From NCBI RefSeq assembly GCF_000710615.1, contig NZ_JDTH01000001.1, positions 310,001 through 374,000 of the forward strand: a stretch of DNA of 64,000 nucleotides. The letters are read 5' to 3'. This document shows, one piece after another, positions 1 through 64,000 of this stretch. This DNA comes from Haladaptatus cibarius D43 (GTDB taxonomy: Archaea > Halobacteriota > Halobacteria > Halobacteriales > Haladaptataceae). The stretch's first letter is position 1, and each line of letters opens with the position of its first letter. Made by a program: the position numbers and the translations under genes. The notes beneath the pieces were generated by a model. The model made no database searches and was not told the DNA's origin. It worked only from the letters and a program-made list of their open reading frames with translations.

Positions 1-23
1 AAAAATCGAGCGAGGTTTCGAAC

Positions 24-668
24 TCAGTCGTCGGAAGACGCCTGTCCGAACTGCTGTGGCGGCAATCGAAGTTCGTCCAGTCCGGGCAGATGTTTGACGT
101 TATAGATGACCTGCATATCGTCAGTCGCCGGTTCGCAAATGCAGGACAGGCGGAATCCGCGGTCGGTCATCTCCGAGGAGAGGACGTGATTCGAGAACAT
201 TTCCGTCTCCCCTTCTACGACCGCAACTGCGCAGTTTGCACACGCCCCGCCGCGGCAGGCAAAGGGCCAATCGAATCCGCGATTTTCGGCGGCTTCGAGC
301 AGTGACTCCTGTTCTTCGACGCGAAACTGGCCGTACTCTTCGGGGTCAAGTCCGGCCGCGGCGGCTTTCCGGAACAGGTTTTCGTCGTCGATTTCCCAGC
401 CGTAATCGTCGAGAATCTCGTAGTTGAGGAACTCGACCTGTGGCTTTTGTTGGGCGGGATGTTCTTCGACCTCCTCCTGTTTCTCGTCGTATTCTTCGGT
501 TCCGTATCCGGCTTGAATCCGTTCGTATGCGGATTTGACGCGCTGAAACTCGCGCGCGGAGCCGCCGCCGTCGGGATGGGCCTCCTTCACGCGCTGTCTG
601 TAGGCTTCAACGATTTCCGCGTCGTCCGCATCCGAATCTATCCCTAAAATATCGAACGGGGATTTCAC
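24..668 (-). CDS. J-domain/2Fe-2S ferredoxin fusion protein
   Basis: A 214-residue protein joining an N-terminal J domain (about residues 1-60, HPD at 31-33) to a plant-type [2Fe-2S] ferredoxin domain. Cluster ligands are C138, C143 and C146 in FACRGGACANC and C176 in SCICEP. I chose the GTG at 668 (VKSPFDILG) because the J domain starts there; an upstream ATG at 752 would add 28 residues unlike the family. Acidic haloarchaeal ferredoxins are soluble electron carriers. The J domain suggests docking to Hsp70 (DnaK) or a role in Fe-S handling, which is inference. It is divergently oriented to thpR. Confidence 0.88.
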   Translation of the reverse strand: MKSPFDILGIDSDADDAEIVEAYRQRVKEAHPDGGGSAREFQRVKSAYERIQAGYGTEEYDEKQEEVEEHPAQQKPQVEFLNYEILDDYGWEIDDENLFRKAAAAGLDPEEYGQFRVEEQESLLEAAENRGFDWPFACRGGACANCAVAVVEGETEMFSNHVLSSEMTDRGFRLSCICEPATDDMQVIYNVKHLPGLDELRLPPQQFGQASSDD

Positions 669-784
669 ACGTAGTGTTAGGAAATCGAGTTCATAAATCC
701 TGTCCCCAACCGCGCGAGTGGTCAAACTGGTTTTCGATACTACCAAAACCAATCTTGAAGCCGTCTCATGCCGAAAGGTTCGGT

Positions 785-1342
785 ATGCGACTGTTCGTGA
801 GCATCGACCTGCCGGACTCCCTCGCGGAGGGCGTCGCGGGCGTCCAAGACCGATTTCGGGATGCGGAAGGACTGAGCTTCACCGACCCGCGACAAGCTCA
901 CGTGACGCTGAAATTCCTCGGCGACGTGGACGAAGACCGGATTCCAGCCATCGAGAAGGCTCTCGAATCGGCAGTCGGGTCCGACGTCGGTTTCGGTTCG
1001 TTTCGGGCATCGGTCGGCGGATTGGGCGTCTTCCCGAGCCTCGACTACATCAGCGTGGTGTGGGTCGGTGTCAATGACGGAACAGAAGAAATGCGACTGC
1101 TCCACGACGCCGTCGAATCGCGCGTCTATGAACTCGGCTTCGAACCGGAAGACAACGATTTCGTCCCGCACATTACCATCGCCAGAATGCAACATGCTGG
1201 CGGGAAGGAACTCGTGCAGGAGAACGTTCGAGAGCTCGATCCCGAAATCGGAGAGATGGAAGTCAAGGAGATTCGACTGACGAAAAGCGAGTTGACGAGC
1301 GAGGGCCCGGAGTATTCGACCGTTTCCGCGTTCGGGCTGTAA
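785..1342 (+). CDS. thpR: RNA 2',3'-cyclic phosphodiesterase (ThpR/LigT family)
   Basis: A 185-residue 2H phosphoesterase. The two family HxTx motifs are visible: HVTL at residue 39 and HITI in [10 protein letters not shown] near residue 130. Members hydrolyse RNA 2',3'-cyclic phosphate ends and are linked to RNA end healing. ATG 785 ([10 protein letters not shown]) is the start, since the beta strand before the first motif begins there; reading frame continues upstream but is not family-like. The ribosomal protein L39e gene follows after 53 bp with its own TATA-like box. Confidence 0.9.
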
Positions 1343-1363
1343 CCCCGTTTGAAAGGAACAAGA

Positions 1364-1370
1364 TTTTAAG
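1364..1370 (+). promoter_or_regulatory. TATA-like box of the rpl39e operon
   Basis: TTTTAAG lies 26-32 bp upstream of the rpl39e ATG at 1396, the spacing expected for a leaderless haloarchaeal transcript. It follows the thpR stop codon by 21 bp, so the ribosomal genes probably have their own promoter. Confidence 0.55.
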
Positions 1371-1395
1371 CCACGGCGGAAAAGTGGCAACCACT

Positions 1396-1548
1396 ATGGG
1401 CAAGAAGTCGAAGGCCAAAAAGAAGCGGCTTTCCAAATTGGAACGGCAGAACAGCCGCGTCCCTGCGTGGGTCATCATGAAGACCGACCGAGACGTGATG
1501 CGAAACCCAAAACGCCGCAACTGGCGGCGTAGCGACACTGACGAATAA
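1396..1548 (+). CDS. rpl39e: 50S ribosomal protein L39e
   Basis: A 50-residue, very basic protein starting [19 protein letters not shown] and ending [11 protein letters not shown]. Length and the [10 protein letters not shown]-terminal motif are typical of L39e, which lines the peptide exit tunnel of the large subunit. The stop codon overlaps the next ATG (TAATG), so rpl31e is translationally coupled. It heads the conserved archaeal cluster rpl39e-rpl31e-tif6. Confidence 0.96.
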
Positions 1549-1826
1549 TGAGCGCAAGTGATTTCGAGGAGCGAGTCATCACGGTTCCGCTCCGAGATGT
1601 GAAAGCAGAACCGAAGCAGAAACGCGCCGGAAAGGCGATGAAAGTGGTGCGCGGACACCTCGCCAAACATTTCAAGGTTGACGAGGAAGACGTGCGTCTC
1701 GACCCCTCCATCAACGAAGCGATTTGGTCGCGCGGTCGGAAGAACCCGCCACGAAAAATCCGCGTTCACGCGGCGCGCTTCGACGAAGAGGGCGAAGCCG
1801 TCGTCGAGGCGGAGTACGAAGAGTAG
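1548..1826 (+). CDS. rpl31e: 50S ribosomal protein L31e
   Basis: A 92-residue L31e. The [10 protein letters not shown] start, the basic [17 protein letters not shown] helix and the [16 protein letters not shown] strand are characteristic. The protein sits near the tunnel exit of the large ribosomal subunit. Unlike bacterial homologues of small basic r-proteins it ends in an acidic tail ([13 protein letters not shown]), as expected for a halophile. It overlaps the rpl39e stop by one base and is followed by tif6 after 4 bp. Confidence 0.96.
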
Positions 1827-1830
1827 AGCG

Positions 1831-2496
1831 GTGCTTCGTACCGCGTTTAATGGGTCGTCGTACGTTGGTGTCTTCGCACGAGCCACTGACGAGTACCTCC
1901 TGATTCGACCCGATTTGGACGATGAACTGGTCGAATCTCTCGCACAGGAGTTGGAAGTCGAGAGTATCGAGACGAATCTCGGTGGGTCGTCCACCGTTGG
2001 CGCACTCGTCGCGGGCAACGAAAACGGCCTGCTCGTCAGTAGTCGCGTGACTGACCACGAACGCGACCAACTCGAAGATGCCATGGACGTTCCCATTACC
2101 GAACTGCCGGGGCGTATCAACGCCGCCGGAAACGTTGTTCTCGCAAACGACACCGGGGCATACGTTCATCCTGACCTCTCCCACGAAGCGGTTCAGGCCG
2201 TCTCCGACGGCCTCGGTGTTCCGGTCGAACGCGGCATGATTGCCGATGTTCGGACGGTCGGCACCGCGGCAGTGGCGACGAACACGGGCGTCCTCTGCCA
2301 TCCGAAAGCGACGGATGACGAACTCGACGTCGTTGAGGACGTGCTCGGCGTCCCTGCCGACATCGGTACCATCAACTACGGTGGGCCGCTCGTCGGGTCG
2401 GGACTGCTCGCAAACGAAAACGGCTACGTCACCGGACAGAAAACGACTGGCCCGGAACTCGGTCGTATCGAGGACGCGCTGGGCTACATCGACTAA
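1831..2496 (+). CDS. tif6: Translation initiation factor aIF-6
   Basis: A 221-residue aIF6, which binds the 50S subunit and prevents premature joining of subunits. The GTG at 1831 ([19 protein letters not shown]) gives the normal family length; the reading frame extends further upstream but overlaps rpl31e. The five-fold pseudo-repeat of the family is visible as recurring NENG/NDTG/TNTG turns ([28 protein letters not shown]). In many archaea rpl18a (LX) follows; here it does not. Confidence 0.94.
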
Positions 2497-2733
2497 CTTC
2501 CGTTTCTCACCCCGGGAGATTCTCCCTCGGTTCCGGTTTTATAGACGAACTCTGTTGTGTGAAGGAGCTTCTGGGAGACGCAGATGCAGTGTGCAACAGT
2601 TGCACTGAGCAACAATGGGATAGAGAAGAGTCGTTTTTCTACGGTAAGTCAGTAAAAGATACCCTACCAATAAGAGCACTGACGAGCATGTATTCTCCGT
2701 CTTCCCCCACGTTGGGGGAGGAGGGAGCCCGAG
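2497..2733 (+). promoter_or_regulatory. Leader region of the DUF7344-like gene with TATA-like box and two hairpins
   Basis: This 237-bp gap holds no gene that I can support. A TATA-like TTTTATA lies near 2536-2542. An imperfect palindrome (CAGTG..GCAAC-A-GTTGC-CTG) is at 2587-2607. A perfect 7-bp hairpin, TCCCCCA-CGT-TGGGGGA, is at 2703-2719 and ends 14 bp before the next ATG, where it could hinder ribosome loading or mark the end of the tif6 transcript. Function is inferred only. Confidence 0.4.
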
Positions 2734-3342
2734 ATGAGCCAGACAGTGTTACAACCCGCGAAAAACGGGGAGCAAACGAACGAAACGACGATTCGAGAGA
2801 ACGACAGCGTGGATACACTCTCACGAGACGAACTATTTCACGTTCTTCGAAATCAGCGGCGACGGTACGCGCTTCATTATCTCAAGCGACATGACGAAGT
2901 CGTCACTATCGGGGAGATAGCAGACCAAGTGACTGCGTGGGAACACGGAATCACACCCGACGAAATCACCTCGCGCCAACGAAAGCGAATCTACAACTCG
3001 CTTCAGCAGACACATCTACCGAAACTCGAACGCACGGGGTTCGTGACGTACAATTCGGCGCGCGGAAGCGCGAAACTCACGGCGCAGGCCAGCCAACTCG
3101 ATATGTATCTCGAAGTCGTTCCGGGACGCGAACTGCCATGGGCGCAGTACTATCTTGGACTCGGCGGCGTCAGCGTTGCCTTGATGGCCGCCGTCTGGCT
3201 GGAAGCATTTCCGTTCAGTCTGGTTCCGGCGTCGGTCTGGGGTTCGTTCGTCGCAAGCGTCCTTCTCCTCTCCGGCATTGTGCACGTGTACGCGCTTCGT
3301 TCGTCTCGCCTTGGAGCGAGCGGCGAACCGCCGGAGGTGTAA
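2734..3342 (+). CDS. DUF7344-like winged-helix protein with C-terminal membrane segments
   Basis: A 202-residue protein. Residues about 25-125 form a winged-helix-like domain of the haloarchaeal DUF7344 type (LSRDELFHVLRNQRRRYALHY, then LPKLERTGFVTYN). Residues about 140-190 form two hydrophobic segments (YYLGLGGVSVALMAAVWL and VWGSFVASVLLLSGIVHVYAL), so the DNA-binding-like domain is probably tethered to the membrane. It sits between tif6 and pfdA, where rpl18a is usually found in related genomes, so its presence here looks like an insertion. Targets are unknown. A soluble relative is encoded at 43684-44097. Confidence 0.75.
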   Translation: MSQTVLQPAKNGEQTNETTIRENDSVDTLSRDELFHVLRNQRRRYALHYLKRHDEVVTIGEIADQVTAWEHGITPDEITSRQRKRIYNSLQQTHLPKLERTGFVTYNSARGSAKLTAQASQLDMYLEVVPGRELPWAQYYLGLGGVSVALMAAVWLEAFPFSLVPASVWGSFVASVLLLSGIVHVYALRSSRLGASGEPPEV

Positions 3343-3596
3343 CTGTCGTTGTAGTAAGAGAAGTGCACGATGCCGGACGTATCGTGACACGTACCGGCTA
3401 CCGGCATTTAGCATCCACTTTTGGCTCAAAACAGGCGATAAAACCGAAGAGACTTCGATTTTCACCGACTGCGCATCGGTCACCTGACAACATAAAAAAC
3501 CACTGGCGGAGAGCTAGAGTTAGGAAGATTCTTCCCGCTCGCTCACGCAGGTGTTGGCATGAGCACGATTACTCGCGGAACGGAGAGTGAAGAGCG

Positions 3597-4055
3597 ATGA
3601 TGGGCGGCGGAAACCAAGAACTGCAGCAGTTGTCACAGCAACTCCAGCAGTTGGAAGCCGAGAAGGAAGAACTGGAAGGCGAAGTCGAAGACCTGCGCGA
3701 CGAGAAAGACGAGATGGACGAAGCCATCGAAGCAATCGAGACGCTCGACACCGGGTCGGTCGTTCAGGTACCGCTCGGCGGCGGTGCCTACATCCGTGCC
3801 AGTGTCGAAGACATCGACGAAATCGTCGTCGAACTCGGTGGCGGCTACGCCGCGGAGCGCGACCAGAACGGTGCCGTCGAGTCGCTGAAGAGCCGAAAGG
3901 ACGTCGTTGACGAGCAGATTACCAACGTGCAGGAAGAAATTGCCGAGGTCGATGACCAGAGCGACCAGTTGGAGCAGAAAGCCCAGCAGATGCAACAACA
4001 GCAGATGCAACAGCAGATGCAGCAGATGCAGGAACAGGAAGACGAGGACGAGTAA
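3597..4055 (+). CDS. pfdA: Prefoldin alpha subunit
   Basis: A 152-residue alpha-class prefoldin. Two long heptad coiled coils (residues about 5-45 and 100-150) flank the beta-hairpin region VVQVPLGGGAYIRASVEDIDEIVVELGGGYAAE. It assembles with beta subunits into the jellyfish-like hexamer that hands unfolded proteins to the thermosome. The C-terminus is a Gln/Met-rich run of QQMQQ units. The ATG at 3597 overlaps a short upstream stop (TGATG); a second ATG follows at 3600. ftsY begins 6 bp downstream, so the two are co-transcribed. Confidence 0.93.
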   Translation: MMGGGNQELQQLSQQLQQLEAEKEELEGEVEDLRDEKDEMDEAIEAIETLDTGSVVQVPLGGGAYIRASVEDIDEIVVELGGGYAAERDQNGAVESLKSRKDVVDEQITNVQEEIAEVDDQSDQLEQKAQQMQQQQMQQQMQQMQEQEDEDE

Positions 4056-4061
4056 CCGGCG

Positions 4062-5219
4062 ATGTTCGACAGTCTGAAGGAGAAGCTAAGCGGGTTCCGT
4101 AAGGACGTCGAGGAGACGACCGAGGAGAAGGCCGAAGAGGCCGAAGCCGAGGAGGAAGACACAGGGAAAGAAACGGAACCCGTCGAGGAACCGGTTGCAG
4201 AAGACGAAGCCGATTCCAACGAATCGGCTGCGGAGGAGGATTCGAACGCAGAGTCGGAAGCGGACGTAGAGTCGAAAACGGAGTCCGAATCCGAACCCGA
4301 ACTGGAAACCGAGGAGACGAACAACGGCGGCTTCATGCAGAAGGCCACGTCGTTCGCGCGCGGTGAAATCGTCATCGAGGAGCAGGACGTCGAAGACCCG
4401 CTTTGGGAGTTGGAGATGGCGCTCCTCGAAAGCGACGTGGAGATGAGCGTTGCGGAGGAGATGCTCGAAGGCATCCGAAACGACCTCGTGGGCGCGACCC
4501 GGAAGTTCAGCGCCGAAACCGGCGATGTTGTCGAGCAGGCGCTCCGTGACTCCTTGCTGTCGGTCATCAGCGTCGGCCAGTTCGATTTCGACCAGCGCGT
4601 TGCCGAGGCCGACAAACCGCTCGTCATCATCTTTACCGGCGTCAACGGCGTCGGGAAGACAACGAGCATCGCAAAGCTGTCGAAGTACCTCGAAGAGCAG
4701 GGTCTGTCGTCCGTGATGGCGAACGGCGACACCTACCGTGCAGGTGCGAACGAGCAAATCGAGGTGCATGCAGACTCATTGGACAAAAAGCTCATCGCCC
4801 ACGAGCAGGGCGGTGACCCCGCAGCAGTCATTTACGATGCCGTGGAGTACGCGGACGCCCACGACATCGACGTGGTGCTGGGCGACACGGCAGGCCGTCT
4901 GCATACCAGCGAGGGCCTGATGGATCAGTTGGCGAAAATCGAGCGCGTCGTCGGCCCGGACATGACCCTCTTCGTTGACGAGGCAGTGGCCGGACAGGAC
5001 GCCGTGCAGCGCGCCAAGGAGTTCAACGACGCCGCGGAAATCGACGGCACCATCCTGACGAAGGCGGACGCCGACTCGAAAGGCGGGGCCGCGATTTCCA
5101 TCTCGCACGTGACGGGGAAGCCGATTCTCTTCCTCGGAACTGGGCAGGGGTACGGTGATATCGAGCGATTCGACCCCGAAACCCTCGTCGAACGACTGCT
5201 CGGCGACGAAGACGAGTAA
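4062..5219 (+). CDS. ftsY: Signal recognition particle receptor FtsY
   Basis: A 385-residue SRP receptor GTPase. Residues 1 to about 95 are an extremely acidic A domain, followed by the N domain helices and the G domain. GTPase motifs: GVNGVGKTT (G1, about residue 193), DTAGRLHTSEGLMDQL (G3), TKADADSKGGAA (G4) and the closing GTGQGYGDIERFDPE. It docks SRP-ribosome complexes at the membrane for co-translational targeting. It is the last gene of the pfdA-ftsY pair; no srp54 follows inside the window. Confidence 0.96.
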   Translation: MFDSLKEKLSGFRKDVEETTEEKAEEAEAEEEDTGKETEPVEEPVAEDEADSNESAAEEDSNAESEADVESKTESESEPELETEETNNGGFMQKATSFARGEIVIEEQDVEDPLWELEMALLESDVEMSVAEEMLEGIRNDLVGATRKFSAETGDVVEQALRDSLLSVISVGQFDFDQRVAEADKPLVIIFTGVNGVGKTTSIAKLSKYLEEQGLSSVMANGDTYRAGANEQIEVHADSLDKKLIAHEQGGDPAAVIYDAVEYADAHDIDVVLGDTAGRLHTSEGLMDQLAKIERVVGPDMTLFVDEAVAGQDAVQRAKEFNDAAEIDGTILTKADADSKGGAAISISHVTGKPILFLGTGQGYGDIERFDPETLVERLLGDEDE

Positions 5220-5316
5220 TCGAATTTCGACTATTTTCTTGACGCGATAACGCTGTTCCGAGGAGCGACAGCGACATTCGAACTCTCAAACCGCGCATTT
5301 TCACCAGCCTCAGGAC

Positions 5317-5437
5317 GCGCGTCGAGGACACCTGCGCCAGTGGTCGGCGCAGGTGTTCGAGCGCCCGGGGAGGAGAGGGGACGCCGAGGGCGAGTGCGCT
5401 AACGGTCGGCGCACTCGCCCGCATGTCGGTGCGGTGT
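5317..5437. ncRNA. Candidate structured RNA: hairpins with related loops
   Basis: The 377-bp gap between ftsY and trmG10 (5220-5596) has no gene but contains strong inverted repeats. Hairpin 1 pairs 5328-5338 with 5346-5356 (11 bp, no mismatch), extended by TCGA and GCGC outer stems across small bulges. Hairpin 2 pairs 5388-5399 with 5409-5420 (12 bp, no mismatch). A weaker third, CCGCA/TGCGG, is at about 5419-5434. Both big hairpins carry GGTCGGCGCA from the loop into the 3' arm, and the third carries GTCGGTGCG. Either strand could be transcribed. It does not look like RNase P or SRP RNA; a guide RNA, leader or protein-binding RNA are possible. Confidence 0.45.
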
Positions 5438-5596
5438 TTGGAGTCGTGACTTGCAGTTACGGCAGAAAAATCATCTGGATACCTGTCTCGGTAAATCCCG
5501 TTCTACACGGAATTCGCAACCAACAAGACCGACCACTGGCTTCTCTCGAACGACAGCAACCCGAATCGCACTGGAAAACACCACTCAAATTCAACA

Positions 5597-6562
5597 GTGT
5601 ATCTACTCGAACTCGGCGGAGAAGACGACGGATTTGCGGCCTGTGAGGCAGAAAGCGCGGCGACTGACGTCGAACTCGTCGCGCCCGGACTCGCGCGAGC
5701 GACGGCCATCACGGAGCGCGTGCGAAACCTCGCGTACACACATCGGGCGAGCCAACTAGTTGGCGAAACGGACGCCAACATCGAGAGCGCGCGCGCCTTG
5801 CTTTCCGCGGCGGCTATCGACCACGAGGGAACTGTTGCCGTGCGTGCGCGTGCAGTGCGGGAAACACGAATCAGCACACAGGAAGCGGAGCGCGAACTCG
5901 GGGGGATATTGGTAGAGCGCGGATTTTCGGTCGATTTGGACGACCCCGACCACGAACTGCGGGCCGTTTTCTCCGACGATGTTTGTCAACTCGGCTGGCT
6001 CGAAATCGAGAGCAAACGGGACTTTGGCACGCGAATGCCGACCGATCGGCCGTTTTTCCAACCGGGGAGTATGCATCCACTGCTCGCGCGCGCGCTGGCG
6101 AACATCGCCGGAGCACGGGAGGGGACGACGATTCTCGACCCGATGTGTGGCACTGGCGGGGTTCTCATCGAGGCCGCGCTGGTGGGGGCGCGACCACTGG
6201 GTGTCGATGCACAGAAGAAGATGGTTCGCGGGGCGGTCAAGAACCTCGAACACTACGGCTCCGACAGCGGCGCGGGGGCGGTTCGGGGCGATGCGACGCA
6301 TCTGCCGTTTCCCGACGATTCAATTGATGGCGTGGTGTTCGACGCGCCCTACGGCAGACAGTCCAAGATCGCGAATCTGGAACTGGACGACCTCGTGGCT
6401 GGCGCGCTCTCTGAAGCCTACCGCGTTGCCTCTCGCACGGTCATCGTCGGTGACCGTTCGTGGACGGACGAAGCACAAGACGCTGGCTGGACTGTCGAAA
6501 ACGAGTTTGAGCGGCGAGTTCACCGGTCACTGACGCGATACATTGCGGTGTTGTCTCGATAA
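5597..6562 (+). CDS. trmG10: tRNA (guanine(10)-N(2))-dimethyltransferase
   Basis: A 321-residue methyltransferase of the archaeal Trm-G10 family, which makes N2,N2-dimethylguanosine at position 10 of tRNA. The N-terminal half is a THUMP-type RNA-binding region ending near ESKRDFGTRMPTDRPFFQPGSMHP. The C-terminal half is a Rossmann methyltransferase with the SAM motif LDPMCGTGGVLIEAAL and the catalytic FDAPYGR (D-PPY variant). The start is the GTG at 5597 (VYLLELGG). It lies directly downstream of the hairpin region, so that region could also be a leader. Confidence 0.9.
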   Translation: MYLLELGGEDDGFAACEAESAATDVELVAPGLARATAITERVRNLAYTHRASQLVGETDANIESARALLSAAAIDHEGTVAVRARAVRETRISTQEAERELGGILVERGFSVDLDDPDHELRAVFSDDVCQLGWLEIESKRDFGTRMPTDRPFFQPGSMHPLLARALANIAGAREGTTILDPMCGTGGVLIEAALVGARPLGVDAQKKMVRGAVKNLEHYGSDSGAGAVRGDATHLPFPDDSIDGVVFDAPYGRQSKIANLELDDLVAGALSEAYRVASRTVIVGDRSWTDEAQDAGWTVENEFERRVHRSLTRYIAVLSR

Positions 6563-6613
6563 GAAATTTTTCGAAATCGGAAGTCCTAGTATGCCCGGTG
6601 CAAATCCACGCGT

Positions 6614-7612
6614 ATGGAGCAATATCTGGGCCTCGTGGAGAACGTCCTTCGTGAGGGTACGTACAAGCCCAATCGAACCGGCGTGGACACGATTTCGACG
6701 TTCAGCCAACATTACGAAATCGACTTGCAAGAAGGATTCCCGCTGTTGACCACGAAACAGATGGACGGCTTTCGCTGGGACTCGATGTTGCACGAACTTC
6801 TTTGGTATCTCTCCGGCGAGGAACACGTTCGAAATCTCCGAGAGAAGACCGGAATTTGGGACGAATGGGCCGACGAAGAAGGAAACCTCGACACAGCCTA
6901 CGGACGATTCTGGCGGCGATTTCCGGTTCCGGAGTCGGGACTTCCGGGCGAATCGTGGCCCGAAGACGGCCATCGGTGGCTGAACGAGGACGGAACCTTC
7001 GACCAGATTCAGTACGTCGTAGACGGCCTGAACGAGAATCCGAACTCCCGGCGGTTCGTCGTCTCGGCGTGGCACCCGGCAAATGCGGCGGTTTCGACGC
7101 TTCCGCCGTGTCATTATACATTCGTCGTGAACGTTCAAGGCGAGACGCTCAACCTGCATCTCACCCAGCGGTCGGGCGACGTGGCGCTCGGTATTCCGTT
7201 CAATATCGCGGCCTACGCCCTGCTTGCGACGGTTCTCGCCCGGGAAACCGGGTTCGAGGTCGGAAAATTCGCCCACACAATCGTGGACGCCCACATCTAC
7301 TGCGGCGAGGGCGAACGCGGCGAGTGGTACCGCGACAACCTCGGGGAACTCCAAGCCCGCTTGGACGACGTTGAGACGAAAGCCGAGTTCGAGGAAGTTC
7401 GAAAATGGCTCGAATCGGAAGCGCCGGACGAGGCCGAAGGCAAGGAACGCTTCGACCACGTTCCCGGCCTGCTGACCCAACTGTCGCGGGAACCGAAATC
7501 GCGCCCCGAAATCGAGATTACCGCAGACTCGATTGCGGAATTGACCTACGACGACATCGCGCTTCGGGAGTACGACGCCCACTCCGGCATCAAATTCAGT
7601 GTGGCGGAATGA
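6614..7612 (+). CDS. thyA: Thymidylate synthase
   Basis: A 332-residue ThyA, converting dUMP and methylene-tetrahydrofolate to dTMP and dihydrofolate. The catalytic cysteine is in STLPPCHYTFVVNV, followed by the nucleotide-binding LNLHLTQRSGDVALGIPFNIAAYALL and the closing IVDAHIYCGE. It is longer than the E. coli enzyme because of an acidic insertion near residues 95-130 and a charged stretch around residues 240-285. Its stop overlaps the folA start (ATGA), so dihydrofolate recycling is coupled to its production. Confidence 0.96.
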   Translation: MEQYLGLVENVLREGTYKPNRTGVDTISTFSQHYEIDLQEGFPLLTTKQMDGFRWDSMLHELLWYLSGEEHVRNLREKTGIWDEWADEEGNLDTAYGRFWRRFPVPESGLPGESWPEDGHRWLNEDGTFDQIQYVVDGLNENPNSRRFVVSAWHPANAAVSTLPPCHYTFVVNVQGETLNLHLTQRSGDVALGIPFNIAAYALLATVLARETGFEVGKFAHTIVDAHIYCGEGERGEWYRDNLGELQARLDDVETKAEFEEVRKWLESEAPDEAEGKERFDHVPGLLTQLSREPKSRPEIEITADSIAELTYDDIALREYDAHSGIKFSVAE

Positions 7613-8088
7613 CGCGACTGGTCTGCATCGCCGCCGTCGCGGAAAACGGCGTCATCGGCAGCGACGGCGATATGCCGTGGCACTACTCCGAGGATTTGCG
7701 CCACTTCAAGGAGACGACGATGGGCCACCCCGTGATTATGGGGCGAACGACCTACGACAGCATCGCCGGACAAATCGGCGGCCCGCTTCCGGGGCGAACG
7801 AATGTCGTCCTCAGTCGGTCGAATCCCGACTTGCCGGAGGATGTGGTGTTGGTTCACAGCGTTGAGGAAGCGATTTCTAAAGTCGAAACACTGGACGACA
7901 CTGCGTTCGTCATCGGCGGCGCGACGATTTACGAGCAGTTCATTCCCCACGCGGACGGGATGATTCTCACCGAGATTCACGAGGAGTACGACGGAGACAC
8001 GCGATTTCCGGAGTGGAATCGAGACGAATGGCGGGAAGTCGAACGCGACGAGCGCGACGAGTTGGATTTCGTCCGGTACGAACGCTAA
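7609..8088 (+). CDS. folA: Dihydrofolate reductase
   Basis: A 159-residue DHFR that regenerates tetrahydrofolate with NADPH. Motifs: VCIAAVAENGVIGSDGDMPWHYSEDLRHFKETT (substrate pocket, acidic residue in SEDL), VIMGRTTYDSI, and the NADPH-binding FVIGGATIYEQF. The ATG at 7609 overlaps the thyA stop; no SD-like sequence of note. The charged C-terminus ends DELDFVRYER. Its stop overlaps by 4 bp the end of a convergent membrane-protein gene. Confidence 0.96.
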   Translation: MTRLVCIAAVAENGVIGSDGDMPWHYSEDLRHFKETTMGHPVIMGRTTYDSIAGQIGGPLPGRTNVVLSRSNPDLPEDVVLVHSVEEAISKVETLDDTAFVIGGATIYEQFIPHADGMILTEIHEEYDGDTRFPEWNRDEWREVERDERDELDFVRYER

Positions 8089-8444
8089 TCCGCAATTTTC
8101 AGGATTTTTCGGTGGATACGCTGGATGCTGAACAGATGTGCAAACAGAAGCGCGGTAACCCACTTGATGAGCGTGACCAGTGGCGCTCTGAGTTCAGCTG
8201 TTCCAGTAAAGTCCCTGAGAAGAATGAATCCGACGAACGTGAAAAGACCGAACAGGGCGACTCGTTTCGGCTCGGCAGGTCGGTAGCGCAGGCAGAGCCA
8301 CACAGCGAGAATTGTCGTTACGAGTTCGGCGATGAACAGCGGCGTTCGAAAGGAATGCTCGGAAGTGAGAAGATGATTCTCCGGAATCGCGAACACGCCT
8401 GCGACGCCCATGTAGTACCATAACGTATCTGCAAACTTCCCCAT
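8085..8444 (-). CDS. Small membrane protein, about three transmembrane segments
   Basis: A 119-residue hydrophobic protein that I do not recognise. Likely membrane segments are near residues 35-52 (FIAELVTTILAVWLCLRY), 60-80 (VALFGLFTFVGFILL) and 88-108 (LVTLIKWVTALLFAHLF). It is convergent with folA (4-bp overlap). The gene at 8445-8822 ends immediately upstream of its ATG, so the two probably form one transcript. No functional residues stand out. Confidence 0.7.
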   Translation of the reverse strand: MGKFADTLWYYMGVAGVFAIPENHLLTSEHSFRTPLFIAELVTTILAVWLCLRYRPAEPKRVALFGLFTFVGFILLRDFTGTAELRAPLVTLIKWVTALLFAHLFSIQRIHRKILKIAD

Positions 8445-8822
8445 TTACGACTCGCTCCTGCGTGGACGAATCCGCGGATTCACCCACGCGACTAGCGCGC
8501 CGACGAGCAGGCCGACCACCCATGTGCCAATCGCAGTTTGCTGGTCTGCGGTCACGCTCTGAACATCGAAAACCACCCACAGCGCGACTGTCGCAAGCCA
8601 ACTGACGATGCCGAACGCCCAGACCTGTTGATACGAAACCGGGAATTTGTCGATGGCGATGAGTGTTCCGACGACGAACCCCGGCAAATACACGAGGAGC
8701 GTGGTTTGCCACAGCTGGGGAGTTTCCACGAGGAACGGTGTAAAGGCGGTGAGCGGAAGCGAGAGCATCAGCATGCTTCCAAGAACGATGCCGACCTGTT
8801 CGAGGCGGCGAGGGAGGGACAT
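8445..8822 (-). CDS. Small membrane protein, four transmembrane segments
   Basis: A 125-residue protein with four predicted membrane spans (about residues 9-32, 40-60, 66-86 and 92-113) and a basic C-terminus, NPRIRPRRSES. I do not recognise a family. It abuts the membrane-protein gene downstream on the same strand, its stop codon starting one base after that gene's ATG, so coupling is likely. A third such gene (8886-9248) lies 63 bp upstream. Confidence 0.7.
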   Translation of the reverse strand: MSLPRRLEQVGIVLGSMLMLSLPLTAFTPFLVETPQLWQTTLLVYLPGFVVGTLIAIDKFPVSYQQVWAFGIVSWLATVALWVVFDVQSVTADQQTAIGTWVVGLLVGALVAWVNPRIRPRRSES

Positions 8823-8885
8823 AAAGAAACGTTCGTCGTCCTGAATAATACGTCTTCTGTCGTCTGTGACCGTCTCCAGTTGGGT

Positions 8886-9248
8886 TTAGCTCGGCGGCGC
8901 GGGCGGGCCGAGCGAAACGAGGTAGACGATACCGCCGATGACGATGCTTCCCAGAAAGCTGACGAGGATGTGGATGGCGGTGACGAATCCCGCGGTACGC
9001 CATTTGATTCGATAGACGATATGAAAGAGGCTCAGGTCGAGCGCGACAGCGATAGCAACGATGAGAGCCCCGAAGTATCGTTGGAGAACGAACGGAAGTA
9101 TCGCAATTGCCGGGCCGATTGCGAGCGCGCGAGTAAACGGCACACTTCCGAGGAAGTTTCTCGCGGCGATGTGGGCCGTTAGCGTGAGAAAACTCGCCAG
9201 AAGGAGATACGTTCCGACGATTGGCGTCAGTTCACCCAGCAGTGCCAT
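8886..9248 (-). CDS. Small membrane protein, four transmembrane segments
   Basis: A 120-residue, four-span membrane protein starting MALLGELTPIVGTYLLLASF. A conserved-looking SLFHIVYRIKWRTAGFV loop separates spans 3 and 4. It ends in a Pro-rich SLGPPAPPS tail. It is the first of three same-strand small membrane genes (8085-9248) upstream of folA's end and downstream of tbp; whether they form one operon is unclear. Function unknown. Confidence 0.7.
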   Translation of the reverse strand: MALLGELTPIVGTYLLLASFLTLTAHIAARNFLGSVPFTRALAIGPAIAILPFVLQRYFGALIVAIAVALDLSLFHIVYRIKWRTAGFVTAIHILVSFLGSIVIGGIVYLVSLGPPAPPS

Positions 9249-9286
9249 ACTCGTTATTCACGAGCGTGGCATCTTGGGTTTGGCGA

Positions 9287-9847
9287 TTACTCCAGCAGAC
9301 CGAGTTCTTCGAGCCGCGAGACGATTTTGTCAACCGCCTGCTCTGCATCTTCTGGCTTCTTGCCGCCGGTGATGACGAGTTTGCCGGAACCGAAGAGCAG
9401 CGCGACGACTTCGGGTTCGTCGAGGCGGTAGACGAGGCCGGGGAACTGTTCGGGTTCGTACTCGATGTTCTCCAGACCAAGACCGATAGCGATAGCGTTG
9501 AGATTGAGATTGCGTCCGAGGTCAGCGCTGGTAACGATGTTCTGAACGACGATTTCGGGGTTTTCGTTGACTTCGATGTTCAGCTCGCGGAGTTTGTCGA
9601 AGACGATTTCGAGACTTTCGTGAACGTCGGCAGTACTCTTCGCGCCGGTACAGACAATTTTGCCGGAGCGAAAGATGAGTGCGGCCGATTTCGGGTTCTG
9701 GGTACGGTAGACGAGGCCGGGGAACTGCTCGGGGTCGTAATCCGCACCTTCGAGGTCCATAGCGACGCTCTGAAGGTCGAGTTCCTGTCCGATGCCCGTC
9801 GAGGCGACCACGTTTTCAATGTTGATGGTTTCCTTGGGGTCGGTCAT
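9287..9847 (-). CDS. tbp: TATA-box-binding protein
   Basis: A 186-residue TBP with the expected two direct repeats. Repeat 1 is INIENVVASTGIGQ to KIVCTGAKSTADV, repeat 2 is VVQNIVTSADLGR to KLVITGGKKPEDA. Both contain the diagnostic EQFPGLVYR strand. TBP with TFB recruits RNA polymerase to archaeal promoters. Both halves are acidic, as in other haloarchaea, many of which carry several tbp genes; this appears to be a full canonical copy. No TFB gene is in the window. Confidence 0.97.
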   Translation of the reverse strand: MTDPKETINIENVVASTGIGQELDLQSVAMDLEGADYDPEQFPGLVYRTQNPKSAALIFRSGKIVCTGAKSTADVHESLEIVFDKLRELNIEVNENPEIVVQNIVTSADLGRNLNLNAIAIGLGLENIEYEPEQFPGLVYRLDEPEVVALLFGSGKLVITGGKKPEDAEQAVDKIVSRLEELGLLE

Positions 9848-9874
9848 AGCGCGACTTAAATGTCGTATTTAACG

Positions 9875-9882
9875 TTTATAAA
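9875..9882 (-). promoter_or_regulatory. TATA box of tbp
   Basis: TTTATAAA, a perfect palindromic TATA element, lies 28-35 bp upstream of the tbp ATG at 9847. The spacing predicts a leaderless or very short-leader transcript. The same symmetric element could in principle also serve the opposite strand. Confidence 0.65.
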
Positions 9883-10034
9883 GGTTGGTAGTCCTGTCTG
9901 ACACGTCTCAAACAGGCTTTATGAAGCGTTTCAGGACGAAACGTTCATATCGGGGTCTTTGGCGGCGTTTCGCGTCCGTCTCGCAAATCCTGATGGCGCA
10001 GACCTTAACAGTGCGCCGCCCCAATCGGCGGGTA

Positions 10035-10766
10035 ATGACCGACGAGCGAAGTCACAAGTTTTCGGAAGGAGAGGGCTTCGGCGACCCATACGACGAGTTC
10101 GATTTAGACCCGCCGGAACTCGAAGTGAGTCCGGACGAGGTAGACCCCGTGGATTCCCGCGTCGTCACGGATATGTTAGACCAGCAGGCGATTCCGAGCG
10201 ACAGGGTGTCCGTCGCAGACCTCGTCGAAGTCGGGCTGAGCTACATGCAAATCAACCGCTTCGAACAGGCAACCGAGACGTTCGAGCGCGCGGCCCGCTA
10301 CGCCGACGAGGACTCCCTCGAAGCGCAAGAAGCGTGGGTGAACAAGGGTGCGGCACACGGCCAACTCGAAGAGTGGGACGAAGCTATCGGGTCGTACCGC
10401 GAAGCCCTCCGAATTGATGACGACAGCGAACACGCCGCGACTGCGGAGACGAATCTAGCCTACGCGCTGTGGGAGTCCGGCCAGACCGAACAGGCACTCG
10501 AACATTCCGAACGCGCGGTCGAAATCGACCAGCGATTCCCACAGGCGTGGTTCAACCGCGGCTTCTTCCTGCTCGAACGCGGACTGGCGGAGGACGCCCT
10601 GAACTGCTTCGACAACGCGATTCGACTCGGCTTCAGAAACGTACAGGTCGTCGAAGAGAAAGCGCGCGCGCTGGAGGAGGTCGGCGAGGACGAGGAGGCC
10701 GAACAACTCGCGGAGGAAGCAGAAGAGATGCGAAAGCAGGCGGAGCAAGAACTGGTTCAGGAGTAA
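10035..10766 (+). CDS. Tetratricopeptide repeat protein
   Basis: A 243-residue soluble protein. A disordered acidic N-terminus (residues 1 to about 45) is followed by at least four TPR units: ADLVEVGLSYMQINRFEQATETFERAARY, AWVNKGAAHGQLEEWDEAIGSYREALRI, TNLAYALWESGQTEQALEHSERAVEI and AWFNRGFFLLERGLAEDALNCFDNAI, with a charged C-terminal helix rich in Glu. TPRs mediate protein-protein contacts; the partner is unknown. ATG 10035 fits a TATA-like CCTTAACAG about 28 bp upstream. The DUF424 gene follows after 10 bp. Confidence 0.85.
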   Translation: MTDERSHKFSEGEGFGDPYDEFDLDPPELEVSPDEVDPVDSRVVTDMLDQQAIPSDRVSVADLVEVGLSYMQINRFEQATETFERAARYADEDSLEAQEAWVNKGAAHGQLEEWDEAIGSYREALRIDDDSEHAATAETNLAYALWESGQTEQALEHSERAVEIDQRFPQAWFNRGFFLLERGLAEDALNCFDNAIRLGFRNVQVVEEKARALEEVGEDEEAEQLAEEAEEMRKQAEQELVQE

Positions 10767-10776
10767 TCGAAGAGCA

Positions 10777-11067
10777 ATGATTCTCAGGGAGCGAGACACA
10801 CAAGAGGGACTGTTGGTCGCGGTCTGTGACGACGACGTGCTCGGCGAGACGTTCGAAGCAGGCGACGTGTCGTTCACCGTGAGCGAGGAGTTCTACGGCG
10901 GCGACGAAGTGGACGAAAGCGAAGTCGTGGACAGTCTCACTCGCGCCAGCGTGGCGAACATCGTCGGCACTGAGGCCGTGAGCCTCGCAATCGAGAAGGG
11001 ATTCATTGACGAGGAAAGCGTTCTCGATTTGGATTCGACCAAACACGCACAGTTTTTGCGGGTTTAG
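10777..11067 (+). CDS. DUF424 family protein
   Basis: A 96-residue protein matching the archaeal DUF424 pattern: LVAVCDDDVLGETFEAGDVSFTVSEEFYGG, then ASVANIVGTEAVSLAIEKGFID and a closing KHAQFLRV. The family is widespread in archaea and often lies near translation or tRNA-related genes, but its biochemical role is not established. It follows the TPR gene closely on the same strand and is probably co-transcribed. Confidence 0.85.
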   Translation: MILRERDTQEGLLVAVCDDDVLGETFEAGDVSFTVSEEFYGGDEVDESEVVDSLTRASVANIVGTEAVSLAIEKGFIDEESVLDLDSTKHAQFLRV

Positions 11068-11085
11068 CTTCGGTTCGGATTCCAG

Positions 11086-11265
11086 TTAGTCCAGCAAGGC
11101 GGGGACGTTTACAGCGACCAAACAGAGCAGTGACCCGACCGCTACTCCCGCACCAATCGTCGTCAACCCAGTGTCGAAAGCCAACGAGAGGACGGTGTGG
11201 AAGGCACCGACGAACGCGAGGCCGAGAAAGAGTAGACTCGTGCCGAGTCGTCGTTTCGAAACCAT
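11086..11265 (-). CDS. 59-residue two-span membrane protein
   Basis: A short gene, too small for most ORF calls, encoding MVSKRRLGTSLLFLGLAFVG and a second hydrophobic span (TIGAGVAVGSLLCLVAVNVP). The positive N-terminus predicts N-in topology and both termini inside. A TATA-like CTTAAG lies 25-30 bp upstream of the ATG, overlapping the start of a palindrome at 11295-11314. It is divergent from sufS. Family not recognised. Confidence 0.6.
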   Translation of the reverse strand: MVSKRRLGTSLLFLGLAFVGAFHTVLSLAFDTGLTTIGAGVAVGSLLCLVAVNVPALLD

Positions 11266-11294
11266 ACGAACGGAAAGGGTCGGACTGTCTTAAG

Positions 11295-11314
11295 TTACGT
11301 TGCTAACGACGTAA
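11295..11314. promoter_or_regulatory. Palindrome between the small membrane gene and sufS
   Basis: A 20-bp inverted repeat, TTACGT-TGCTAACG-ACGTAA, with an additional inner CGTT/AACG pairing. It lies 30 bp upstream of the small membrane gene and 69 bp upstream of sufS, overlapping the promoter of the former. It may be an operator; the binding protein is unknown. Confidence 0.35.
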
Positions 11315-11382
11315 TGAAAACCGGTTTCGTCGCGCTCGATAGACCGAAGGAGTGTTTTGGCTCGAACACTAACCATTCCACG

Positions 11383-12630
11383 ATGGAACCACAGCAGTCA
11401 GACGCGTTGGATGTCGCGCGTATTCGGGATGATTTCCCGATTCTGGAGCGGGAGGTCAACGAAACCCAGTTGGTGTACCTCGACAACGCGGCGACGACGC
11501 AGACGCCGGAGCAGGTCGTTGATGCCATCTGTGACTACTATCGGAATTACAACGCGAACGTCCACCGCGGTATCCACCAGTTGAGCCAAGAGGCCTCAAT
11601 CGCCTACGAAGAAGCCCACGATACAGTCGCGGAGTTCATCGGTGCGAGCGGCGGGCGCGAGGAGCTGGTGTTCACGAAGAACACGACGGAAGGCGAAAAC
11701 CTCGTGGCCTACGCGTGGGGACTGAACGAACTCGGGCCGGGCGACGAAGTCGTCCTGACCGAGATGGAACATCACGCCTCGCTCGTGACGTGGCAACAAC
11801 TCGGCAAGAAAACCGGGGCGGACGTGAAGTACATCCCCGTGGACGAACAGGGCTATCTCGACATGGACGCCGCGAAAGAGATGATTACCGACGACACGAA
11901 GATGGTGAGCGTCGTCCACGTCTCGAACACGCTCGGGACGACGAACCCGGTCGGTGAACTAGCCGACATCGCGCACGACCACGACGCCTACATCTTCGTT
12001 GACGGCGCGCAGGCCGTGCCGAATCGTCCCGTCGATGTCGAGGAAATCGACGCCGACTTTTATGCCTTCTCGGGCCACAAGATGGCCGGCCCGACCGGCA
12101 TCGGCGGCCTGTACGGCAAGAAACACATTTTGGAGGAGATGGAGCCGTATCTCTACGGCGGCGACATGATTCGTAAAGTAACCTACGACGACGCGACGTG
12201 GGAAGACCTGCCGTGGAAGTTCGAGGCCGGAACCCCGAACATCGCGCAGGGGGTCGCGCTGGCCGCCGCCGTCGAATATCTTGAGGACATCGGCATGGAG
12301 CGGATCCAGCGCCATGAAGAACAACTTGCGGAGTACGCCTACGACCGCCTGACCGAAGAGGGCGACGTGGAAATCTACGGCCCGCCGGGCGACGACCGCG
12401 GCGGACTCGTCTCGTTCAACGTGGATAGCGTCCACGCCCATGATCTCTCCAGCATTGTGAACGACCACGCGGTGGCGATTCGAGCGGGCGACCACTGTAC
12501 CCAGCCCCTCCACGACAAAATGGGCGTTCCAGCGTCGGCGCGAGCATCCTTCTACATTTACAACACCCGCGAAGAGGTCGATAAACTGGTCGAAGCAGTC
12601 GATGACGCCCGGCAGTTGTTCGCGCAGTAG
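11383..12630 (+). CDS. sufS: Cysteine desulfurase SufS
   Basis: A 415-residue class V aminotransferase-fold enzyme that takes sulfur from cysteine to build Fe-S clusters. The PLP lysine is in YAFSGHKMAGPTGIGGLYG, and the persulfide cysteine in RAGDHCTQPLH, the group II (SufS-like) arrangement. Other landmarks are VYLDNAATTQTP and TEMEHHASLVTWQQL. ATG 11383 (MEPQQSDALDV) is preferred over an upstream in-frame ATG at 11314, which lies within the promoter palindrome. The scaffold gene sufU follows 0.9 kb downstream, past a broken HD-domain gene. Confidence 0.93.
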   Translation: MEPQQSDALDVARIRDDFPILEREVNETQLVYLDNAATTQTPEQVVDAICDYYRNYNANVHRGIHQLSQEASIAYEEAHDTVAEFIGASGGREELVFTKNTTEGENLVAYAWGLNELGPGDEVVLTEMEHHASLVTWQQLGKKTGADVKYIPVDEQGYLDMDAAKEMITDDTKMVSVVHVSNTLGTTNPVGELADIAHDHDAYIFVDGAQAVPNRPVDVEEIDADFYAFSGHKMAGPTGIGGLYGKKHILEEMEPYLYGGDMIRKVTYDDATWEDLPWKFEAGTPNIAQGVALAAAVEYLEDIGMERIQRHEEQLAEYAYDRLTEEGDVEIYGPPGDDRGGLVSFNVDSVHAHDLSSIVNDHAVAIRAGDHCTQPLHDKMGVPASARASFYIYNTREEVDKLVEAVDDARQLFAQ

Positions 12631-12816
12631 ACACGGAAACCACTTCTACACTCTTTTCCATGTTCTATTTATCGTCGAACGTTCACTCGTGCGTTCCCGG
12701 CCGGGAAAACGGTAGTTCTGGACGGTGCCTGTTCGACACGGGTGATTTGAACATCTCTTCGGAACTACATAACCAATATATACATACAATTTCGGAAAAT
12801 ACATCGATAAAGACGA

Positions 12817-13458
12817 ATGACGACTAACTCTCCCCCAGAAGCAGTGCGACCTCACGCGAAAACCTACTTCGGCGATGTCGCTCCGGCGCACGATTGGCAG
12901 CACGTAAAGTGAGTCGCCACTCTCGCGGAAGCGCTTTCTGACAAACACGACACAAACGACCGAATCTTGTCCACGGCGGTCTGGCTTCACGATATCGGCA
13001 GGGCACGCGAAGACCGCGGAGAGATAGACGACCATGCCGAGTGGGGTGCGAAGGAAGCAAAACGCATTCTCGCCGAGTACGACGCCACAGAGACGGAAAT
13101 AGAAGCGATTCAGCACTGCATTCGCGCACATCGCTTTTCCAACGATATCGAACCCGAAACGATAGAAGCGAAACTACTCAGCGATGCGGACAACTTGGAC
13201 GCGCTCGGCGCAGTCGGAATCGCACGCAACTTCTGTTTCAGTGGTGTACTCGGCCAGACGCTCCACGACCCCGACCTGCCGATAGAGGCGGACGACACGA
13301 CTTCCGGAGCCACGGGCATAAACCACTTCCACAAGAAGATTCTCCGACTGCCAGAGCGGATGTACACCGACGCAGGGCGAAGGATGGCCGAGGAGCGCAG
13401 TACGTTCGTGGAGGAGTTTATCGCGCGGTTCGAGCGCGAAGTCCCGGGAGAGGTCTGA
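12817..13458 (+). pseudogene. HD-domain phosphohydrolase, interrupted by an in-frame TGA
   Basis: Reading from ATG 12817 gives an HD-superfamily protein of 213 codons, but codon 32 (12910-12912) is TGA. The stop falls in HDWQHVK-stop-VATLAEAL, exactly where relatives have Arg, so a single CGA-to-TGA change explains it. The remainder is intact, with STAVWLHDIGRARED, CIRAHRFS and LLSDADNLDALGAVG. Restarting at the TTG at 12967 would lose the first metal-binding histidine, so the product would be inactive. A TATA-like ATATATA lies near 12773-12780. The lack of further damage means the mutation is recent, or a sequencing error. Confidence 0.75.
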
Positions 13459-13504
13459 ACTGTCGGAATCTTTTTACGCGACACTCGTCTACCTACAGTC
13501 AACA

Positions 13505-13921
13505 ATGAGCATGGGTTCGGACATGTACCGACAGCAGATTCTCGACCACTACCGAAGCCCGCGCAACTACGGTGAGCTGGACGACCCCCATTTCACCCAC
13601 GAGGGCGTCAACCCTTCCTGTGGCGACGAACTCGAATTTGATGTTGTCCTCGAAGACGACGAGGAAACCATCGAACGAGTTGCGTTCCGCGGCGACGGTT
13701 GTGCTATCAGTCAGGCCAGCGCGAGCATGCTGTCGCAGAAGCTACCGGGAATGACCTTAGACGAAGTCGAGGAAATGGATAGAGACGACGTTATCGACAT
13801 GCTCGGTGTCGATATTAGCCCGATGCGGGTAAAATGCGCCGTCCTCGCCGAAAAAGTCGTCCAAGACGGTGCGGAGATTTTCGAAGGGGAAGCAGAACTC
13901 GACAAAACGACGACCGAGTAA
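13505..13921 (+). CDS. sufU: Fe-S cluster assembly scaffold SufU/IscU family
   Basis: A 138-residue scaffold protein. Its three conserved cysteines are in NPSCGDELEF, GDGCAISQAS and RVKCAVLAEKVV; the 18-residue spacing after the second motif is SufU-like. It accepts sulfur from SufS and either holds the nascent cluster or activates SufS. It starts at ATG 13505 (MSMGSDMYRQQILDHYRSPRNYG) and lies 47 bp beyond the HD pseudogene. Together with sufS it forms a minimal desulfurase/scaffold pair. Confidence 0.9.
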   Translation: MSMGSDMYRQQILDHYRSPRNYGELDDPHFTHEGVNPSCGDELEFDVVLEDDEETIERVAFRGDGCAISQASASMLSQKLPGMTLDEVEEMDRDDVIDMLGVDISPMRVKCAVLAEKVVQDGAEIFEGEAELDKTTTE

Positions 13922-13981
13922 CCGGCGTTTTCGAACCCTTCGATGGCAGACCTTTTTCACCTCTGTTGATGTTTCTCTAAT

Positions 13982-14473
13982 ATGTGTATCGAGATTCGCC
14001 CACCGACGCCGACACATATCGACGGGGTTCAGCGAGTTGCAGAGCAAGCGTGGTATTCAGCACACGAACCGATTGTCGGGGCGGAAACGGTCGATGAATT
14101 TCTGGAGAAACACTACGATGCGGAAACGTTTCGCTCGCTTATCGAAAACGATGCGATTTTTGCTGTTGCTGTAGCGAGCGAATCCGACGTTGTCGGATTC
14201 GCTTCCGCCACCCCTGACGACTGCTCTACGACGTACCACCTCGGTCGTATCTATATCCTTCCCGACCGCTGGGGTGAAGGAATCGGACGGCGACTTCTCG
14301 CTGACATCGAACAGACGGTCGAACGGCGTGGGGGAAAACGAATCACACTAGGCGTCATGGCCGAAAACGAACGCGCCGTGAACTTCTACGAATCGAGAGG
14401 CTATCGGCGCGAGAACGAATTCTACGACGACCGAATCGACGCGCGTGGCTACGAATACAAAAAAGAGATGTAA
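13982..14473 (+). CDS. GNAT family N-acetyltransferase
   Basis: A 163-residue acetyltransferase. The acetyl-CoA binding motif A is visible as LGRIYILPDRWGEGIGRRLLADIEQ (R-x-x-G-x-G/A loop), followed by LGVMAENERAVNFYESRGYRR, the typical motif B. The family transfers acetyl groups to amines on small molecules or proteins; the substrate here cannot be told. It stands alone between sufU and the convergent radA gene. Confidence 0.88.
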   Translation: MCIEIRPPTPTHIDGVQRVAEQAWYSAHEPIVGAETVDEFLEKHYDAETFRSLIENDAIFAVAVASESDVVGFASATPDDCSTTYHLGRIYILPDRWGEGIGRRLLADIEQTVERRGGKRITLGVMAENERAVNFYESRGYRRENEFYDDRIDARGYEYKKEM

Positions 14474-14515
14474 AGGGGAAAGAGTAGGGGGAATCCGTCG
14501 CGCGAAGCAGTACGG

Positions 14516-15547
14516 CTATTCCGGTTTCAGACCGGCGTCCTGCACGCGCATGACGGCCTCGCCGTCGGCGAGGTTCGGCGCGTCCACGAGGCGAACGATA
14601 CGCTTGTCGCCCTTGGATTTGCGGAGGTACATCCGGAACGTGGATTTGTGGCCGAGGATGTTGCCACCGATGGGTTGGGTTGGGTCGCCGAAGAACGAAT
14701 CGGGGTTCGAGGAGACTTGATTCGTTACGACGATAGCCGTGTTGTACAGGTTGCCGACCTTGTCGATGTCGTGGAGGTGTTTGTTGAGTTTCTGCTGGCG
14801 GGTCGCGAGTTGACCACGGCCAACGTACTCGGCACGGAAGTGGGCCGTGAGGCTGTCGATACAGAGGAGTCGGACAGGCCACTCGCTGTCTTCGTGTTCG
14901 CCAGCGAGTTCTTGGGATTTCTCCGCGAGGAGCATCTGGTGGTTGGAGTTAAACGCTTTTGCGACGTGAATCTTGTCGAGGAAGTCATCCACGAGTTCGG
15001 TCATTGCGCCGTCGTCGTCCGGCGATCCTTCGATTTCACGGTCGTCCATCGTAGCCTGCAGGACTTCGTCCGGAAGGCCACGAACCATGTCGTCGATACG
15101 CTCCGGTCGGAACGTGTCCTCGCTGTCGATGAAGATGACGCTCCCGCCGAGGCCACCCTGTTCGCGTGGGAGTTGCACGTTCACCGAAAGCTGGTGTGTG
15201 ACCTGCGACTTGCCAGCACCGAACTCACCGTACACTTCGGTGATGGACTGGGTTTCGACGCCACCGCCGAGGAGGTCGTCTACTTCGTCAATTTGCCAGC
15301 TAAGTTTGCCGATTCGTTCGCGCCGTTCGAGAACCTGTGAACCGGTTTCGAAGCCGCCGATGTCGGCTTCCTTCCGCGCGGCCTGAATGATGTCTGCGGC
15401 TGTGCTCTCGCCCACGTCGGCGGTGTTACTAAGTTCGCCGGGGCTTGCAACTGCGAGGCTCTGATACGAGTCGAAGCCTGCGTCGCCGAGTTTTTCTGCT
15501 GTCGCCGGTCCAACGCCGGGGAGGGTTTCGAGGTCTACGTCTGCCAT
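14516..15547 (-). CDS. radA: DNA repair and recombination protein RadA
   Basis: A 343-residue archaeal RecA/Rad51 recombinase that forms filaments on single-stranded DNA and catalyses strand exchange. Residues 1 to about 60 hold the helix-hairpin-helix domain ([19 protein letters not shown]). Walker A is GEFGAGKSQ near residue 105, Walker B is [26 protein letters not shown], and loop 2 includes [20 protein letters not shown]. The length shows no intein, unlike radA in some haloarchaea. It has its own promoter and no partner genes. Confidence 0.97.
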
Positions 15548-15570
15548 CGTACTCCATCCTTGTTCTCACC

Positions 15571-15580
15571 ATCATATAAA
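15571..15580 (-). promoter_or_regulatory. TATA box of radA
   Basis: TTTATATGAT lies 24-33 bp upstream of the radA ATG at 15547, which predicts a leaderless transcript. No palindromic operator is visible nearby. Confidence 0.6.
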
Positions 15581-15710
15581 CCCCCGTTAACTGCGGAGTG
15601 AAAGTGAAACTGGACGACAGCGGAGGGGTGGACGAGTTAGAACAACAGAGTTTAGGTAGGAAGATGCAGTGGCGTGGTAGTTTATCACACAGAAACCAGT
15701 GACAACGGAC

Positions 15711-16316
15711 TCAATCCCACGGATGCTCGTTGATGTTGTCGGGCCAGAGTGGATACCAGTACTGTTCGTCCGATTCGATTTCGAGTTCGCCGTCGAGATT
15801 GCTCTCCAGTTTGAACTCCGCCGAGGAATCCCGTTCGTGACCTCGTTTCGGCGCGAAGGGGTAGTATGCGCCTCTGCGGAACGAATACACCCAGTACACG
15901 TTGTTTCCGTCTTGTTCGAATCCGAAGAGTGCGGCCAGCAGGCGCGAACCGTACCCCTGTTCCACGAACGTGTCGGCGGCGAAGTGGAGGCTCGTCACGA
16001 GGTCTTCGAAGTCGTCGTCTTCGAGGACGAACCACGAGTAGCCGTGGCTGTCCACGTGCGCCCGCGCTTCTGTTCCCGTCTCTTCCTTTCCGGCTTCGAG
16101 AATGGCGTGAACGTCGTCAACCGCGTTCTTGAAATCGGTGCTATCGACTTCCGAAAAACAGAGCGCGGCCATCCCGACCGGTTCGTAGCCGAGGTCGGCT
16201 TCCATCGTCACGTAGGCCGTGCTCATGCCGAAGAGGTCTTCCGGGTCTGCATCCCGGCCAGCGTCCGTCTCGGCCCGGATGCCGAGCACTTCGCGGATTC
16301 CATCCAGTAGTCCCAT
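15711..16316 (-). CDS. pspAB: PspA-associated protein PspAB
   Basis: A 201-residue acidic protein with the features of the haloarchaeal PspAB family: MGLLDGIREVLGIRAETDA, DPEDLFGMSTAYVTMEADLGYEPVG, SLHFAADTFVEQGYGSRLLAALFGFE, YWVYSFRRGAYYPFAP and the C-terminal YWYPLWP. The name reflects genomic association with PspA-type envelope stress proteins; the mechanism is not known. htpX lies about 0.6 kb upstream on the same strand, an association seen in other haloarchaea, with a DsrE lipoprotein gene in the opposite direction between them. Confidence 0.85.
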   Translation of the reverse strand: MGLLDGIREVLGIRAETDAGRDADPEDLFGMSTAYVTMEADLGYEPVGMAALCFSEVDSTDFKNAVDDVHAILEAGKEETGTEARAHVDSHGYSWFVLEDDDFEDLVTSLHFAADTFVEQGYGSRLLAALFGFEQDGNNVYWVYSFRRGAYYPFAPKRGHERDSSAEFKLESNLDGELEIESDEQYWYPLWPDNINEHPWD

Positions 16317-16400
16317 GCGCGGGTGTACGCGCGGGGGGTGGAAAAAGGGAGATGATACTTATGTTATTCTTAACAAAGGCGTTCGAGGGTGTCGGAAGCG

Positions 16401-16943
16401 ATGATGGGAAATCATTCGAGACGCCGGTTTCTCGAACTGGCGGGTACCGGCACCGCCGTCGCCCTCGCAGGGTGTTCTGGCGGGCCGAGTGGAACCGCTA
16501 CGACGGACGCTACCAGCACGGATGCCGGAACCGAAACCAGTCAGGAAACCACAGAAACGGCCACCGAGACGACCGAAGAAGCCGAACCAGAAGTATCCAC
16601 GATGAGTACCGTCTTCCATTTCAGCAGTGGCGAATCGCACCAAAACCACGCAGTCGCAAACGTTGCGAACCTCGTAAACGACGGGACGACCGAGGTCGAA
16701 ACCGCCGAACTGATCGCCAACGGACAGGGTATCCGACTCGTGACCGTGGATTCCTCCGTTGCGGACAAGGTAAAATCGCTGGTACAGCAGGGAGTGAAAT
16801 TCAAAGCCTGCCAGAACAGCATGAACGCGTTCAACTTCTCTGAAGACGACCTGATAGACGGTGTCGAAACCGTTCCAGCAGGCGTCGGCGAACTCACAAA
16901 ACTACAAGCAAAAGAGAACTACGCCTACATCAAGACGCCTTAG
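16401..16943 (+). CDS. Tat-exported lipoprotein with DsrE-like domain
   Basis: About 180 residues. The N-terminus has a twin-arginine signal and lipobox (SRRRFLELAGTG, then VALAGC), so it is exported folded and lipid-anchored on the outside. A Thr/Glu-rich linker (residues about 30-65) precedes a DsrE/DsrF-like fold with the conserved cysteine in GVKFKACQNSMNAF. DsrE proteins carry sulfur or act in thiol chemistry; an extracellular one may act in redox or sulfur relay, which is inference. ATG 16401 or 16404 is likely; a GTG at 16389 is possible. It overlaps the htpX 3' end by 4 bp. Confidence 0.82.
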   Translation: MMGNHSRRRFLELAGTGTAVALAGCSGGPSGTATTDATSTDAGTETSQETTETATETTEEAEPEVSTMSTVFHFSSGESHQNHAVANVANLVNDGTTEVETAELIANGQGIRLVTVDSSVADKVKSLVQQGVKFKACQNSMNAFNFSEDDLIDGVETVPAGVGELTKLQAKENYAYIKTP

Positions 16944-17812
16944 TACATCTCCCGTTCCAACTCGCGCAGTTTCTCGACCCGGCGTTCGGTGCTCGGGTGC
17001 GTGCTGAACAGTTTCCCGATGAAACCGCTCCGAATTGGGATGATGAAGAAGGCGTTCATCTCCGCCTCCTCGCGCAGGTCTTCTTTCGGAACGTTGTCCA
17101 TCCGACCGTCGATGGTCATCAGGGCAGACGCCAGCGCCGACGGTTTGCCCGTGATACTTGCTCCGCCGCGGTCTGCGGCGTATTCACGGTAGCGCGAGAG
17201 CGCCCGGATGAGGATGTAGCTGACAATCCAGACGGCGAGCGAGGCGAGGATTGCCACCCAGACGGGTGCCTGATTGCGGTTTTCCCCGCCCCCGCCCAAC
17301 AACCAGCCCCAGCGAACGACCATGAACGCGATGGTCGAGAGAAGTGAAGCGACGGTCATCACCATCATGTCGCGGTTTTTGATGTGGGCGAGTTCGTGGG
17401 CGATGACGCCTTCCAACTCCTCCTGATTGAGCGTCTGCATCAGTCCAGTCGTCACGCAGACGGCGGCCTTTTTCTGCGAACGCCCCGTCGCAAATGCGTT
17501 CGGAACTCGCTGGTCGCTGACCGCGACCTTCGGTTTCGGTAGGTCTGCCTGCTGGGACAGTCGGCTAACCATAGCGTGAAGCTCTGGATATTCGCTTTCA
17601 TCGACCTCTTTCGCGCCCATGCTCCACAGCGTGAGTTTATCGCTGAAGAAGTAGCTTCCGAGGGAGAAGCTCATCATGAATCCCAAGAACATTAGTTGTT
17701 TGCCACCGAAGTAGGCGACTAACACTCCTGCGAACACAATGTACAGCGCGAACAGGAGGAACATCGTCAGACCCATTCTGGCCCGGAGGCCCCAGTCTGC
17801 CTTCCATTTCAT
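16940..17812 (-). CDS. htpX: Membrane zinc metalloprotease HtpX
   Basis: A 290-residue M48 protease for quality control of membrane proteins. The zinc motif HELAHIKNRDM is in the cytoplasmic catalytic domain. Membrane segments lie near residues 10-55 and 155-205, the latter including VWVAILASLAVWIVSYILIRAL, and the third zinc ligand region is YREYAADRGGASI. A TATA-like GCTTAAAC at 17838-17845 lies about 29 bp upstream of the start. It is close to pspAB, consistent with a role in envelope stress. Confidence 0.94.
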   Translation of the reverse strand: MKWKADWGLRARMGLTMFLLFALYIVFAGVLVAYFGGKQLMFLGFMMSFSLGSYFFSDKLTLWSMGAKEVDESEYPELHAMVSRLSQQADLPKPKVAVSDQRVPNAFATGRSQKKAAVCVTTGLMQTLNQEELEGVIAHELAHIKNRDMMVMTVASLLSTIAFMVVRWGWLLGGGGENRNQAPVWVAILASLAVWIVSYILIRALSRYREYAADRGGASITGKPSALASALMTIDGRMDNVPKEDLREEAEMNAFFIIPIRSGFIGKLFSTHPSTERRVEKLRELEREMY

Positions 17813-17980
17813 ACGTGGTGTCTAGGGATTCCGACCGTTTAAGCATTTGTCAGGCGCGTCGAACGCTAGCACGCGGAAGAAACGGCAAGGTACGCAGACA
17901 AAATCGCGTTGGGAGGGCCGGAACGCTTACCCACGGACGGACAGTAGAGACTGTATGTTCTCGTGTGAACCGACGAGGGT

Positions 17981-18868
17981 ATGTCGATGACCGGTACGGT
18001 ACTTTTGACCGGAAGTCTCGACCATACCGGACGGTGGCTTGCCGTCCATCTCGCCGAACGAGGGTGGGACGTTACCTGCGTCGGTCTTTCACGAACGGAA
18101 TGGAATCTCGAAGGCTACCGCAATCTTTCGTTTCGGAGTGCGGATTTGACCGAACAGGTCAAAGCGTCGGAAGTCGTTTCGACCGAAAATCCGGACGCCG
18201 TGGTTCACTGGACGGCGCGCCCGTCGCCGGAGCGCCACGCCGGAATGCGCGTCTTCGAAAACAACGTCATCAGCGTGTACAACGTGTTGACCGCCGCCGG
18301 ACGTGCGGGCGCTCGCGTCGCGTGGGCGTCGAGTGAAAGCGCCTTCGGATTCCCGCTCGCGGGCGAACCGTCGCTTCCGGAGTATCTCCCGCTGGACGAA
18401 GAGCATCCGCTCCGTCCGGAAGACCCCTACGGCACGTCGAAAGTCGTGGGTGAGGAAATCGGGGCGATGGTCGCTCGACGCCACGGCGTTCCTGTGGCGT
18501 CGATTCGCGCCTCGTGGATACAGTTCCCCGGCGAGTACGACTGTCTGGATGCGCGAAGCGACATCGCAACTGGTGCGGGAAACTTCTGGTCATACGTCGA
18601 TATTCGAGACGTTGCAACCGCCACCGAGGACGCCATCACGGCCGATTTCCGTGGACATCAACCGTTTCTCATCAGCGCCGAGGACAACTACCTCGACAGG
18701 CCCATCGAAGATGTTCTCTCCGAGTTCTTCGGCGAAGTGCCCGGAAGTTGCCAGATTACAGGTAGTGATTCGGCGCTCTCAACCGAGAAAGCGCGGTCGA
18801 TGTTGGGCTGGGAACCAGTTTACTCGTGGCGCGATTCTGAGGACGAGGACGTGTCGATATTCGCGTGA
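17981..18868 (+). CDS. NAD-dependent epimerase/dehydratase family (extended SDR), unusual nucleotide loop
   Basis: A 295-residue Rossmann-fold protein. The YGTSKVVGEE motif (catalytic Tyr and Lys) and preceding ASSESAFG serine mark it as an extended short-chain dehydrogenase, usually acting on nucleotide sugars. The nucleotide-binding loop is TGSLDHTGRWLA (residues 10-21) rather than TGxxGxxG: the middle glycine is Asp. The C-terminus is normal (RSMLGWEPVYSW). It stands alone; the promoter region is shared with the divergent htpX. A function in cell-surface sugar metabolism is only a guess. Confidence 0.82.
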   Translation: MSMTGTVLLTGSLDHTGRWLAVHLAERGWDVTCVGLSRTEWNLEGYRNLSFRSADLTEQVKASEVVSTENPDAVVHWTARPSPERHAGMRVFENNVISVYNVLTAAGRAGARVAWASSESAFGFPLAGEPSLPEYLPLDEEHPLRPEDPYGTSKVVGEEIGAMVARRHGVPVASIRASWIQFPGEYDCLDARSDIATGAGNFWSYVDIRDVATATEDAITADFRGHQPFLISAEDNYLDRPIEDVLSEFFGEVPGSCQITGSDSALSTEKARSMLGWEPVYSWRDSEDEDVSIFA

Positions 18869-18952
18869 TGGGTTACTAACCGCGCGAAAGGCCGATTTCG
18901 CACGAGGATACGGTTCTACAGGCTTAAAAGTGAGAACGACATAGAACCGTCA

Positions 18953-20062
18953 ATGACCGAGTCCCGCGAATTTTGCCCGAACTGCGGCAACACCATCGAA
19001 GTGGACATCACGGAACGGGACTATCCCGCCTCTGCATCGACCCAAGACAGAAAACTCTGCGATGAGTGTTACTTCGACCGATTCGACCTCGTCTCCGCGC
19101 CGGAGCGAGTCGAAGTTCGCGTCTGTGCCCAGTGTGGTGCCGTTTTCCGCGGCAGACGGTGGGTGGACATCGGCGCGGAGGATTACACCGACATCGCCAT
19201 CGAGGAGGTGAGCGAAGCCCTCGCAGTTCACGTGGACGCCCGCGACGTGTCGTGGCAGGTCGAACCGGAGCAAATCGACCAGAACACGATTCGGATGCAC
19301 TGTTATTTCTCCGGCGTCGTCCGCGGAACGCTGGTAGAAGAAGAACTGATGGTTCCCGTCATGCTCGCCCGGCAGACGTGTACTCGCTGTGGCCGCATCG
19401 CGGGGGACTACTACGCCAGCATCGTCCAACTTCGTGGCGTTGACCGAGTGCCGACGCCGGAAGAGGAAAAACGCACGAAGGAAATCGCCGCCGAAATCGT
19501 CGAGGCCATGGAAGCAACCGGCGACAGAAACGCCTTCATCACCGAAGTTGATGAAACGCAGGACGGCCTCAATCTCAAGGTTTCGACCAACAACATCGGT
19601 AAGAAGATTTCCAACAAGGTAATCGAGGAGTTCGGCGGCAACTTCACGGATTCGGAAACGCTCGTTACGGAGGACGAGGACGGCAACGAAGTGTATCGCG
19701 TAACCTACGCGATTCGGCTTCCGCCCTTTACCCACGGCGACATCATCGACCCGGACGACGAGGGGCCGGTGCTGGTTCGGAGCGTCCGCGGAAACCTCAA
19801 AGGAATCCGGATCACGACCGGCGACCAGTACGAATCCCAGTTCGAGGACGGCGATGCTCCGGACGCGAAGAAACTGGGCCACATCGACGACGCTGAGGAA
19901 ACCACGCTCGTCACCGTCGAGGACGAGCACGCAGTGCAAGTTCTCGACCCCGAAACCTTCCAGACGAAGACGATTGCGCGACCTTCCTACATGGACGACG
20001 ACGCCGACATGATTCCCGTGTTCAAGAGTCGTTCCGGACTCTACGTGGTTCCCGATGAATGA
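18953..20062 (+). CDS. nmd3: NMD3 family protein (60S export/ribosome-associated factor homologue)
   Basis: A 369-residue archaeal NMD3. Two treble-clef-like zinc pairs are visible at the N-terminus (FCPNCGNTIEV ... LCDECYFDRFDL and RVCAQCGAVFRG), with a further pair (CTRCGRIAGDYY) near residue 145. The C-terminal halves contain KISNKVIEEFGGNFTDSETL and an SH3/OB-like region. In eukaryotes NMD3 exports the large ribosomal subunit; in archaea, without a nucleus, it probably acts in large-subunit maturation alongside aIF6, also in this window. It overlaps taw2 by 8 bp. Confidence 0.93.
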   Translation: MTESREFCPNCGNTIEVDITERDYPASASTQDRKLCDECYFDRFDLVSAPERVEVRVCAQCGAVFRGRRWVDIGAEDYTDIAIEEVSEALAVHVDARDVSWQVEPEQIDQNTIRMHCYFSGVVRGTLVEEELMVPVMLARQTCTRCGRIAGDYYASIVQLRGVDRVPTPEEEKRTKEIAAEIVEAMEATGDRNAFITEVDETQDGLNLKVSTNNIGKKISNKVIEEFGGNFTDSETLVTEDEDGNEVYRVTYAIRLPPFTHGDIIDPDDEGPVLVRSVRGNLKGIRITTGDQYESQFEDGDAPDAKKLGHIDDAEETTLVTVEDEHAVQVLDPETFQTKTIARPSYMDDDADMIPVFKSRSGLYVVPDE

Positions 20063-21059
20063 TCTCGCAGTCCTCGTGGAAAAACCGAGGGCGGAAACCG
20101 CGATTGCGGAACTGACTGCCGAGGGAGTGTACGACGATTCCCGAAAAGTGTGCGAACACGACGACGAAACGCTCGAACTGCCGGTGACGAAGAACCCGAC
20201 AGAAACCGACGTTTTGGACGTTATCGAGCAGGTGAGTCCGGAACCTCGACTGCCGGATTTGGAAGCACACCTTCGCGCACAGGGATGGAACGACGAGGAA
20301 CTCGACTCGGCACCGAAATCGTGGGCCGTCATCGGGAGCGTGATTCTGGTTCAGTTTGACGACTGTCCGCGAAAATCGGAAATCGGGGAAGCACTCCTCG
20401 ATTTGCACGGCGAGGCGGATACGGTTCTCTCGCGCGACGGAATCTCGGGTGAGCACCGCGAACCCGAGATGACGGTGGTCGCCGGGTCGGGCGATACCGA
20501 AACTATCCACACCGAGCACGGGACGAAGTACGCTCTCGATTTGCGGGAAGTCATGTTCGCGCCCGGCAATCAACGGGAACGCGCCAGAATGGGAACTGTA
20601 GTCGAACCCGGCGAGCGCGTCCTCGACATGTTCGCCGGAATCGGCTACTTCACGCTCCCGATGGCCCGCGCAGAGGCACAGATTACGGCAGTCGAACGAA
20701 ATCCGACTGCGTTCCAGTTCCTCCTCGAAAACGCCGTGTTGAACGGCGTGACCGACAACATCGACGCCTATCGGGCGGACTGCCGGGAAATCGAGATAGA
20801 GGAACCAGTCGCACGCGTCATGATGGGTTACTACGACGCTCACGAGTATCTGGACAGCGCGCTCGCCGCGCTGAAACCCGGTGGAATCGTTCACATGCAC
20901 GAGACGACGCCCGAAAATCGGCTGTGGGAGCGACCCGTGAGACGACTTAGAGAGGCCGCCGAAATCCGCGGACGCGCGGTCGAAATCCTCGACAAACGGC
21001 GCGTCAAGAGCCACAGTGGGGGCGTGTGGCACGTCGTCGTGGACGCTCGCATTCGGTGA
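20055..21059 (+). CDS. taw2: tRNA(Phe) wybutosine-derivative synthesis protein Taw2
   Basis: A 334-residue Rossmann enzyme. The SAM motif is VLDMFAGIGYFTLPMARA. In place of the NPPY motif of Trm5 it has VMMGYYDAHEYLDSAL, and it ends RVKSHSGGVWHVVVDARI, both signatures of Taw2/TYW2. That enzyme transfers the 3-amino-3-carboxypropyl group of SAM to the tricyclic base at tRNA-Phe position 37. Its start overlaps the nmd3 stop by 8 bp, so the two are translated together. Confidence 0.88.
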   Translation: MNDLAVLVEKPRAETAIAELTAEGVYDDSRKVCEHDDETLELPVTKNPTETDVLDVIEQVSPEPRLPDLEAHLRAQGWNDEELDSAPKSWAVIGSVILVQFDDCPRKSEIGEALLDLHGEADTVLSRDGISGEHREPEMTVVAGSGDTETIHTEHGTKYALDLREVMFAPGNQRERARMGTVVEPGERVLDMFAGIGYFTLPMARAEAQITAVERNPTAFQFLLENAVLNGVTDNIDAYRADCREIEIEEPVARVMMGYYDAHEYLDSALAALKPGGIVHMHETTPENRLWERPVRRLREAAEIRGRAVEILDKRRVKSHSGGVWHVVVDARIR

Positions 21060-21066
21060 CCGAAGG

Positions 21067-21073
21067 TTTATCC
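21067..21073 (+). promoter_or_regulatory. TATA-like box of the 29-codon gene
   Basis: TTTATCC is centred 27 bp upstream of the ATG at 21097 and lies just after the taw2 stop. The position is right for a leaderless transcript and is the best support that the microgene is real. Confidence 0.45.
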
Positions 21074-21096
21074 CCCTCGAATAGTTCGGCTTTCGT

Positions 21097-21186
21097 ATGG
21101 AAAACCTTCGACAAAAACTGATTTCGCTGTTTTTCGTCGCGCTAATGCTGAGTTCGGCGGTCGCCTACACCGCTACTCTGCTGTGA
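21097..21186 (+). CDS. Putative 29-residue single-span microprotein
   Basis: A very short gene encoding MENLRQKLISLFFVALMLSS followed by AVAYTATLL. It is one membrane helix behind a charged N-terminus, resembling either a small membrane peptide or an uncleaved signal sequence. It has a TATA-like box at the leaderless distance and a proper ATG and TGA. Its last 14 bp overlap the 3' end of the convergent amidase gene. No homologue comes to mind. Confidence 0.45.
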   Translation: MENLRQKLISLFFVALMLSSAVAYTATLL

Positions 21187-22243
21187 GCCAGTAGTCGGCA
21201 GACCATCCAGTCTGACTGCCGTCGTAGTTCACCTTCCACCAGCGATAGCCACCGATATCGACCGGGCCGTCTGTGACGACTCCTGCAGTTCCTTCTGGAA
21301 CGACGCCGAGTCGTTCCCCGCTCGGTTCTGCTCTGACACTGAGGTCGGAAGTCGTCTCCACTGACAATCCAGCATCGAATCGCGCGTAGAGTACGTCGTC
21401 CGCAGCGACCCACCCGGGAGTACCGTTGAAGTCGAGTTTGTACCACTGGATTCCCTTGCGGACGAGAACGTTTCCGGTGGCTGTGCCGACCGCTCCCGAG
21501 GGAACCGCCATCGTTTTCGCGTGTTCGTCCGGGCCGTGATAAACCGCGCCATCCGAGAGGACGACGGCGTTTTCGCCGGATTCCACGTCCCAGCGTCGGA
21601 TGAACCCCTCGTAGCGACCCCAGTTCCACAGCGAGCCGGGGTCGTAGTGGCCGCTGATGCCGCCCGGTTTCGTGCAGTCGTTCGGGTTCGGAATTTGGTT
21701 GTGGCCGATAACGCCACCCTCGCCGTCTTTCGCGTCGCAGGGCGCGATGTCGTAGCGACGGACGCGCTTCGGGAAGTCGAACTCGGTCGCAGACCATCGG
21801 ACGATTTTCGCGGAGGCCTCGTACAGTTCGTCGGTGTACTCCGTCTCGTTGACCCACCCGGAGTGTTCGATGCCGAGCGAATGCTGGTTGTACGGCCAGT
21901 TTCCGCCGTGCCAGCCGATGTCCTCTTCGGCCAACATCTGCGTGAGGTCGCCCGTTCCGTGGTCTGCGACGTAGTGCGTGCTCGCGTTTGCATCCGGATT
22001 TTGGAACCAATCGACCGTCCAGTCTGCTTCGCCCTGCGCGACGTGAACGATAAACCACCGAATGTCGAGGTCGGACTCGCGTTCTGCCTCGCTGTAGTTC
22101 GATTCGTCCGCCGGTGCCCACGCCATCTCGGGCTTCGCCGCTGGAAGTCGCATTGCTTTCTTTGCACTCGTCTGGCCGGAAATCGCGCCTGCACCCGCGA
22201 CAGCGCCAATCGTCTTGAGAATCGTCCGTCTTGTTTCGTGCAT
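21173..22243 (-). CDS. Tat-exported N-acetylmuramoyl-L-alanine amidase-like protein with SH3 repeats
   Basis: A 356-residue secreted protein. The signal is Tat-like (ETRRTILKTIGAVAGAGAIS). Residues about 45-220 form an Amidase_2/PGRP domain with the zinc-site elements FIVHVAQG, LGIEHSGW and SGHYDPGSLWNW. Two SH3b-like repeats follow, each with a VLVRKG/LSVRAEP strand and a GWVAADDVLY/GWSADYWL end. In bacteria this set cleaves and binds murein. Haloarchaea lack murein, so it may attack bacterial competitors or another amide-linked polymer. A TATA-like box lies at 22272-22280. Confidence 0.9.
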   Translation of the reverse strand: MHETRRTILKTIGAVAGAGAISGQTSAKKAMRLPAAKPEMAWAPADESNYSEAERESDLDIRWFIVHVAQGEADWTVDWFQNPDANASTHYVADHGTGDLTQMLAEEDIGWHGGNWPYNQHSLGIEHSGWVNETEYTDELYEASAKIVRWSATEFDFPKRVRRYDIAPCDAKDGEGGVIGHNQIPNPNDCTKPGGISGHYDPGSLWNWGRYEGFIRRWDVESGENAVVLSDGAVYHGPDEHAKTMAVPSGAVGTATGNVLVRKGIQWYKLDFNGTPGWVAADDVLYARFDAGLSVETTSDLSVRAEPSGERLGVVPEGTAGVVTDGPVDIGGYRWWKVNYDGSQTGWSADYWLTAE

Positions 22244-22338
22244 CGTCGTTCTGATTCCGGGAAATAAGAGGATAAATTAGACACCTAGTATGATTGAGCA
22301 GATGTGGCGCTGCTTCGATTCGGAATCGAAACCGCCAC

Positions 22339-24144
22339 CTACTCTGTATCCCACACGTCCGCCATCGGACTCTTGCGCTTGCGTGAGTAGCCCGATTTGC
22401 TCTTCGAGTTCGATTTTTCACTGCGATTGTCGGAACTACCGTGATTTCCGCCGCGATTGTTTCGACTCCTTTTGCCACCATCACCGCCACCACTACCACC
22501 ATCACTTCCGCCCGTTCCACCGGGGTCGAACTCCGGCAGGTCTGGGTGACTCATCCTGTCCACTTGCTCCGCGAACCAGTCGGGCATGTCGGTGCGAGCG
22601 CGGTCGAACAGTTGGAGGAGGCTGGAGTCCGTTAGATACGTCGCGCCGTAATCGTCCGGGGCGCGAATGACGCGCCCGCAGGCCTGAATCACGGTTCTGA
22701 GCGCGGCCCGGTAGTACCACGCCCACTGGCCGTTTTCGAGGCGGTGGGCGACCCGCGAGTCGCTGGTGTTCAAAAACGGGGCTTTGCAGAGGACTTGCCA
22801 GCGAGCGAGGTCACCCTTCAAATCGAGTGCTTCTTCCATTTTCACGGAAACGAACACGTCCGGGTCGTCGCTGGCCTTCCACGCTTCGAGGTCTGCGTCC
22901 CTGCTGTCGCGTTCGTGGGCGCGCACTCTGTCGCCGACGCCGAACTCGCGGAGTTTTCGTGTTAGCTTTTCCTGAATGTGATAGGAGTGGGCGTGGACGA
23001 TTCCCTTCTCGTCGGGATGTGCCTGCATGATTTTGACGATGGTTCGCGCGATTTTCGGCAGAGTCTCCTCGCGGTGTTCGTAGGTCATCTTGCCCTGCGT
23101 CACGTCGTAGAGCGGGCGGTTTTCCACCGGAAACGTGTGACCAACGTCCACGAGCGCAACGTCGGCAGGGTCGAGTCCGACCTGCCGACAGAACGCATCC
23201 TTGTTCAAAATCGTCGCGGAGAGAAGCGCGAACTTGTTCCCGCGCTCCCAGACGGTGTGTGCGAGGTAGCGCTCGGGGTTCATCGGCTTGATGGTAATCG
23301 GCCCGCCTTTCCCCTCGGGTTGGTCTACGACCCACTCCGTCGCACTGTCGGGGTTCCGGTAGTCGTCCACGAACCAGTCCAACTCGGAGATGAGTTCTTG
23401 GAGGCGGTCCCTGCGGGCCGCCTCCGGGGCGGTGAGTTCCTGTTGTGCGATGAGGTCGTCCTTCCTGCGCGAGCAGGTTCCGGAAAGGCTGTCCGCATAC
23501 TGTACCGCCCTGTCCAGTCCGGTCATTTCCGGAATTTTCAGGTCGTCCCACATCGGCACGGTTCTGGGATTCAAGTCGATTGTCGCGTACATCTCGGCCC
23601 ACTCCGCGAGTCCGTGGGCTTCGTCGATAACTACCACGTCGCGCTTTCTGAACACCTCAGAGCCGGCGGTTCGCATGAAGTAGGCGAGCGTCATCGCCGC
23701 AATCTCCCGATTGCTGGCGATGGCGCGGTCGGAAAAATACGGACAGCGATGTTTCACCGAGCAGTCGTAGCCCTTCTCGCGGGCGCAGGGCGCTCTATCG
23801 ACGGGCGTGTCGTGTTCACCCGGCAAAATACAGGAGTAGTTTCGCTTGCCGCGGATGATTTTCAAATCGTCCAGCAGGTCGTCACTGGCCACGTCGTCCA
23901 ACTGCGACACCTGCGGCGTGGTGTAATACGACCCCGTCGCGTCGCTCGGGTCGGCGTCCTCGACCCGTCTGGCACACCCGGCAATCGAGCGGGCGAGGAG
24001 CGATTTTCCGCTTCCCGTCGGGGCGCGAACCAGCACCACGTCGTTGCTACTCTCGAAAGCCTCCCGAATGTCGGAGAGGGCATCCTGCTGGTTGCCGCGA
24101 AAGGAGGGCGCGGGAAATTCGTCCAAAATCCGCTCGGAGTTCAC
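22339..24144 (-). CDS. Rad3/XPD-type Fe-S DNA helicase
   Basis: A 601-residue superfamily 2 helicase. Motif I is VRAPTGSGKSLLARSIAG. Four cysteines between motifs I and II (CILPG, CAREKGYDCSVKHRC) match the [4Fe-4S] domain of XPD/DinG enzymes. Motif II is VVIDEAHGLAEW, motif III LLSATIL, motif VI VIQACGRVIRAPDDYG. It should unwind DNA 5' to 3' in repair. The GTG at 24144 (VNSERILDEFP) is chosen because the Q-motif region starts there and a TATA-like box lies near 24168-24175. The tail (residues about 535-601) is a low-complexity Gly/Ser/Asp then basic stretch. Confidence 0.9.
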   Translation of the reverse strand: MNSERILDEFPAPSFRGNQQDALSDIREAFESSNDVVLVRAPTGSGKSLLARSIAGCARRVEDADPSDATGSYYTTPQVSQLDDVASDDLLDDLKIIRGKRNYSCILPGEHDTPVDRAPCAREKGYDCSVKHRCPYFSDRAIASNREIAAMTLAYFMRTAGSEVFRKRDVVVIDEAHGLAEWAEMYATIDLNPRTVPMWDDLKIPEMTGLDRAVQYADSLSGTCSRRKDDLIAQQELTAPEAARRDRLQELISELDWFVDDYRNPDSATEWVVDQPEGKGGPITIKPMNPERYLAHTVWERGNKFALLSATILNKDAFCRQVGLDPADVALVDVGHTFPVENRPLYDVTQGKMTYEHREETLPKIARTIVKIMQAHPDEKGIVHAHSYHIQEKLTRKLREFGVGDRVRAHERDSRDADLEAWKASDDPDVFVSVKMEEALDLKGDLARWQVLCKAPFLNTSDSRVAHRLENGQWAWYYRAALRTVIQACGRVIRAPDDYGATYLTDSSLLQLFDRARTDMPDWFAEQVDRMSHPDLPEFDPGGTGGSDGGSGGGDGGKRSRNNRGGNHGSSDNRSEKSNSKSKSGYSRKRKSPMADVWDTE

Positions 24145-24275
24145 TGTATGGCCTACTGGGAGGGAGGGCGTAAAACCTGCGGGTTCACCGGTGACAATTT
24201 TCTCTCGAAACTGAAACAGGAAAGCCAGACGAAGAGAGAAAGAGAGAGTCACGACATTCGGGATGAGAAAACGGC

Positions 24276-25436
24276 TCACGGCCACGACATCGGGCGAACT
24301 CCTGCTATCTGCTGTCTCGTTTCGAGCATAGTGAGAAAATCGGGCTTGGTCAGCACGGCGACCGAATCGGGATAGGACACGAGGACGTATTTCGTCCGTT
24401 CTCGGAGGAATAGATACACGTCGGAGGCGTTTTCGTCCGGTGAAACGGAAACGAAGTCTTCCGTTGCAAGTTTGCCCACAGTTGTCGTGCTCGGCAGTCG
24501 TGCCCGCCCTTGCCACAACTGTATGCTACTCGTCGTGAGAACGCCGACCGGTTTCCCTTCCGTGTTACAGACGGGATAGTTGCCTTCCTCATCGAGATTC
24601 GGCTGTTCGTCCGCAAAAAACTCTTCAACGGGAGTTTTCGCCGGAATGCAGTCCTCTTTTTCCCGAACGAACTCCGACACTGGCATACCGGCGAGAAACA
24701 ACTGGTTCGCCACCAACTGGTGTTCGGAAACCGTCGAGAAATAGAAGAACACGGCGACGAGTCCCAGAAGAACGTTTCCGAGAACGACGGCGGCGTAAAA
24801 CAGTATCCCGATTACGACCACCTGCCCAAGGAGACTCACTGTCCGCGTTGCGGTCTGTGGGGAGCGAACCCGAACCAACAGTGAGCGAAGCAAGAGCGCG
24901 CCGTCGAACGGAAAAATCGGCAAGAGATTGACGAGCAACACCACGCCGTTGAACATCGCAAGGAGGCCGACCTCCGCCACGAACACCGGGGTGGTTCCGG
25001 GAAGCGCCCAGAGAATCGCGGTGAAAAATCCGGTGAGGAACGCGCTGGCTATCAATCCGGCCAGTGCGATTTTCGTTTCGTGGTCGAAATACGAGGACTC
25101 GTAATCGAACTGTGAGAGGCCACCGAAAATCCACAAGAGAACGTACCGGACTTCGATACCGTTCCGTCTGGCGACCCACACGCGGGCCAACTTGTGAACG
25201 AACAGGCTGGCCGAGAAGCCGAAGAAGACGGTCACGCCGATGAGCCACGGCGTCACGCCCGTGCTGATGGACGAGTAGGCGACCGTGTGCGGCGAAATCG
25301 CCGTGAGAACGTCTATCCACGTCCGAACCGAGACGCCGCGCTGAATCCACCAGCCCAGAACCGGAAGCGCCAGCAAGAGACTGACGTCGATTCGAACTGG
25401 TACTCCCCACACCGACCCGAGACGAAACCCCCTCAT
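24276..25436 (-). CDS. M50 (site-2 protease) family membrane protein with CBS domains, HExxH motif lost
   Basis: A 386-residue polytopic protein with the layout of haloarchaeal site-2 proteases: FRLGSVWGVPVRIDVSLLL start, LWIFGGLSQF, and the second motif NLLPIFPFDGALLLRSL with its metal-binding Asp. The zinc-binding HExxH is replaced by HKLAR (residues 81-85), so both catalytic Glu and second His are missing. C-terminal residues about 260-380 form a CBS pair. It is probably a non-proteolytic relative that may bind or regulate membrane substrates. Confidence 0.85.
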   Translation of the reverse strand: MRGFRLGSVWGVPVRIDVSLLLALPVLGWWIQRGVSVRTWIDVLTAISPHTVAYSSISTGVTPWLIGVTVFFGFSASLFVHKLARVWVARRNGIEVRYVLLWIFGGLSQFDYESSYFDHETKIALAGLIASAFLTGFFTAILWALPGTTPVFVAEVGLLAMFNGVVLLVNLLPIFPFDGALLLRSLLVRVRSPQTATRTVSLLGQVVVIGILFYAAVVLGNVLLGLVAVFFYFSTVSEHQLVANQLFLAGMPVSEFVREKEDCIPAKTPVEEFFADEQPNLDEEGNYPVCNTEGKPVGVLTTSSIQLWQGRARLPSTTTVGKLATEDFVSVSPDENASDVYLFLRERTKYVLVSYPDSVAVLTKPDFLTMLETRQQIAGVRPMSWP

Positions 25437-25498
25437 GGCAGTGTAGTAACAGCGCGAACGCGTGTCAATATTGCGACGAAGAAACGGTCAGTTTGACT

Positions 25499-25708
25499 TT
25501 ACTCCTCGGTGCTGATTGCCGCGACATCGTCCGATTCGGGATAGTCCGGCAACTGCTCGATACAGGCATAACAGAGGAAATGTTCGCTCCCGTCTTCGAA
25601 CTCCAACGTCATCCCGCCGGACGACTGCGGGGACGTGTTCCAGAGGTTGGCGATGCCGCCCGCGATGGGAACATCCGCCCCACAGCCGTCGCATTTCTCG
25701 GTGGCCAT
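25499..25708 (-). CDS. Small zinc-ribbon-like protein
   Basis: A 69-residue acidic protein with CxxC pairs at both ends (EKCDGCGADVP and FLCYACIEQLP), a pattern typical of the many small CPxCG-type zinc-finger proteins of haloarchaea (likely the DUF7561-type family). Between them are a short Gly-rich loop and an acidic strand. Targets are unknown. It follows the M50-like gene on the same strand. Confidence 0.75.
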   Translation of the reverse strand: MATEKCDGCGADVPIAGGIANLWNTSPQSSGGMTLEFEDGSEHFLCYACIEQLPDYPESDDVAAISTEE

Positions 25709-26132
25709 AGGACTTGGTAGGTGGTTCTCTCGGAAAGACCATTCGGCGACGAAAAAGAGAAGTAAACTATTTTCAGATACTCAAATTGGTTTTTAAGGTG
25801 GTGCTAGGTACTCACGACAACGAATACCGCCTCCGCACCGCAACGACGGCATTACAATTCCATACTCTCGACGTTGATTCAGTGTCGTTGGCAAGTCGCG
25901 GCTCCAACGAGACCGCAACCGCAGGCCACACCCTCCCCAACCGACTCCCTCACTCGCTACCGCTCGTTCGGTCGTCCACCGTCAGAGCAAACGCTGACGT
26001 GTCGTTCGGTCGCGCCGGAAGAGACACGCTCTTCCGTACTCTCGTTCGCTCCTCCGTCACAATCGACACCGGTATGAACTGCGTACCAACCGAAACAAAA
26101 AACGAAACCAGCAAATCGCCCAGCTATTCGTT
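25709..26132. other. Gene-free gap containing a dispersed repeat
   Basis: No gene is supported in these 424 bp. The open frame at 25714-26175 has low-complexity composition and runs through repeat sequence into the end of the LTD gene. The first 170 bp are relatively AT-rich, the rest is repeat (25900-26060). Confidence 0.6.
25900..26060. repeat. Dispersed GC-rich palindromic repeat, copy 1
   Basis: About 160 bp matching, in reverse complement, the right half of the element at 54781-55259. Shared blocks are CTCCAAnnAGACCGC near the start, CAACCGACTCCCTCACTCGC and CGCTCGTTC in the middle, a GGAAGAG/CTCTTCC palindrome, and CTCTCGTTCGCTCCTCCGTC at the end. There is no coding sequence. It could be a non-autonomous mobile element or a haloarchaeal intergenic repeat. 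Confidence 0.65.
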
Positions 26133-28568
26133 TCAGTACGATTCGCTGAGATACTGCGAGTCGCTGTCGTCGTAGACGAACACGGTGTCGCCGCCGTTGT
26201 TCCAGACTGCGTTGCCGGTGCGACCCCAGTAGAGGTCGGTCTGGGTGTCCGTTCCGGTTCCGGTGTGGAGCGTCACCTGCTCGCCTGCACCGAGGGTGAA
26301 ACCGCTCGGGAAGGTGTACGTCTTCTCGACTTCGTCCTGTACGTACCACCCCGTCAAGTCGAGGTCGCCGCTGCCGGTGTTCTCGAAGACGACGTACTCG
26401 TCGTTGAGGTTGCTTCCGTCGTGGCCCGCCGCGTCCTCGTGAATTTCGGCAACGATGAGTTCGCCACTGCCGCCGTCGCCGTCGTCGCCACCGTCGCCCC
26501 CACCGAGGGAACCGTCGTAAGCTTCGAAGAGCGGGAACGAGGTGTCGAAGACCGTGGTCGTCGGAATCGCAGAATCGCTGTTGACGTTGTTCGAACTGTC
26601 CGTCACTTGGTCGCCGTTGAGTCGCAGGTCGGAACCGAGTCCGGACGCGAGGTCGTTCAGGTTCGTGCGGGCACCGGATGGGGCCGTGCCAGCACCGACG
26701 AGGACGACCGCGCCGCCGTCCGCCGCGAACGAGCAGAGGGCATCGATTTCGGCCTGCGTGAACGAATCGGTTGGCGTCGTCACGACGACTGCTCGCCAGC
26801 GCGAGAGGTCGAACGTGTCGAGGCTGTTCGACTGCTCGAAGGAGATGCCGACGCCTTCGAGGAATCGCTGGTAGTAGGCGGCGTCGTCGTTCGACAGGGC
26901 GTAGCCCGCGGCGAACTGCCCGTGGCCACCGTCGATGAGCACGTCGCCAGTCGCGTCGGTGAGGTAGTCGATGAGGTTCGTCAGGAAGACGAAGTTCTCG
27001 TAGCCGGCGGTATCGACCGCGAAGCCTTCGCCGCTCTCGTAGGTCTCGTCGATGAGCGGGCTTCCGAGCATGGCGACGTTCGCGGACTCGTCAACCGCCG
27101 CGAGCGGGATGTCGCCGTTGTAGGAGTAGCCGCCGTTCTGGGTTGCCGTGCTTTCGGCGTACACCGGAACGCGGGAGTCCGCGACTGCGCCCGTCGAAGT
27201 CACGACGCTTGCCGTCGTCGGGAAGAACAGGTCGTCAACCGCGCGGTTGCGGATTTCGGTCGTGTTCTCGGGGTCGCTCTCGCCCCAGACGTTGGTGCCG
27301 TTCGAGCGTGCGGTGTCCTCCGCGCTCCAGAAACTGTCGTGGTAGCCGAATCCGGAGCCATAGACGCGGGCAAAGCCGTCGCGGACTGCGTTGCGGTTGT
27401 AGAAGTCGTCGCGGGTGCCACTGCCGTCCGCGTCGTAGTGAATGTAGCCGAGGACGCGCCCGAAGGCGTCACGGACTGGCTCTTCCGAATCGAAGGACAA
27501 CTCGACCGTCTTGCCACTGAGTTCGCCCTGTGCGTAGGTCGTCGCGTTCTCGCCCCACGTTCCGAGGTAGTCGAGCGACTCGATTCCTTCCCACTCCTGT
27601 ACGCGCTCGGCGGAACTGCTCGCGGGTTTCTCGGGCGTATCGATACCGAGGATGCGGATGCTTTCGGTCGAACCGTCCGAGAACTCCACCGTGGCGGTGT
27701 CGCCGTCGGTGACCTCGGTAACATCGACGGTGTACGTTTTGTCCTTCTCAAGACCGAGTCCGGTTCGGTCGGCGAAGTAGTCGAACGACGTGTTGAACTC
27801 GTCGGTGAGCGGTGCGAAATCCGCGCCGCCGTTGTTCGTCGTGTCGAGGACTTCGTCGTCGTTGAACCGGAACGAAAGGCCGAGATAGCTCGCAATGTCG
27901 TTCATCTTGGCCGTCTCGTCGTAGTCGCTGTAGTCGGACTGGCCGTGGAGGAAGACGGTTCCACCGGAGGCGACGAAACTGCTGAGGTCGCTTAGTTCGC
28001 TGTTGGTGAACGACTGCGTCGGCGACGTGATGACGACTGCATCGGCGGAACCAAGGTTCCCCGTGAGATTGCTCGTTCCGGTAACCGTGTAGCCGTTCTC
28101 TTCCGCGTAGCTCTCGAAGTTCGAGAACTTCCCGAGGGAGTAGTACTGGCCGTGGCCATTGTCCCAGAGGACGGTGCCGGAACCGCCGAGTTCGTCGTCC
28201 CACGTGTTCAGGACGAACTCCTCGTTGCCATTCTGCCAGTTGGTACTGTCCTCAACAAGGGGCGAACCGAAGGCGACGACGTTCGACTCGGACGTGACGA
28301 CCGGAATCGGCGTCCCGCTACTGTAGATGGTAGCGTCGCCGTTTCCGTCGCCGTCGTTGTTGGTAGCGGTGTCTTCCGCCCAGACGGCGATGACTGAACT
28401 GTCGGTCAGTTCGCCGCCGCTGGTGTTGAGAAAGCTCGACGAAGAGTGGAATTCGAGTGGCGAAATCTGGCCTGAGGCGGCCCGAACCTCGGAGCTGAGA
28501 TGAGCCGTGATTGGTGCTGATGCTGTGGCCGTTGCGAGTGCGGACAGGAATGTTCGTCGTCGCATCAC
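26133..28568 (-). CDS. Tat-exported thermonuclease with two GATase-like domains and a lamin-tail domain
   Basis: An 811-residue secreted protein. Signal MMRRRTFLSALATATASAP, cleavage near residue 31. Residues about 85-250 and 485-665 are two copies of a GldG/IFT52-like (DUF4350-type) domain, each with a DNGHGQ/DGGHGQ and a VVITSPTQSFT/VVVTTPTDSFT segment. Between them (275-435) is a staphylococcal-nuclease domain with the full active site (R305, D310, E313 in IRILGIDTPE and R371 in FGRVLGY). A Gly/Asp linker leads to a lamin-tail domain (702-808). A TATA-like box lies about 25 bp upstream. Likely role: extracellular DNA degradation or uptake. Confidence 0.9.
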   Translation of the reverse strand: MMRRRTFLSALATATASAPITAHLSSEVRAASGQISPLEFHSSSSFLNTSGGELTDSSVIAVWAEDTATNNDGDGNGDATIYSSGTPIPVVTSESNVVAFGSPLVEDSTNWQNGNEEFVLNTWDDELGGSGTVLWDNGHGQYYSLGKFSNFESYAEENGYTVTGTSNLTGNLGSADAVVITSPTQSFTNSELSDLSSFVASGGTVFLHGQSDYSDYDETAKMNDIASYLGLSFRFNDDEVLDTTNNGGADFAPLTDEFNTSFDYFADRTGLGLEKDKTYTVDVTEVTDGDTATVEFSDGSTESIRILGIDTPEKPASSSAERVQEWEGIESLDYLGTWGENATTYAQGELSGKTVELSFDSEEPVRDAFGRVLGYIHYDADGSGTRDDFYNRNAVRDGFARVYGSGFGYHDSFWSAEDTARSNGTNVWGESDPENTTEIRNRAVDDLFFPTTASVVTSTGAVADSRVPVYAESTATQNGGYSYNGDIPLAAVDESANVAMLGSPLIDETYESGEGFAVDTAGYENFVFLTNLIDYLTDATGDVLIDGGHGQFAAGYALSNDDAAYYQRFLEGVGISFEQSNSLDTFDLSRWRAVVVTTPTDSFTQAEIDALCSFAADGGAVVLVGAGTAPSGARTNLNDLASGLGSDLRLNGDQVTDSSNNVNSDSAIPTTTVFDTSFPLFEAYDGSLGGGDGGDDGDGGSGELIVAEIHEDAAGHDGSNLNDEYVVFENTGSGDLDLTGWYVQDEVEKTYTFPSGFTLGAGEQVTLHTGTGTDTQTDLYWGRTGNAVWNNGGDTVFVYDDSDSQYLSESY

Positions 28569-28685
28569 CAGAACACGGATTCCGCCGACACATAAATTAT
28601 TACATTTTCTTGTAGCATTTTAACCATCAGCATACATATTACTATACACCACTGTGTATAAAATTTCAAAATAAGAGACAAATAA

Positions 28686-29018
28686 TCATATAGAATCGGA
28701 CTGGTCGTGTTCGCTTGCAATTCGCCGTGCTTCCGTTGCGTACCGATCGCGCGTTTCGTCGTCCGCAACCGTTCCTAACTGGTCGGGCGAAACGTCGAGT
28801 CCGGCGAAGGTCTGCCGGGCAGAGCCAGTGAAACTTGGAAGCGCGCGCTCTTTTCTGAAATAGCGTTCTCCGTCGAGCGTCGCATACACGAGGATGATGA
28901 GATTCTGTTCGTCGTCCGAGTACGTTCGCTCGACTAGCCAAACGCGCACGTCGTCTTTTTCGTCTGCGTCGTCGCTTGCGTCTACTTCGTCGCGGTCGTC
29001 GTCGGTTCTTTCGCCCAT
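28686..29018 (-). CDS. Haloarchaeal protein, paralogue of the gene at 59505
   Basis: A 110-residue acidic protein. After a disordered acidic N-terminus, residues about 22-110 (DVRVWLVERTYSDD, LVYATLDGERYFRKE, RYATEARRIASEHDQSDSI) resemble the 84-residue protein encoded at 59505-59759. ATG 29018 is preferred over 29057. Family not recognised; no catalytic motif. It is divergent from the YkgJ gene. Confidence 0.7.
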   Translation of the reverse strand: MGERTDDDRDEVDASDDADEKDDVRVWLVERTYSDDEQNLIILVYATLDGERYFRKERALPSFTGSARQTFAGLDVSPDQLGTVADDETRDRYATEARRIASEHDQSDSI

Positions 29019-29090
29019 AGTACTCCTTGGCGCGGACGAACCGTAATTTTGCCCCACGATTTATGCTTACAAACATCGTGAAGAGTTGGT

Positions 29091-29957
29091 ATGGAAGTGA
29101 ACTGCGAAGGCTGTGCCGGATGCTGTATCGACTGGCGCGCCATCGCACCCGCCGCCTCCGACCACGAGCGCCGCGGGCCGCGGAAACCGCTCGACGGGAG
29201 TTACAATCTCGTTCCACTCACGCGCGAAGACGTGACTTCCTTCCTCGACGCGGGACTCGCAGATGCTCTGACGCCGCGACTGTGGGCGGACGAGTCGGGC
29301 AAGAAAGCACAATCGAGCGTCGAAATCGACGGCGTCGAACTCGCCGCAATCGACGGCAAACCCGTCTTTTTCGTGGGAATTCGCAAACCGCCGAAACCGG
29401 TCGCCCCGTTCGAAACCGAACCCATGTGGCTTCCGACGTGCGCCTTTCTCGACCCGAAAACGCTCCAATGTCGGATTCACGACGAGGACGTGTATCCGCA
29501 AGAGTGTGGAGAGTATCCCGGCCATAACCTGAAACTCGGTCAACAGACTGAATGCGAGCGAGTTGAGAACGCGTTCGGCGGCGAGCGACTGCTGGACGAG
29601 GAACCGCCGGGGGGGCTTTCCGGACTCCTGCTCGGGCCGCAGGCAATCGGTCAGAAACTCTTCGTCTATCCCGACCCAGCGACGTTGGAGGGTGTCATCT
29701 CTCGTCTGGTCGCGGGCGAACTGACCGACGACGACGGCGCTCGATTCGTCGCCGCCGCCGTCGCGGGACGCCCCGGAACGACCGAAACGAACCGCGAAAC
29801 GTACGAAACCGTGTTGGACGAGGGTAGCGATGCGGATTCGTGGGTTGGACGTTCGATTACCGACTGGGAAGCGATGGCGGAAAACGAGGAACCAGACCCG
29901 TCGATAGCCACGCGAGTCGAGGATGAACGCGGCGCACCGCCCACTCCCGGTTGGTGA
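29091..29957 (+). CDS. YkgJ family cysteine-cluster protein
   Basis: A 288-residue protein with the YkgJ pattern: CEGCAGCCIDW at the N-terminus, CAFLDPKTLQCRIHDEDVYPQECGEYPG in the middle and a later QQTECERVEN. The eight or so cysteines probably bind an Fe-S cluster or zinc. Its function is not established. The C-terminal 120 residues are an alpha-helical haloarchaeal extension. It ends convergently with the DUF5786 gene, 21 bp apart. Confidence 0.85.
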   Translation: MEVNCEGCAGCCIDWRAIAPAASDHERRGPRKPLDGSYNLVPLTREDVTSFLDAGLADALTPRLWADESGKKAQSSVEIDGVELAAIDGKPVFFVGIRKPPKPVAPFETEPMWLPTCAFLDPKTLQCRIHDEDVYPQECGEYPGHNLKLGQQTECERVENAFGGERLLDEEPPGGLSGLLLGPQAIGQKLFVYPDPATLEGVISRLVAGELTDDDGARFVAAAVAGRPGTTETNRETYETVLDEGSDADSWVGRSITDWEAMAENEEPDPSIATRVEDERGAPPTPGW

Positions 29958-29978
29958 ATATTGCCGAAAAGGGCCACA

Positions 29979-30152
29979 CTACTGCGATTTTATCTTCTCG
30001 AACTGCTTCAGCAAATCCTCCGCCGAGTCGCCGGAGTCGTACTCAACAGTGCCGTGATAGTCGGAGCGTACGTCGTCGAAATCCGTGTCCACGGTACTGT
30101 TTTTACGTTCACGGCGCTCGTGTTCTTCTTCGTCATAGGCACCCATTGACAT
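29979..30152 (-). CDS. DUF5786 family protein
   Basis: A 57-residue haloarchaea-specific protein, MSMGAYDEEEHERRERKNST then DYHGTVEYDSGDSAEDLLKQFEKIK. The MGAYDEEEHERRE start and EYDSGDSAEDLL motif are diagnostic. The start at 30152 fits a TATA-like TTAATAA about 35-40 bp upstream; 30146 is the alternative. It is short and highly charged; the role is unknown. Confidence 0.85.
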   Translation of the reverse strand: MSMGAYDEEEHERRERKNSTVDTDFDDVRSDYHGTVEYDSGDSAEDLLKQFEKIKSQ

Positions 30153-30364
30153 GACAACCACACTCATGATAAGCGTTAGCTCGTTATTAATGTAACGGAT
30201 AATCACATCGTTTACCCAAGCTGGAAAATCGTCAGACGGAGAGGAGACGGCAAAATGTACCGTTGAGGCGCGTGGCATCGATTGTGGTGCGTCGTGTAGC
30301 AGAAGGGCGGTAAGGCGTATCGAGGTGCACAACACGTAAGCACTCCCGGTTACTATGATTTCGC

Positions 30365-31399
30365 GTGGCAAGCCCGCTCCGCTTTCGCCGCTCTCAGGAG
30401 CGGTGGGACGACGACCGCATCAACGAGGAGTTGTATTCTCACCTCGATTCGAATCTCGGCGCACGCTCGCTGACGCCGCATTACTCTACACCGAACGGCT
30501 TCGAGGCCCGTCGATTCGAGATGGACAACGGCGATATGGCATTATTCGTGTGGAACGACGACACCGCGTACTGGCTTGGCAACACGGAAACGCCGCCAGC
30601 ACTCTGGCGCACGTCGAAATACACCTTCGACGAGATTCCGTATCGAATCGCCCGCTGGGGACAGCGCGAACTGCTCGCAGACCTCGCCGTCGAATCGCCG
30701 TGGTTGGCGAAATACGACTACATCTCGTGGTTTTTCCTCCCCGTGTTCTTTTCCAAAGACGGACGTGAAACGTCACGGGCCTTCTTCCGCAAGTACGCCG
30801 CCGGATTTCCGGATGCGACGCGGGACGAGGCGCTCTCGTTTTACGAACGATTTCTCCAAACTGGTGCCTTGGACGACTACCGATACACGATGGCGTCGAA
30901 ACTCGGCACCAGCCAGTACTTCGATAAAAACCGGATGAGTTCTACGATGAGCGAGTTCACCGTCGCAAAACTGCTGACCGACGCGGGCTACGATGTCGTC
31001 CCCGAAATCGAGGTGACGACGGGCCACTCCCTCGACTTCCGCGCCGAACCGAAACACGACAAAACCGGTCACGAACACGGACAGTCGCCGCTCGTGGAAG
31101 TCACGCGGCCACAGCCACCAACCCAGCGGGCGGCGAGTACGCCGGTCGCGGCCCTCCGGGAGACGGCGGAGACGAAATCCAACGGCCAGTTGAACGAACA
31201 CGGCGGCGGCGCGGTGCTGTTCGTGGACTGCTCCGGCTTTCGGGACGACGAGTGGTCTGCCGTCATCGGCGAACAACCCGACGTTCGGCATCGCCCTGCC
31301 GTCGTTTTCCGCGCCCGGCCGGACGGCCACGTCGAAGGCTATCGGAAGGGGTCACCGCCGTTGCATCTCGACGGGGCGGTTCAGTGGCAAACGGGGTAA
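30365..31399 (+). CDS. DUF5784 family protein
   Basis: A 344-residue haloarchaeal protein starting at the GTG 30365 (MASPLRFRRSQERWDDDRINEELYSHL). Landmarks include DMALFVWNDDTAYWLGNTETP, KYDYISWFFLPVFFSKDGRE and a late EVTTGHSLDFRAE ... PLVEVTRPQPP segment. The latter resembles the core of a restriction-like nuclease (D..E/V-x-E), but this is only a pattern. No known function. Confidence 0.82.
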   Translation: MASPLRFRRSQERWDDDRINEELYSHLDSNLGARSLTPHYSTPNGFEARRFEMDNGDMALFVWNDDTAYWLGNTETPPALWRTSKYTFDEIPYRIARWGQRELLADLAVESPWLAKYDYISWFFLPVFFSKDGRETSRAFFRKYAAGFPDATRDEALSFYERFLQTGALDDYRYTMASKLGTSQYFDKNRMSSTMSEFTVAKLLTDAGYDVVPEIEVTTGHSLDFRAEPKHDKTGHEHGQSPLVEVTRPQPPTQRAASTPVAALRETAETKSNGQLNEHGGGAVLFVDCSGFRDDEWSAVIGEQPDVRHRPAVVFRARPDGHVEGYRKGSPPLHLDGAVQWQTG

Positions 31400-31417
31400 G
31401 GTGGACGAACGGAGCGA

Positions 31418-31615
31418 CTACTGAATTCCACTCAGGATACCGAGAGCGAGGAGTATTCCCGAAAGGACGCTTCCAACTGTGACGGCAAGAATGCGAATGT
31501 GCGGATTCGGCCAGCTTCGATGAAGGACGAGGCGTGTCAGTAACCGATGGCTCAGCAAAGTCATCAGTAGTAGCAGTCCACCAGTGAGAGCGAGGTCTGT
31601 CCCGCCGGAAACCAT
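31418..31615 (-). CDS. Small two-span membrane protein
   Basis: A 65-residue protein with membrane spans at about 8-25 (LALTGGLLLLMTLLSHRLL) and 43-63 (ILAVTVGSVLSGILLALGI), separated by a basic loop. A TATA-like ATTATAG lies 25-30 bp upstream of the ATG at 31615. Family unknown. Confidence 0.55.
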   Translation of the reverse strand: MVSGGTDLALTGGLLLLMTLLSHRLLTRLVLHRSWPNPHIRILAVTVGSVLSGILLALGILSGIQ

Positions 31616-31728
31616 TTGCTGTAGCTATCGGTTACCGAACTATAATTTTTCGTATTTCTTTCAGTATCTGTGTCTCCTCGTCGGTGAGCGACATCTCGAA
31701 AATAGCATGCCGTGTTGCGGTGATGTCG

Positions 31729-32013
31729 TCAGAACGAAATCTGTTCTGGCCCGTTCGTCCCCATCGTCGTCGGGTCGCGGTCGCTGTAATGTCTGCGCCC
31801 GATTGCTTTGCTGCTGACGGCACCGTACATCGCGTCGCGGGCTTGGTGCGAGGAGTCATACGTCTCGTCTCCGGCGCGGCGCAGCACTTCTTCGAGCGTT
31901 TCGGTGCCGTTCGGGAGGTCGATAACGTAGTCACCGTGGGCGGCGATGAGTTGCTCCGCACTGGCCGGATACTGGTACGAATCGAGCAACTGGTTTGCCT
32001 GTTTTAGCGTCAT
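31729..32013 (-). CDS. DUF5789 family-like protein
   Basis: A 94-residue acidic protein. The pattern YPASAEQLIAAHGDYVIDLPNGTETLEEVL, then DAMYGAVSSKAIGRRHYSDRDPTTMG and a final EQISF, fits the small haloarchaeal family DUF5789. ATG 32013 (MTLKQANQLLDS) is the natural start. Function unknown; it lies divergent from the PHP gene. Confidence 0.75.
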   Translation of the reverse strand: MTLKQANQLLDSYQYPASAEQLIAAHGDYVIDLPNGTETLEEVLRRAGDETYDSSHQARDAMYGAVSSKAIGRRHYSDRDPTTMGTNGPEQISF

Positions 32014-32152
32014 CGTGGAGCATCCTACACCAAAGTTCATTATAAAGGTTGTTGCCATACAATCATTATGATTATAAGGTGTTTAATCGGTATTATGGTC
32101 TATCGACTGTGAACATCGAAACCTCCTTGCTCCGTCGTTACCGAACGAACAC

Positions 32153-32941
32153 ATGAGTGTTTTCGCGGATCTCCACGTTCACACGACCAACTCGGACGGG
32201 TCGATGGAACTCCCGGAGGTTCCCGCAGTCGCGCGATCTGCCGACGTGTCCGTCGTCGCAATCACCGACCACGACCGACTCCACCCCGACCTGCCGACGC
32301 CCGTGACCGTCATCGAAGGCGTGACCATCGTACACGGTATCGAACTGCGGGCCGAAGCGCCCGACGGCCAGCACGTCGATTTGCTCGGCTACGGCGTCTA
32401 TCCGACGCCGGAACTCGTCGCCGAACTGGAGCGTCTGCAAGCGGACAGGATGGAACGCGGACAGGCCATCATCGACTGCGTCGAAGACCACCTCGGAATC
32501 GACCTCGATTTGGAATCGCGCGAGGGGTTGGGTCGGCCGCACATCGCACGGGCAATCGACGCCAGTTCCGGCACGGAACACGATTTCAACAGCGCCTTTG
32601 CCGAAGTTATCGGCACGGATGAACCGTGCTATGTCGCCCGCGACGTCCCGAGTTTCGAGGACGCCGTCTCCCTGCTCTCCGAATCGAGTGGCTTGGTCGG
32701 TCTGGCACATCCATTCCGGTACGCAGACCCCACGTCCGCGCTCGCGTTGACGAGCGAACTCGATGCTGTGGAGCGATACTATCCCTACGGGCGCAAGGTA
32801 GACCCCAGACCAATCGAGCGCGCAATCGCCGACAACAACCTCGTTCCAACCGGCGGGAGCGATGTTCACGAAGACGTGCTCGGGGAGGCGGGATTGTCGA
32901 AGGAGGAGTATCGACATTTCCGCAGTGCAGTGACGCTCTGA
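32153..32941 (+). CDS. PHP-domain metal-dependent phosphoesterase
   Basis: A 262-residue PHP protein with all family metal-binding motifs: DLHVHTTNSDGS, AITDHDR, GLAHPFRY and GGSDVHED. Such enzymes hydrolyse phosphoesters, for example nucleoside bisphosphates or trinucleotide-like substrates. The helical insert between motifs II and III (residues about 75-165) is typical of the YciV/RnaAM-like branch. A zinc-finger gene follows after 38 bp. Confidence 0.9.
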   Translation: MSVFADLHVHTTNSDGSMELPEVPAVARSADVSVVAITDHDRLHPDLPTPVTVIEGVTIVHGIELRAEAPDGQHVDLLGYGVYPTPELVAELERLQADRMERGQAIIDCVEDHLGIDLDLESREGLGRPHIARAIDASSGTEHDFNSAFAEVIGTDEPCYVARDVPSFEDAVSLLSESSGLVGLAHPFRYADPTSALALTSELDAVERYYPYGRKVDPRPIERAIADNNLVPTGGSDVHEDVLGEAGLSKEEYRHFRSAVTL

Positions 32942-32979
32942 ACGCAGGATTCAATTCGGTTGCGAACGTAGCTGTTCGC

Positions 32980-33144
32980 ATGCAGTGTCATTACTGCGAC
33001 CGGACGGCGACGTTCGCACCGGAAATGGGCGGCGTGCAGGTCGGCCTCTGCGATACTCACTTCCGCGAGCGATTCGAGAGCTTCGCAGAGTCCGACGCAC
33101 TGGAGTCTCTACAACGGGACTTGGATGCCGAGAAGTCGGAATAA
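32980..33144 (+). CDS. Small zinc-binding protein (DUF6757-like)
   Basis: A 54-residue protein, too short for usual ORF cut-offs. MQCHYCDRTATFAPEMGG then VQVGLCDTHFRERFESFAES gives a C-x2-C ... C-x2-H zinc site, followed by an acidic helix. The pattern fits the small haloarchaeal DUF6757 family. It is close downstream of the PHP gene and may share its transcript. Confidence 0.75.
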   Translation: MQCHYCDRTATFAPEMGGVQVGLCDTHFRERFESFAESDALESLQRDLDAEKSE

Positions 33145-33165
33145 CCGCCGGAAAATCGAACGAGT

Positions 33166-33552
33166 TCAGTTTTCGAGTCGTGCGGTGAACAGCACGTCTT
33201 CGTAGCGATATGCGGGCGCATCGTCGAATCCGTCGAGCGCACGAGCAATCGAATCGGAATCGGAGCGAACGCGAACCGTTTCGACGCCCTCGCGGAAGAG
33301 ATAGGAAAGACCGGTTCGGAGGATTGCAGACAGATCGTTTTCGTGGAGCGTGCAGGAATCGCGGGTGAACGACTCCTCTGTGAGGACGAGCGATGCGCCA
33401 CCGCCGGAAACTGTGTACACTGTGAGAACGTCTCCGTCGTGCTCGGTTCCGAGGACACCTTCGGGCTCGAAAGGAATCGAGTCTTCGTCATCGAGTTGCA
33501 GGTCGAGTACGTCGTCCGATTCCCGCTTCGTCGCCGGACTCACGTTTTCCAC
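33166..33552 (-). CDS. Hypothetical acidic haloarchaeal protein
   Basis: A 128-residue soluble acidic protein (MENVSPATKRESDDVLDLQL...). A predicted alpha/beta fold includes GDVLTVYTVSGGGASLVLTE and VETVRVRSDSDSIARALDGF. I do not recognise a family. It lies 22 bp from the convergent end of the zinc-finger gene, upstream of ferredoxin on the same strand orientation. Confidence 0.65.
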   Translation of the reverse strand: MENVSPATKRESDDVLDLQLDDEDSIPFEPEGVLGTEHDGDVLTVYTVSGGGASLVLTEESFTRDSCTLHENDLSAILRTGLSYLFREGVETVRVRSDSDSIARALDGFDDAPAYRYEDVLFTARLEN

Positions 33553-33656
33553 CTCGTGTAGAGTTGGAGGGCACTATGTGAGTGCATATCACAACATACG
33601 AGCGGAGATATAAATATCCACAGGATAGCTGAAAAAATGACTGTTGTTACCGGCTC

Positions 33657-34034
<378 letters not shown>

Positions 34035-34060
34035 TTAAAACCTTGCCATCTCCCATATTT

Positions 34061-34074
34061 TTAGGTTAGGCTAA
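34061..34074. promoter_or_regulatory. Iron-box-like (DtxR/IdeR/SirR type) site
   Basis: TTAGGTTAGGCTAA closely follows the left half of the DtxR-family consensus (TTAGGTTAGCCTAACC); the right half is only AAAAAACC. It sits between the divergent ferredoxin gene and the cupin pair, so either could be iron-regulated. DtxR-type metal regulators are known in haloarchaea; binding here is inference. Confidence 0.4.
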
Positions 34075-34188
34075 AAAACCGCAAAAGAGCGCCCGAAACT
34101 AGTCTTTTCGTTTTTCGACCGACAGAGGCTTTAAATACCATCACAATCCAGCAGGTGGTTTTATTTCGTGGCCTGCGGAGAGACGCGC

Positions 34189-34656
34189 ATGCAGAAAGTC
34201 ACCATCGAGGACGTGGATTCCCGAATGAGCGCGGCGGACGTTCGTCGAGGTCTCTCCGACGGCCTCGGGTCGACGGATTTGGCCATCAACTACTACGAAC
34301 TCGCCCCCGGCGACAGTTTTGCGTTCGGCTATCACGCCCACGTCAGACAAGAAGAAGTATTCTACATCCAATCGGGTTCGGTGACGTTCGAAACGGAAAC
34401 CGGCGACGTGGCGGTCGAAGACGGAGAAATCGTTCGGTTCGCTCCCGGCGAGTTCCAGTGCGGGGTGAACGAGGGCGACGAGCGTGTGGTGGCCTTGGCA
34501 CTCGGCGCACCACAGGATTCCGAACTGGACGAAATGCGACGTGATTGCAAGGAGTGTGGAGAGCAAACCCCGAACACGCTCGAAATGGCCGACAGAGGCG
34601 AGGAACTCGTGACCTACTGTCTCGACTGTGGAGCGGAAACCGGACGGTTCGATTAG
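34189..34656 (+). CDS. Cupin with C-terminal zinc ribbon, first of two tandem copies
   Basis: A 155-residue protein. Residues about 25-110 are a cupin beta barrel with the metal motif GYHAHVRQEEVFYIQSGSVTFE and a second half AVEDGEIVRFAPGEFQCGVN. The C-terminus has two CxxC pairs (CKECGEQ, CLDCGAET), a rubredoxin/zinc-ribbon knuckle. ATG 34189 matches the start of the paralogue and has GGAG 8 bp upstream; a GTG at 34168 would be leaderless from the TATA-like CTTTAAATAC. The substrate is unknown. The second copy lies 67 bp downstream. Confidence 0.85.
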   Translation: MQKVTIEDVDSRMSAADVRRGLSDGLGSTDLAINYYELAPGDSFAFGYHAHVRQEEVFYIQSGSVTFETETGDVAVEDGEIVRFAPGEFQCGVNEGDERVVALALGAPQDSELDEMRRDCKECGEQTPNTLEMADRGEELVTYCLDCGAETGRFD

Positions 34657-34723
34657 ATGATTGTTTACTCGAACCGATTTGGTTGACGGATGGATTTTTC
34701 CGCCTACCGAGGTATTAGGAGAT

Positions 34724-35191
34724 ATGGAGAAAACCACGATTGACGATGTGGACGGCTTCATGAGCGCGGCGTCGGTCACCCGTCCGGTCGGGAAGGCGCT
34801 TGGAACGAGCGATATGGCTATCAACTACTACGAACTCGCGCCGGGTGATAGCTTCTCGCCCGGTCTGCACACCCACTTCGACCAAGAGGAGGTGTTTTAC
34901 GTCCAGTCCGGAACTGCGACGTTCGAGACGAAAGAGGAGGACGTGGTCGTTGAAGCGGGTGAAATCGTCCGATTCGCGCCCGGCGATTACCAGCGCGGAC
35001 ACAACCATGGCGACGAGCGCGTGGTGGCCTTGGCTCTTGGCGCACCCGAAGAGAGCGAATCGGGTGAACTCCTGCGTGACTGTCCCGAATGTGGCGAACA
35101 GACACAGCATTGGATGCGAATCCCGGACGAGAAGAACGTCGTTGAAGTGTACTGTCTCACTTGCGACACTGTGACCGGGACGATGGACTGA
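34724..35191 (+). CDS. Cupin with C-terminal zinc ribbon, second tandem copy
   Basis: A 155-residue paralogue of the preceding gene, same length and domain order: MEKTTIDDVDGFMSA, cupin motif GLHTHFDQEEVFYVQSGTATFE, VEAGEIVRFAPGDYQRGHN, then CPECGEQ and CLTCDTVTG. The metal site is complete here (H-x-H, E, H). An SD-like TAGGAG precedes the ATG. The GGDERVVALALGAP-type strand is shared with the first copy, so the two arose by tandem duplication. Confidence 0.87.
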   Translation: MEKTTIDDVDGFMSAASVTRPVGKALGTSDMAINYYELAPGDSFSPGLHTHFDQEEVFYVQSGTATFETKEEDVVVEAGEIVRFAPGDYQRGHNHGDERVVALALGAPEESESGELLRDCPECGEQTQHWMRIPDEKNVVEVYCLTCDTVTGTMD

Positions 35192-35266
35192 GAAGACGGT
35201 TTGCCGTCCTCATTCTCTGGCCGTCACGATTATTGATACGTATGCTGACCTTTGGTGCGAGCATTC

Positions 35267-35854
35267 ATGAGCGACGACATTCCCGGCTACACCTTCGGCG
35301 AGGAGTCCGTCCCCGAATCGCCAATCGACATGCCCGCCTTCAATCGGCTCAAAGAAACCGTCCTGTTCACCGAGGAGGACGAAGAATATCTCCGGATGGC
35401 GGGCGAGGTGCTGGACGGGCAAATCGGCGACGTCCTCGATACGTGGTACGAGTTCATCGCCGACCATCCGCATCTGATTCAGTATTTCAGCACGCCGGAG
35501 GGCGAGCCAATCGAGGACTATCTCGACCGCGTGCGGGAGCGATTCGGCCAGTGGATTCGGGACACCTGCAGCCCACCTTACGACGAGGACTGGCTGAACT
35601 ACCAGCAGGAAATCGCCCTGCGGCACACGAACGCGAAAAAGAACGAAACCGACGACGTGGATTCGGTCGAACACATCCCCTTCCGCTACATGTCGGCGTT
35701 CATCTACCCCATAACGGCGACGATGAAGCCGTTTCTGAAAAACGGGGAGTACAGCGGAGACGACGTGGAGAGGATGCACAGCGCGTGGTTCAAAGCGGTT
35801 GTGTTGCAGGTGACACTGTGGAGCGAACCCTACGTTAAGGACGGGGATTTCTGA
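35267..35854 (+). CDS. Protoglobin
   Basis: A 195-residue single-domain globin of the protoglobin family. PGYTFGEESVPESPI is the N-terminal extension, and the proximal heme-binding histidine is in EIALRHTNAKKNETD, close to the Methanosarcina protoglobin pattern (RH-x3-KKNxTD). It binds O2, CO or NO and may act in gas sensing or detoxification. Start at ATG 35267. No partner signalling domain is attached, so it is a stand-alone globin. Confidence 0.9.
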   Translation: MSDDIPGYTFGEESVPESPIDMPAFNRLKETVLFTEEDEEYLRMAGEVLDGQIGDVLDTWYEFIADHPHLIQYFSTPEGEPIEDYLDRVRERFGQWIRDTCSPPYDEDWLNYQQEIALRHTNAKKNETDDVDSVEHIPFRYMSAFIYPITATMKPFLKNGEYSGDDVERMHSAWFKAVVLQVTLWSEPYVKDGDF

Positions 35855-35884
35855 GGCGAGAAACCGGTTTCGTGGTAAAATAAA

Positions 35885-36178
35885 CTATTCGACGTTTTCC
35901 AGTTCTCGCTCCACCAACTCGTCAAAATCCACATCCGCAGAATCGTACTGCTCTCTGTGTCTCAGGGCGATTTTCCCTGTCTCCGTGATTTCGTACAAGC
36001 CTGAACTTTCGGCAGGCCCGATTTTTTGAACCAGTCCGTAGTCTTCGAGAATTGGCAAACGGACATTCAGATGCGTTCGCTTCTTTCCGATTTCGACAGA
36101 GATGTTTGCGGCCACATTTCGGCGACCGTCGGAAAGAGCCTCCAATATTAGAAAATCAGTAGGCCGCTGAAGTTTCAC
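35885..36178 (-). CDS. Winged-helix transcriptional regulator
   Basis: A 97-residue winged-helix protein starting at GTG 36178 (MKLQRPTDFLILEAL). The helix-turn-helix is around ANISVEIGKKRTHLNVRLPIL, and the wing around LVQKIGPAESSGLYEITETGKIAL, like the phage PhiH1-repressor-type regulators of haloarchaea. Three copies of a 17-bp semi-palindrome lie directly upstream and could be its operators. Confidence 0.8.
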   Translation of the reverse strand: MKLQRPTDFLILEALSDGRRNVAANISVEIGKKRTHLNVRLPILEDYGLVQKIGPAESSGLYEITETGKIALRHREQYDSADVDFDELVERELENVE

Positions 36179-36179
36179 G

Positions 36180-36740
36180 AATTTACTACCTTAGAGTCGA
36201 TTGCTACCAGTGATTCTTAAAATTACTTACTATCATTAGAAATTGCTAAAAGTATTTTTGGACAATAATTGCTATCGGTAATTATATGGTAAATCTCCTC
36301 GAAAACCCTGCCATGAAGCCACTGAGAATTCGCCAGTAGTTCGATGATGAATCAAACGGGGCGATGCTGAAGACACCAACCCCGCGAACGCTTCCACGGA
36401 AGCCCACGGAAGCATGACCACCTACCCAACCGTGGGACAAAAACCTCCCGCACGCACCCACGAATCGCGCGAAGACGATACCTCACCGATTTCCACCCGA
36501 AACGGTGGCCTTTCTCCACGAGGGCGGAGTTGCACGCGAAACGCAACTCTCGGAGAATCAGTTCGGTGGTTTTCCACCCGAACAAAGGGGGTTCGACAAC
36601 TGTTCACAACGTCCCCTCCCTCTCTCGAAAATCGGGCCGAAATCGCACCGTTTCGGCAGGTTGATTCGGGTCGAACGCGGTCTGTCGAATGTGGCCTTCG
36701 ATGGCATTCTCCGTGCCCCTTCGTTTCCACTGGAAACCAC
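36180..36740. other. Putative replication origin: AT-rich DNA plus origin-recognition-box-like elements
   Basis: A gap with no convincing gene. 36180-36300 is AT-rich, like an unwinding element. Then come ORB-like elements. The minus strand at 36716-36738 reads GTTTCCAGTGGAAAC then GAAGGGG, very close to the haloarchaeal ORB with G-string. The plus strand at 36568-36591 reads GGTTTTCCACCCGAAC then AAAGGGGG. A partial copy at about 36488-36504 reads ATTTCCACCCGAAACGG. The minus strand at 36378-36402 has TTCCGTGGAAGC, then a GGGG run. No orc1/cdc6 is adjacent; one is at 48853. Confidence 0.5.
36199..36283. repeat. Three copies of a 17-bp semi-palindromic repeat
   Basis: Copies at 36199-36215 (GATTGCTACCAGTGATT), 36241-36257 (AATTGCTAAAAGTATTT) and 36267-36283 (AATTGCTATCGGTAATT). 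The consensus AATTGCTAnCnGTnATT is nearly symmetric at its ends. They lie in an AT-rich stretch just upstream of the winged-helix gene. They may be operators, or iterons of a replication origin. Confidence 0.5.
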
Positions 36741-36763
36741 CGGATTTCGGGCGGTGGGTCGGC

Positions 36764-37114
36764 GTGACCGACGACTCGCCGGACGGTTCGAATGACTCGC
36801 GGAATGGTTCGAAGGACGATTCCGAACAGCAAAACGACCGCTGGGAGCGCGTTGCTCGTGAGACACTGCAACACGTGCTGGTGCAGTACGCCCGCGACGC
36901 CGAAATCACGCTCGACCCGATTGGGGACACCCTCTACTGGGGCAACGAACTGAGCGAAGAGCAGGTCGAGACGGCCCGGCAACTCGTCTTCGATTTGGAG
37001 TACGTCACGGAGGAGTATCTGGCCCGACTGTGTTCCAATACGGAACCGTGGCAGGACGAGGTGGAACGAACGCCGACGCGACTGCCGCCGGGGCCTGCTG
37101 ACGAGGACGATTGA
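36764..37114 (+). CDS. Hypothetical acidic protein beside the ORB-like elements
   Basis: About 116 residues from the GTG at 36764. A polar, disordered N-terminus (DDSPDGSNDSRNGSKDDSEQ) precedes a helical domain (RWERVARETLQHVLVQYARDA, ELSEEQVETARQLVFDLEYVTEEYL) and an acidic tail. I do not recognise it. An ORB-like element lies 26 bp upstream, so it could be an origin-associated gene, but this is only position. The reading frame continues further upstream without a better start. Confidence 0.55.
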   Translation: MTDDSPDGSNDSRNGSKDDSEQQNDRWERVARETLQHVLVQYARDAEITLDPIGDTLYWGNELSEEQVETARQLVFDLEYVTEEYLARLCSNTEPWQDEVERTPTRLPPGPADEDD

Positions 37115-37179
37115 CAGACGAATCCGCCACCTTTTCCGCGACACTGACCTTTTTCGCCCGCGCGCGCTTTCCTCACTCC

Positions 37180-37971
37180 ATGACAGAGATTCCGTCACCC
37201 GGCTTGGGAACCTCCGGCAACAAAGACGCGGGACAGTGTGCCGAAACCGTACAGACCGCGCTCGAACTGGGTTACCGCCACGTAGACACCGCGCAGATGT
37301 ACGATAACGAGGAACCGGTCGGTGAGGGCATCGCCCGCGCCGACGTCTCCCGCGAGGACGTGTTTCTCGCCACGAAAGTCCTGCCGGACAACCTCGCGCA
37401 CGACGACGTGCTCGAAACCACCGACGAAAGCCTCGACAGACTCGGCACGGAGTACGTCGATTTGCTCTACGTTCACTGGCCGATGAAGGCCTACGACGCA
37501 GAAGACACCCTACCCGCGTTCGACAAAATCTCGGAATCGGGCAAAGTCCGAAACATCGCGGTCAGCAACTTCACGCCCGAACTGCTGGACGAGGCGCGCG
37601 AAATCCTCGACAACCCAGTCCTCGCCAATCAGGTCGAGATGCACCCGCTTCTCCAGCAAGAGGAACTGCGAGACTACGCGAAAAAACACGACATCACGCT
37701 GGTCGCCTACTCGCCGATTATGCAGGGCGAAGCCGACGACGTACCTGAACTCCGCGACATCGCCGAAAAGCACGGCGTGACGCCGACCCAAATCAGTCTC
37801 GCGTGGCTCAAGCAGGCAGAAAACGTCGTCCCGATTCCGAAATCGACGGGCGAAAAACACCTTCAGCAGAATCATTCGCTTCCTGACCTCGACGCCGAAG
37901 ATGTGGAGAAAATCGACTCCATCAACCGCGAAGAACGGCTCGTTGACCCGGACGGGGCCGCGTGGAACTAA
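37180..37971 (+). CDS. Aldo/keto reductase
   Basis: A 263-residue AKR (TIM barrel) that reduces carbonyl compounds with NADPH. Catalytic tetrad: Asp and Tyr in HVDTAQMYDNEE, Lys in FLATKVLPDN, His in LYVHWPMKAY. The C-terminal cofactor motif VVPIPKSTGEKHLQQN is present. ATG 37180 (MTEIPSPGLGTSGN) is preferred; the frame is open upstream to the end of the previous gene. Close to 2,5-diketogluconate-reductase-like members; substrate unknown. Confidence 0.92.
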   Translation: MTEIPSPGLGTSGNKDAGQCAETVQTALELGYRHVDTAQMYDNEEPVGEGIARADVSREDVFLATKVLPDNLAHDDVLETTDESLDRLGTEYVDLLYVHWPMKAYDAEDTLPAFDKISESGKVRNIAVSNFTPELLDEAREILDNPVLANQVEMHPLLQQEELRDYAKKHDITLVAYSPIMQGEADDVPELRDIAEKHGVTPTQISLAWLKQAENVVPIPKSTGEKHLQQNHSLPDLDAEDVEKIDSINREERLVDPDGAAWN

Positions 37972-38000
37972 CGAGCGTCTAACGAGATTTTCACCGATTT

Positions 38001-38936
38001 CTACGGACTCCACTGCGCCGACCACGATCCGCTGCCGTCGCCCGATTGCCACTCGATAGCCAAATCGCTGGCGGAGCGGTCTGCTGAAATCTCGTAGGCC
38101 AACCATCCGGAGAGGCTTTCGCCGGACGCAACGTCGCGGCTTCCGAACCGCTCCAGTTCGTATTTGCCTTCCTGCTTGGCGATGTCAGACGGCTTCTGTT
38201 TGCGGCCACCGACGAGGAGGGAGAACGTCTCACCCTTCGGAAGCGACTGACGCATCCGGAAGCGGTTTTCGGCGTTCACGGTGACGAAGGCCCACTGGCG
38301 GTTGTCGTCCGCTTCAACGTCTTCCATTGGTCCGGCACCAGACTCATACCGATAGTGGTCGGTCAGGACGATATCCCGAACCGTAATCGCTAGTTCGTTC
38401 GGGCTGACGAACGTTTCGCTGACGGACAGATCTGGCCCGACTACTTTGACGGAAATCGATTTCTCGAAAGCACCTATCAGGTAGTTCACTGTGGACTCGT
38501 ATGGATAGCTAAGTTCAGTAGACCACGTCGTCGTCTCTCCCGGCGGGATTTCTTCGGTTTGTATCGTCCCGGACTGCTGGGAGCCGCCCTCGCTTCCGTT
38601 TACTTCAATTGGTGATTCGAACGTGCTTGCGGAGTCGCCGTTATTTTTGATGGTGAACCCGAGTGTGAACTGTTCACCCAACACGACTTCCTTCGGCACG
38701 TCGGACGAAACGAGCGAAAACTGGCCGTCTGCCGTGCTTTCGCCGCCCGAATTTCCATCTCCTCTACCATCGCCACCGCCATTTCCGCTCTTTCCAGTGG
38801 GTGTACCGGAGCCGTTCCCCTTCGTTGGTGAACTATTCCCATTCCCGCCGTCTTCCGGCTCGGAACCAGTACATCCCGCCACAGCTCCTCCGACGAACAC
38901 AGTTCCGGAAGCCGTCAGAAATCTTCTACGGCGCAT
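38001..38936 (-). CDS. Tat-exported lipoprotein of unknown function
   Basis: A 311-residue protein starting MRRRRFLTASGTVFVGGAVA with lipobox AGC. A long Gly/Asn/Ser-rich linker (residues about 25-70) leads to a beta-rich region (LVSSDVPKEVVLGEQFTLGF, IPPGETTTWSTELS), which looks like a CARDB/immunoglobulin-like fold, then a DUF4352-like C-terminus (RQWAFVTVNAENRF). Lipid-anchored on the outer face of the cell. Partners unknown. Confidence 0.8.
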   Translation of the reverse strand: MRRRRFLTASGTVFVGGAVAGCTGSEPEDGGNGNSSPTKGNGSGTPTGKSGNGGGDGRGDGNSGGESTADGQFSLVSSDVPKEVVLGEQFTLGFTIKNNGDSASTFESPIEVNGSEGGSQQSGTIQTEEIPPGETTTWSTELSYPYESTVNYLIGAFEKSISVKVVGPDLSVSETFVSPNELAITVRDIVLTDHYRYESGAGPMEDVEADDNRQWAFVTVNAENRFRMRQSLPKGETFSLLVGGRKQKPSDIAKQEGKYELERFGSRDVASGESLSGWLAYEISADRSASDLAIEWQSGDGSGSWSAQWSP

Positions 38937-39113
38937 GGGTAATTTACATACAAGAACGAAAATAAACACTCTGTCGTTGACCGATTTTTCGTTCGAGTAC
39001 GGAATCCCTTCGAACGGTTCGGGCAATCGATTCGAGAACCAATTTTGCAGTAGACCGCGTCAGTTTGCCCCGTAGGGTCTTCCTACTGGAGTGTCGCCCC
39101 TACCACGACGATT

Positions 39114-39560
39114 TTACAGCGACTCCACACTGTCCCCGACGCCGATTTCGCCCGATTTCACGATGACCGCGCGAAGGCCGCCGCGGTGAACCAGCGCGGA
39201 AAGTGTTCCTTTCTCGGTCAGCGATTCGAGATGCGAACAGGGTTCGCAGAGTTCGACACCCTCACAAACCACCTCGCCGATTCGAAATCGCTCGTCAACG
39301 AGGTGGTTCAGCGCGGTATCTCGCGTCGTCACGTTCCGGCGATGTTCGCCCGGTTCGAGCGAGATTCCGGACTCCTGTTCGACGGCCTCCACCGCCTCGA
39401 CTTCGATGAGCGTGATGTCGTCGCCCGAAGAGTCGGGGTCAAAATGCCGGTCGCCGCGCAGACCCGCCCCCGCGACTGCTTCGACCGACTCGACCGCTTC
39501 TGTCTTCTCTGCCGACTCGGAGGCGAGGTGGATCGCCTCCACGGTTCCTGTCCCATCCAT
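39114..39560 (-). CDS. MOSC domain protein
   Basis: A 148-residue stand-alone MOSC domain. AGLRGDRHF is the family GxxGDRH motif and CEPCSHLESLT contains the conserved cysteine thought to carry sulfur or ligate molybdenum. Related proteins act with molybdenum cofactor and reduce N-hydroxylated compounds. Here no moco genes are nearby, so the partner is unknown. Confidence 0.88.
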   Translation of the reverse strand: MDGTGTVEAIHLASESAEKTEAVESVEAVAGAGLRGDRHFDPDSSGDDITLIEVEAVEAVEQESGISLEPGEHRRNVTTRDTALNHLVDERFRIGEVVCEGVELCEPCSHLESLTEKGTLSALVHRGGLRAVIVKSGEIGVGDSVESL

Positions 39561-39840
39561 AATTTAGGGTTTCCCCCGGACAGCTTAAAGCCGCGGTCGG
39601 CGGCATTCTTCAGTTTCTTCCAAGCCAGTTCCGACTCCTCGTCGACGAACGTACACAGTGACTACCGCCGTGCCGGTTCCGGGTGGTCGAGACTGTCGAT
39701 TTGGGTCGAAACACGACTGGTAGACGACTCACCGACGGACGAAGGCGAAAACAGAAAATATAAAAATACCTTTTGACATAATTTAAATTTATAATTTGTT
39801 AAATTAAAATTATATTGTAGTCCTCGTATGTGCTATCTGT
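39561..39840. promoter_or_regulatory. AT-rich upstream region of the beta-helix gene
   Basis: No gene is supported. The last 90 bp (about 39750-39830) are very AT-rich (ATAATTTAAATTTATAATTT) with several overlapping TATA-like elements at 25-60 bp upstream of the ATG at 39841. The likely promoter is there, but the exact element cannot be named. Confidence 0.45.
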
Positions 39841-42174
39841 ATGTCAGACGACGACGCACATCATAGCGATACGGGCCAACACTTTGACCGACGCGACTAT
39901 CTCAAGTTCACGGGGGCAACCGCCGCCACCGCTGCGGGACTCTCGTTTGCGTCTACCACTGCGAGTGCGGCCACAACCCGACACGGCATCTCATTCGGAA
40001 CAGTAAAGAACGCCGTGAACGACCTCGGGATGGATCCGAACGGCAACGACCCCATCGACAGCCAACTCCCGACGAACAGCAACGACCTGCTCATCGAGTT
40101 TCCGCCGGGTGAATACCGGATTCAGAGCCGACAGACCGTCGTCGGCCAGCACAACTTCGGGATTCGCGGCCTCGGCAACGACCCGACCGACGTTCGGTTC
40201 ACCATCCCGCAGGGGAACGCCCGCGAGATTCTCGCACTCACGAACGGATACAACTACCTCATCGAGAACGTCGCATTCGACCAGACGTCCGATACGAACA
40301 CCGGCATCGGCGTCACGATGGACGTCTCCGACGGCGGAGAAATCCACGACGTTCACACGCTCGGCTACACGCCGAACGAACACGAGATGGGTTCCAACGA
40401 CGACCTCGGGGAACTGCTCGCGGTACAAGCGACCGACTCCGACGGGACGGTCGTCGTCGAGAACTACGTGAGTACCGGTGAATGCGACGTCATCGACTAC
40501 CCGGACAACACCATCTGCGTGTTCGTCGGACTCTCTTCGAAAGGGACGGTGTATCTGCGCGACTGCCACATCGAGAACAAGGGCGAACACGCCGCCTACG
40601 CCTCGAAAGCCAGCGCCGTCCGCGTCGAAGGCGGTCTGTTCAAGAACAACGCGAACACGAACATGCGCATCTGCGGCTCCGGGTCGTACATGAAGGACGC
40701 GACAATCGTCGTAGACCGTGACGAGGGGTACTTCCGCGAGAGCGACACGGGCGACCCGCACAACGTGCGCGGCCTCTGGTGGGAGAACGCCCGCGAAGGA
40801 GCATCCGGCGGGTACATCGAGAACTGCGATTTCATTTTCGACAGCAACGTGCGGTCGCAGGGCATGATTCGCGTCGCTGGCAACGCGGGTGGGATGGATA
40901 TCCGTAACTGTCGGTTCCAGAACAACACCTCGTCGGCGACGACCATTAGCGTCCAGGGACTCGGCGATGGCCCCCGCGGATATTACCCGCCGGGCGCGAA
41001 CGACGTAGATGTCACGGGTTGTTCGTTCACCGGGTCGGGGTCGGTTCCTGCCGTCGATAGCAATCGAAACAACGCACCGGTCACGGTTTCGGACTGCTGT
41101 GAGTCGATGCCGAACGGCGGTGGGTTCAACGGCAGTGTTTCCACGAACAACATTAGCCACAGCAACTGTCCGGTTCCGGACCCCGGCAATCCCGGCGACG
41201 AACCCGGCGACCCGCGCGGGCCGAAACACGACATCACGTTCTCCGGCGGAAACGTGGACACGTTCGATTACTACTTCCGGGCGACCAACGCCGTCGAAGG
41301 CAAAAGCGGAATCGGCGGCGAAGACGACGTCGGGAGCGACAGCGGCGACGGCTCGACCACCGGCACCGGAAGCGACACGTACCTGTTCGAACAGGACATC
41401 GCCGGAATGAGCCTGAACCTCGGCGACTACATGACCGTTCACCTCGACGGCTCCGACAAAACCATCACCATCGAAGGGGTGGACGACGGCTACAACAACG
41501 GGTACTATCTGGAAGTCACCGGCGACCTCTACCCAACCGGTAGCTCCGACAACCACGATGTGGAGGTCTCTCCGAACGGTGATTCGGTGAATGGTCTCGT
41601 CGGGTCGGGAAGCGACACGTGGGAGTTCACGGGCGAACTTTCGCGTATCGGACTTAACCAGGGTACTGCGACGGTTGACGTGACGCGGCGACACAAACTC
41701 GAAATCGAAGACTACGACGACGGTGTCAGGGTTCCCTACGAGTTCTCGGTCACTGGCTCGGTCAAGAAGGGTCAGAAAGCTAACGACAGCGATTCGGTGT
41801 CCGGAAACACCGCCAGCGGCGCAGTCACCGGCGGCACCGATTCCTACATCTTCACCGGTCGTATCACCGATTTCACTCATTCGGGCGCGATTCACACCTA
41901 CGTGGACGACAAGGAGGTCATCACGCCGTCGCTCGACAAGAACACTGTCACTATCGAGGGCGATGGGCCGGACAGAGACTACAAAATCGCCGCCATTGGC
42001 GGCCTCGGCAAGAGCGGACAGAACAATTCGAGCATCAACAGTGGCGACGACATCTCGGGTCGCATTGCCACCGGAACCGTCTCCGGCGGAAACGACAGCT
42101 TCGACTACCGCAACGGCATCCGTGTGAGTCCCCGCGACTGGGGCGGCGCAGACCACTATTTCGAGACGAACTGA
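39841..42174 (+). CDS. Tat-exported right-handed beta-helix protein with C-terminal repeats
   Basis: A 777-residue secreted protein. Twin-arginine signal FDRRDYLKFTGATAATAAGL. Residues about 80-440 have the short strand/Asn-turn rhythm of a parallel beta-helix, with NCRFQNNTSSATTISVQG and similar rungs. A Pro/Gly/Asp linker (GNPGDEPGDPRG) precedes at least three repeats of about 90 residues (GTGSDTYLFEQDIAG, GSGSDTWEFTGELSR, TGGTDSYIFTGRITD, with a fourth partial GGNDSFDYRNGI). The helix suggests polysaccharide binding or lysis, though no catalytic residues can be named. Confidence 0.87.
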   Translation: MSDDDAHHSDTGQHFDRRDYLKFTGATAATAAGLSFASTTASAATTRHGISFGTVKNAVNDLGMDPNGNDPIDSQLPTNSNDLLIEFPPGEYRIQSRQTVVGQHNFGIRGLGNDPTDVRFTIPQGNAREILALTNGYNYLIENVAFDQTSDTNTGIGVTMDVSDGGEIHDVHTLGYTPNEHEMGSNDDLGELLAVQATDSDGTVVVENYVSTGECDVIDYPDNTICVFVGLSSKGTVYLRDCHIENKGEHAAYASKASAVRVEGGLFKNNANTNMRICGSGSYMKDATIVVDRDEGYFRESDTGDPHNVRGLWWENAREGASGGYIENCDFIFDSNVRSQGMIRVAGNAGGMDIRNCRFQNNTSSATTISVQGLGDGPRGYYPPGANDVDVTGCSFTGSGSVPAVDSNRNNAPVTVSDCCESMPNGGGFNGSVSTNNISHSNCPVPDPGNPGDEPGDPRGPKHDITFSGGNVDTFDYYFRATNAVEGKSGIGGEDDVGSDSGDGSTTGTGSDTYLFEQDIAGMSLNLGDYMTVHLDGSDKTITIEGVDDGYNNGYYLEVTGDLYPTGSSDNHDVEVSPNGDSVNGLVGSGSDTWEFTGELSRIGLNQGTATVDVTRRHKLEIEDYDDGVRVPYEFSVTGSVKKGQKANDSDSVSGNTASGAVTGGTDSYIFTGRITDFTHSGAIHTYVDDKEVITPSLDKNTVTIEGDGPDRDYKIAAIGGLGKSGQNNSSINSGDDISGRIATGTVSGGNDSFDYRNGIRVSPRDWGGADHYFETN

Positions 42175-42276
42175 AACCGCAGGAGGAGATTACAGCGAAC
42201 CGGTGAAGCGCGCTACTCGAACACCGAAATCCCGGTCGGCTCACTGTATCGCCACATTTCTCGTGCCGCTATCGCG

Positions 42277-43446
42277 TCACTCGAAGGCGGCGATGCCAGT
42301 GAGATCCTGCCCGAGAACAAGCGTGTGAATGTCGTGGGTGCCCTCGTAGGTGTAGACCGTCTCCATGTTCGCCATGTGGCGCATCGGCGGGTAGTCCGTC
42401 GTGATGCCGTTGCCGCCGAGCATCTCGCGGGCGATGCGGGCTTGGTCGCGGGCCATTCTGACGTTGTTTCGTTTGGCCATCGAAACGTGCTGGGGTCGCA
42501 GGTCGCCACGCTCTTTCAGGTCGGCGAGGCGGTGGGCGAGCAGTTGCGAGGTCGTAATCTGAGTGGCCATCTCCGCCAGTTTGTCCTGTTGGAGTTGGAA
42601 GCGCGCAATCGGGCCGCCGAACTGCTCGCGGTCGGTCGCGTACTGCCGCGCCGTCTCGAAGCAGTCGCGGGCCGCGCCGATTGCACCCCACGCGATTCCG
42701 TATCGGGCCTGCGTGAGACAGGACAGTGGGCCTTTCATTCCCTCGACATCGGGGAGGACGTTCTCCTCCGGAATCGTCACGTTTTGCAGGCCGATTTCGC
42801 CCGTGATGGACGCGCGGAGCGAGAGCTTTTCGTCGATTTTGTTGGTCGTCACGCCGTCGCGTTCGGTTTCCACGAGGAAGCCGCGAACCGGGGAATCATC
42901 GGCGGAGCGGTCGCGCGCCCAGACGACCGCCACGTCCGCAATCGGGGAGTTGGTAATCCACGTTTTCGACCCGTTGAGAACGTATTCGTCGCCCTCCTTT
43001 TCCGCGTAGGTTTCCATGCCGGACGGGTTCGACCCGTGTTCAGGTTCCGTCAGGCCGAAACAACCGACTGCCTTTCCTTCCCCGAGGTCGGGAAGCCACT
43101 CGTCTTTCTGTTCTTCGGAACCGAAGGCGTGAATCGGGTACATCACGAGCGCGCCCTGCACGCTGGCCATCGAGCGCAGGCCGGAGTCCGCGGCTTCGAG
43201 TTCCTGCATCAGCAGGCCGTAGGCCGTCTCGCTCAAGTTCGGCAGACCGTAGCCGTCGAGGTTCGGCGCGTAAAATCCGAGTTCGCCCATCTCCGGGATG
43301 AGTTCTTTCGGGAACGTTCCGGCTTCGAAGTGGTCGCCGATGTCGGGTTTGACGTGTTCTTCCACGAACTCGCGGGCGGTGTCTCGAACCATTCGCTCTT
43401 CCTGTCCGAGGTCAGCTTCGAGTTCCACGTAATCGAGCATGGACAA
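42277..43446 (-). CDS. gcdH: Glutaryl-CoA dehydrogenase-like acyl-CoA dehydrogenase
   Basis: A 389-residue flavoprotein. The end of the protein, EMLGGNGITTDYPPMRHMANMETVYTYEGTHDIHTLVLGQDLTGIAAF (quoted in part: YEGTHDIH), is close to glutaryl-CoA dehydrogenases, with the catalytic base Glu in YEGTHD. FAD-contacting segments VGCFGLTEPEHGSNPSGM and KTWITNSPIADV are present. It should oxidise glutaryl-CoA or a similar short acyl-CoA and pass electrons to ETF. It stands alone here. Confidence 0.85.
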   Translation of the reverse strand: MSMLDYVELEADLGQEERMVRDTAREFVEEHVKPDIGDHFEAGTFPKELIPEMGELGFYAPNLDGYGLPNLSETAYGLLMQELEAADSGLRSMASVQGALVMYPIHAFGSEEQKDEWLPDLGEGKAVGCFGLTEPEHGSNPSGMETYAEKEGDEYVLNGSKTWITNSPIADVAVVWARDRSADDSPVRGFLVETERDGVTTNKIDEKLSLRASITGEIGLQNVTIPEENVLPDVEGMKGPLSCLTQARYGIAWGAIGAARDCFETARQYATDREQFGGPIARFQLQQDKLAEMATQITTSQLLAHRLADLKERGDLRPQHVSMAKRNNVRMARDQARIAREMLGGNGITTDYPPMRHMANMETVYTYEGTHDIHTLVLGQDLTGIAAFE

Positions 43447-43521
43447 CTCTCCGGAGGGGAGGCTAAAAAACGCTCCTACTCCGGGGAACTGGACGACGAA
43501 AAATTAACTACAAAGATAGGG

Positions 43522-43683
43522 ATGAGACAACGTTCATTATCCTACACGACCGACATTAGAGAAGGCAAACTCTCTGTGAAAACTGCCGATGAGTGGCTTA
43601 CTTCGTGGGTAGAGAACAGTGGCTACTACTCGCCACTCGATAGCGGCGAAGAAGTCCTCTACGGATCACTCTTGCGAAAACCC
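43522..43683 (+). other. Possible gene remnant, 5' part only
   Basis: From ATG 43522 a protein-like sequence, MRQRSLSYTTDIREGKLSVK then TADEWLTSWVENSGYYSPLD, runs until it collides with the convergent DUF7344-like gene. After that, the frame is its antisense. It has an AT-rich TATA-like stretch about 20 bp upstream. It may be the start of a decayed gene. No family is recognised. Confidence 0.3.
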
Positions 43684-44097
43684 CTACTCTTTCGGAACCG
43701 CGTCGTCCCGCGCAACCGCGATGTCGAGGTAGGCGTCGGCCTGTTCCGAGTGGACGCCGCTGTCCACGAGTTCTCGGTCGTCGTCGTACTGGACGAGTCC
43801 GGACATCGCCAGCTTCGGGAGTTGCGTGTGTTGAAGCGACATGTAGACGTTTCGTCGGTGTTCGTCCGAAACGAGGTCGATGGTCTTGTCCATCTCCCAC
43901 GCCGCGATGGTGTCCACAAGCTCGGGTAGTGTCACGGGCGGCTCCTCTTGGCGAAGGTAGTGGAGGATGTAGCGACTCCGGCGGGACGCGAGCGCGTCGA
44001 ACAGGGCGTCCTGCGAGAGTGAGGGCACGTTGGCACTGGGGCCGGATGGCGACGTAGCGCGTGACGAACCATCGTCGTCTGTCGTCGGATCTGCCAT
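43684..44097 (-). CDS. DUF7344-like winged-helix protein
   Basis: A 137-residue soluble protein of the haloarchaeal DUF7344 type: LSQDALFDALASRRSRYILHYLRQEEPPVTLPELVDTIAAWE, then RNVYMSLQHTQLPKLAMSGLVQYD. It lacks the membrane helices of the larger relative at 2734. Likely DNA-binding regulator; target unknown. Disordered Ser/Asp-rich N-terminus. Confidence 0.8.
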   Translation of the reverse strand: MADPTTDDDGSSRATSPSGPSANVPSLSQDALFDALASRRSRYILHYLRQEEPPVTLPELVDTIAAWEMDKTIDLVSDEHRRNVYMSLQHTQLPKLAMSGLVQYDDDRELVDSGVHSEQADAYLDIAVARDDAVPKE

Positions 44098-44177
44098 GAA
44101 CTATCTCCACGCTCCCGACGAATGTCACTCTGGTGGTTACCCATTCAGGTTGTTTATGCCGATTTGGGCAAAAACAA

Positions 44178-44870
44178 TCAGTCGGCGGAGAGGTCACCCG
44201 ATTCGCGGACGTAGTCGGTGAAGTTCTCGAAGACGATTTTCGCCTCACACGCGGCGGTGAAGTTCTCCTCGTTGATACCGTCCAACACTTGCTGGAGGCG
44301 TTCCGCGGAGAGGTCTTTGCCCCGTGTGACCTCCTCTGCGGTATCCATGTCGTATTCGGGGTGGAACTGGACGCCGAACACGTCCTCCTTCCGGAAGCCG
44401 TGGTTGGAGTAGTCGTTTTTGGCGATGGATTTCGCTCCCGGCGGAAGTTCCACGACCTCGTCCGAGTGGGTCGTGAAGGCGACGAATTCGGATTCGATAC
44501 CGTCGAACAACGGTGATTCGCCGACGTGTTCGACTTCCCGATAGCCGATTTCGTACTCGCCCATGTCGCGCACGTCGCCGCCGAGCACGTCGGCAAGCAG
44601 TTGGTGGCCGTAACAGATGCCGAGCATGGGCATGCCGGATTCGATTGCGACTTCGACCCACTCTTTCAGCGGTGGAATCCACGCTTCGTCCCAGTACACC
44701 GACGACCGCGACCCGGAGACGACGGCAGCGTCGAAGTCGAAACTGTTCGGGAGGTGACCTTCCGTCACGTCGAACTCGGTCAGGTCTGCATCGAGTTCTC
44801 TGCGGAAGTTTCGCCGCGTGTTTTCGTCCCCGTGCGCGGCGTTCAGAAATGCGATTCGGAGCCGACTCAT
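44178..44870 (-). CDS. Class I glutamine amidotransferase-like protein
   Basis: A 230-residue type 1 GATase. Nucleophile Cys in MLGICYGHQLLADVLGG, His/Glu pair in FGVQFHPEYDMDTAEE. It resembles the GATase subunit of GMP synthase but has an acidic N-terminal extension, no synthetase domain and no neighbouring synthetase gene. It may hydrolyse glutamine or a gamma-glutamyl compound; exact substrate unknown. Confidence 0.88.
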   Translation of the reverse strand: MSRLRIAFLNAAHGDENTRRNFRRELDADLTEFDVTEGHLPNSFDFDAAVVSGSRSSVYWDEAWIPPLKEWVEVAIESGMPMLGICYGHQLLADVLGGDVRDMGEYEIGYREVEHVGESPLFDGIESEFVAFTTHSDEVVELPPGAKSIAKNDYSNHGFRKEDVFGVQFHPEYDMDTAEEVTRGKDLSAERLQQVLDGINEENFTAACEAKIVFENFTDYVRESGDLSAD

Positions 44871-45028
44871 TGAACCATAGTAGCAACCGGAACCAACAAA
44901 TGGATTTCGCTACCGGGAATTTGGTCTTCTAAGGTATGGATACTTATTTAATACTTGATAAAAAATTTGCCATTTTATGTATATTTATAGCATATTGAAA
45001 AACTATTAAGTAAGTATTAGAATATAAA

Positions 45029-45710
45029 ATGAAATATCGAAATAAAATGTGGAAAGAAGGAAAGTGTTAAAACAATATGTTCTGGTCTTGTCGCAAGTGC
45101 TGGATTAAGTGGTATTGGTTCGGCACAGAAATCTGAGAGCAGTCAGGATATTGATACAGGTTTCAAGCCGACAGATAGAGACGATGTGGTCAAATTTGCT
45201 TGGAATTTAAATGAAGTAGAGGATATAAAAGAAGTATTCAACCACTTGAGTAATAAGCAAATAAAAGCTGTTCGTGAGGTTCTGCAACCACAAGAAATCA
45301 CGGTTGTCACTGATGAAAAAGAGATCACCAAAGATGTAGATATTCAACAAGTTGCAGGGCCGGACTGGCGAGTTGGGAAAGCTACGGCAAGGGCTTATGC
45401 AAAAAGTGTAGATGGCGTCGAAGTTTGGTCGTTCGGTGTTGAAGCTACTTGGGAATTTAGTGGCTCTAGCGTTAGAAATGTGAGTTCAACTCATGCAGTT
45501 TCAACTAACCACTACATGTGGCATTGGAAGAACATGATTGATGAGAATGAAAGAGTTCATGATGATAGCTGTGTGGTATATAAACAAGGTAAATTCTCAT
45601 ATTGTGAACCTATCGGTCTTGGCTGTCTCAAATCACATACACCGTACATAGAACATTACGGTTATGAAGATGGTAGCAGTCATACTGAATCAAATTATAA
45701 AACAAACTAG
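45029..45710 (+). pseudogene. Secreted-protein gene with an apparent frameshift
   Basis: ATG 45029 opens MKYRNKMWKEGKC and then meets TAA. In the neighbouring frame, without any start codon between 45033 and 45185, a signal-like sequence (KTICSGLVASAGLSGIGSAQ) continues into a 175-codon protein (from GTG 45186: VVKFAWNLNEVEDIKEVFNH). One lost or gained base near 45060-45068 would join them into a typical exported protein. The mature part ends SCVVYKQGKFSYCEPIGLGC, with cysteines rare for haloarchaeal proteins. Translation from 45186 would give a non-exported form. AT-rich codon use. Confidence 0.5.
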
Positions 45711-45727
45711 TTCAAAAATCCAATTTA

Positions 45728-46015
45728 TTAATTATTCTCGAAACCGGGACTAGTTATATATCCGGCTATGGCAAAATAGGAATAGCCAACTAAAAAAACT
45801 CCAAAAACCATGAGTAATATTCCCATTTTCTCACGTGTTGAATCCGAGGAAATATACCAATTCCATCCACGATAAAAGAAGTATACTGCCATAACCGGTG
45901 AAATAAGAGGAAAGTATAGAGAGGAGGCTACCCCAAGTATAATAATAATTATTCCATGGGCAATTTTGTTCTCCAAATCAACAATTTCGAACATTCTTTC
46001 TTTATATGGTACCAA
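45728..46015 (-). CDS. Small membrane protein in the AT-rich island
   Basis: A 95-residue protein (or 88 from an internal ATG at 45994). Three likely spans: IAHGIIIIILGVASSLYFPL, ISPVMAVYFFYRGWNWY and ILLMVFGVFLVGYSYFAIAG. It is less acidic than its neighbours and has AT-rich codons, as for a transferred gene. Function unknown. Confidence 0.55.
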   Translation of the reverse strand: MVPYKERMFEIVDLENKIAHGIIIIILGVASSLYFPLISPVMAVYFFYRGWNWYISSDSTREKMGILLMVFGVFLVGYSYFAIAGYITSPGFENN

Positions 46016-46108
46016 GTAGAACTAAATTAGTCTGTTGATTCTTTATACCGTATAAATGTGCATTTCATTCTATATTAATATTTATCTGGAGGTGGTTTTT
46101 ACACTTCT

Positions 46109-47605
46109 TTACCCCCCACCGAACCGCGTCCGCAGTTCTGCCCGATTGAGTTCTCCCGTCGCGCGACGAGGAAGCGAGGCGACCACTTCGATTGCCCGCG
46201 GAACTTCGTGCTGTGCGAGTCGCTCCTCCGCGAACTCCCGCAGTTCGCCCGGCGACGCGTCGCCGACGACGACGGCTTTCGGTGCCGCTCCGCCGGTTTC
46301 CGCAACTCCTTCGATGGCGCCCGCCGACCGAACGTCGGGGTGTGATTCGAGGACGGTTTCGATTGCTCGGGGATGAATTCGCTTTCCTTCGCTTTCGAAC
46401 GGTTCGTCGGCGCGTCCGACGAAAACGAATCCGGCGGATTCGTCGCCGTCACTTTCGCCGCTTTTCACGTTTCCGCCGCCTTCCCCGTTTTCACGCCGAA
46501 ACAGGTCGCCGGTCGGAACCCAGTCGCCGAATCGCTTGCCATCGAGATACCCGCCTGCGGTGGTCGCCCCGCGAACGAACAGTTCGCCCGTTTCGTCCTC
46601 GATTCGAACGTCGCAGTCCGGAAACGGATGTGCAGTGCGCTCGTTTCCGGGTGACTCACGGAGAACGTTCAGGCCGGTTTCCGGGCGACCGTACACCCGA
46701 ACGAACGGAACCGGAAACGCTTCGCGCACGTCCGGCGGGACGCGGGCACGGGTCGTCAGCCAATCGAGGGAGGAAAGCGAACGGAGCGAATCACGGTTCG
46801 TTTTTCCATCGACATCAGCCAGTCCCTGAAATTCGGTCGGCCCGCCGTCGAGGCAGCTGACGCCGTGTTGCTCGATTGCGGCCAGTGCGCGTTCCGGGTC
46901 GAACGCGCGCTGGAGGACGACGCACCCGCCGACGGTAAGCAGTGGTAAAACGAATCTGAACAAACAGTCGGAAAGCGACAGCGGAAGCAGTGGGAGGGTG
47001 CAGTCGGTTCTGCCCAATCCGAACCCGGAAACCGCCGCGATGGAGTTCCATTCGACTGCCCGTCTGGACAAGCGGACGACGTTCTCGCCGTCGTCGGTGG
47101 AAACGAGAAGACATGTGTCGTCTTTCTCGATTGTCGCAGTTTGGTCGCAGTTCGCATGTGGGGAATCGACCGCGGCCGCGGTCGATTCCCCTGCCTCGGC
47201 CGGTTCTCCGTCAATGGCCGGCCTTTCGTGTTCTATCTCCTCGAACGAGTGGGCGTCGAACTGTCGGACGAGGTCTCGTTGTGCTGATTCGAACAGCACG
47301 ATGTCGGGGTCGATTCGCTCCATCGGGGTCGAAACGGTCGCGGGCGTGAGTCGATGTGAAACCGGTGCGAACACGCCGCCGCCGCGCCACGTGGCGAACA
47401 ACAGAACGAGCACCTCGACGCGGTTTCGGGAGACGACGGCGACTCGGTCGTCGGAGCTGATGCCGAGTTCGCTCAGTTCGTTCGCAACGGATTTCACTCG
47501 TCGAGCGAAGTCGGTGTAGGTGAATTCCTCGTTTCCCTCGACGACGGCGACCCGATTCCCCCAGAGGTCGGCGTGTCGCTCGAATGATAGCGACATACCT
47601 CCCAT
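46109..47605 (-). CDS. AMP-binding (acyl-CoA ligase-like) protein with degenerate active site
   Basis: A 498-residue member of the adenylate-forming superfamily: N-terminal HADLWGNRVAVVEGNEEFTYTDFARRV, YGRPETGLNV (A5-like), VPTGDLFRRENG (A7-like), FVFVGRADEPFESEGKRIHPRAIETVLESHPDV (A8-like). However, the P-loop [ST]SGTTGxPKG is replaced by VSTDDGENVV, and the catalytic lysine of the final PxxxTGK motif is Glu (RRATGELNR). So normal adenylation is doubtful. The adjacent gene on the same strand is an alpha/beta-hydrolase relative, also with an altered active site. Confidence 0.82.
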   Translation of the reverse strand: MGGMSLSFERHADLWGNRVAVVEGNEEFTYTDFARRVKSVANELSELGISSDDRVAVVSRNRVEVLVLLFATWRGGGVFAPVSHRLTPATVSTPMERIDPDIVLFESAQRDLVRQFDAHSFEEIEHERPAIDGEPAEAGESTAAAVDSPHANCDQTATIEKDDTCLLVSTDDGENVVRLSRRAVEWNSIAAVSGFGLGRTDCTLPLLPLSLSDCLFRFVLPLLTVGGCVVLQRAFDPERALAAIEQHGVSCLDGGPTEFQGLADVDGKTNRDSLRSLSSLDWLTTRARVPPDVREAFPVPFVRVYGRPETGLNVLRESPGNERTAHPFPDCDVRIEDETGELFVRGATTAGGYLDGKRFGDWVPTGDLFRRENGEGGGNVKSGESDGDESAGFVFVGRADEPFESEGKRIHPRAIETVLESHPDVRSAGAIEGVAETGGAAPKAVVVGDASPGELREFAEERLAQHEVPRAIEVVASLPRRATGELNRAELRTRFGGG

Positions 47606-47657
47606 TGAACGTGAACCGTGTTAGCAGTTCTGTGCGATTCGAGGGACAATCCGAACC

Positions 47658-48449
47658 TCACTCGAACGTCTCGTCCGCGTTCGCCTCCAAAAACTGCAAC
47701 AGTTCGTCGTTGACCTCTTTCGAATGCTCGATGTGGACGAAGTGGGGTGCACCCTCGAACTCCCGCAGGTCACCACGAGGGAGTCCGTTCGCCAGTTTCC
47801 GACCTGCTTCGACCGGGAAAACCTCGTCCTCGCTTCCGTGAAGCACCAGTGTCGGAGTCGTAATTTGGTACAGAGTATCGCTCACGTCGAAGTTCGCCAT
47901 CGCGTCGAACTGGGCGCGTTGGGCGTCGAGTTCGGCGTCACCTTCTAGTCGCCATTCTACGAGGTTTTCCAACCCGGCGTCGAACGCTTCCTCGCTCACC
48001 ACTGGGCGGAGCGATTCGTGGAGTTCGTCCGGCGTTTTCTCGGCGAGCAGTTGCTCTCGAACTTCCGTTTGGAGTTCTGAGCCATCTGCGGACGTGCCGA
48101 TGAGTGTCAGCGTTTTCGCCCGCGAATATTTTTTGGCGTACTGGAGTGCGACCATCCCGCCCAGTCCCGCACTGACGAGATGCGCCTTCCTGAGATTGTG
48201 GTCGGCCAACACCGAATCGAGGTCGCCCGCCATCTGTGAAACCGAATACGGGCCGTTCGGGGCGTCCGAGCGCCCGGTTCCGCGATTGTCCCACACCAGC
48301 GACTCGAATGGGCCAGCGACGGCGGCGTGTTGCCACCCCCACTGCCATGCACCATATCCGATGTCCTCGATGAACGCGACCGTGTCGTGGTTCGCCGTCC
48401 CGTCCGTTTCGTAGTATAGCGAGACGCCGTCGTGTTCCGCAACAGGCAT
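47658..48449 (-). CDS. Alpha/beta hydrolase fold protein without the nucleophile serine
   Basis: A 263-residue alpha/beta-hydrolase: start YYETDGTANHDTVAFIEDIGYGAWQWGWQ, LVWDNRGTGRSDAPNG, and the acid/His region VLHGSEDEVFPVEAGRKLANGLP ... HFVHIEHSKEV. The nucleophile elbow reads HLVSAGLGGMVAL, so glycine stands where Ser is normal. It could be a binding protein or use another chemistry. It lies upstream of the ligase-like gene by 52 bp. Confidence 0.83.
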   Translation of the reverse strand: MPVAEHDGVSLYYETDGTANHDTVAFIEDIGYGAWQWGWQHAAVAGPFESLVWDNRGTGRSDAPNGPYSVSQMAGDLDSVLADHNLRKAHLVSAGLGGMVALQYAKKYSRAKTLTLIGTSADGSELQTEVREQLLAEKTPDELHESLRPVVSEEAFDAGLENLVEWRLEGDAELDAQRAQFDAMANFDVSDTLYQITTPTLVLHGSEDEVFPVEAGRKLANGLPRGDLREFEGAPHFVHIEHSKEVNDELLQFLEANADETFE

Positions 48450-48619
48450 TCTACCGGAACGATACGATGGTCAGGTGTTTCAACTCGTTCATTCGTCGGG
48501 AGCACCACTGCAATCTCTGGCGAACGGTCACCCGTGGCAGCCAAAAATATTACCTACACACCACCCGTCACGGTTTGCACCCCAACGAGGGGGAAATCGC
48601 ACAGACGGAGAATCCAACA

Positions 48620-48778
48620 ATGGCACAACAGTTCGAATGCACGCAACAGGATTGTGACTTCATGGTACGGGCGAACGACGAGAACGAAGTCATCGAAATG
48701 GTGCAAGAACACGCCCAAAATCGGCACGGTATGTCGATGGACAGAAACGACATCGAAGGCGCAATTCGGCAGAGCTAG
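48620..48778 (+). CDS. DUF1059 family protein
   Basis: A 52-residue protein, MAQQFECTQQDCDFMVRAND then ENEVIEMVQEHAQNRHGMSM. The pattern C-x4-C-x2-... EIxxxVxxHxxxxHG is the DUF1059 signature; the Cys and His residues probably bind zinc. It stands just before the orc gene. Function unknown. ATG 48620 has no longer in-frame alternative that fits the family. Confidence 0.85.
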   Translation: MAQQFECTQQDCDFMVRANDENEVIEMVQEHAQNRHGMSMDRNDIEGAIRQS

Positions 48779-48852
48779 AGCCGAGACAGCCAGAATCCTG
48801 CCTTTTTGTCGCTGGCGAAGGATTAAGTACCTCCGGAAGCGTGGTGAAAGTG

Positions 48853-49983
48853 ATGGCAGACGACCCCGACGAGGGGATGTTATCGTGGGACGAGTCGGTG
48901 TTCCGCGAGGAGCACGTCTTCGAAATCGACTACGTGCCGGAGACATTCGAACACCGCGCGTCCCAGATGCAGAGCCTTCAGTACGCGCTCAGGCCAGCAG
49001 TTCGTGGGTCGCGCCCCCTCAACGTCATGTCACGGGGACCGCCCGGGACTGGCAAGACGACCGCGGTACAGAAGTTGTTCGACGAACTGTCGGCCCAGAC
49101 CGAGGTTCGAACCGTGCGCGTCAACTGTCAGGTGGATTCGACGCGATACGCGATTTTCTCGCGTATCTTCGAGGGTATTTTCGAGTACGAACCGCCGTCG
49201 AGCGGCATTTCGTTCAAAAAGCTGTTCCGCCAGATAACCGAAAAACTGGTCGAAGAGGACGAAGTCCTCGTCGTCGCGCTGGACGACGTGAACTACCTGT
49301 TCTACGAAGGAGAGGCCTCGGACACCCTCTACTCGCTCCTGCGCGCTCACGAAGCCCACAGCGGGGCGAAAATCGGCGTCATCGTCGTCTCCTCCGACCT
49401 CAATCTGGACGTTATTGAGGAACTGGATACACGGGTTCAGAGCGTCTTCAGGCCGGAAGATGTGTACTTCCCGGTCTACGACCGCGAAGAGATTGTCGGC
49501 ATTCTCGGCGAGCGCGTCAAACGCGGCTTCCACGAGGGCGTCATCGGCCCGGAAGTGCTTGAGCGCGTGGCCGAACTGACCGCCGAAAGCGGCGACCTCC
49601 GGGTCGGCATCGACCTGCTCCGCCGGGCCGGACTGAACGCCGAAATGCGCGCCAGTCGAACCGTCAGTTTGCAGGACGTAGAGGATGCCTACGAGAAATC
49701 CAAGTTCGTTCACCTCAGTCACAGTCTGCACGCACTGAGCGACAACGAAGTCGCTCTCGTCCGTGTCATCGCCGAACACGACGGCGAGCAGGCGGGCGAA
49801 GTGTACGAGGTGTTCCACGACGAGACGGAGTTGGGCTACACACGCTACTCGGAGATCATCAACAAACTCGACCAACTCGGCATCATCGACGCCACCTACA
49901 CCAATATCGAAGGCCGCGGTCGGTCGCGGTCGCTGTCACTGCGATACGATCCGGATGCGGTGTTGGCACGGTTGGATGATTGA
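48853..49983 (+). CDS. orc: Orc1/Cdc6 family replication initiator
   Basis: A 376-residue AAA+ protein. Walker A GPPGTGKTTAVQKLF, Walker B VVALDDVNYLFYEG (Asp-Asp rather than Asp-Glu), sensor 1 IGVIVVSSDLNLDVIEEL, sensor 2 SGDLRVGIDLLRRAGLNAE, and a C-terminal winged helix (LSHSLHALSDNEVALVRVIAEHD to IEGRGRSRSLSLRYD). It fits the Cdc6-2 type. No ORB-like repeats lie beside it, but an orphan set is at 36.4-36.74 kb. ATG 48853 is preferred; GTG 48841 would add four residues. TATA-like TTAAGTACC is at 48824-48832. Confidence 0.9.
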   Translation: MADDPDEGMLSWDESVFREEHVFEIDYVPETFEHRASQMQSLQYALRPAVRGSRPLNVMSRGPPGTGKTTAVQKLFDELSAQTEVRTVRVNCQVDSTRYAIFSRIFEGIFEYEPPSSGISFKKLFRQITEKLVEEDEVLVVALDDVNYLFYEGEASDTLYSLLRAHEAHSGAKIGVIVVSSDLNLDVIEELDTRVQSVFRPEDVYFPVYDREEIVGILGERVKRGFHEGVIGPEVLERVAELTAESGDLRVGIDLLRRAGLNAEMRASRTVSLQDVEDAYEKSKFVHLSHSLHALSDNEVALVRVIAEHDGEQAGEVYEVFHDETELGYTRYSEIINKLDQLGIIDATYTNIEGRGRSRSLSLRYDPDAVLARLDD

Positions 49984-49989
49984 GGCGTT

Positions 49990-50241
49990 CTATCTGTTGT
50001 TTTCGTAGCTTTCTGCATACCGTCGCCAGTTGTCGGTGAGGCGGTCGATTGCGTCACAAATGGTTCCATCGAAGGAGGCTTTCGGCTCGTCGGGACGAAA
50101 CAATTTGTCGAAATGCGTGACCCCGTGAGCAGTGTCGATACGAGCGACTTGGACTTCGCTTTCGGTTTCGTCGTCGTTGTTGTGGATAGTTACAGCGAAG
50201 TCAGAGACGTGATTGAAATTCGATGACGTCCGAACCGTCAA
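49990..50241 (-). CDS. DUF7718-like small protein, possible toxin partner
   Basis: An 83-residue protein: MTVRTSSNFNHVSDFAVTIH, then VQVARIDTAHGVTHFDKLFRPDEPK and NWRRYAESYENNR. The ARIDTAHG-x2-HFDKL motif is like the histidine-containing strand of small TumE-type toxins. It is divergent from an HVO_A0114-type DNA-binding gene, the usual partner of TumE-like proteins. It ends 6 bp from the orc stop. The assignment to a toxin is inference. Confidence 0.6.
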   Translation of the reverse strand: MTVRTSSNFNHVSDFAVTIHNNDDETESEVQVARIDTAHGVTHFDKLFRPDEPKASFDGTICDAIDRLTDNWRRYAESYENNR

Positions 50242-50383
50242 AAAGTACGGTCGATTTCCCTAGTGGCCCAGTAAACTCGTGTATTCTTCCGACACGGGGA
50301 CTCTGGTTCGGGTATCCGACAAAAACGTTCGCTGTGATAGCACCCGTAATTACTTATTCGTTGATGCTGAATATCAACGTAAG

Positions 50384-50710
50384 ATGGCTGTAGAGACGAA
50401 CCGACTACACAAGCACGACAAACTCGCTCGGGCACTCGCTTCGGGAGGATTCGATGACGTACTCCTCCTTGACTACGACTCCGCCGAGCGAGTTCTCACA
50501 CAGAAACGCAGGGAACTACTCGATGAGATCAAAAATGAGGATATCGAATCAGTTCGAGGACTCGCAACGCAAGTCGGGCGCGACAAAGCCGCAGTGAGTC
50601 GTGACCTCAACGTACTTTTTCAATACGACATCATCGAGTACGAGCGAGACGGAAATCGAAAGATACCGGTGCCAAAACACGAGACGGTGCTGGTCGAACC
50701 GATTTTCTAA
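50384..50710 (+). CDS. HVO_A0114-type helix-turn-helix protein, possible antitoxin
   Basis: A 108-residue protein beginning MAVETNRLHKHDKLARAL. HTH near ESVRGLATQVGRDKAAVSRDLNVLFQYDIIEYE, ending KHETVLVEPIF, matching the HVO_A0114-family putative DNA-binding proteins. These are often paired with TumE-like toxins. The intergenic 142 bp with the divergent 83-residue gene would hold both promoters. ATG 50384 gives the family length; the frame is open to 50279. Confidence 0.75.
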   Translation: MAVETNRLHKHDKLARALASGGFDDVLLLDYDSAERVLTQKRRELLDEIKNEDIESVRGLATQVGRDKAAVSRDLNVLFQYDIIEYERDGNRKIPVPKHETVLVEPIF

Positions 50711-50731
50711 AAATAAACAGACGCAGGTCGA

Positions 50732-51133
50732 TTAGTCGGCTTCCGCCGCCGCGCGCTGTTCTTCGATGTACTCGACCATCTCGGTCGTCTCCTCGACGAA
50801 ATCGTCCATCTCGACTTCGCTTCCGTGCAGAACCGTCGAGAAGTACTGCGTCGTGCTGGCGAGGTTGACTGCTTCTTCGAGTTCGACCTCCGTCACGTCC
50901 TCCATCCGTGCTTCTTCTTTGTGGAAGTGGCTACAGTACGGACATTTGATGGCGGCAGATACACCGACCCCGATGAGTGCTTTCTCCCGTGCAGACAGTT
51001 CGGTTTCCCCGAATTCGAGATCTCGCACGAGTGCCCAACTGTGGTCGCTTGCCGGTTCTGTGAGATTTTCTATCCACGTTGGAACCAGCCCACAGTGTTC
51101 TTCGATTTCGTTCCGCGTTTCGGTCGATACCAT
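50732..51133 (-). CDS. Carboxymuconolactone decarboxylase/AhpD-like protein
   Basis: A 133-residue CMD-family protein with the AhpD-type redox motif CPYCSHFHKEEARM (CxxC plus His) after ELSAREKALIGVGVSAAIK. AhpD-like proteins reduce peroxides or alkylhydroperoxidases; alone, it may act as a peroxidase or disulfide carrier. ATG 51133 (MVSTETRNEIEEHCGLVP) is the common haloarchaeal start; ATG 51148 adds five residues. Confidence 0.85.
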   Translation of the reverse strand: MVSTETRNEIEEHCGLVPTWIENLTEPASDHSWALVRDLEFGETELSAREKALIGVGVSAAIKCPYCSHFHKEEARMEDVTEVELEEAVNLASTTQYFSTVLHGSEVEMDDFVEETTEMVEYIEEQRAAAEAD

Positions 51134-51413
51134 ACTTTCTCCCCCCATTGGATTTCCGGGTGCGTTCGTCGTTCCCCAGTCGTCGTGCACTGGAAATCCG
51201 CTTATAAATACAACCACCAGCGCAAAGAAAATCATCTAATGGGGTCTGATACGACGAACGCTGCATTATTGAGTCGATTTGCGAATTTCACACTACTACA
51301 CATACAAACAGGAACCTTGCAGGCCGAATCGATTCGATAACTATCCTATTTTCCATTCCTCAAAATCCGACAAACGACCCGCTAAAGTACCTCGAATCCC
51401 TATCCAAAATACC

Positions 51414-53492
<2,079 letters not shown>

Positions 53493-53500
53493 CGAAAAAA

Positions 53501-54625
53501 TCAGTTCCGCTCGGGTTCCATCTCGCCGCCCATTTCTGCGGCATCGTCCACGTCATTGTCGAGTTCGGACAGCATCTCCTCGATATCATCTAGGCCCAAC
53601 ATCTTCTCCGTTTCGGGGTCGAACTCGTTGCTCTCAAGCATCGCGCCGTTGCCCTGCACGTCGCTTCCCGAGAGGTGTTTGCCGTAGCGTCCGACCAGCG
53701 ACGAGAGTTCCTGCGGCAGGACGAAGGTGGACGAGTCGCTCTCGCCGATTCGTTTCAGCGAATCCATGCCGCGGTCGATGACTGCCCGCTCGCCCATCGA
53801 TTCGGCGGATTTCGCGCGGAGGACGATGGAAACCGCATCACCCTGTGCTTCGAGAATCTGGCTCTGTTTTTCTCCCTGCGCCCGGATGATGTTCGAGGCT
53901 TTTTCTCCCTCGGCCGTCTCGATTGCGCTTCGTCGTTCACCCTGCGCTTCGAGAATCATTGCCCTGCGGCGGCGTTCCGCACTGGTCTGTTGTTCCATCG
54001 CGTCGGTGACGGCGCGACTCGGCATGACCTCGCGGACTTCGACGCTCTCGACGCGAATCCCCCAGTCGTCCGTCGGCGGGTCGATTTCCTCGCGGATTCG
54101 CGTGTTGATAACGTCCCGGCGACTTAGCGTGTCGTCGAGTTTCATATCACCAAGCACGGCCCGGAGCGTGGTTTGGCCGAGGTTGGACACCGCTTTTTCG
54201 TAGTTGTCCACACCGAGAAACGCCCGTTCCGGGTCCATCACCCTGACGTACAGAACGGCGTCCGCGATGACGGGTGAGTTGTCCGCGGTGATGGCCTCCT
54301 GTTTCGGTACGTCGAACACCCGCGTCCGCATGTCGAAACGGTGGGTCGCACTGACGAACGGCGGGATGAAGTGAATGCCGGGGTCGAGGAGTTCGCGGTA
54401 CTCGCCGAAGACGGTCAGCGCTCGCTTTTCGTAGGGGCCGACGATTTCCACGGCGCTGTTTACCGTAATTGCGGCGAGGCCGAGAAGGAGGATTCCGACG
54501 ATTGTGACCGCGTCGAGGTACGGTAGCGCGAGGAAAAAGAGAACGCCGAAGACGATTGCGAGGAGCACCGTCCCGAAACTGAGCCTCGCCGTCGTCTTGC
54601 CGAGCGTGTACAGCGGGTGGTTCAT
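53501..54625 (-). CDS. SPFH/Band 7 (stomatin-like) membrane protein
   Basis: A 374-residue protein. Two hydrophobic segments near residues 15-60 anchor it, followed by the SPFH domain (GPYEKRALTVFGEYRELLDPGIHFIPPFV, then TRVFDVPKQEAITADNSPVIADAVLYVRV). A charged coiled coil (AERRRRAMILEAQGERRSAIETAEGEK) leads to an acidic tail. Such proteins form membrane scaffolds and can control proteases. No NfeD partner is adjacent. It ends 8 bp from uvrB. Confidence 0.9.
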   Translation of the reverse strand: MNHPLYTLGKTTARLSFGTVLLAIVFGVLFFLALPYLDAVTIVGILLLGLAAITVNSAVEIVGPYEKRALTVFGEYRELLDPGIHFIPPFVSATHRFDMRTRVFDVPKQEAITADNSPVIADAVLYVRVMDPERAFLGVDNYEKAVSNLGQTTLRAVLGDMKLDDTLSRRDVINTRIREEIDPPTDDWGIRVESVEVREVMPSRAVTDAMEQQTSAERRRRAMILEAQGERRSAIETAEGEKASNIIRAQGEKQSQILEAQGDAVSIVLRAKSAESMGERAVIDRGMDSLKRIGESDSSTFVLPQELSSLVGRYGKHLSGSDVQGNGAMLESNEFDPETEKMLGLDDIEEMLSELDNDVDDAAEMGGEMEPERN

Positions 54626-55343
54626 GTATGAGAGTTAAGGCACCAATCGCTTAACAGTTACGTGCTAACGAATAGCGCATCAACGGGGGATTGGTGTTTG
54701 GTTTGTGAATTGGAACTGCGCTTTGTACGATAAACAACGGCTAGCAGTTTAAGCGAAGATGATTTATCGAAAGAAATCACGACTCCAATGAGACCGCAAA
54801 CCGCCCCCGCACCGCACTCCCCTACATCCTCCCCAACCGACTGCGCTTCCCAGTCGCTTCGCTCCTTGCGATGCCTGCGGGCCACGGCCGCAGGTCAGCA
54901 AGGCGCAAAGCGTCTTGCAAACCTCGTCCCTCGCACGCTGTTAGCATAGCCCCTCGGAGGTGAACTCCTCGGTGCTGTGCCAGCGCGCGCCATGTGGAAA
55001 TTCGAATTTTCGGAATCTTCACATCCACTCTGGCGCGCGGGAGCGAAGCGACTCGCGCGAGGTCTTCGTGAGCGACGGAGGAGTTCTCGTGAGTGACGGA
55101 GGAGCGAACGAGAGCACGGAAGAGCTGTGCTCTTCCGGAGCGAGCGAATGGCTCATCAGAGCGTGCCTTTGATGGTGGGCGACTGGAACGAGCGCGAGCG
55201 AGTGAGGGAGTCGGTTGAGGAGGTGTGTGGGCGGGTGCGGTGGCGGTCTGATTGGAGTCGGGAGTAGCTAGCGCCACTGCTAAACAAATTCCAGCCTCAA
55301 AGTAAAAATCTCGTCTCAACCAGTTTTCTCGCTAAATTGCTAG
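54626..55343. other. Gene-free gap with the compound repeat
   Basis: 718 bp without a supported gene. It is almost filled by the repeat at 54781-55259. The rest is AT-leaning sequence containing the likely promoter of the SPFH gene (TTAAGCGATTGGTG-type elements near 54640-54660). Confidence 0.5.
54781..55259. repeat. Dispersed repeat, copy 2, with inverted ends
   Basis: The ends are inverted copies: GACTCCAATGAGACCGC at 54781-54797 and, on the minus strand from 55259, GACTCCAATCAGACCGC. Similarity goes on inward through CCTCCyCAACCGACT blocks, so the arms are about 70 bp. The right half (55079-55259) is the reverse complement of copy 1 at 25900-26060. Inside are GAGTGACGGAGGAGCGAACG and TCTTCCGGAGCGAGCGA units and no coding sequence. 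Its structure suggests a MITE-like element. Confidence 0.65.
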
Positions 55344-57077
55344 TCAAAATCGTTCTCGAATCGAAGCAACCGTTTTCTCACCGACTCCTTCGACTTCTCG
55401 CAGTTCGTCATCCGACGCGGAGCGAATCCCGTCCAAACTGCCGAATCGACGGAACAGTTTTCGCCGGGTTTCCGGGCCGACGCCGCGAACGCCATCCAGT
55501 TCCGTCGAAACGTCGTCCCGGAGCGTCTGATGGTACTGCACCGCGAATCTGTGGGATTCGTCGCGCACTCGCTGAAGGATATGCAGTTGCGGTGCATCAC
55601 TTGGCCAGTCGAAGGTTCGAGTCGGCGTCACCACGATTTCTTCGGCTTTGGCGAGGCCGACGGCGGGCACGTCCCACCCGACTTCGTCCAGTGCCTCTCG
55701 CGCGGCGTCGAGTTGTCCCTTCCCGCCGTCGATGAGGAGCAACTCGGGGTCGGGACGCTCGTCACGGCCCACCACTGCTCGCTCCGCACGCCAGCGAATC
55801 AGGGTTCGCATGTTGTCGTAATCGTCGTTTTTCTCGTCCAGTTTCTTCCGGCGGTAGTCCGATTTCTCGGGCGACCCACCCGCAAAGACGACGTTACTGC
55901 CGACGACGGACGACCCTTGCGCGTGGCTCACGTCGAATCCTTCGATTCGCCCGATTGAAGACATCGACAGTTCATCGGCCAAGGCTCGTAGTTCGTCGGG
56001 CGCGTTCGCCCCTCGCCGGGCGTTTTTCAGCGCCAAATCGACGAGCGTGGCTTCTCGACCTGCGCCCGGAACGCGGACGGACACGTCCTCTGCGTCCAAC
56101 CAATCCAGCACGTCCATGTCGTCCGGACGTTCCGAAAGCAAGAGAGCATCGGGCAGTTCGCGCTCGGCGTAAAACTGCGGGATGAAGCCGCCGAAGACCG
56201 CGGCCACGTCGTCGCCGTCCGGCAGGGAAAGCGTGTGTCGGTCGCGGTCAACCAGTTGCCCGCGCTCGCTGTGCAGTCGGGCGACGGTGGCTCGTTCGCC
56301 CTCGACGGAGGCACCGAGCACGTCCACGGTTCGTTCGTCGCTCTGCGAGGAAATCGCGGCGGCGTCGCCGCCGTGGAACGATTCGACGGCTTCCAGTCGG
56401 TCGCGGAGGTTGGCCGCGCGCTCGAACTCCTTGCTTTGTGCCGATTCTTCCATTTCCTTGCGGAGCGGGGTCGCCAGCACGTCCGTCTCGCCGCCCAAGA
56501 ATCGCTCGACGCTCTCCACGTCGGCGAGGTACGCCTCGCGTCCGATTTCGTTCGTGCAAGGGGCGGTACAGAGGCCGATGTCGTAATCGAGACATGGGCG
56601 GTCACGGTTGGCGAACTTGAAGTCCGAACAGCCTCGGATGCCGTAGGCTTCCCGGAGTGCTTTGACGACGGTTTCGACGTTCGTCTTGCTCGTGAACGGC
56701 CCGAAAACGGTCGCACCCTCACGATTTGGGTCGCGGGTGATTTCGATTTGCGGAAACTCGTGGCCGGTCACCTGCACGAGGGGATACGATTTGTCGTCCT
56801 TCAGGCGGACGTTGTAGCGCGGCTGGTAGCGTTTGATGAGGTTCGCTTCCAACAGAAGCGCCTGCGTTTCCGTGTCGGTCACCGCGAAATCCAGCGCGTC
56901 GGTGCGTTCGACCATCCGGCCGATGCGGTTGCTTCGCGGGTCTGCATACGACCGCACGCGAGCGCGGAGGTCAACCGCCTTTCCGACGTACCTGACGGTG
57001 TCGCCCTCCAAAAACTGATACACGCCGGGGTCGCGGGGAAGTTCCGTCGCACGCTCTCTGACCGTTGCCGCATCCAT
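55344..57077 (-). CDS. uvrC: Excinuclease ABC subunit UvrC
   Basis: A 577-residue UvrC, the nuclease of nucleotide excision repair that cuts on both sides of a lesion. GIY-YIG domain at residues about 12-95 ([17 protein letters not shown]), Cys-rich region [16 protein letters not shown] motif ([18 protein letters not shown]), RNase H-like endonuclease core ([22 protein letters not shown] ... [14 protein letters not shown]), and tandem helix-hairpin-helix ([37 protein letters not shown]). With uvrB at 51414 it gives two of the three Uvr proteins; uvrA is not in the window. Confidence 0.96.
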
Positions 57078-57320
57078 CGATTTCGGTTAGTCGTCGTGGG
57101 AGTTTGAACCTGTCCCTACCGGGGGATTGTTCGTGATTTAGTGTGTTACCATGACACCCTGTAATGCTCGGTAGTAATACAGCGTTTGCCGCGTTCAACC
57201 ACTCGTTTTTATTCGGTGGGGTCACGTTAGTGGGGACAGAACATGGTCAACCGCAAGAAAACGATGGTACTGATTGCAAACCGAACCGGATGGACTGACG
57301 TTCATCGCTAGCAACCTCTA
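57078..57320. other. Promoter gap between uvrC and the ASST-like gene
   Basis: 243 bp. A 22-codon frame (57243-57311, MVNRKKTMVLIANRTGWTDV then HR) with an upstream TTTTTATTC could be a tiny gene or just promoter sequence; I do not call it. Nothing else is supported. Confidence 0.4.
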
Positions 57321-58790
57321 ATGATTTCAATCTCGAAACGCCGCCTTCGAGCAGTGTTCGCCGCCCTCCTCATGCTGTCGGTTCTGACAGTCGGATACGG
57401 AGTTGCGACATCGTGGACGGAGACGACGTTTGAATCCCATATCGACGGAAGTGACGTGGATAGAGAAGCACAAGTCGCCCCCGAAGCGGATGGCATCACG
57501 GTCATTGCCACGGACTCGAACTCGTGGCGAGGACAGGCCAGCGAAGGGCCGCGCGCGCGCGCAGAACTCGTCGCGCTCAATCCCAACGGGACGGTGAAGT
57601 ATTACAACGACTCCCACACGCGCTACTGGGACGTTGACCCGGTTCCGGGCACGGACGCGACGGTCGAGTACTCCTACGCCGACCATCTCGAAGGAAGTGA
57701 GTGTCCGAGCGCCGACGAGTGGAACGCGAGCGACTACGGCGTTGACCAAGAGACGTGGGATACCTACTACGACACCCACGGCGACATCAACGCCTGTACG
57801 TTCAACGGCGTTGAGCGCGTGAACCTCACGACCGGCGAGGTCGAGGACGTGTGGGGTCACCCGACGCCCGGAAAAGAGGCCTCGCGCTACCACGACGTTG
57901 ACCGCATCAACGAGACGCACCTCGTCGTCGCCGACATCTACCTCGACGGCGTGTTCGTCGTGAACACCGAATCCGACGACATCGTGTGGCGCTGGAACGC
58001 CTCCGACGACTTCGACCCCGAGGCAACCGGTGGCCCATACCCGAAAGACTGGTCGCACATCAACGACGTTGAAGTCCTCGAAAACGGCCGAATCACGGTG
58101 AGTCCTCGAAATCTCGACCGCGTGGTGTTTCTGTCCCCGGACAACCACTCCGCTATCAAATCGGACACCCTCGGCGAGGAGGACAACTACGACATCCTCT
58201 ACGAACAGCACAACCCCGACTACGTCAACGAATCCAACGGCGGGCCTGCTGAAATCGTCGCCGACAGCGAGAACAACCGCGTCATCGAATATCAGCGGAA
58301 CGGAAACGGAGAGTGGGAACAGTCGTGGATTTGGCGAGATGGCAGAATGCAGTGGCCCCGAGACGCAGACCGCCTGCCGAACAGCCACACCCTCATCGGC
58401 GATTCGAACGGCAATCGCGTCTTCGAAGTCGATGAAAACGGCGAAGTCGTCTGGCAACTCAACATCGCGTTCCCCTACGAAGTCGAACGACTCGGAACCG
58501 GTGATGAATCCGCAGGCGGCCCGAGCGCCCAATCCGCGGACATCGCCTCCCGCACCGGAAACGTCGGCGACCAGTTCTGGATTGCCGTGAAGAACTTCAT
58601 CCCCGGCAAATATCTGAACGGCTTGATGTACATCACGCCGGTCTGGATGGGCGTCCCCGAAGTGTTCGCCATCGCGCTCGGCCTCGTTGCCGCCCTCATC
58701 TGGGGTGGCATCGAAGCGAACTGGTACCGGAAGCGCCGCGGAGAGATTACCAGCGAGCAACCTGAAGAACAAGAGCAGTCGATGGACTGA
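57321..58790 (+). CDS. Arylsulfotransferase (ASST)-like membrane-anchored protein
   Basis: A 489-residue protein. An N-terminal helix (RRLRAVFAALLMLSVLTVGYGVA) and a C-terminal helix (EVFAIALGLVAALIWGGIEA) anchor it, leaving a beta-propeller of about 400 residues outside. HDVDRINETHLVVADI, WSHINDVEVLENGRITVSPRN and WPRDADRLPNSHTLIGDSNGNRVFEVDENGEVVW are propeller blades of the arylsulfotransferase type. Enzymes of this family move sulfate between aryl groups. The substrate is unknown. Confidence 0.82.
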   Translation: MISISKRRLRAVFAALLMLSVLTVGYGVATSWTETTFESHIDGSDVDREAQVAPEADGITVIATDSNSWRGQASEGPRARAELVALNPNGTVKYYNDSHTRYWDVDPVPGTDATVEYSYADHLEGSECPSADEWNASDYGVDQETWDTYYDTHGDINACTFNGVERVNLTTGEVEDVWGHPTPGKEASRYHDVDRINETHLVVADIYLDGVFVVNTESDDIVWRWNASDDFDPEATGGPYPKDWSHINDVEVLENGRITVSPRNLDRVVFLSPDNHSAIKSDTLGEEDNYDILYEQHNPDYVNESNGGPAEIVADSENNRVIEYQRNGNGEWEQSWIWRDGRMQWPRDADRLPNSHTLIGDSNGNRVFEVDENGEVVWQLNIAFPYEVERLGTGDESAGGPSAQSADIASRTGNVGDQFWIAVKNFIPGKYLNGLMYITPVWMGVPEVFAIALGLVAALIWGGIEANWYRKRRGEITSEQPEEQEQSMD

Positions 58791-58818
58791 GCCGAGGGTT
58801 TCAGAATCGGTTTCTCAA

Positions 58819-59415
58819 CTACGCCTTTTCTCGCCCGAGTGTAGTCCGAATCCGCCGAGCGGCGTCTTCGGCCTCCTTGCCGTTTACGGGCACGTAAATC
58901 GGCTCTCTTCCGGCGCGTTCGATGACCAACTCTTCCGACTGAGTGACGAAATACAGCGCACCGAGGACGAACGCGACGAACAGCAACACACCGCCAATCA
59001 GCAGCAAGGCATCTGTGAGAACGCCGAACATAACCGCCATCGAGGAAATCATCTGGCCGACGCCGCCGATGATTTGGTCGTTTGGTGCTTCGGTGTTGCC
59101 GAGTTTGGCGAGGATACCGCTGCTGTTTATCAAAAATCCTCCGCCGAGGAGAATGATTCCGTAGACGACGCTCCGGATGACCCACGAAAGGTAGCCGTCG
59201 TGACCGGTCGGTTGGACGCTGGCATCGAGGACGTTCGGGCGGTCTGCGTGGTCGAATCGCCGACCGCCACCTTCGGGCATGAACGCGAGCACGCGATGGC
59301 TCGTCACCGCGATTCGCGCCCCTTCCAGTTCGATTTCCTCCTCGATGTCCTCGCCCGCGAACAGCATATCCAGCAGGCGGTCGTCCGATGCCTCGGACAG
59401 CGGGGACTGTCGCAT
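58819..59415 (-). CDS. Membrane protein with N-terminal PH-like segment
   Basis: A 198-residue protein. Residues 1-60 (LLDMLFAGEDIEEEIELEGARIAVTSHRVLAFMPEG) resemble the bacterial PH-type domain. Three or four membrane spans follow (residues about 78-100, 115-135, 140-160), and the end (EELVIERAGREPIYVPVNGKEAEDAARRIRTTL) again looks like half of such a domain split by the membrane part. Function unknown. Confidence 0.7.
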   Translation of the reverse strand: MRQSPLSEASDDRLLDMLFAGEDIEEEIELEGARIAVTSHRVLAFMPEGGGRRFDHADRPNVLDASVQPTGHDGYLSWVIRSVVYGIILLGGGFLINSSGILAKLGNTEAPNDQIIGGVGQMISSMAVMFGVLTDALLLIGGVLLFVAFVLGALYFVTQSEELVIERAGREPIYVPVNGKEAEDAARRIRTTLGREKA

Positions 59416-59504
59416 CGTTTATCGGGTCAATCACGGAGTTAAATAAGGTTGCGGCTACGGCATCCCTCGCCAGATACAAATCCGCGACGGGAGAACAGTG
59501 GGCC

Positions 59505-59759
59505 ATGACCGACGTGCGCGTCTGGCTCGTGGAACGGACGTACAGCGACCGCGACCTGCTGACGCTGGTGTATGCGACGCCGGACGGCGAGCAGTATCTC
59601 CAAAAGGAATTGGCCGGGCGACTCGGCGGCGAGACGACCGCCGCAATCGAAGTCGGACAAGACAGGCTGTCGTCTGTGGCGGACGACAGCCGTCAGCAAC
59701 GCTATGCTGAGGAAGTAACGCGAATGGCTGCCAAACACGACCCGAGCGATACGGTGTGA
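59505..59759 (+). CDS. Small haloarchaeal protein, paralogue of the gene at 28686
   Basis: An 84-residue protein: MTDVRVWLVERTYSDRDLLT, LVYATPDGEQYLQKE, RYAEEVTRMAAKHDPSDTV. It is the core of the 110-residue protein at 28686-29018 without its acidic extension. ATG 59505 is chosen because the shared VRVWLVERTYS follows directly. The ABC transporter starts 44 bp downstream. Function unknown. Confidence 0.7.
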   Translation: MTDVRVWLVERTYSDRDLLTLVYATPDGEQYLQKELAGRLGGETTAAIEVGQDRLSSVADDSRQQRYAEEVTRMAAKHDPSDTV

Positions 59760-59803
59760 CATAGAACAGTACTGTTTTATGTTCGTTCCAGCAACCCGGA
59801 ACC

Positions 59804-60721
59804 ATGACCGCCATTCGACTCGACGGCGTGACGAAACGCTACGGTAGCGTCACCGCCGTCAACGACCTCTCGCTCGACGTGAAAGAGGGAGAGGTGTTCG
59901 GATTTCTCGGGCCGAACGGCGCGGGGAAATCGACGACCATCAATCTCCTTCTCGACTTTATTCGGCCGAGCGAAGGCACCGTTTCCGTCCTCGGGCACGA
60001 TGCACAGAAAGAGAGCGTCGCGATTCGAGAACGAATCGGCGTCCTCCCCGAAGGATTTTCCGTCTACGACCGCTTGACCGGTAGACAGCATTTGGAGTTC
60101 GCCATCGAATCGAAGGAGACGAACGACGACCCCGACGAACTGCTCGACAGAGTCGGACTGTCGGCGGAAGACGCCGACCGAAAGGCGGGTGGCTATTCGA
60201 AGGGGATGGCCCAACGACTCGCGTTCGCCATGGCACTCGTGGGCGACCCCGACCTATTGATTCTGGACGAACCCTCGACCGGACTCGACCCGAACGGGGC
60301 GCGTGAGATGCGCGAAATCGTCAGAGAGGAAAAAGAGCGCGGCGCGACCATCTTCTTCTCCAGTCACATCCTCGGACAGGTCGAAGCGGTCTGTGACCGA
60401 GTCGGAATTCTCAACGAAGGCGAACTCGTCGCGGAGGACTCCATCGAAGGACTCAAAGAGAACGTCGGCGGCGACACCGCGATGACGGTCGAAACGAAGT
60501 CGCTTTCTACAGACGCGGTGTCCGCGGTGCGCGACCTCGACGGCGTGACGAACGTCAACCGGGACGGAAACGAGTTGTTCGTGAACTGCGATTCGGAGAC
60601 GAAAACGACCGTCATCGCCACGCTGGAAAATACAGGTGCGGACGTCGTGGACTTCGAAACCGACGAAACCTCGCTGGAAGACCTCTTCATTAGCTACACG
60701 GAGACAGAGGCTACAGCATGA
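59804..60721 (+). CDS. ABC transporter ATP-binding protein
   Basis: A 305-residue ATPase of the NatA/CcmA-like export class. Walker A GPNGAGKSTTINLLL, signature YSKGMAQRLAFAMALVGD (in place of LSGGQ), Walker B LLILDEPSTGLDPNGA, H-loop FFSSHILGQVE. Residues about 225-300 are a C-terminal accessory domain. Its stop overlaps the permease start (ATGA), so the two make one transporter. The substrate cannot be told; efflux is likely. Confidence 0.93.
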   Translation: MTAIRLDGVTKRYGSVTAVNDLSLDVKEGEVFGFLGPNGAGKSTTINLLLDFIRPSEGTVSVLGHDAQKESVAIRERIGVLPEGFSVYDRLTGRQHLEFAIESKETNDDPDELLDRVGLSAEDADRKAGGYSKGMAQRLAFAMALVGDPDLLILDEPSTGLDPNGAREMREIVREEKERGATIFFSSHILGQVEAVCDRVGILNEGELVAEDSIEGLKENVGGDTAMTVETKSLSTDAVSAVRDLDGVTNVNRDGNELFVNCDSETKTTVIATLENTGADVVDFETDETSLEDLFISYTETEATA

Positions 60722-61599
60722 CGTGGAAAGCAGTCGCCCGGAAGGATTTCCGCGATTCGCTCCGGTCGCGGTGGTTCTGGGTCATCTCTGCGATTTTCAT
60801 CGGCCTGTTCATCGGGAGCGCGTACTTCGTCGGGGCGGGATTGGGAGACATAGACCAGCAGGTCAGCACTGACGCATTCCTCGCTCTCCTGGGTGGACGA
60901 GTCGTTGCACTCCTCGTCCCGCTCATAGCGCTCGTCGTCGCCTACAACGCCATCGTTGGGGAACGTGAATCGGGTACGATAAAGCTCATGCTGTCGCTTC
61001 CCCACTCTCGGCAAGACGTTGTGGTCGGAAAGCTACTGGGACGGAGCGGCGTCATCGCCGTTCCGATTTTGCTCGGCATGGTGGCCGCCGGAATCACTCT
61101 CGTCGTCTTCGGCATCAACCTCGAAATCGTGAACTACCTGCTGTTTACGGTGCTGACGATTGTGCTCGGCGTGACGTTCGTCAGCATTGCTATCGGAATT
61201 TCGGCCGCCACGTCCACGAACCGCCGTTCGATGGTCGTTTCCGTCGCGCTGTACGTCCTGTTCACGCAACTGTGGACCTACGTTCGCCGAATGCTCCTCT
61301 ACGTTGACGATGGACTTTCACTCGGGTGGGAGACAGCGCAGTTTGCCAAATACAGCATGTTTGTTAAATATTTCAACCCCATTCGGGCCTACGAAACTCT
61401 CGCCGCAACGCTCTACATGGGTAGCACGCTCGACGCTCGACTATATCAGCAATCGGCGAGAGTTCGCCAAGCCTACGCACAAATCCTCGGCGAGACGCCG
61501 TTCTATCTCTCCGACGCCGTCGTGGTGGCGCAGTTCCTCCTTTGGTTGCTCATTCCGGTCGCGGTTGGGTACCTGCTCTTCGACAGGGCGGAACTCTGA
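60718..61599 (+). CDS. ABC-2 type transporter permease
   Basis: A 293-residue permease. Six membrane segments, including WFWVISAIFIGLFIGSAYFV, VALLVPLIALVVAYNAIVG and FLLWLLIPVAVGYLLF. The motif GERESGTIKLMLSLPHSRQDVVVGKLLGR is typical of ABC-2 permeases of the NosY/CcmB-like group. A large extracytoplasmic loop lies between spans 5 and 6. It works with the preceding ATPase. Confidence 0.92.
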   Translation: MTWKAVARKDFRDSLRSRWFWVISAIFIGLFIGSAYFVGAGLGDIDQQVSTDAFLALLGGRVVALLVPLIALVVAYNAIVGERESGTIKLMLSLPHSRQDVVVGKLLGRSGVIAVPILLGMVAAGITLVVFGINLEIVNYLLFTVLTIVLGVTFVSIAIGISAATSTNRRSMVVSVALYVLFTQLWTYVRRMLLYVDDGLSLGWETAQFAKYSMFVKYFNPIRAYETLAATLYMGSTLDARLYQQSARVRQAYAQILGETPFYLSDAVVVAQFLLWLLIPVAVGYLLFDRAEL

Positions 61600-61625
61600 G
61601 ATTGGTTGGTTCGAGCCGACTTGAA

Positions 61626-64000
<2,375 letters not shown>

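Follow-up and report, generated by a model that had tools for sequence, protein, structure and literature searches.

A putative exported murein amidase of Haladaptatus cibarius and the link of its family to a haloarchaeal locus for muropeptide catabolism

Results

The window analysed in this study, a stretch of 64,000 nucleotides from the genome of Haladaptatus cibarius D43, carries an open reading frame at 21173..22243 (-), a position given in an earlier note on this DNA and confirmed here. The frame starts with ATG and encodes a protein of 356 aa, beginning MHETRRTILKTIGAVAGAGAISG, in which a Tat-type signal precedes a catalytic Amidase_2 domain and tandem SH3 repeats, as assigned from the reading frame, Pfam and the dN/dS values given below. 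Pfam analysis pairs the catalytic domain PF01510 (E = 1.8e-20, 74 bits against a cut-off of 26) with the SH3_3 family PF08239 (1e-7, 32.4 bits against a cut-off of 27), the latter in two stretches. The Amidase_2 domain covers residues 37-216 (21596..22135, -), a range based on Pfam and on structural comparison of the predicted model with the PDB entries 6srt and 2y28 (VIA-align). The first SH3-like repeat, residues 225-287 (21383..21571, -), was recognised from the strands of the model and from its match, in a profile search, to the SH3 region of the endolysin 4krt, and the second, residues 294-356 (21176..21364, -), passes the Pfam SH3_3 threshold and shares 44% identity with the SH3 region of a GH18 protein. 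With a GC content of 61% and a GC3 of 73% the gene resembles its neighbours in composition, and the mature protein is acidic (52 D+E against 24 K+R), as haloarchaeal proteins usually are.

Residues 1-30 (22154..22243, -) form the Tat-type N-terminus, in which TRRTILKTIG is followed by a hydrophobic stretch and no lipobox cysteine occurs; this part is disordered in the model. Arg5 and Arg6 are invariant in 13/13 aligned sequences, which together with the hydrophobic stretch favours the Tat signal assumed in the earlier note, whereas the Pfam TAT model reached only 13.6 bits and stayed under its cut-off of 22.7. Elsewhere, the window encodes a Tat-type protein of 811 aa (26133-28568, -), in which a staphylococcal-nuclease domain occurs alongside two DUF4350 stretches and one lamin tail domain, and a DsrE-domain Tat-type lipoprotein (16389-16943, +).

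The active site was examined in an alignment of the window domain, 94 relatives and AmpD of E. coli. The alignment pairs H67 of the window protein with H34 of AmpD, E126 with E116, H181 with H154 and D201 with D164, the AmpD residues being those that we take to fill the metal-site and catalytic roles. By this correspondence, H67 (codon at 22043..22045, -), H181 (21701..21703, -) and D201 (21641..21643, -, in HYDPG) are the predicted first, second and third zinc ligands and E126 (21866..21868, -) the predicted catalytic glutamate, while His199 stands opposite Lys162 of AmpD. All 72 haloarchaeal rows keep H67, E126 and H181; at position 201, 49 of them have D and 23 have C. The Pfam alignment ends at residue 190, and the third ligand lies beyond it, past an insertion, in SGHYDPGS. 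A placement of this ligand at DCTKPG was rejected, as the alignment sets it at D201 after the insertion. Together with the PF01510 score, the aligned residues point to an intact Amidase_2 zinc site, as had been proposed beforehand. Among the haloarchaeal proteins with cysteine as third ligand, a subgroup (L112-L114, L117-L120, L122, L123) carries an N-terminal MCLxC before the twin arginines.

An AlphaFold2 model calculated from an 8-sequence alignment (pLDDT 77.2, pTM 0.82, with pLDDT below 50 for residues 1-30 and 110-115) shows the amidase fold, followed by a pair of SH3-like barrels, the C-terminal part consisting of strands throughout. The two SH3b-like repeats described as intact in the earlier note were recovered both as SH3_3 stretches and as barrels. 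VIA-align superimposed the model on LysCS (6srt; Z 15.6, 147 aligned residues, rmsd 2.8) and AmpD (2y28; Z 15.3, 149 aligned residues, rmsd 2.8), and PlyL, XlyA and PGRPs also match it over residues 36-219, the PGRPs with Z values of 11-12. A phmmer search of the PDB chains with the single sequence returned 0 matches at 0.01, and a profile search returned nine, with values up to 0.1.

Within the genus, the gene lies between a TRM5/TYW2-type methyltransferase gene (trm5) and a helicase gene in 6/9 Haladaptatus genomes, and the genomes G003, G004 and G007 have both flanking genes with no amidase between them. Identity to the orthologues amounts to 92% in H. litoreus, 87% in H. pallidirubidus, 79% in G008, 78-79% in H. 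halobius and 73% in G001. Against five orthologues, dN/dS was 0.14-0.20 over the gene as a whole, 0.07-0.16 in its catalytic part and 0.19-0.25 in its C-terminal part; the first two ranges indicate that the gene is maintained and is no chance reading frame. Its dS lies within the range of its neighbours. A tree built from five genes of the neighbourhood, with midpoint rooting only, shows carriers of the gene in both deep branches of the genus, which takes a minimum of two changes, and ancestral presence with two losses is one simple reading of this distribution. In the H. halobius orthologue (G002, L007), codons 24 and 32 of the signal part are stops, and the catalytic frame is open. Based on the site, the neighbour tree, dN/dS and dS, we concluded that the gene has been passed on together with its neighbours and is maintained, with some losses.

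Of 391 genomes sampled from the class, 50, belonging to 20 of 86 genera, carry Amidase_2, and the H. cibarius genome itself has four such genes. A scan of 73 haloarchaeal proteins recovered Amidase_2 in all 73, SH3_3 in 22, PG_binding_1 and PG_binding_3 in six each and Glucosaminidase in three; SH3_3, the PG_binding domains and Glucosaminidase are murein-directed partner domains. Long haloarchaeal Amidase_2 proteins of 677-838 aa (L078, L090, L091) also occur. A phylogeny with bacterial and archaeal amidases, suggested as a check in the earlier note, comprised 95 rows after removal of one duplicate and without 15 further haloarchaeal Amidase_2 places, and unites the 72 haloarchaeal rows in a single group (98/98) adjoining amidases of Streptomyces and Nonomuraea. 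As the non-archaeal rows consist of 15 bacterial sequences from plasmid records and eight phage or viral sequences, five of them from viral contigs, the actinobacterial neighbourhood may shift with wider sampling. The tree, which does not fix the donor, would fit a single transfer from Actinomycetota with later spread and duplication.

A viral origin or carriage of the gene was considered and rejected on the basis of searches among phages and viral contigs. Twelve PHROG families match the window protein, 11 of which fall in the lysis category, and the phage matches, at about 30%, are to endolysins from phages of Cutibacterium, Streptomyces and Syntrophomonadaceae. Among viral contigs, a single-sequence search found 0 relatives and a profile search five distant ones, and no halovirus match appeared in these searches.

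Outside the window, the same genome holds a locus for muropeptide catabolism (G000:C11:22000-55000; L146, L147, L170). It encodes AnmK (E = 2.9e-99; NCBIfam equivalog score 458.7 against a cut-off of 387), NamZ with both its N and C domains matched, a GH3-type NagZ with KHFPGHGDT (equivalog score 238.7 against a cut-off of 207), a GH18 protein that has DGIDIDWE as well as a Tat-type N-terminus, and an oligopeptide-type ABC transporter whose SBP_bac_5 binding protein has a Tat-type lipoprotein N-terminus. Further genes encode a GNAT protein, a HAD hydrolase, a serine hydrolase, a creatininase-family protein, an IclR regulator and a member of a family termed F0 here. The serine hydrolase has a beta-lactamase fold by Pfam, which makes it at most a candidate for an AmiE-type amidase. 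The F0 protein (L146:17618-18790, +; 391 aa) is without a Pfam or NCBIfam match; it is named "putative glycoside hydrolase" in two RefSeq records and has distant relatives on Rhizobium plasmids (about 28%).

NamZ occurs in 16 of the 391 haloarchaeal genomes, and AnmK in 15, every one of them among those 16. Within stretches of up to 20 kb, F0 was found in 15/16 genomes, GH3 and IclR in 12/16 each and the serine hydrolase in 9/16. Seven more NamZ loci from the family of the H. cibarius genome (G003, G005, G007, G008, G020, G023, G026) all contain F0, NamZ, GH3, the serine hydrolase and IclR, and six of the seven contain AnmK. All nine Haladaptatus genomes, H. cibarius included, have NamZ, in two pieces in G001. 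Altogether 23 loci were laid out, with the NamZ loci of G001, G002 and G006 left out; gene order was taken from simple ORF picking in stretches of up to 20 kb, where absences carry little weight. A MurQ etherase above the TIGR00274 cut-off was found in 0/16 NamZ genomes, so the usual muramic-acid route is incomplete and the pathway differs from the known one; it may itself be incomplete. NamZ and NagZ of H. cibarius are devoid of an obvious signal peptide, and uptake of the sugars must therefore be assumed.

Amidase_2 and NamZ occur together in 11 of the 391 genomes against 2.05 expected (odds ratio 19, Fisher p = 1.4e-7) and, by genus, Amidase_2 is found in 8/12 NamZ genera (p = 6.5e-4), the genus count being the one way in which these statistics take kinship into account. 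The similarly frequent cellulase GH5 (54/391), used as a control, shows no link to NamZ (4/16, 2.2 expected, p = 0.17), and it meets Amidase_2 in nine genomes (6.9 expected, p = 0.24). The association is also physical. In G017, G023 and G026, which belong to a single genus, a Tat-type Amidase_2 gene lies inside the NamZ-AnmK locus; in G115, from another family, such a gene stands immediately 5' of AnmK. An Amidase_2 gene is thus in or beside the locus in 4/23 NamZ loci laid out; the RefSeq annotation of Halorussus aquaticus agrees with this gene order. In G017 the amidase occupies the slot that the serine hydrolase holds in G000, G015 and G309. The locus-associated enzymes are of the short Tat-type kind, as is a paralogue of the window gene on contig C2 of H. 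cibarius, and the tandem SH3 part of the window protein (residues 241-349) recurs in a GH18 protein inside the G020 locus (44% over 116 aa). Several observations count against a tight link: the window gene itself lies outside the NamZ locus, 39 of the 50 Amidase_2 genomes lack NamZ, only four of the 23 loci have an Amidase_2 gene in or beside them, no MurQ above its cut-off was found in the 16 NamZ genomes, and G029 and G376, which hold the nearest relatives of the window protein outside the genus, gave no NamZ match at 86% and 91% completeness.

Discussion

H. cibarius thus has an intact amidase gene with conserved metal-site residues and a model with the corresponding fold, its genome holds a catabolic locus, and the Amidase_2 family is tied to this locus both statistically and physically. 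The earlier note had described a secreted murein amidase in an organism devoid of murein, a description that sequence and fold both support; at these two levels, a putative murein amidase exported by an archaeon is well supported, and its substrate is very probably murein. The window protein would act as a zinc-dependent N-acetylmuramoyl-L-alanine amidase, exported in the folded state by the Tat route and anchored on bacterial walls by its two SH3 domains, where it would detach the stem peptide from the MurNAc of bacterial murein, outside the cell. An oligopeptide-type ABC transporter might import the freed peptides and muropeptides, which a cytoplasmic set of NagZ, NamZ, AnmK and serine hydrolase, encoded elsewhere in the same genome, would then degrade. 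In this chain we infer the enzyme activity, secretion, product uptake and the service of the window paralogue itself in the pathway.

We consider feeding on bacterial walls, of dead or living cells, to be probably the main use of the enzyme, because the Amidase_2 family is tied to NamZ, AnmK and NagZ by co-occurrence and gene order; feeding is favoured over killing, and the two uses are compatible. The earlier note had offered both a weapon and a scavenger and had stressed antagonism: both options stand, but the emphasis moves towards feeding through the link to NamZ, AnmK and NagZ. A secreted bacteriolysin that kills or lyses rival halophilic bacteria, and serves nutrition only in second place or not at all, is the less probable account, to which we would give a minor yet appreciable chance. 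It agrees with the Tat-type signal and wall-binding module, with a fold near phage endolysins and with the predominance of lysis families among the PHROG matches, and the loss of the gene from the site in 3/9 congeners, together with the broken signal region in a fourth, resembles weapon turnover; two other haloarchaeal murein hydrolases, moreover, kill Halalkalibacterium halodurans (PMC12352652). The genomic association, however, is with catabolism of the products, and the gene is kept with its neighbours by vertical inheritance within the genus. Anatomy alone cannot separate a weapon from a feeding enzyme, because an archaeon can do without immunity to an enzyme of this sort.

Other accounts appear far less probable. 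Since the substrates of Amidase_2 enzymes are not readable from sequence alone and other surface polymers exist in haloarchaea, the protein might cleave a different amide-linked glycopeptide, for example in an archaeal surface polymer, instead of bacterial murein; this we regard as very unlikely, as the residues common to murein amidases are fully conserved, relatives carry PG_binding and Glucosaminidase domains, and relatives are located among NamZ, NagZ and AnmK. There is as little to recommend a PGRP-like sensor or binding protein that recognises murein without hydrolysing it: relatives are named "peptidoglycan recognition family protein" in RefSeq and PGRP folds match the model, but the third ligand, which is lost in non-hydrolytic PGRPs, is kept as D or C in every one of the 72 haloarchaeal rows. 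A transferred bacterial gene drifting to loss, with no present use, would explain the empty slot in three congeners and the two early stops in H. halobius; the low dN/dS of the catalytic part over five orthologue pairs makes this equally improbable.

Returning to feeding, a bolder and more tentative proposal, which we think possible without counting on it, is that bacterial walls serve as food for Haladaptatus and for several further haloarchaeal genera, which would then have a complete murein-feeding trait in place of stray lytic enzymes. Secreted amidases of actinobacterial ancestry, that of the window included, would open the wall together with GH18, the oligopeptide transporter would bring the pieces in, and a mobile, often plasmid-borne locus would degrade them in the cytoplasm by a muramic acid route without MurQ, in which F0 may supply the missing step.

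According to the main text of Strock and colleagues (PMC12352652), modular peptidoglycan hydrolases occur in 175 of 3,706 archaeal genomes, two hydrolases of Halogranum salarium kill Halalkalibacterium halodurans, and genomes with modular peptidoglycan hydrolases are richer in Opp-type uptake genes. The idea of a haloarchaeal murein hydrolase as a weapon was thus already published in 2025, and the Discussion of that paper leaves weapon versus scavenging as an open question. In its main text a term search found no mention of Haladaptatus, Amidase_2, NamZ or AnmK; its counting rule, as given there, requires a wall-binding domain, and single-domain Amidase_2 proteins of the kind found at the locus would therefore go uncounted. 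Our survey of the open literature, with most subscription journals outside its scope, found no report of a haloarchaeal murein-feeding trait, of NamZ in archaea, of NamZ treated together with AmiE and NagZ or of the active-site residues of S. aureus AmiA, and nothing relevant by title on AnmK in archaea, on haloarchaeal N-acetylmuramic acid catabolism or on N-acetylmuramoyl-L-alanine amidase in haloarchaea. The lytic enzyme alone is of a known type, and the new part would be the coupling of the amidase to an archaeal muropeptide-catabolism locus. This locus makes the question of whether archaea fight or eat with their murein hydrolases experimentally approachable, and if the feeding reading is true, haloarchaea would recycle bacterial walls in brines directly.

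The closest bacterial relatives found are Amidase_2 proteins of Streptomyces and Nonomuraea, annotated as "peptidoglycan recognition family protein", with at best 35-40% identity over the domain to the window protein and at best 45-50% to its single-domain paralogue. Two bacterial relatives (L070, L073) share the Tat-type N-terminus, whereas the short Streptomyces and Nonomuraea proteins (191-196 aa by annotation or ORF) lack the tandem SH3 repeats, and the cysteines C169 and C190 in the insertion of the window protein are missing in the 15 bacterial rows. With AmpD and AmiD of E. coli the window protein has the fold and the metal-site residues in common; it differs from AmpD, which is cytoplasmic, in having His199 in place of Lys162. 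Woldo and Danwoldo of Halogranum salarium are described as haloarchaeal, modular, Tat-secreted murein hydrolases (PMC12352652), a type to which the window protein, with its putative Tat signal, would belong, but these two rely on M23 or glucosaminidase catalysis and PG_binding_1 modules, and it is for them that killing has been shown. The phiSM101 endolysin 4krt of a Clostridium perfringens phage has a similar C-terminal tandem SH3 part, joined to a different catalytic domain, the enzyme being named an autolytic lysozyme.

At the level of the pathway, the murein-sugar gene set of Bacillus subtilis comprises NamZ, NagZ, AmiE and MurQ. In the archaeal locus, as in bacterial murein-sugar sets, genes for NamZ, NagZ and a serine hydrolase of beta-lactamase fold are neighbours, but the locus has an oligopeptide ABC transporter and AnmK where these sets have a PTS and MurQ, and adds F0 in 15/16 genomes.

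Follow-up and report, generated by a model that had tools for sequence, protein, structure and literature searches.

A conserved noncoding locus of facing origin recognition boxes far from oriC1 in Haladaptatus, a candidate Orc1-A-binding control site

In Escherichia coli, the datA locus, located outside the origin at a conserved position of the chromosome, carries initiator boxes and limits re-initiation. Bacterial parS clusters occur only in the origin-proximal portion of the chromosome. In the haloarchaeon Haloarcula hispanica, oriC2D, a region located downstream of cdc6E and rich in origin recognition boxes (ORBs), represses oriC2, likely through titration of Cdc6E (PMC3936714). ORB function has also been described in Sulfolobus, in which ORBs bind Orc1 with a defined polarity and steer MCM between inverted ORBs (PMC12141716). 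The Sulfolobus Orc1 paralogue Orc1-2 regulates transcription as part of the DNA-damage response (PMC9738581). A non-exhaustive literature search revealed ORB-rich control regions only beside cdc6 genes, and none far from them.

The genome of Haladaptatus cibarius D43 (G000) comprises 3,926,724 bp in 13 scaffolds. The window analysed here is the 64-kb stretch C1:310001-374000 of a 985,075-bp scaffold; positions lacking a scaffold prefix refer to this window. A region of about 250 bp without a gene (C1:346.5 kb), about 220 kb from oriC1, carries the ORBs listed in Table 1 and is referred to as the orphan ORB locus. The comparison included Haladaptatus litoreus (G003), H. pallidirubidus (G004), H. 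halobius (G002), H. salinisoli (G006) and Haladaptatus sp. DYF46 (G008) and, outside the genus, Halomicrococcus gelatinilyticus (G009) and several Halorussus species (genus g3). Sites were scored with a 21-column ORB matrix trained on 39 oriC1 ORBs of Haladaptatus, orphan sites being left out of the training. Training ORBs score from 28.4 bits up, and the possible maximum is 35.8.

Scanning with an ORB matrix, derived from Haloferax and Haloarcula origins, had been proposed in a first-pass annotation of the window; the matches obtained here with the Haladaptatus matrix are far above background. The 64-kb window contains four matches of at least 8 bits, every one inside the orphan ORB locus. 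Three are the scored sites of Table 1, and the fourth, a plus-strand match at 36724 (10.2 bits), is the palindromic partner of the minus-strand ORB at 36716. In the 464 kb around the locus, 18 matches reach at least 16 bits; the reversed matrix gives 0, and 20 column-permuted matrices give 0.1 on average (maximum 1). Thirteen of these matches are found beyond the five ORBs of oriC1; the orphan element itself comprises four sites. The pattern at 36716 is unique in the genome at zero mismatches, a result discounted as evidence because the pattern had been taken from the very site in question; scoring relied on the oriC1-trained matrix instead.

Table 1. Positions of the orphan ORB locus, its component sites and the neighbouring genes in the 64-kb window.
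Feature	Position	Strand	Remarks
Conserved noncoding element (orphan ORB locus)	36487..36740	.	Alignments and profile; 9/9 Haladaptatus genomes
Mini-ORB A (TTTCCACCCGAAAC)	36490..36503	+	13.2 bits; 93% mean column conservation vs 66% in the rest of the element
Mini-ORB B (GTTGCACGCGAAAC)	36529..36542	+	Repeat family D1; 39 bp from A; 87% conservation
Left ORB (TTTCCACCCGAACAAAGGGGG)	36571..36591	+	G-string rightward, i.e. inward; 17.2 bits in H. cibarius
Conserved GTTCGACAAC...TCACAA stretch	36590..36612	+	Runs on from the left ORB; 83% conservation
Right ORB with G-string (TTTCCAGTGGAAACGAAGGGG, 36716-36738)	36716..36736	-	G-string leftward, i.e. inward; 31.1 bits
Cupin genes	34168-35191		Upstream; syntenic left border together with protoglobin
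Protoglobin gene (PF11563)	35252..35854	+	Upstream; in several species the left border of the synteny
Inserted HTH gene with AT-rich DNA upstream of it	35885..36300	-	Outside the conserved element
Aldo/keto reductase gene (PF00248)	37180..37971	+	Downstream of the element wherever a genome examined has it

The layout of the element is simple: two mini-ORBs about 40 bp apart are followed by two facing ORBs ~145 bp apart, measured start-to-start. The right ORB is a full ORB with a score on a par with those of oriC1 ORBs. The left ORB is weak in H. cibarius, reads TCTCCACCSGAAANNGAGGGG-like in most relatives and is decayed in H. pallidirubidus. Both ORBs had been recognized in the first-pass annotation, which placed the left one at 36568-36591, and a weaker site listed there at 36488-36504 corresponds to the core of mini-ORB A; mini-ORB B was missing from that list. 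A further weak site at 36378-36402 turned out to be a short CCACGGAAGC direct repeat outside the conserved block, and its best score of -13.8 bits excludes it from the ORBs. The AT-rich end described at 36180-36300 is present, but it is not conserved and adjoins the inserted HTH gene. This gene spans 35885-36178, and none of the seven syntenic loci examined has it.

Two other kinds of function were considered for the element. A structured noncoding RNA was rejected, as Rfam yielded no match and the covariation term was slightly unfavourable. A coding role was judged unlikely, as most reading frames are interrupted by stops in the majority of species and none stays open in every one. The adjacent stretch 36767-37114 encodes a 115-aa protein that matches no known family and has homologues elsewhere in the H. 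cibarius genome and in Halorussus. The gene is missing from the syntenic loci examined in other Haladaptatus, except for an N-terminal remnant in H. litoreus. A role of the element tied to it was rejected in view of this absence and the lack of a known family.

A profile search identified the element in 9/9 Haladaptatus genomes, with E values ranging from 5e-35 to 3e-56. Outside Haladaptatus, only weak profile matches were obtained (E of at least 8e-6), and these were not counted as orthologues. The same gene neighbourhood was found in the seven other Haladaptatus stretches examined, in the order cupins (plus protoglobin in several species), element, aldo/keto reductase, lipoprotein, MOSC and acyl-CoA dehydrogenase. 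The start-to-start spacing of the left and right ORBs is 145 bp in five species, 144 bp in H. salinisoli and 146 bp in sp. DYF46. The ORB blocks reach a mean column identity of 87%, as against 66% for the remainder of the element (circular-shift p = 0.004). In Halomicrococcus, a convergent ORB pair 133 bp apart is located between the same protoglobin and reductase genes, and the DNA between the two ORBs barely aligns. A strict convergent-pair pattern matched 2/392 genomes; it misses 8/9 known Haladaptatus elements and is therefore too strict to be informative.

In H. cibarius, oriC1 contains five ORBs and is located at C1:124.0-125.25 kb, beside orc1-A (C1:125249-126739, 497 aa). The distance from the element to oriC1/orc1-A ranges from 179 to 286 kb across the genus. 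ORBs outside oriC1 are widespread among haloarchaea. With no more than 1 mismatch allowed, a degenerate ORB pattern found at least 3 matches in each of 42 haloarchaeal genomes, the reversed-pattern controls all giving 0. On the 22 chromosomes with a located orc1-A, 170 ORB matches were distributed as follows: 79 within 3 kb of the gene, 48 between 3 and 30 kb from it, 38 between 30 and 300 kb, and 5 farther away. The 91/170 sites more than 3 kb from orc1-A, most of which are within 300 kb, are called satellite ORBs. Their median distance is 1.7% of the half-chromosome, and 8.1% for sites more than about 30 kb away. Kolmogorov-Smirnov p-values for clustering near orc1-A (1e-52, and 3e-22 once sites closer than about 30 kb are left out) are inflated by the relatedness of the genomes and by the rounding of some chromosome lengths; the direction is clear. 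The element is one among many satellite ORBs around oriC1.

Halorussus carries a separate orphan pair, arranged in tandem with a spacing of 134 bp in most of nine species and located roughly 60-180 kb from oriC1. H. cibarius has this site too (C1:109182-109405); its tandem pair has a spacing of 203 bp and lies 16 kb from oriC1. In both genera, the pair is flanked by a convergent S9 peptidase gene and a small gene, the product of which has a ...DIIVD end in Halorussus. Because the two genes point at each other, the pair cannot be a promoter element of either.

Other orphan sites recur as well. A divergent ORB pair with an exact start spacing of 56 bp was observed in several haloarchaeal families (L083:17620-17696; G001:C1:1179486, G002:C1:2768688, G006:C1:1792918, G009:C1:1625025, G335:C1:2359384, G050:C1:1729930, G275:C1:2407240 and G141:C1:1636749). 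In genome G005, the pair maps to the 5' end or the interior of a putative DNA polymerase D small subunit gene, identified by eye. A single YTGCAGTSGAAACSRAGGGG-like ORB recurs 88-163 kb from oriC1 (G001:C1:1062894, G000:C1:223239, G002:C1:2659523, G005:C1:1854880, G006:C1:1923377 and G008:C22:734665); in G001, it is beside an apparent tRNA gene. Solitary ORBs of near-identical sequence flank orc1-A at about 4 kb and 6 kb on either side (G000:C1:121100 and 131336) and recur in most Haladaptatus species. Like the left ORB of the element (Table 1), some orphan ORBs elsewhere run on as GGGGTTCG...TCACA, and inner oriC1 ORBs run into a G-run, a pattern in which selection bias of the profile is possible.

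The first-pass annotation read the locus as a possible orphan replication origin. That it is orphan and made of ORBs is borne out, as the boxes are of the oriC1 type, occur genus-wide and have no orc gene beside them; the designation as an origin is not. The element shares the ORB core and the GAAGGGG G-string with haloarchaeal oriC1 (the orc1-A/cdc6A origin). Inverted full ORBs with G-strings are also what a secondary or dormant origin, using Orc1-A in trans, would feature, and dormant origins are known in Haloferax mediterranei; those, however, keep an adjacent cdc6 gene (PMC4595724). In the element, the G-strings point inward, whereas the two inner oriC1 ORBs of the same genomes point outward around an AT-rich region. 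The reversal matters because, in Sulfolobus, ORBs of defined polarity steer MCM between the inverted boxes (PMC12141716). AT content in the element does not exceed 57% in any 60 bp, in contrast to 63-90% at oriC1 of the same genomes. Haladaptatus shows no conserved AT-rich unwinding region, either within the element or next to it. Cumulative skew, a check suggested with the origin proposal, peaks near oriC1 at 120-140 kb of the 464-kb stretch and has no extremum at 346 kb. No orc gene is linked to the element. The nearest one is 12 kb away in H. cibarius, as the annotation had stated. This gene (48841-49983) encodes a 380-aa Orc (NF001626) that is 93-98% identical in the other eight Haladaptatus genomes and variably placed: its distance to the element is 12 kb in two species and about 62-430 kb in the other seven. 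The 380-aa Orc, for which the annotation had suggested ChIP (at 48853), was rejected as a partner because its linkage to the element is not conserved; the oriC1 initiator Orc1-A is likelier. Taken from these features, the element is probably not a replication origin, and a weak or dormant one is improbable. Were the element a relic, left by a former origin or by an integrated element, the absence of both the orc gene and the unwinding region would be explained, yet species of two genera retain the ORB blocks and their spacing within a stable gene order as nearby bases diverge. This is unlike a relic and makes such a history very improbable.

The element might instead be an Orc1-A-controlled promoter element, tying the downstream aldo/keto reductase gene to the replication cycle. 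It is located upstream of the reductase in the genomes carrying that gene, and Orc1-2 of Sulfolobus (PMC9738581) provides a precedent for an Orc1 protein acting on transcription. This role is nonetheless unlikely. A fixed position relative to the gene is not observed: in the eight species measured, between 86 and 442 bp separate the right ORB from the start of the reductase gene while the ORB-ORB spacing is fixed, and another gene intervenes in H. cibarius. In 12 Halorussus genomes, no ORB lies upstream of the best reductase homologues. A survey of 80 haloarchaeal loci with a reductase homologue (530 kb) revealed strong upstream ORBs only in Haladaptatus and Halomicrococcus, with two stray matches of about 14 bits elsewhere, and other orphan ORBs sit between convergent genes. 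Another explanation is that dispersed ORBs bound by Orc1-A mark the origin domain, organizing or segregating the origin-proximal chromosome as parS does in bacteria. Satellite ORBs are likewise origin-proximal, and many are single or variously oriented, both in favour of this explanation. They match, however, the box of the replication initiator rather than that of ParB; nothing points to a partition protein and no partner protein is known, and the fixed spacing and multi-site build of the element exceed the needs of a simple mark. We regard this explanation as rather improbable; it ranks behind the promoter role and ahead of the dormant origin.

The reading we prefer, with a probability of about 0.5, is that the element is a non-origin Orc1-A-binding locus near oriC1 that helps control initiation at oriC1. 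Several initiator boxes are found outside the origin, at a conserved place, in 9/9 Haladaptatus genomes, and a pair is present in Halomicrococcus. Orc1-A is the likely binder; it is orthologous to Sulfolobus Cdc6-1 and Aeropyrum Orc1 (PDB 2qby and 2v1u, both structures of ORB-bound initiators). The genomes show directly that the ORBs are present, that they keep their spacing and inverted polarity, where they lie relative to oriC1, and that neither an unwinding region nor a linked orc gene accompanies them; Orc1-A binding and a titration or control function are what we infer. The two facing ORBs and the two mini-ORBs would bring several Orc1-A molecules together in a single defined complex. At roughly 180-290 kb from oriC1, the element is copied early in each round, and its copy number doubles soon after initiation. 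The doubled element would then draw Orc1-A from oriC1, or hold or inactivate it there. In this way re-initiation would be limited, much as by datA in E. coli and, according to the proposal, by oriC2D in Haloarcula.

The comparison with these systems also reveals differences. Like oriC2D, the element is a cluster of initiator boxes and probably not itself an origin. In contrast to the element, which has two ORBs and two mini-ORBs of the oriC1 type far from the cognate orc gene, oriC2D features 11 ORBs in 722 bp, is directly beside its own cdc6 and acts on oriC2 (PMC3936714). The element resembles datA in having predicted initiator boxes at a conserved non-origin place; Orc1 and ORBs replace DnaA and DnaA boxes. 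The number of sites counts against pure titration, as oriC1 alone contains five ORBs. The weak left ORB of H. cibarius, its decay in H. pallidirubidus and the missing element at the nearest Halorussus reductase homologues also count against this reading. Since the sites at the element are few, titration would therefore be shared with other satellites, or the element would change the state of Orc1-A. We tentatively suggest, as an idea that may well prove wrong, that haloarchaea have a network of conserved Orc1-A sites over the few hundred kb around oriC1 that times initiation through free or active Orc1-A. Such a network would be an Orc-based counterpart of datA/DARS, with some fixed-spacing modules (convergent at about 145 bp in Haladaptatus, tandem at 134 bp in Halorussus).

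ORB scans alone will call false origins. The archaeal block on double firing of Orc/Cdc6 origins is poorly understood. If the proposed role is true, distant, conserved non-origin initiator sites of fixed architecture would provide a concrete, deletable element for testing it, and origin control of the bacterial style would have arisen around an Orc-type initiator.
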